A stretch of 9,933 bases of DNA from Nitrospirota bacterium (GTDB taxonomy: Bacteria; Nitrospirota; Nitrospiria; Nitrospirales; UBA8639). Position 1 is the first letter of the stretch. Every line of letters starts with the position of its first letter. The position numbers and the translations under genes were made by a program. The notes beneath the pieces are model-generated. The model was given only the letters and a program-made list of their open reading frames with translations. It was not told the DNA's origin and did not search any database. The DNA is taken from assembly GCA_020355985.1 (NCBI GenBank), contig CP070628.1, positions 1,255,996 to 1,265,928 of the forward strand, in the 5' to 3' direction. Shown one piece after another: positions 1 to 9,933 of this stretch.

Positions 1-1389
1 AATGAAGAGACCCAGGTTCAAGGTAAGGTCATTTCTCGTATTAAGGGTGGCATGATTGTCGATATTGGCGTCAAAGCCTTTTTGCCTGGCTCACAAATTG
101 ATTTAACACCGGTACGAGATTTGGATGGTCTGGTTGGAAAGACCTTCAATTTTAAGATTATTAAGATTAATCATCGTCGTGGCAATGTGGTGGTCTCACG
201 TCGAGCGCTTCTTGAGGAAACTCGTGATAAACGAAGGCAGACAACCTTATCGACCTTGTCTGAAGGGCAACTCATCGAAGGTACCGTAAAGAATATTACG
301 GACTATGGGGCATTTTTAGATTTGGGTGGCATTGATGGATTGTTACATATTACCGATATCTCTTGGGGCCGAGTTGGACATCCTTCCGATATGTTCTCCA
401 TTGGAGATCGGGTCGAGGTCTTGGTTTTGAAGTATGACCGGGAAACAGGTCGGATTTCTTTAGGCGTGAAACAAAAGTCTGCCGATCCCTGGACGAAAGT
501 CGAAGAAAAATATCCTGCAAGAAGTCGGGTTAAGGGCAAAGTGGTGAGCCTGACCGATTATGGAGCATTTGTGGAACTTGAGCCGGGGGTAGAAGGATTG
601 GTTCATGTTTCCGAAATGTCTTGGACGCATGAGGTTCGACATCCCTCCAAAGTGGTCTCTGTTGGTGATGAGATCGAAGCGCAAGTGCTCCATGTTGATC
701 AACATAGCCGAAAAATATCATTAGGGATGAAGCAAACTGCTCCCAATCCGTGGGATATTATTGAGGAGAAATATCCGGAGGGTACTCAGATCGAAGGTAA
801 AGTGAAAAGTGTGACCGACTTTGGGGCATTTGTGGGATTGGATGAAGGAGTGGATGGGTTGATTCATATTTCGGACATGTCTTGGATCAAACATATCAAG
901 CATCCTTCTGAATTGTTTAAGAAGGGGCAGTCTGTCAATGCGGTCATTCTTAAGATCGATAAGGATAAAGAGCGATTATCCCTTGGCTATAAGCAATTGA
1001 TTCCCGATCCTTGGGTGAGTGAAATTCCCCAACGATATCATGTCGGTGAGAACGCGACCGGTCATGTGTCAAAGGCTGCTGATTTTGGGGTATTTGTTGA
1101 ATTGGAAGGCGGGGTGGAAGGTTTAATTCATGTCAGTGAAATCGGGCCAGAGATGCAGGAGAATTTGGAGGAAAAGTTTGCGATTGGACAGGAAATCGTG
1201 GCAAAAATTGTCAAGGTAGATTGTGAAGATCGAAAAATTGCGCTGAGTCTTTGGGAGCATTTAAAGGATGTGGAGCAGAACGAAGTAGAGCAATTTAATA
1301 GTAGTCAGGGCACTGTTGATCAAAGTTTCGGTCGTGTGGCTCAGGCTTCTGAGCAAGGAGAAGCAAACGAGTCAGATTCCAATGACTGA
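1..1389 (+). CDS. rpsA: 30S ribosomal protein S1, 5' end missing (domains 2-6)
   Basis: S1 binds mRNA on the 30S subunit and helps load and unfold messages for initiation. The reading frame is open from base 1 with no start codon, so the N-terminus and first S1 domain lie upstream; 462 residues are visible. Five S1 (OB-fold) repeats can be seen at visible residues of about 5-68, 89-158, 174-245, 261-332 and 349-420, with recurring TDYGAF/TDFGAF, GLxHxSD/E and ISLGxKQ motifs. The first visible repeat has the divergent form typical of S1 domain 2 (KAFLPGS, then NVVVSRR), which fixes the register as domains 2 to 6 of a six-domain S1. Repeat 6 has lost the SW..HPS segment. A polar, acidic tail of about 40 residues follows. 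The next gene, sppA, starts 39 bases downstream on the same strand, so co-transcription is likely. Identity is very secure; only the start is unseen. Confidence 0.97.
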   Translation, partial: NEETQVQGKVISRIKGGMIVDIGVKAFLPGSQIDLTPVRDLDGLVGKTFNFKIIKINHRRGNVVVSRRALLEETRDKRRQTTLSTLSEGQLIEGTVKNITDYGAFLDLGGIDGLLHITDISWGRVGHPSDMFSIGDRVEVLVLKYDRETGRISLGVKQKSADPWTKVEEKYPARSRVKGKVVSLTDYGAFVELEPGVEGLVHVSEMSWTHEVRHPSKVVSVGDEIEAQVLHVDQHSRKISLGMKQTAPNPWDIIEEKYPEGTQIEGKVKSVTDFGAFVGLDEGVDGLIHISDMSWIKHIKHPSELFKKGQSVNAVILKIDKDKERLSLGYKQLIPDPWVSEIPQRYHVGENATGHVSKAADFGVFVELEGGVEGLIHVSEIGPEMQENLEEKFAIGQEIVAKIVKVDCEDRKIALSLWEHLKDVEQNEVEQFNSSQGTVDQSFGRVAQASEQGEANESDSND

Positions 1390-1413
1390 AGAGAATCTAT
1401 GCGTTTTTAACCG

Positions 1414-1420
1414 AAGGTGG
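1414..1420 (+). promoter_or_regulatory. Ribosome binding site of sppA that decides its start
   Basis: AAGGTGG lies 8 bases before the ATG at 1429. An in-frame GTG at 1417 falls inside this Shine-Dalgarno-like motif, so the GTG cannot be the start it serves; 1429 is preferred. Confidence 0.7.
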
Positions 1421-1428
1421 GTAGCCTC

Positions 1429-2307
1429 ATGAATGACGGGTATCCGCGTTGGAAGCGTGTGTTCTGGATGTTTCTTGCGGCCTTGGTGTTATTTATGGTC
1501 GGCAAGTCTATCTTGCCCGAATTGTTAGAGGCAGGAAAAGAAGGGGTAGCCATCGTCCGAGTTGAAGGCCCGATTCTTGAATCCTATCAAACGATTGAAG
1601 AACTCAAAACGTTTGCCGAGGATCCCTTGGTCAAGGCGATTGTGATCAGAATTGATAGTCCTGGAGGAGGAGTGGCGCCTTCGCAAGAAATTTACAATGC
1701 CGTCAAACGAGTCAGAAGAGAAAACAATAAAACGGTCGTGGCTTCGATGGGGACGGTGGCAGCCTCTGGGGGCTATTACATTGCCGTCGCCACTGATAGG
1801 ATTCTAGCAAATCCAGGCACGTTGACTGGAAGTATTGGGGTCATTATGCAGATGGCCAATTTTCAGGAATTATTAGAGAAAATTGGTGTAAAAAGCGTGG
1901 TGGTCAAAACGGGGAAGTTTAAAGATCTTGGATCGCCGTTTCGCCCAATGGGGGAAGAGGAGCGCCAATTGTTGGAAGCTGTTATGAATGATACGCTGAG
2001 TCAGTTTATCGAAGCGGTCGCCGATGGTCGGTCAATGGATGCAGCGGAAGTCGAGCAGCTGGCCGATGGGCGAGTGTTTACAGGCCGACAAGCCAAGTCA
2101 GTTTTGCTGGTCGATGAAATTGGGGATTTACAGGACGCGATAAAGTTAGCAGGAGAGCTGGGCGGAATTGAAGGTGCCCCTCGGGTGTTGGAGACCACGA
2201 AACCATTTTCCTTTCAAGAGTTCATTGAAAGTAGGTTTTTAGGCGGCATCCGTAGCTTGGCGCCTTCACGATTTTCGTCTCCATTACTCTATCTATGGGT
2301 GGCGTAG
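1429..2307 (+). CDS. sppA: Signal peptide peptidase SppA, single-domain (36K type)
   Basis: A membrane-anchored serine protease of family S49 that degrades signal peptides left in the membrane. The 292-residue product has a positively charged N-terminus (RWKR), one membrane segment at about residues 11-25, and a ClpP-like fold. The nucleophile is Ser113 in AASGGYYIA and the general base is Lys165 in GKFKDLGSP. Their 52-residue spacing equals that of Ser147/Lys199 in the Bacillus subtilis enzyme as I recall it. The IDSPGG segment at about 75-80 is also typical. The length fits the short bacterial/archaeal SppA rather than the duplicated 67K E. coli form. The start at 1429 is chosen for its ribosome binding site. 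It lies between rpsA and the IHF gene with short gaps (39 and 19 bases), so it is probably in one operon. The family call is secure; the in vivo substrates are inferred. Confidence 0.93.
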   Translation: MNDGYPRWKRVFWMFLAALVLFMVGKSILPELLEAGKEGVAIVRVEGPILESYQTIEELKTFAEDPLVKAIVIRIDSPGGGVAPSQEIYNAVKRVRRENNKTVVASMGTVAASGGYYIAVATDRILANPGTLTGSIGVIMQMANFQELLEKIGVKSVVVKTGKFKDLGSPFRPMGEEERQLLEAVMNDTLSQFIEAVADGRSMDAAEVEQLADGRVFTGRQAKSVLLVDEIGDLQDAIKLAGELGGIEGAPRVLETTKPFSFQEFIESRFLGGIRSLAPSRFSSPLLYLWVA

Positions 2308-2326
2308 TTAAGACAAGGAGGATCGG

Positions 2327-2623
2327 ATGACAAAAGCGGATCTCATCGAGAAGTTGGCGGAAAAGGCTCCCCAATTAAGTCGACGACAGGCCGAGCTGGT
2401 GGTCAACACCATTTTTGATTCAATCCGAGACTCTTTGAAGCGTGGAGAAAAGACCGAAATTCGAGGCTTTGGGAGTTTCCGTCTCCGTCATCGACAAACG
2501 AAAGAGGGGCGTAATCCCAAAACCGGAGAATCAGTCTCGGTTCCTGAAAAACGCATGCCATTTTTTAAAGCAGGCAAAGAAATTAAAGAATTACTCAACC
2601 CTGAAGAAAAATCTGTGTTGTAA
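2327..2623 (+). CDS. IHF/HU-family DNA-bending protein, IHF-beta-like
   Basis: A small nucleoid protein of 98 residues that binds and bends DNA as a dimer. The sequence starts MTKADLIEKL, has the helix pair of the family, then EIRGFGSF at residues 44-51 and the beta-arm GRNPKTGE at 61-68. Pro64 is the residue that intercalates between base pairs in IHF and HU. The KxMPFFKAGKEIKELLN end is typical of IHF subunits. A strong ribosome binding site AAGGAGG (2315-2321) sits 5 bases before the ATG. A gene of this type directly after rpsA recalls the rpsA-ihfB order of Proteobacteria, here with sppA inserted. Whether it works as a homodimer (HU-like) or with an IHF-alpha partner cannot be told from this window, so I leave the symbol empty. 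Confidence 0.92.
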   Translation: MTKADLIEKLAEKAPQLSRRQAELVVNTIFDSIRDSLKRGEKTEIRGFGSFRLRHRQTKEGRNPKTGESVSVPEKRMPFFKAGKEIKELLNPEEKSVL

Positions 2624-2626
2624 CTC

Positions 2627-3613
2627 ATGTCAATTTCTGATCCATCGCCGATAATGGAAGACATTCCCTGGACTGAGGAAGCGTTGACTCGACTTGAGCG
2701 TGCCCCTAGTTTCTTGCGGGGTATGGTTCGTCGGTTGGCTGATAAAAAAGCCAAAGAACTTGGCTATGCTGAGATCACGGTTGATGTTTTGGAACAATTC
2801 AAAAACCAAATGATGGGTCAAATGGGTGGTGAAGCGGGGATGTCTCAGGCAGCCGAAGATATGGCTGCAGGCAAGTTGCCCTGGACCGCAGAAGCCAAAA
2901 AACGATTGGAGTCCATCCCGGAGTTCATGCGGAGCATGATTGCCAATATTGCGGAAGATGTGGCCAAAGAGCGAGGTCATATGGAGGTCAATGTCGAGTT
3001 ATTTGAAAAGGTTGAAGCCTTAGGCGATCTGCAAGAGCAAGTAGGCCTTCCCTTAGAATGGACAGAAGAAGCCCTCGCGCTCTTGCAACAAAAAATAGAG
3101 CATTCCCCCCCAATGGCGAAGGAATTTGTGGCAGATATGTTGAAGCATGATGCAGAAGATCTTGCGCGGGAGCAAGGAATTACCTGCATGGATGCTGAAT
3201 CCCTCATGCGTCTATGGGAGGCACCACAATCACAGGTAGCTTGGACTGATGAGGCATGGAAACGTCTTCAGACCTCTCCGGATTTTGTGCGGAGTGGGAT
3301 CCGAAAAGCTGCTGAGCGTCGGGCACGGAAACTTGGTCTTCAAGAAATTGATTCAGAGCATTTGACCGTTTTTCGAAACGAAGCCATGATGAAAGCTGTC
3401 AAACGCATTCGAGCCTTTGGATATAAAGAATTGACGTTTGATGCCTTCGATGATGCGCTCCATAAGGTAAAACGATTAAAGGGAAACGAGCAAGCTGAGC
3501 ACCGTTTAGATGAAATACGTGATTTTATGAAAACCAAGCCCGATGTGGGAGTACTTGGCGACGAGCTCATGGGGCGCTTCCGGAGGTATTTAAAAGGGGA
3601 AGGAAAATTATAA
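2627..3613 (+). CDS. Protein of four tandem PCP_red-like repeats, function unknown
   Basis: The 328-residue protein is built from repeated units starting at residues 15, 86, 145 and 206. Each begins WT.EA...L and the best copies continue P.F.R....+.AE..A+..G..E+. This pattern matches my memory of the small C-terminal domain of the light-independent protochlorophyllide reductase subunit BchB/ChlB (Pfam PCP_red), which occurs alone in some non-phototrophs. Repeats 1, 2 and 4 keep the pattern best; repeat 3 carries an insertion (IEHSPP). After repeat 4 a second AFGYKELTFDAFDDAL segment (about 263-278) looks like a partial fifth unit, followed by a charged tail. No cysteines of an Fe-S or catalytic domain and no BchB nitrogenase-like part are present, so chlorophyll synthesis is not implied. 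The ATG lies 3 bases after the IHF stop and has no clear Shine-Dalgarno of its own, which suggests translational coupling. A later ATG at 2654 is an alternative start. The role is unknown. Confidence 0.8.
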   Translation: MSISDPSPIMEDIPWTEEALTRLERAPSFLRGMVRRLADKKAKELGYAEITVDVLEQFKNQMMGQMGGEAGMSQAAEDMAAGKLPWTAEAKKRLESIPEFMRSMIANIAEDVAKERGHMEVNVELFEKVEALGDLQEQVGLPLEWTEEALALLQQKIEHSPPMAKEFVADMLKHDAEDLAREQGITCMDAESLMRLWEAPQSQVAWTDEAWKRLQTSPDFVRSGIRKAAERRARKLGLQEIDSEHLTVFRNEAMMKAVKRIRAFGYKELTFDAFDDALHKVKRLKGNEQAEHRLDEIRDFMKTKPDVGVLGDELMGRFRRYLKGEGKL

Positions 3614-3659
3614 GACACTCTATTTGTCCAATCTTTTCCTCTCTCAACGTCGCCTCGCT

Positions 3660-4292
3660 CTAGTTCTTTCCCATTTTCTGTTCCATTGCCCCTTCCTTTG
3701 CTAATTGATCAACAATCTCATTTTCGGGGTTCCCCGAATGAGCTTTAACTTTGATCCAATGAATGTTGATGTGTGATGCGTTCACCATTTTGGCATATGA
3801 TTGGGTGAAGGGTAATTTCGCTCTCCAGGCTCCTGTTGCCCAGCTTTCCAACCCTTGATAATCAAAATAAAGCGTCACCTCTGTAATCCCCCGTGCCTGG
3901 CACCATTCCAGGGATTTTAAAATACCCAAAATCTCTCCCGCGACGTTTCGGTGCCTATGAGCTTCGGGAGGAATATCGTTGCCTTTGGCACGATAGACTT
4001 CTTGGCCACCCTGTTTGACCAGCAAGCCCCATCCAATTCTCAGAGAACCATCACCTTGAGGAAAACAGGATCCATCCACCCAAATCTCAGTAGTGAAATC
4101 AGTTGGGACGTCCGCTTTTTCCTTGGTATTTTTCAGAGTTGGGGCAGTGGAAGAGACAAACGCCAAGGCTTCTTCTCGTGTAGGGAAGGATTTATATTCA
4201 GCATCAGGAAATTTGTAGACTTGTTTTCGGCAGGCGTCCCAACTGTCAAACACTCCGGTGGTTCGGCCGCGACGTACCGCATAAAACTTCAT
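3660..4292 (-). CDS. Ribonuclease HI with N-terminal viroplasmin (RHBD) domain
   Basis: Cleaves the RNA strand of RNA/DNA hybrids in the cytoplasm (R-loops, primers). In the 210-residue product, residues 1-47 form a caulimovirus-viroplasmin or hybrid-binding domain (KFYAVRRGRTTGVFDSWDAC, then AEYKSFPTREEA), which in homologues raises affinity for the hybrid. A linker of about 20 residues leads to the RNase H fold at about 68-205. The four acidic catalytic residues can be read as Asp73 (WVDGS), Glu120 (NVAGEI), Asp144 (LYFDYQG) and Asp195 (NEIVDQLA), with His185 in KAHSGNPEN as the flexible-loop histidine. The start chosen is ATG at 4292; the frame extends two codons to a TTG at 4298. No good ribosome binding site is seen before either. 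It converges with the PCP_red gene (46 bases between stops) and follows the TPR gene on the same strand after 53 bases. Confidence 0.92.
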   Translation of the reverse strand: MKFYAVRRGRTTGVFDSWDACRKQVYKFPDAEYKSFPTREEALAFVSSTAPTLKNTKEKADVPTDFTTEIWVDGSCFPQGDGSLRIGWGLLVKQGGQEVYRAKGNDIPPEAHRHRNVAGEILGILKSLEWCQARGITEVTLYFDYQGLESWATGAWRAKLPFTQSYAKMVNASHINIHWIKVKAHSGNPENEIVDQLAKEGAMEQKMGKN

Positions 4293-4345
4293 GGACAATC
4301 ACATGCGGGTGTTGTTTGTCCCATGCTATTGTTTCTTCATCGGAT

Positions 4346-5491
4346 TCACTGATTTTGTAGCGCTTCAATTTTGGCTTTGGCAATGGCCAGTTTAGCTGTT
4401 TGGCCAGGATTATCTTCTGCTAACACGACAAAGGTTTCGTATTCTTGAAGGGCACGTTTTGGGTTAATTGATTCAAAAGCTTTGGCTAAATTAAATCGTG
4501 CTTGGGCATATGCGGGTTGCAGGGCCAGGGCTTGTTCATAGGCTTGAATCCCTTCTGGGATTTTCTCCAGTTTGACCAACACCGTCCCATAACTGTTCAA
4601 AATATTGGCCGCATGGGGTTGAATGGCCAAGGCTTTTTCAATGGAAGCCTTGGCTTCTGTAAACTTTTTAAGTTGGCTAAAAGATAGCCCAAGTCTATGA
4701 TTCGCTTCGGCGAGCTGCTTGGTCTTCGGGAGTCCATAATGAACGGATTTCTGGTAGGCGTCCTGTGCGATGCCAGGTTGTTTTGTCCCGCAGGAGCCAA
4801 ATAAAGCAATCTCGCCTCTGGCAAATTGTTGCAAGCCTAGGAAGTCTTTGTCAGCTGATGATGGTGTCGTTGAAAGAGAGGTCTTGGGATTAGAGGGAGA
4901 TGAAGATGCTTGTAAATAAGAAAGGAATTTGTGATGACTCCCATCCAAAAGCGATTCATAGGGATCTAGGACAAACACGGCCATAATCAGTTGGTCATCC
5001 TGCCCGGGCCGATGCCGAAGATAATATTGATGGGTGGTCGTGGCTTTTCCGGTACGGTACAACGTGGCTGAGTCGGGGACTTGTCCTTCAAGGAGCTGAG
5101 AGGAGGTAAGATAAAAATCACGGCTTGAGGGTAATTGCGAAAGAGTTTTTCGAAGTGTGGGATAGTCATCCAGGGACAATCCATCTGGAAAGACGGTGAT
5201 CACTCCAACGAGTATCTGATCTTCATTAAAGACCACCCATTGGCCTTGTTTAATGGGATGGGAAATTTCTTGAAAAATTTCTCTTCCCCCGCCCCAAGGG
5301 GTTTTCTGACTTCCTGGCTTTAACCAACTGGCATTAGCCTCGGTCTCAGTCTGGCAAAGGTAAGCCTGTCCTAACAGATTAAGATCACTTGCTGAGGGAG
5401 GCAAGGGTGATGGTGGCGGACCGCTCGAACAATGGGTAAGAAAGCAGAGCGAAAAAATTCCGACAATGCTTTTCCAGGGGTGGAAGCTCAT
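4346..5491 (-). CDS. TPR-repeat protein, probable lipoprotein, function unknown
   Basis: The 381-residue product begins MSFHPWKS, then a hydrophobic stretch (about 8-18) ending in FLTHC at Cys21 and a Ser/Pro-rich linker. This looks like a lipoprotein signal, although His at -1 of the Cys is atypical, so ordinary secretion or a membrane anchor is possible. Residues about 40-195 are a domain I do not recognise, with beta-type segments such as QWVVFNEDQILVGVITVF. A Ser-rich linker (195-213) follows. Residues about 226-373 hold TPR or Sel1-like helices, clearest in the units starting near 262, 296 and 330 (AxxxLGxxxxxLxxxxEAxxxxxxALxxxP). Such repeats usually bind other proteins, here probably in the periplasm. 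The frame extends 13 codons to an ATG at 5530; I prefer 5491 because it gives a compact signal peptide, but neither start has a visible ribosome binding site. The gene lies downstream of tRNA-Val on the same strand. Confidence 0.75.
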   Translation of the reverse strand: MSFHPWKSIVGIFSLCFLTHCSSGPPPSPLPPSASDLNLLGQAYLCQTETEANASWLKPGSQKTPWGGGREIFQEISHPIKQGQWVVFNEDQILVGVITVFPDGLSLDDYPTLRKTLSQLPSSRDFYLTSSQLLEGQVPDSATLYRTGKATTTHQYYLRHRPGQDDQLIMAVFVLDPYESLLDGSHHKFLSYLQASSSPSNPKTSLSTTPSSADKDFLGLQQFARGEIALFGSCGTKQPGIAQDAYQKSVHYGLPKTKQLAEANHRLGLSFSQLKKFTEAKASIEKALAIQPHAANILNSYGTVLVKLEKIPEGIQAYEQALALQPAYAQARFNLAKAFESINPKRALQEYETFVVLAEDNPGQTAKLAIAKAKIEALQNQ

Positions 5492-5596
5492 TTTTGAATG
5501 TGGAAGGTTTTGGATAAGGGCCGCGCTCATCGCGAATTCGCTATCGTCGTTGACCTGATTGAGAAGAAAATAAAAACGGAGGAATGTAGGACACTC

Positions 5597-5671
5597 TGGT
5601 GGGCGATACTGGGATCGAACCAGTGACCTCTGCCGTGTGAAGGCAGCGCTCTCCCACTGAGCTAATCGCCC
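5597..5671 (-). tRNA. tRNA-Val (anticodon CAC), CCA encoded
   Basis: On the minus strand the acceptor stem GGGCGAT pairs with ATCGCCC, followed by discriminator A and an encoded CCA. The D arm is GCTC/GAGC with loop AGTGGGA. The anticodon stem CTGCC/GGCAG encloses TTCACAC, so the anticodon is CAC (plus-strand bases 5637-5639) and reads GUG valine. The T arm has the TTCGATC loop. The total of 75 bases and all arms are standard. Confidence 0.97.
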
Positions 5672-5684
5672 AAGTCAACGTGAG

Positions 5685-5713
5685 AATGTATCACAATGCT
5701 ATAGGGGGGGCAA
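5685..5713 (-). promoter_or_regulatory. Candidate promoter of tRNA-Val
   Basis: On the minus strand TTGCCC (5713-5708), a 17-base spacer and TACATT (5690-5685) preceded by TG one base upstream give an extended -10 sigma-70-type promoter. The predicted start, near 5678-5679, lies about 8 bases before the mature tRNA 5' end, which is a sensible leader. It is inferred from motifs only. Confidence 0.5.
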
Positions 5714-5744
5714 TGCAGTTTAATGGGCATGTCTTCCCCATATC

Positions 5745-5774
5745 TTGACGCTCTAAGAAAGTGTGGAGTAGGCT
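5745..5774 (+). promoter_or_regulatory. Weak candidate promoter of pup
   Basis: TTGACG (5745-5750) followed after 18 bases by TAGGCT (5769-5774). The -35 is good, the -10 matches only three of six bases. It lies back-to-back with the tRNA-Val promoter in the divergent gap 5672-5816. Confidence 0.3.
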
Positions 5775-5804
5775 CAGACGAAGGGATTTATGGTGCTTTG
5801 CAAA

Positions 5805-5810
5805 GGGGGG
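5805..5810 (+). promoter_or_regulatory. Ribosome binding site of pup
   Basis: A run of six G preceded by AAA lies 6 bases before the ATG at 5817. It supports that start over an in-frame ATG at 5790, which has only a weaker AAGGG motif and would add a cysteine-containing leader unlike known Pup N-termini. Confidence 0.6.
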
Positions 5811-5816
5811 TGTATA

Positions 5817-6020
5817 ATGGACAAACAAGACCGAAAATATGAGTCTCGAAAGCCAAGTACTCCTCAAGAATCTGAAGAGATCCAAGCCGATCCTAAGGTT
5901 GCGGAAACCGGGCAACGTTTAACAGAAGAAATGGACGATCTGGTTGACGAAATCGATAAAGTCCTTGAAGAAAATGCGGCTGAATTTGTGAAAAACTATG
6001 TGCAAAAAGGTGGAGAGTAG
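5817..6020 (+). CDS. pup: Prokaryotic ubiquitin-like protein Pup, ending in GGE
   Basis: Pup is joined through its C-terminal glutamate to lysines of target proteins by the ligase PafA and carries them to the Mpa/ARC ATPase and the 20S proteasome. The 67-residue product has a polar, disordered-looking N-terminal half (residues 1-32) and then the Pup signature: LTEEMDDLVDEIDKVLEENA (35-54), the region that forms a helix on the ATPase coiled coil, and EFVKNYVQKGGE at the end. From memory, about three quarters of residues 35-67 match Mycobacterium Pup. The last residue is Glu rather than Gln, so the protein should be ligatable without prior deamidation by Dop. The size (usual 60-70) fits. No proteasome subunit, pafA, dop or ATPase gene is in the window, unlike the actinobacterial pup-prcBA order. 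The other related tag known in Nitrospirota, UBact, has a different sequence, so Pup is the better name. Confidence 0.93.
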   Translation: MDKQDRKYESRKPSTPQESEEIQADPKVAETGQRLTEEMDDLVDEIDKVLEENAAEFVKNYVQKGGE

Positions 6021-6439
6021 CCACTAGATTTATTTGGTGCGCTCAGCTCCATGGGTACGTTCTTCCTTCCTGTTTTCGTCACAACCTATTCACAGCTCCT
6101 AGGTGGGCATTCCTGACATTTTTAATCGGGAATCCATCTTGTTTTTCTTTCTCAAGCAACGTTGGGAGGAGAAGCACGTCTTCTCTGTTGAGCCTAGGGT
6201 AATGTTCAAGTGGTTATTGGTATTGCCGGGTTTCGTCCAGGCGGCCGACTTTGTTGCTTGATGTGTCCAGAGGGAAGCAAACTTTATTGTGAAGCACAAG
6301 AACCTAAAACCATTCATGCCAAGCCTAACCTCATCTGATGAGGCGAACGCAAGTTACAGGAGGGCGGACCAACTTGCTGTGCTCAAACAAGGTCTGCCAG
6401 CTGATTAGAGCGTTCACCGTTGGGGCCGGGCGGAGGCGT

Positions 6440-6469
6440 CAGACAGTGGGACAAGAACGGATCTATAAT
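6440..6469 (+). promoter_or_regulatory. Candidate promoter of rel
   Basis: A perfect TATAAT (6464-6469) lies 18 bases after CAGACA (6440-6445), which matches four of six -35 bases. Transcription would begin near 6476, giving rel a leader of about 75 bases. A TATGAT at 6503-6508 is a second -10 candidate without a good -35. Confidence 0.4.
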
Positions 6470-6535
6470 AAAGAGTTTTCAGCAATTTCATCAGTTTTTT
6501 GTTATGATTTTTGAAGGTAGTTAGGGTAAGGGGCT

Positions 6536-6547
6536 ATGAGAATCTGA
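6536..6547 (+). other. Three-codon minicistron (Met-Arg-Ile-stop) just before rel
   Basis: ATG AGA ATC TGA sits directly after AAGGGG (6528-6533), while the rel ATG at 6552 comes 4 bases after this stop and lacks its own Shine-Dalgarno at normal distance. In the rel frame a TGA at 6537-6539 rules out an upstream start. Ribosomes may reach rel by reinitiation, or AAGGGG may be a distant site for rel itself. This is inference. Confidence 0.3.
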
Positions 6548-6551
6548 AATT

Positions 6552-8729
6552 ATGAGTGTTGCACATCTGGCAGATATTGAACAGCTGATGAAGCAGGTGG
6601 TGGCATACCATCCTGAGGCGGATACGAGTCTCCTTCTGCGTGCATATGAGTATTCGGTCAAAGCGCATGAAGGGCAAATGCGTCAAACGGGAGAGCCCTA
6701 TGTTCAGCATCCACTAGCCGTTGCTGGAATTTTAACATTTCTTAAGCTGGATGTGCCGGCCATCGCGGCTGGACTTCTTCATGACACACTTGAAGATACC
6801 GTCGCCACCGAAGAGGAGCTAAAAAAAGAGTTTGGGGCGGATGTGGCGCAATTGGTTGAAGGAGTGACGAAGATTGGGCAGATTCCGTTTAAATCTTACG
6901 AAGAGAAACAGGCAGAAAATTTTAGAAAAATGGTTCTATCTATGGCTGATGATATCCGAGTGGTCTTCATTAAGCTGGCCGACCGTCTACACAATATGCA
7001 GACCCTGGAGGGCTTGTCGGACGAGAAACGGAAAAAAATTTCTCAAGAAACAATGGAGATTTATGCTCCTCTAGCTAACCGGCTTGGTATAAGTTGGATT
7101 AAACAAGAATTAGAGGATTTATGTTTTCAATACCTTCAGCCAGAAGCTTGTGCCCTTTTAAAGCTGCGATTAGCGAAAAGGGATGATGAGCGGCAGGCTT
7201 ATATCCAAACCCTGATTCAGATGGCACAGGAGGCGCTGACCGAGGCCGGTCTTCCTGGACAAATTGACGGACGGCCGAAGCACCTTTTTAGCATTTACCA
7301 GAAAATGGAGCGTCGGTCGGTTTCGTTCGATGAAATTTATGACCTCACGGCCATTCGCATAGTGACCGATTCCAAAATGAATTGTTATGCCGTACTGGGT
7401 TTAATTCATTCGATTTGGCCCCCGGTTCCTGGTCGCGTGAAGGATTATGTGGCTACGCCTCGTTCCAATCTCTATCAATCCTTGCATACGACGGTCGTTG
7501 GACCTCAAGGAGAATATGTGGAGTTTCAAATTCGAACAGCAGAAATGCACCGCATCAATGAATATGGGGTTGCTGCCCATTGGTTGTATAAGGAACCTAT
7601 GAAAGCCAGAGGTGGTGATGGGGAAGTCTTTAGTTGGCTTCGGCAGTTTGTGGAATGGCACAAAGATCTTTCGGACAATCGACAGTTTATGGATTCCGTA
7701 AAATTGGATTTATTCCATGATGTCGTTTTCGTGTTCACACCAAAAGGTGAAGTGCGGGAGGTGCCGGTAGGGTCGACGCCCTTAGATCTTGCCTATGCCA
7801 TTCATACTGAAATTGGAGATCATTGTGTTGGTGCGAAAGTTAACGGCAAGCTGGTCCCCCTTCGGTACCAATTACATAGTGGAGATATGGTAGAGATATT
7901 GACCTCTCCTGCCCAAGTGCCTCATCGCGGGTGGTTAAAGTTTGTTCGTACCTCAAAAGCCAAAACAAAAATCAAACATTGGTTCAAAGTTGCAGAGCAA
8001 AAACGTGCGCTAGAACTTGGCCGCCGCTTATTAGAACAGGAATTTCAACGAAAACATCTTTCCGCCGAACAGTCTTTGAAATCGGAGCGATTGGTGGTCA
8101 TGGCCAAGGTGAAGGATTGTGAGACTGTGGACGAGTTAATCCGAATGGTGGGATTCGGGCGCATTGCCCCTGATCAAATCGTATCGCATTTCAAGGAAGA
8201 GAGCGAGCAATTACCTTCTATCGCCATCAAAGGTGAGGTGTCGGTTCCTCATTTGAACTCGCCGGGGCCATTAAATGACAGACCTGTTAAGTTTAGCGGG
8301 ACCAATGATGTCCTCATGCAGCTTTCCAAATGTTGCAAGCCCGTTCCTGGGGAACCTATTCGTGGCTATATTACGCGTGGGCGGGGGTTGACGATACATG
8401 CAGTCGATTGCCCAAACTTTCAGTCATTGGAATGGGAGCATAATCGCCTGGTAGAAGTGGAATGGGACGTAGATGTTGAAGGTTCCCATTCGGTTGATGT
8501 TTCGGTATTAACGCTTGATCGACCTGGAGTATTAGCCAAAGTTTCTTCCGGTATCTCTCAATGCAAGGCGAATATCACAAAAGCTGAAATTTCAACCAGA
8601 GAGGATCAGAAGGCAGTCTTGGATTTTGTGATCGAAGTGAAGAATACCTCGCACTTAGAGCTTATTCTTCAGGAAATTCAACGGGTTGAAGGTATTCTTA
8701 CAGCTAAGCGAGTGCGGGGATGGTCCTAG
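6552..8729 (+). CDS. rel: Bifunctional (p)ppGpp synthetase/hydrolase, Rel/SpoT family
   Basis: Makes (p)ppGpp from ATP and GDP/GTP on starved ribosomes and hydrolyses it otherwise, controlling the stringent response. The 725 residues, a usual length, show: the HD hydrolase with His53 (QHPLAV), His77-Asp78 and Glu81-Asp82 (HDTLED) and Asp144 (KLADRLHNM), all intact; the synthetase at about 240-350 with RPKHLFSIYQK, Asp264 (DLTAIRI), YQSLHTTV and Glu324 (EFQIRT); the TGS domain at about 390-450; a helical region; a Cys-rich zinc-finger segment with Cys594-Cys595, His616 and Cys620; and a C-terminal ACT domain at about 648-722. The synthetase motif RVKD (295-298) is the RxKD type of bifunctional Rel/SpoT rather than the ExDD of monofunctional RelA, so both activities are expected. 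No other start is open upstream because of an in-frame stop at 6537. No rpoZ or gmk gene is adjacent. Confidence 0.96.
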   Translation: MSVAHLADIEQLMKQVVAYHPEADTSLLLRAYEYSVKAHEGQMRQTGEPYVQHPLAVAGILTFLKLDVPAIAAGLLHDTLEDTVATEEELKKEFGADVAQLVEGVTKIGQIPFKSYEEKQAENFRKMVLSMADDIRVVFIKLADRLHNMQTLEGLSDEKRKKISQETMEIYAPLANRLGISWIKQELEDLCFQYLQPEACALLKLRLAKRDDERQAYIQTLIQMAQEALTEAGLPGQIDGRPKHLFSIYQKMERRSVSFDEIYDLTAIRIVTDSKMNCYAVLGLIHSIWPPVPGRVKDYVATPRSNLYQSLHTTVVGPQGEYVEFQIRTAEMHRINEYGVAAHWLYKEPMKARGGDGEVFSWLRQFVEWHKDLSDNRQFMDSVKLDLFHDVVFVFTPKGEVREVPVGSTPLDLAYAIHTEIGDHCVGAKVNGKLVPLRYQLHSGDMVEILTSPAQVPHRGWLKFVRTSKAKTKIKHWFKVAEQKRALELGRRLLEQEFQRKHLSAEQSLKSERLVVMAKVKDCETVDELIRMVGFGRIAPDQIVSHFKEESEQLPSIAIKGEVSVPHLNSPGPLNDRPVKFSGTNDVLMQLSKCCKPVPGEPIRGYITRGRGLTIHAVDCPNFQSLEWEHNRLVEVEWDVDVEGSHSVDVSVLTLDRPGVLAKVSSGISQCKANITKAEISTREDQKAVLDFVIEVKNTSHLELILQEIQRVEGILTAKRVRGWS

Positions 8730-8751
8730 ACCGTTTTTGGGGCCGAGGTGT

Positions 8752-9273
8752 TTAGTATGGGAAGCTCATTGGAGGAAGGTCGATCTTGAGCTGATTCCCA
8801 ACTATTAAATCCAATTTTTCAGCCATGCCGGCATTGAGCTCAAGGACCTGTAGTGACTTGTGAGGTGCTTGATATCTTGGGCACGCATCATCCTTTCTAG
8901 TGCAAATGGGAACATTTTGTTCCAAGTGTACAATGGTTCCAGATTCATCTAGCCAGAAAATATCTAACGAAATCAGCGTATTTTTCATCCAAAAAGTTTG
9001 ATCACCTAGTTCAGGGAAGAGAAAAAGCATTCCCCTATCAGGAGCCATAGATGGCCGAAACATAAGGCCTTTCCCTCGTTTATCCGGAGAATCTGCAATT
9101 TCCACAAAAATAGTGGCCCCTTTTGGGGTGACAATAGTGCCTAGACCCTTTTCGGATAAGGAGACTGATTGCGCGTAGGATATGGGAAGAATTGACCAAA
9201 TCCCACCAAAGGTGTGCCCTAAGGCTAGGACCATTAATCCAATACATCGGGTGATATTGTTAACGACGGTCAT
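8752..9273 (-). CDS. Secreted DUF192-family protein
   Basis: The 173-residue product begins with an N-terminal hydrophobic segment and a likely signal peptidase site after SYA (residues 32-34), so it is probably periplasmic. Residues about 46-165 match the DUF192 (PF02643) pattern: VEIADSPDKRGKGLMFR (57-73), GMLFLFPELG (81-90), FWMKNTLISLDIFWLD (94-109) and the late VLELNAGMAEK (143-153). Cys124 and Cys131 bracket the loop where the family often has PC...PCP. The family function is not established; it is widespread in bacteria and archaea as a small beta-barrel protein. The start at 9273 has no clear ribosome binding site; it was chosen because it gives a complete signal peptide. The gene converges with rel (22 bases between stops). 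A perfect TTGACA on the minus strand at 9357-9352 may be its -35, but no good -10 follows. Confidence 0.87.
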   Translation of the reverse strand: MTVVNNITRCIGLMVLALGHTFGGIWSILPISYAQSVSLSEKGLGTIVTPKGATIFVEIADSPDKRGKGLMFRPSMAPDRGMLFLFPELGDQTFWMKNTLISLDIFWLDESGTIVHLEQNVPICTRKDDACPRYQAPHKSLQVLELNAGMAEKLDLIVGNQLKIDLPPMSFPY

Positions 9274-9625
9274 GAGAGCGGATCATTAGAGCTGGGAGTA
9301 TTTTTCCCGTTTGTGAATTGCTCCGGCAATGTCTCTTGAATGATGGGCAATTGTCAAATTCAGCGTCTCTTTACTGCCAAATGAAATGCTCCCTTCGTGG
9401 CCTTGACCCAAACCCCTGATAAAATTATAATGCTCTGTTTGCAGGTAGGGTAAATTTTTTCCGCTCCTGTACTACTTAAGAACAAACCTTTAACCTTTAT
9501 CGGGTTTTAAAGGGGATCATCAGGAGAGGTTGTTTGCGTTGCCTCACGTCACATAGATCTTCATCTAATTTCCATGATGTAATTCAAAGACGGTTTTTGT
9601 AGAAAACGGCCCTACTTGGTCAAAT
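9274..9625 (+). other. Gap between DUF192 gene and tRNA-Tyr, holding a promoter and leader
   Basis: No gene is seen. It holds the TTGACA noted for the DUF192 gene, the strong plus-strand promoter at 9403-9431, and after it an inverted repeat CCTTTAA (9487-9493)/TTAAAGG (9507-9513) with a 13-base loop. No T-run follows, so it is not a clear terminator. Confidence 0.5.
9403..9431 (+). promoter_or_regulatory. Strong sigma-70-type promoter before the tRNA cluster
   Basis: TTGACC (9403-9408), a 17-base spacer and a perfect TATAAT (9426-9431) match consensus at 11 of 12 positions with ideal spacing. The start would be near 9438, leaving about 190 bases before mature tRNA-Tyr. The next features on this strand are the tRNA genes, so this probably drives them and whatever follows beyond the window. 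Confidence 0.65.
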
Positions 9626-9710
9626 GGGCAGGTACCCAAGTGGTCAACGGGGGCAGACTGTAAATCTGCTGCCATCGGCTTCCAAGGTTCGAACCCTTGC
9701 CTGCCCACCA
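9626..9710 (+). tRNA. tRNA-Tyr (anticodon GTA), CCA encoded
   Basis: Acceptor stem GGGCAGG/CCTGCCC, discriminator A and encoded CCA. The D stem is CCC/GGG; the anticodon stem GCAGA/TCTGC encloses CTGTAAA, giving anticodon GTA for UAU/UAC tyrosine. A long variable arm (TGCCATCGGCTTC) makes it a type II tRNA, as bacterial tRNA-Tyr is. The T arm CAAGG/CCTTG has the TTCGAAC loop. Total 85 bases. Confidence 0.97.
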
Positions 9711-9755
9711 TGTCCAGCAGGTTGAATATAGAGCATATTTCTTCTGTTTGGAAAA

Positions 9756-9777
9756 AATCCTTCTGGCAATAAGGATT
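9756..9777 (+). repeat. Inverted repeat in the tRNA-Tyr/tRNA-Gly spacer
   Basis: AATCCTT (9756-9762) and AAGGATT (9771-9777) form seven perfect pairs around an 8-base loop. On the plus strand no T-run follows, so a processing hairpin is more likely than a terminator. On the minus strand it would be followed by T residues. Confidence 0.4.
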
Positions 9778-9796
9778 AAACGATTGTAGGTGTAAT

Positions 9797-9871
9797 GCGG
9801 GCGTAGCTCAGTGGTAGAGTTCCAGCCTTCCAAGCTGGCTGTCACGGGTTCAAATCCCGTCGCCCGCTCCA
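9797..9871 (+). tRNA. tRNA-Gly (anticodon TCC), CCA encoded
   Basis: Acceptor stem GCGGGCG/CGCCCGC, discriminator T and encoded CCA. The D arm is GCTC/GAGT with loop AGTGGTA. The anticodon stem CCAGC/GCTGG encloses CTTCCAA, giving anticodon TCC for GGA/GGG glycine. The T arm ACGGG/CCCGT has loop TTCAAAT. It lies 86 bases after tRNA-Tyr and is probably in the same transcript. The Tyr-Gly order matches the tRNA cluster ahead of tufB in E. coli. Confidence 0.97.
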
Positions 9872-9901
9872 TTCGCCACGACAAAGGGAAAACCAATAGG
9901 C

Positions 9902-9924
9902 CCATATTTTGACATCGAATATGG
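9902..9924 (+). repeat. Inverted repeat after tRNA-Gly
   Basis: CCATATT (9902-9908) and AATATGG (9918-9924) form seven perfect pairs around a 9-base loop, 30 bases after tRNA-Gly. No T-run follows before the window ends, so it resembles the hairpin between the two tRNAs more than a terminator. Confidence 0.35.
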
Positions 9925-9933
9925 AATATCATT

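Follow-up and report, generated by a model that had tools for sequence, protein, structure and literature searches.

A relocated pup gene in Nitrospirota: the tag gene of a probable Pup-proteasome system stands upstream of recJ-rel, apart from the ligase and proteasome genes

Introduction

Pup is a small protein tag, and proteins that carry it are led to destruction. Gene order has served both to define Pup systems and to find them. The available part of one paper places pup "invariably" beside a PafA gene (PMC2588565), and the accessible portion of another calls the Pup gene order "rigidly conserved" (PMC3511204); the same portion reports two systems in Leptospirillum ferrooxidans, the second with a tag that lacks GGE. 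The available text of PMC7947786 proposes that the ancestor of Nitrospirae received the system by transfer from Actinobacteria.

In the present work, we analyzed a stretch of 9,933 nucleotides from a Nitrospirota bacterium (hereafter the window), in which a pup gene is found away from any such cluster. The available parts of PMC6466877, PMC8223512, PMC11354881, and PMC12342949 do not describe a relocated pup, and no report of one was found in the open-access literature, a scope outside which most subscription papers lie.

Results

The pup gene of the window and its neighborhood

The features of the window that bear on the pup gene are as follows:

5597..5671, minus strand: tRNA-Val(cac), the divergent neighbor of pup in the clade of the window (ARAGORN, Rfam; same place in relatives)
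5744..5774, plus strand: promoter-like block CTTGACG-N15-GAGTA-GGCT (TTGACG, 18 bases, TAGGCT), conserved 5' of relocated pup genes
5802..5810, plus strand: ribosome-binding-like stretch AAAGGGGGG, 5' of the ATG at 5817 (read from the sequence; a G-rich stretch is kept in relatives)
5817..6020, plus strand: pup, 67 amino acids (Pfam PF05639, TIGR03687, PDB Pup chains, pN/pS)
6021..6551, plus strand: gap between pup and rel, filled by recJ in most of the other lineages with a relocated pup; the window gave no match to recJ
6552..8729, plus strand: rel (RelA/SpoT family; Pfam HD_4, RelA_SpoT, TGS, and ACT), the constant 3' neighbor of relocated pup

The open reading frame at 5817-6020 encodes a protein ending in VQKGGE, which is matched by Pfam PF05639 (Pup) at 76.8 bits (cut-off 27) and by NCBIfam TIGR03687 at 63.7 bits (cut-off 41.45), and which aligns to the PDB Pup chains 3m91 and 3m9d with the C-terminal GGE included. 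A search for homologs found 194, and PF05639 was present in all 120 that were listed. Comparison with 16 relatives gave pN/pS values of 0.08-0.34, as expected of a coding sequence under selection rather than of a chance reading frame; the pup of the window is thus a genuine gene under purifying selection, and a chance open reading frame is ruled out by these values together with the Pfam and NCBIfam matches. A longer frame starting at 5790 was set aside, since the ATG at 5817 is preceded by AAAGGGGGG and the same start is found in relatives. We likewise rejected UBact as the identity of the protein, because the UBact model NF033388 gave no match to it even at E values up to 1. The terminal GGE of the window protein is one of the two endings, GGE or GGQ, that mark a Pup C-terminus: among 139 Pup loci (one genome can give several), counted with a pattern that required GE or GQ, GGE was read at 123 and GGQ at 16. 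Two Pup sequences were odd, that of G050 (L185), which has an insertion and reads NNVQKGGE instead of NYVQKGGE, and that of G117 (L188), with an apparent internal duplication.

A Pfam scan of eight further genes of the window found no ligase, proteasome subunit, or proteasomal ATPase among them, and an Rfam search of the gap at 6021-6551 for an RNA element gave no match. A preliminary description, made from the window alone, had claimed a full Pup signature in a gene lying between tRNA-Val and rel, outside the pup-prcBA order and with no proteasome or ligase gene nearby, and all of this is borne out by the above results. Two further genes of the window deserve mention. One, at 2627-3613 on the plus strand, encodes a 328-residue protein composed of four copies of PCP_red, the domain of the protochlorophyllide reductase 57 kD subunit; the group to which its host belongs is not known to be photosynthetic. 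The other, at 3660-4298 on the minus strand, encodes an RNase H that carries a Cauli_VI (ribonuclease H1 N-terminal) domain at its N-terminus.

Position of pup across the order and the class

The rel gene of the window, used as a query, retrieved 63 loci, 27 of which (L001-L025, L028, and L049) are labeled Nitrospirota, Nitrospirae, Nitrospirales, or alike, and one Nitrospinota. At 23 of these 27, pup precedes rel in the same orientation, and at the other four the contig starts within 583 bases of rel. The search was widened to the order of genome G011, inferred to be Nitrospirales, and to its class; Pup matches were found in 139 of 146 genomes of the order and in 228 of 246 of the class. Eighty pup loci from 79 genomes were then read, 40 from each set, their selection being by score and contig size and hence non-random. 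At 63 of them (the decayed copy of G038 included, see below), recJ and/or rel lie 3' of pup and no cluster genes occur in the stretch read, while the remaining 17, from sister lineages, keep pup in its textbook place, flanked by dop and prcB, some of them truncated by contig ends; both arrangements together were seen at none of the 80. Neither the window nor any of the 63 relocated loci thus has pup beside PafA or Dop. This missing adjacency counts against a standard locus and not against a Pup system, as it concerns layout only. Genome G085, with pup beside an incomplete ligase-proteasome cluster, was dropped because its sequence contains runs of N and broken genes. Two Pup matches were found in only three of the 246 genomes of the class (G210, G213, and G230), and in G210, the only one of these to be read, both copies stand in the same relocated context.

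The commonest order among the relocated loci is hppA-pup-recJ-rel, in which the labels recJ (RecJ_OB, DHH) and hppA (H_PPase) were confirmed by Pfam. The window and its nearest relatives show TPR-tRNA-Val-pup-rel, with the slot before rel devoid of recJ, and an intermediate group has both tRNA-Val and recJ. Judging from these orders, the arrangement seen in the window, with tRNA-Val and rel flanking a lone pup, is a simplification that came later. In L002 (5475-10000), about 4.5 kb of extra DNA separates pup from rel, and in L005 (5888-9594), about 3.7 kb separates tRNA-Val from pup.

Ligase and proteasome genes in relatives

Whole-genome searches for the machinery covered 26 relatives, i.e. 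the genomes behind 26 of the 27 loci. Each of the 26 has exactly one Pup match, and all gave matches to the Pup_ligase family, to the Proteasome model, and to pup_AAA (ARC family), the last above its cut-off in 22. Taken alone, two of these models are unspecific: in 14 control genomes, the Proteasome model matched 10, and pup_AAA matched all 14 weakly, above cut-off in one. In G006, the genes form a cluster, arc-dop-prcB-prcA-pafA (cluster A), with no pup inside and with every protein above its NCBIfam cut-off, PafA narrowly so (552.4 versus 551.3). PafA, Dop, ARC/Mpa, and PrcBA are therefore found within one genome in relatives of the window organism, where the proteasome genes share a cluster with the ligase. 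Across the order, Pup_ligase was matched in all 146 genomes, in 145 above cut-off. Judged from these relatives, the pup of the window is probably not a functional orphan, its machinery lying elsewhere in the genome.

Evidence for a single ancient move

A tree of Rel was built with 63 relocated rows (the window included), 16 in-cluster rows, and seven outgroup rows. It requires one change between the in-cluster and the relocated state, and the SH-aLRT value for the relocated rows is 92 with the long-branched G038 and 100 without it, values that come from a quick method with long-branch warnings (G038 among them) and from a gene, rel, that itself neighbors the trait. Separately, the distance from the dop stop codon to the prcB match is 25-92 bases at 36 of 37 loci of the relocated type, which come from 22 genomes, two or three loci from some of them; at all 17 loci of the in-cluster type, it is 211-382 bases. 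The one exception, L097, has 547 bases; prcB is matched there in two frames, and no pup match is present. In eight of the 15 in-cluster genomes read, recJ is the immediate 5' neighbor of rel, and neither pup nor hppA was matched at this site; in the other seven, recJ was not found upstream of rel. Given that the two genes adjoin in those eight, the recJ-rel pair may predate the insertion of pup. Where pup and the dop of cluster A share a contig, they are separated by 41 kb to 1.42 Mb (at least 41 genomes), with 30 of 41 distances at 40-75 kb when circularity is ignored, which suggests that pup moved over some 45 kb and that rearrangements followed. Most simply, then, pup would have left the dop-prcB slot and settled 5' of recJ-rel once.

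Loss of the system

The long-branched genome G038 (L189 and L274) falls at the base of the relocated clade. Its pup occupies the relocated position but is decayed, with a product that ends in GRG. Its ligase trace is below cut-off and contains five stops, and searches found neither a PrcA nor a UBact match. The machinery being gone or broken, the tag appears to have decayed too, and on this evidence G038 is a natural case of loss of the Pup system. No Pup match was found in seven of the 146 genomes of the order, six of which carry a cluster-A proteasome subunit; missing contigs may explain these six. The seventh, G144, has a UBact cluster alone.

These results alter the preliminary description in part. 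Its proposal of a separate proteasome locus elsewhere agrees with the relatives, all 26 of which carry machinery away from pup, and for the same reason its term "orphan" is misleading. A second Pup copy, which it had also considered, finds no counterpart in those 26 genomes, with one pup each, nor in the two copies of G210, both of them relocated, and Pup, which it had called rare outside Actinobacteria, is not rare within this class. Its third option, pupylation without degradation, sits badly with proteasome genes in the cluster of the ligase and with a pup that decayed in G038.

A second tag system in the same genomes

UBact was matched in 105 of the 146 genomes of the order (104 above cut-off) and in 19 of the 26 relatives. 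Counted by tag, 102 of the 146 have both, 37 Pup only, three UBact only, and four neither. In G006, a second cluster reads arc2-dop2-UBact-prcB2-prcA2-pafA2; its UBact protein scores 76.5 against a cut-off of 35, the other members tested fall below the Pup-system cut-offs, and UBact and the OB domains of the ATPase are also matched by Pfam. Complete UBact clusters were observed beside Pup in the same genomes at L137 (G006), L139 (G020), and L141 (G018). The UBact set found in most relatives forms a system apart from that of Pup and has a tag of its own.

A conserved block upstream of relocated pup

Relocated pup genes are preceded by a block, CTTGACG-N14/16-GAGTAnnnT, located 66-105 bases 5' of the start codon; in the window, the distance is 72 bases, counting from the second base of the block. 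Of 93 distinct regions upstream of relocated pup genes, 66 contain the strict form, which was not seen in the other 27, in any of 16 in-cluster regions, or in any of 27,947 random 150-mers from the same loci. A loose form, TTGAC-N16/19-TAnnnT, was found in 92 of 93, none of 16, and 264 of 27,947, respectively. These counts are not independent because the upstream sequences share a common ancestry. Searches of 16 whole genomes with the strict pattern gave 20 matches, 14 of them upstream of pup (one each in 14 genomes) and six elsewhere, and the reversed pattern gave nine. The block is thus nearly private to pup in these 16 genomes. Three of the six other matches precede one same protein in three genomes, so that not all six are due to chance. 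This protein is a similar open reading frame of 109 residues in L276 (G049), L277 (G086), and L278 (G110). Since the block is kept with either upstream neighbor, hppA or tRNA-Val, it appears to belong to pup, and we infer, as its natural reading, that it is the pup promoter. A standard scan of the window for promoters and terminators listed a single promoter and a single terminator, numbers not above those of shuffled sequences, and the conserved block was not listed.

Discussion

We consider it about 85% probable that the window protein is the tag of a Pup-proteasome system in which the tag gene became separated from the machinery, most simply once, is transcribed alone, and has its product ligated in trans. 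The genes arc-dop-prcB-prcA-pafA would have stayed together elsewhere while pup moved upstream of recJ-rel, where its own conserved promoter would drive it alone. By the known behavior of the family, the PafA of cluster A would attach the GGE-ending Pup in trans to its substrates, the Dop of that cluster would remove it, and the ARC ATPase would thread the tagged substrate into the PrcBA proteasome. The supply of the tag would then be set independently of the supply of enzymes and protease. We are more hesitant about the purpose of such a layout. That throughout the group a dedicated, strongly conserved, near-private promoter makes Pup dosage an independent control on degradation, possibly insulating it from the co-resident UBact system, is a tentative idea that we judge somewhat doubtful, and a role of the separation in dosage control is offered as a suggestion, not as a result.

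The placement might instead be a neutral accident: pup would have moved by chance and would work as in Actinobacteria, with a promoter that merely expresses the gene. To our minds the chances of this are even. The machinery is intact in relatives, and the genes around pup vary by lineage, both upstream (hppA or TPR/tRNA-Val) and in between (recJ kept or lost), all of which would fit an accident; against it, the relocation has been kept at all 63 relocated loci read and the block is conserved across differing upstream neighbors, although on either count the place itself could still be neutral. We regard it as very improbable that Pup serves a UBact-type ligase and proteasome instead of, or besides, cluster A. 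The coexistence of both tags in most genomes of the order makes such cross-use possible, but Pup also occurs without a UBact match in the 37 genomes mentioned above, and in the four of these that were checked (G021, G022, G024, and G026) the ligase-family genes are those of cluster A only; moreover, the UBact cluster has a tag gene of its own, placed between dop2 and prcB2, and the UBact model does not match the window protein. Hardly credible, finally, is a true orphan, i.e. a host that has lost the machinery and a pup that is decaying or otherwise used. Such losses do occur, as G038 illustrates, and the 9.9-kb window is itself free of machinery genes; however, the pup of the window is intact, ends in GGE, and is under purifying selection, the machinery was found in every relative searched, and the G038 copy is itself decayed.

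If the tag gene is separated from its machinery as proposed, the group, which includes nitrite oxidizers, offers a natural example of a tag that can be controlled separately from its machinery, mostly alongside a second tag-proteasome system, and in which both the value of a separate tag supply and the insulation of Pup from UBact become testable. Since a whole group within Nitrospirota breaks the adjacency rule, searches based on the locus would miss or misread the tag.

Among known systems, the closest is the actinobacterial Pup-proteasome system (arc/mpa-dop-pup-prcB-prcA-pafA), which uses the same tag family and whose five other genes occur in the relatives studied here in the same order; it differs in that here pup stands outside the cluster, 5' of recJ-rel and behind its own promoter-like block. 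The UBact system (NF033388, Pfam UBact) is alike in its small tag, its ligase/Dop homologs, its ARC-like ATPase, and its two proteasome-like subunits, but its tag ends in TGE and is encoded within its own cluster. The double Pup of L. ferrooxidans, as given in the available part of PMC3511204, is similar in that one genome holds two systems; there, both copies have the same genetic context, with pup in the cluster, whereas here pup has left it. The second tag of that species may be UBact, given that it has no terminal GGE. By its gene order, this group of Nitrospirota is a lineage-wide exception to the rule that pup adjoins PafA and, as far as sequence comparison can tell, a new variant of the Pup-proteasome system.
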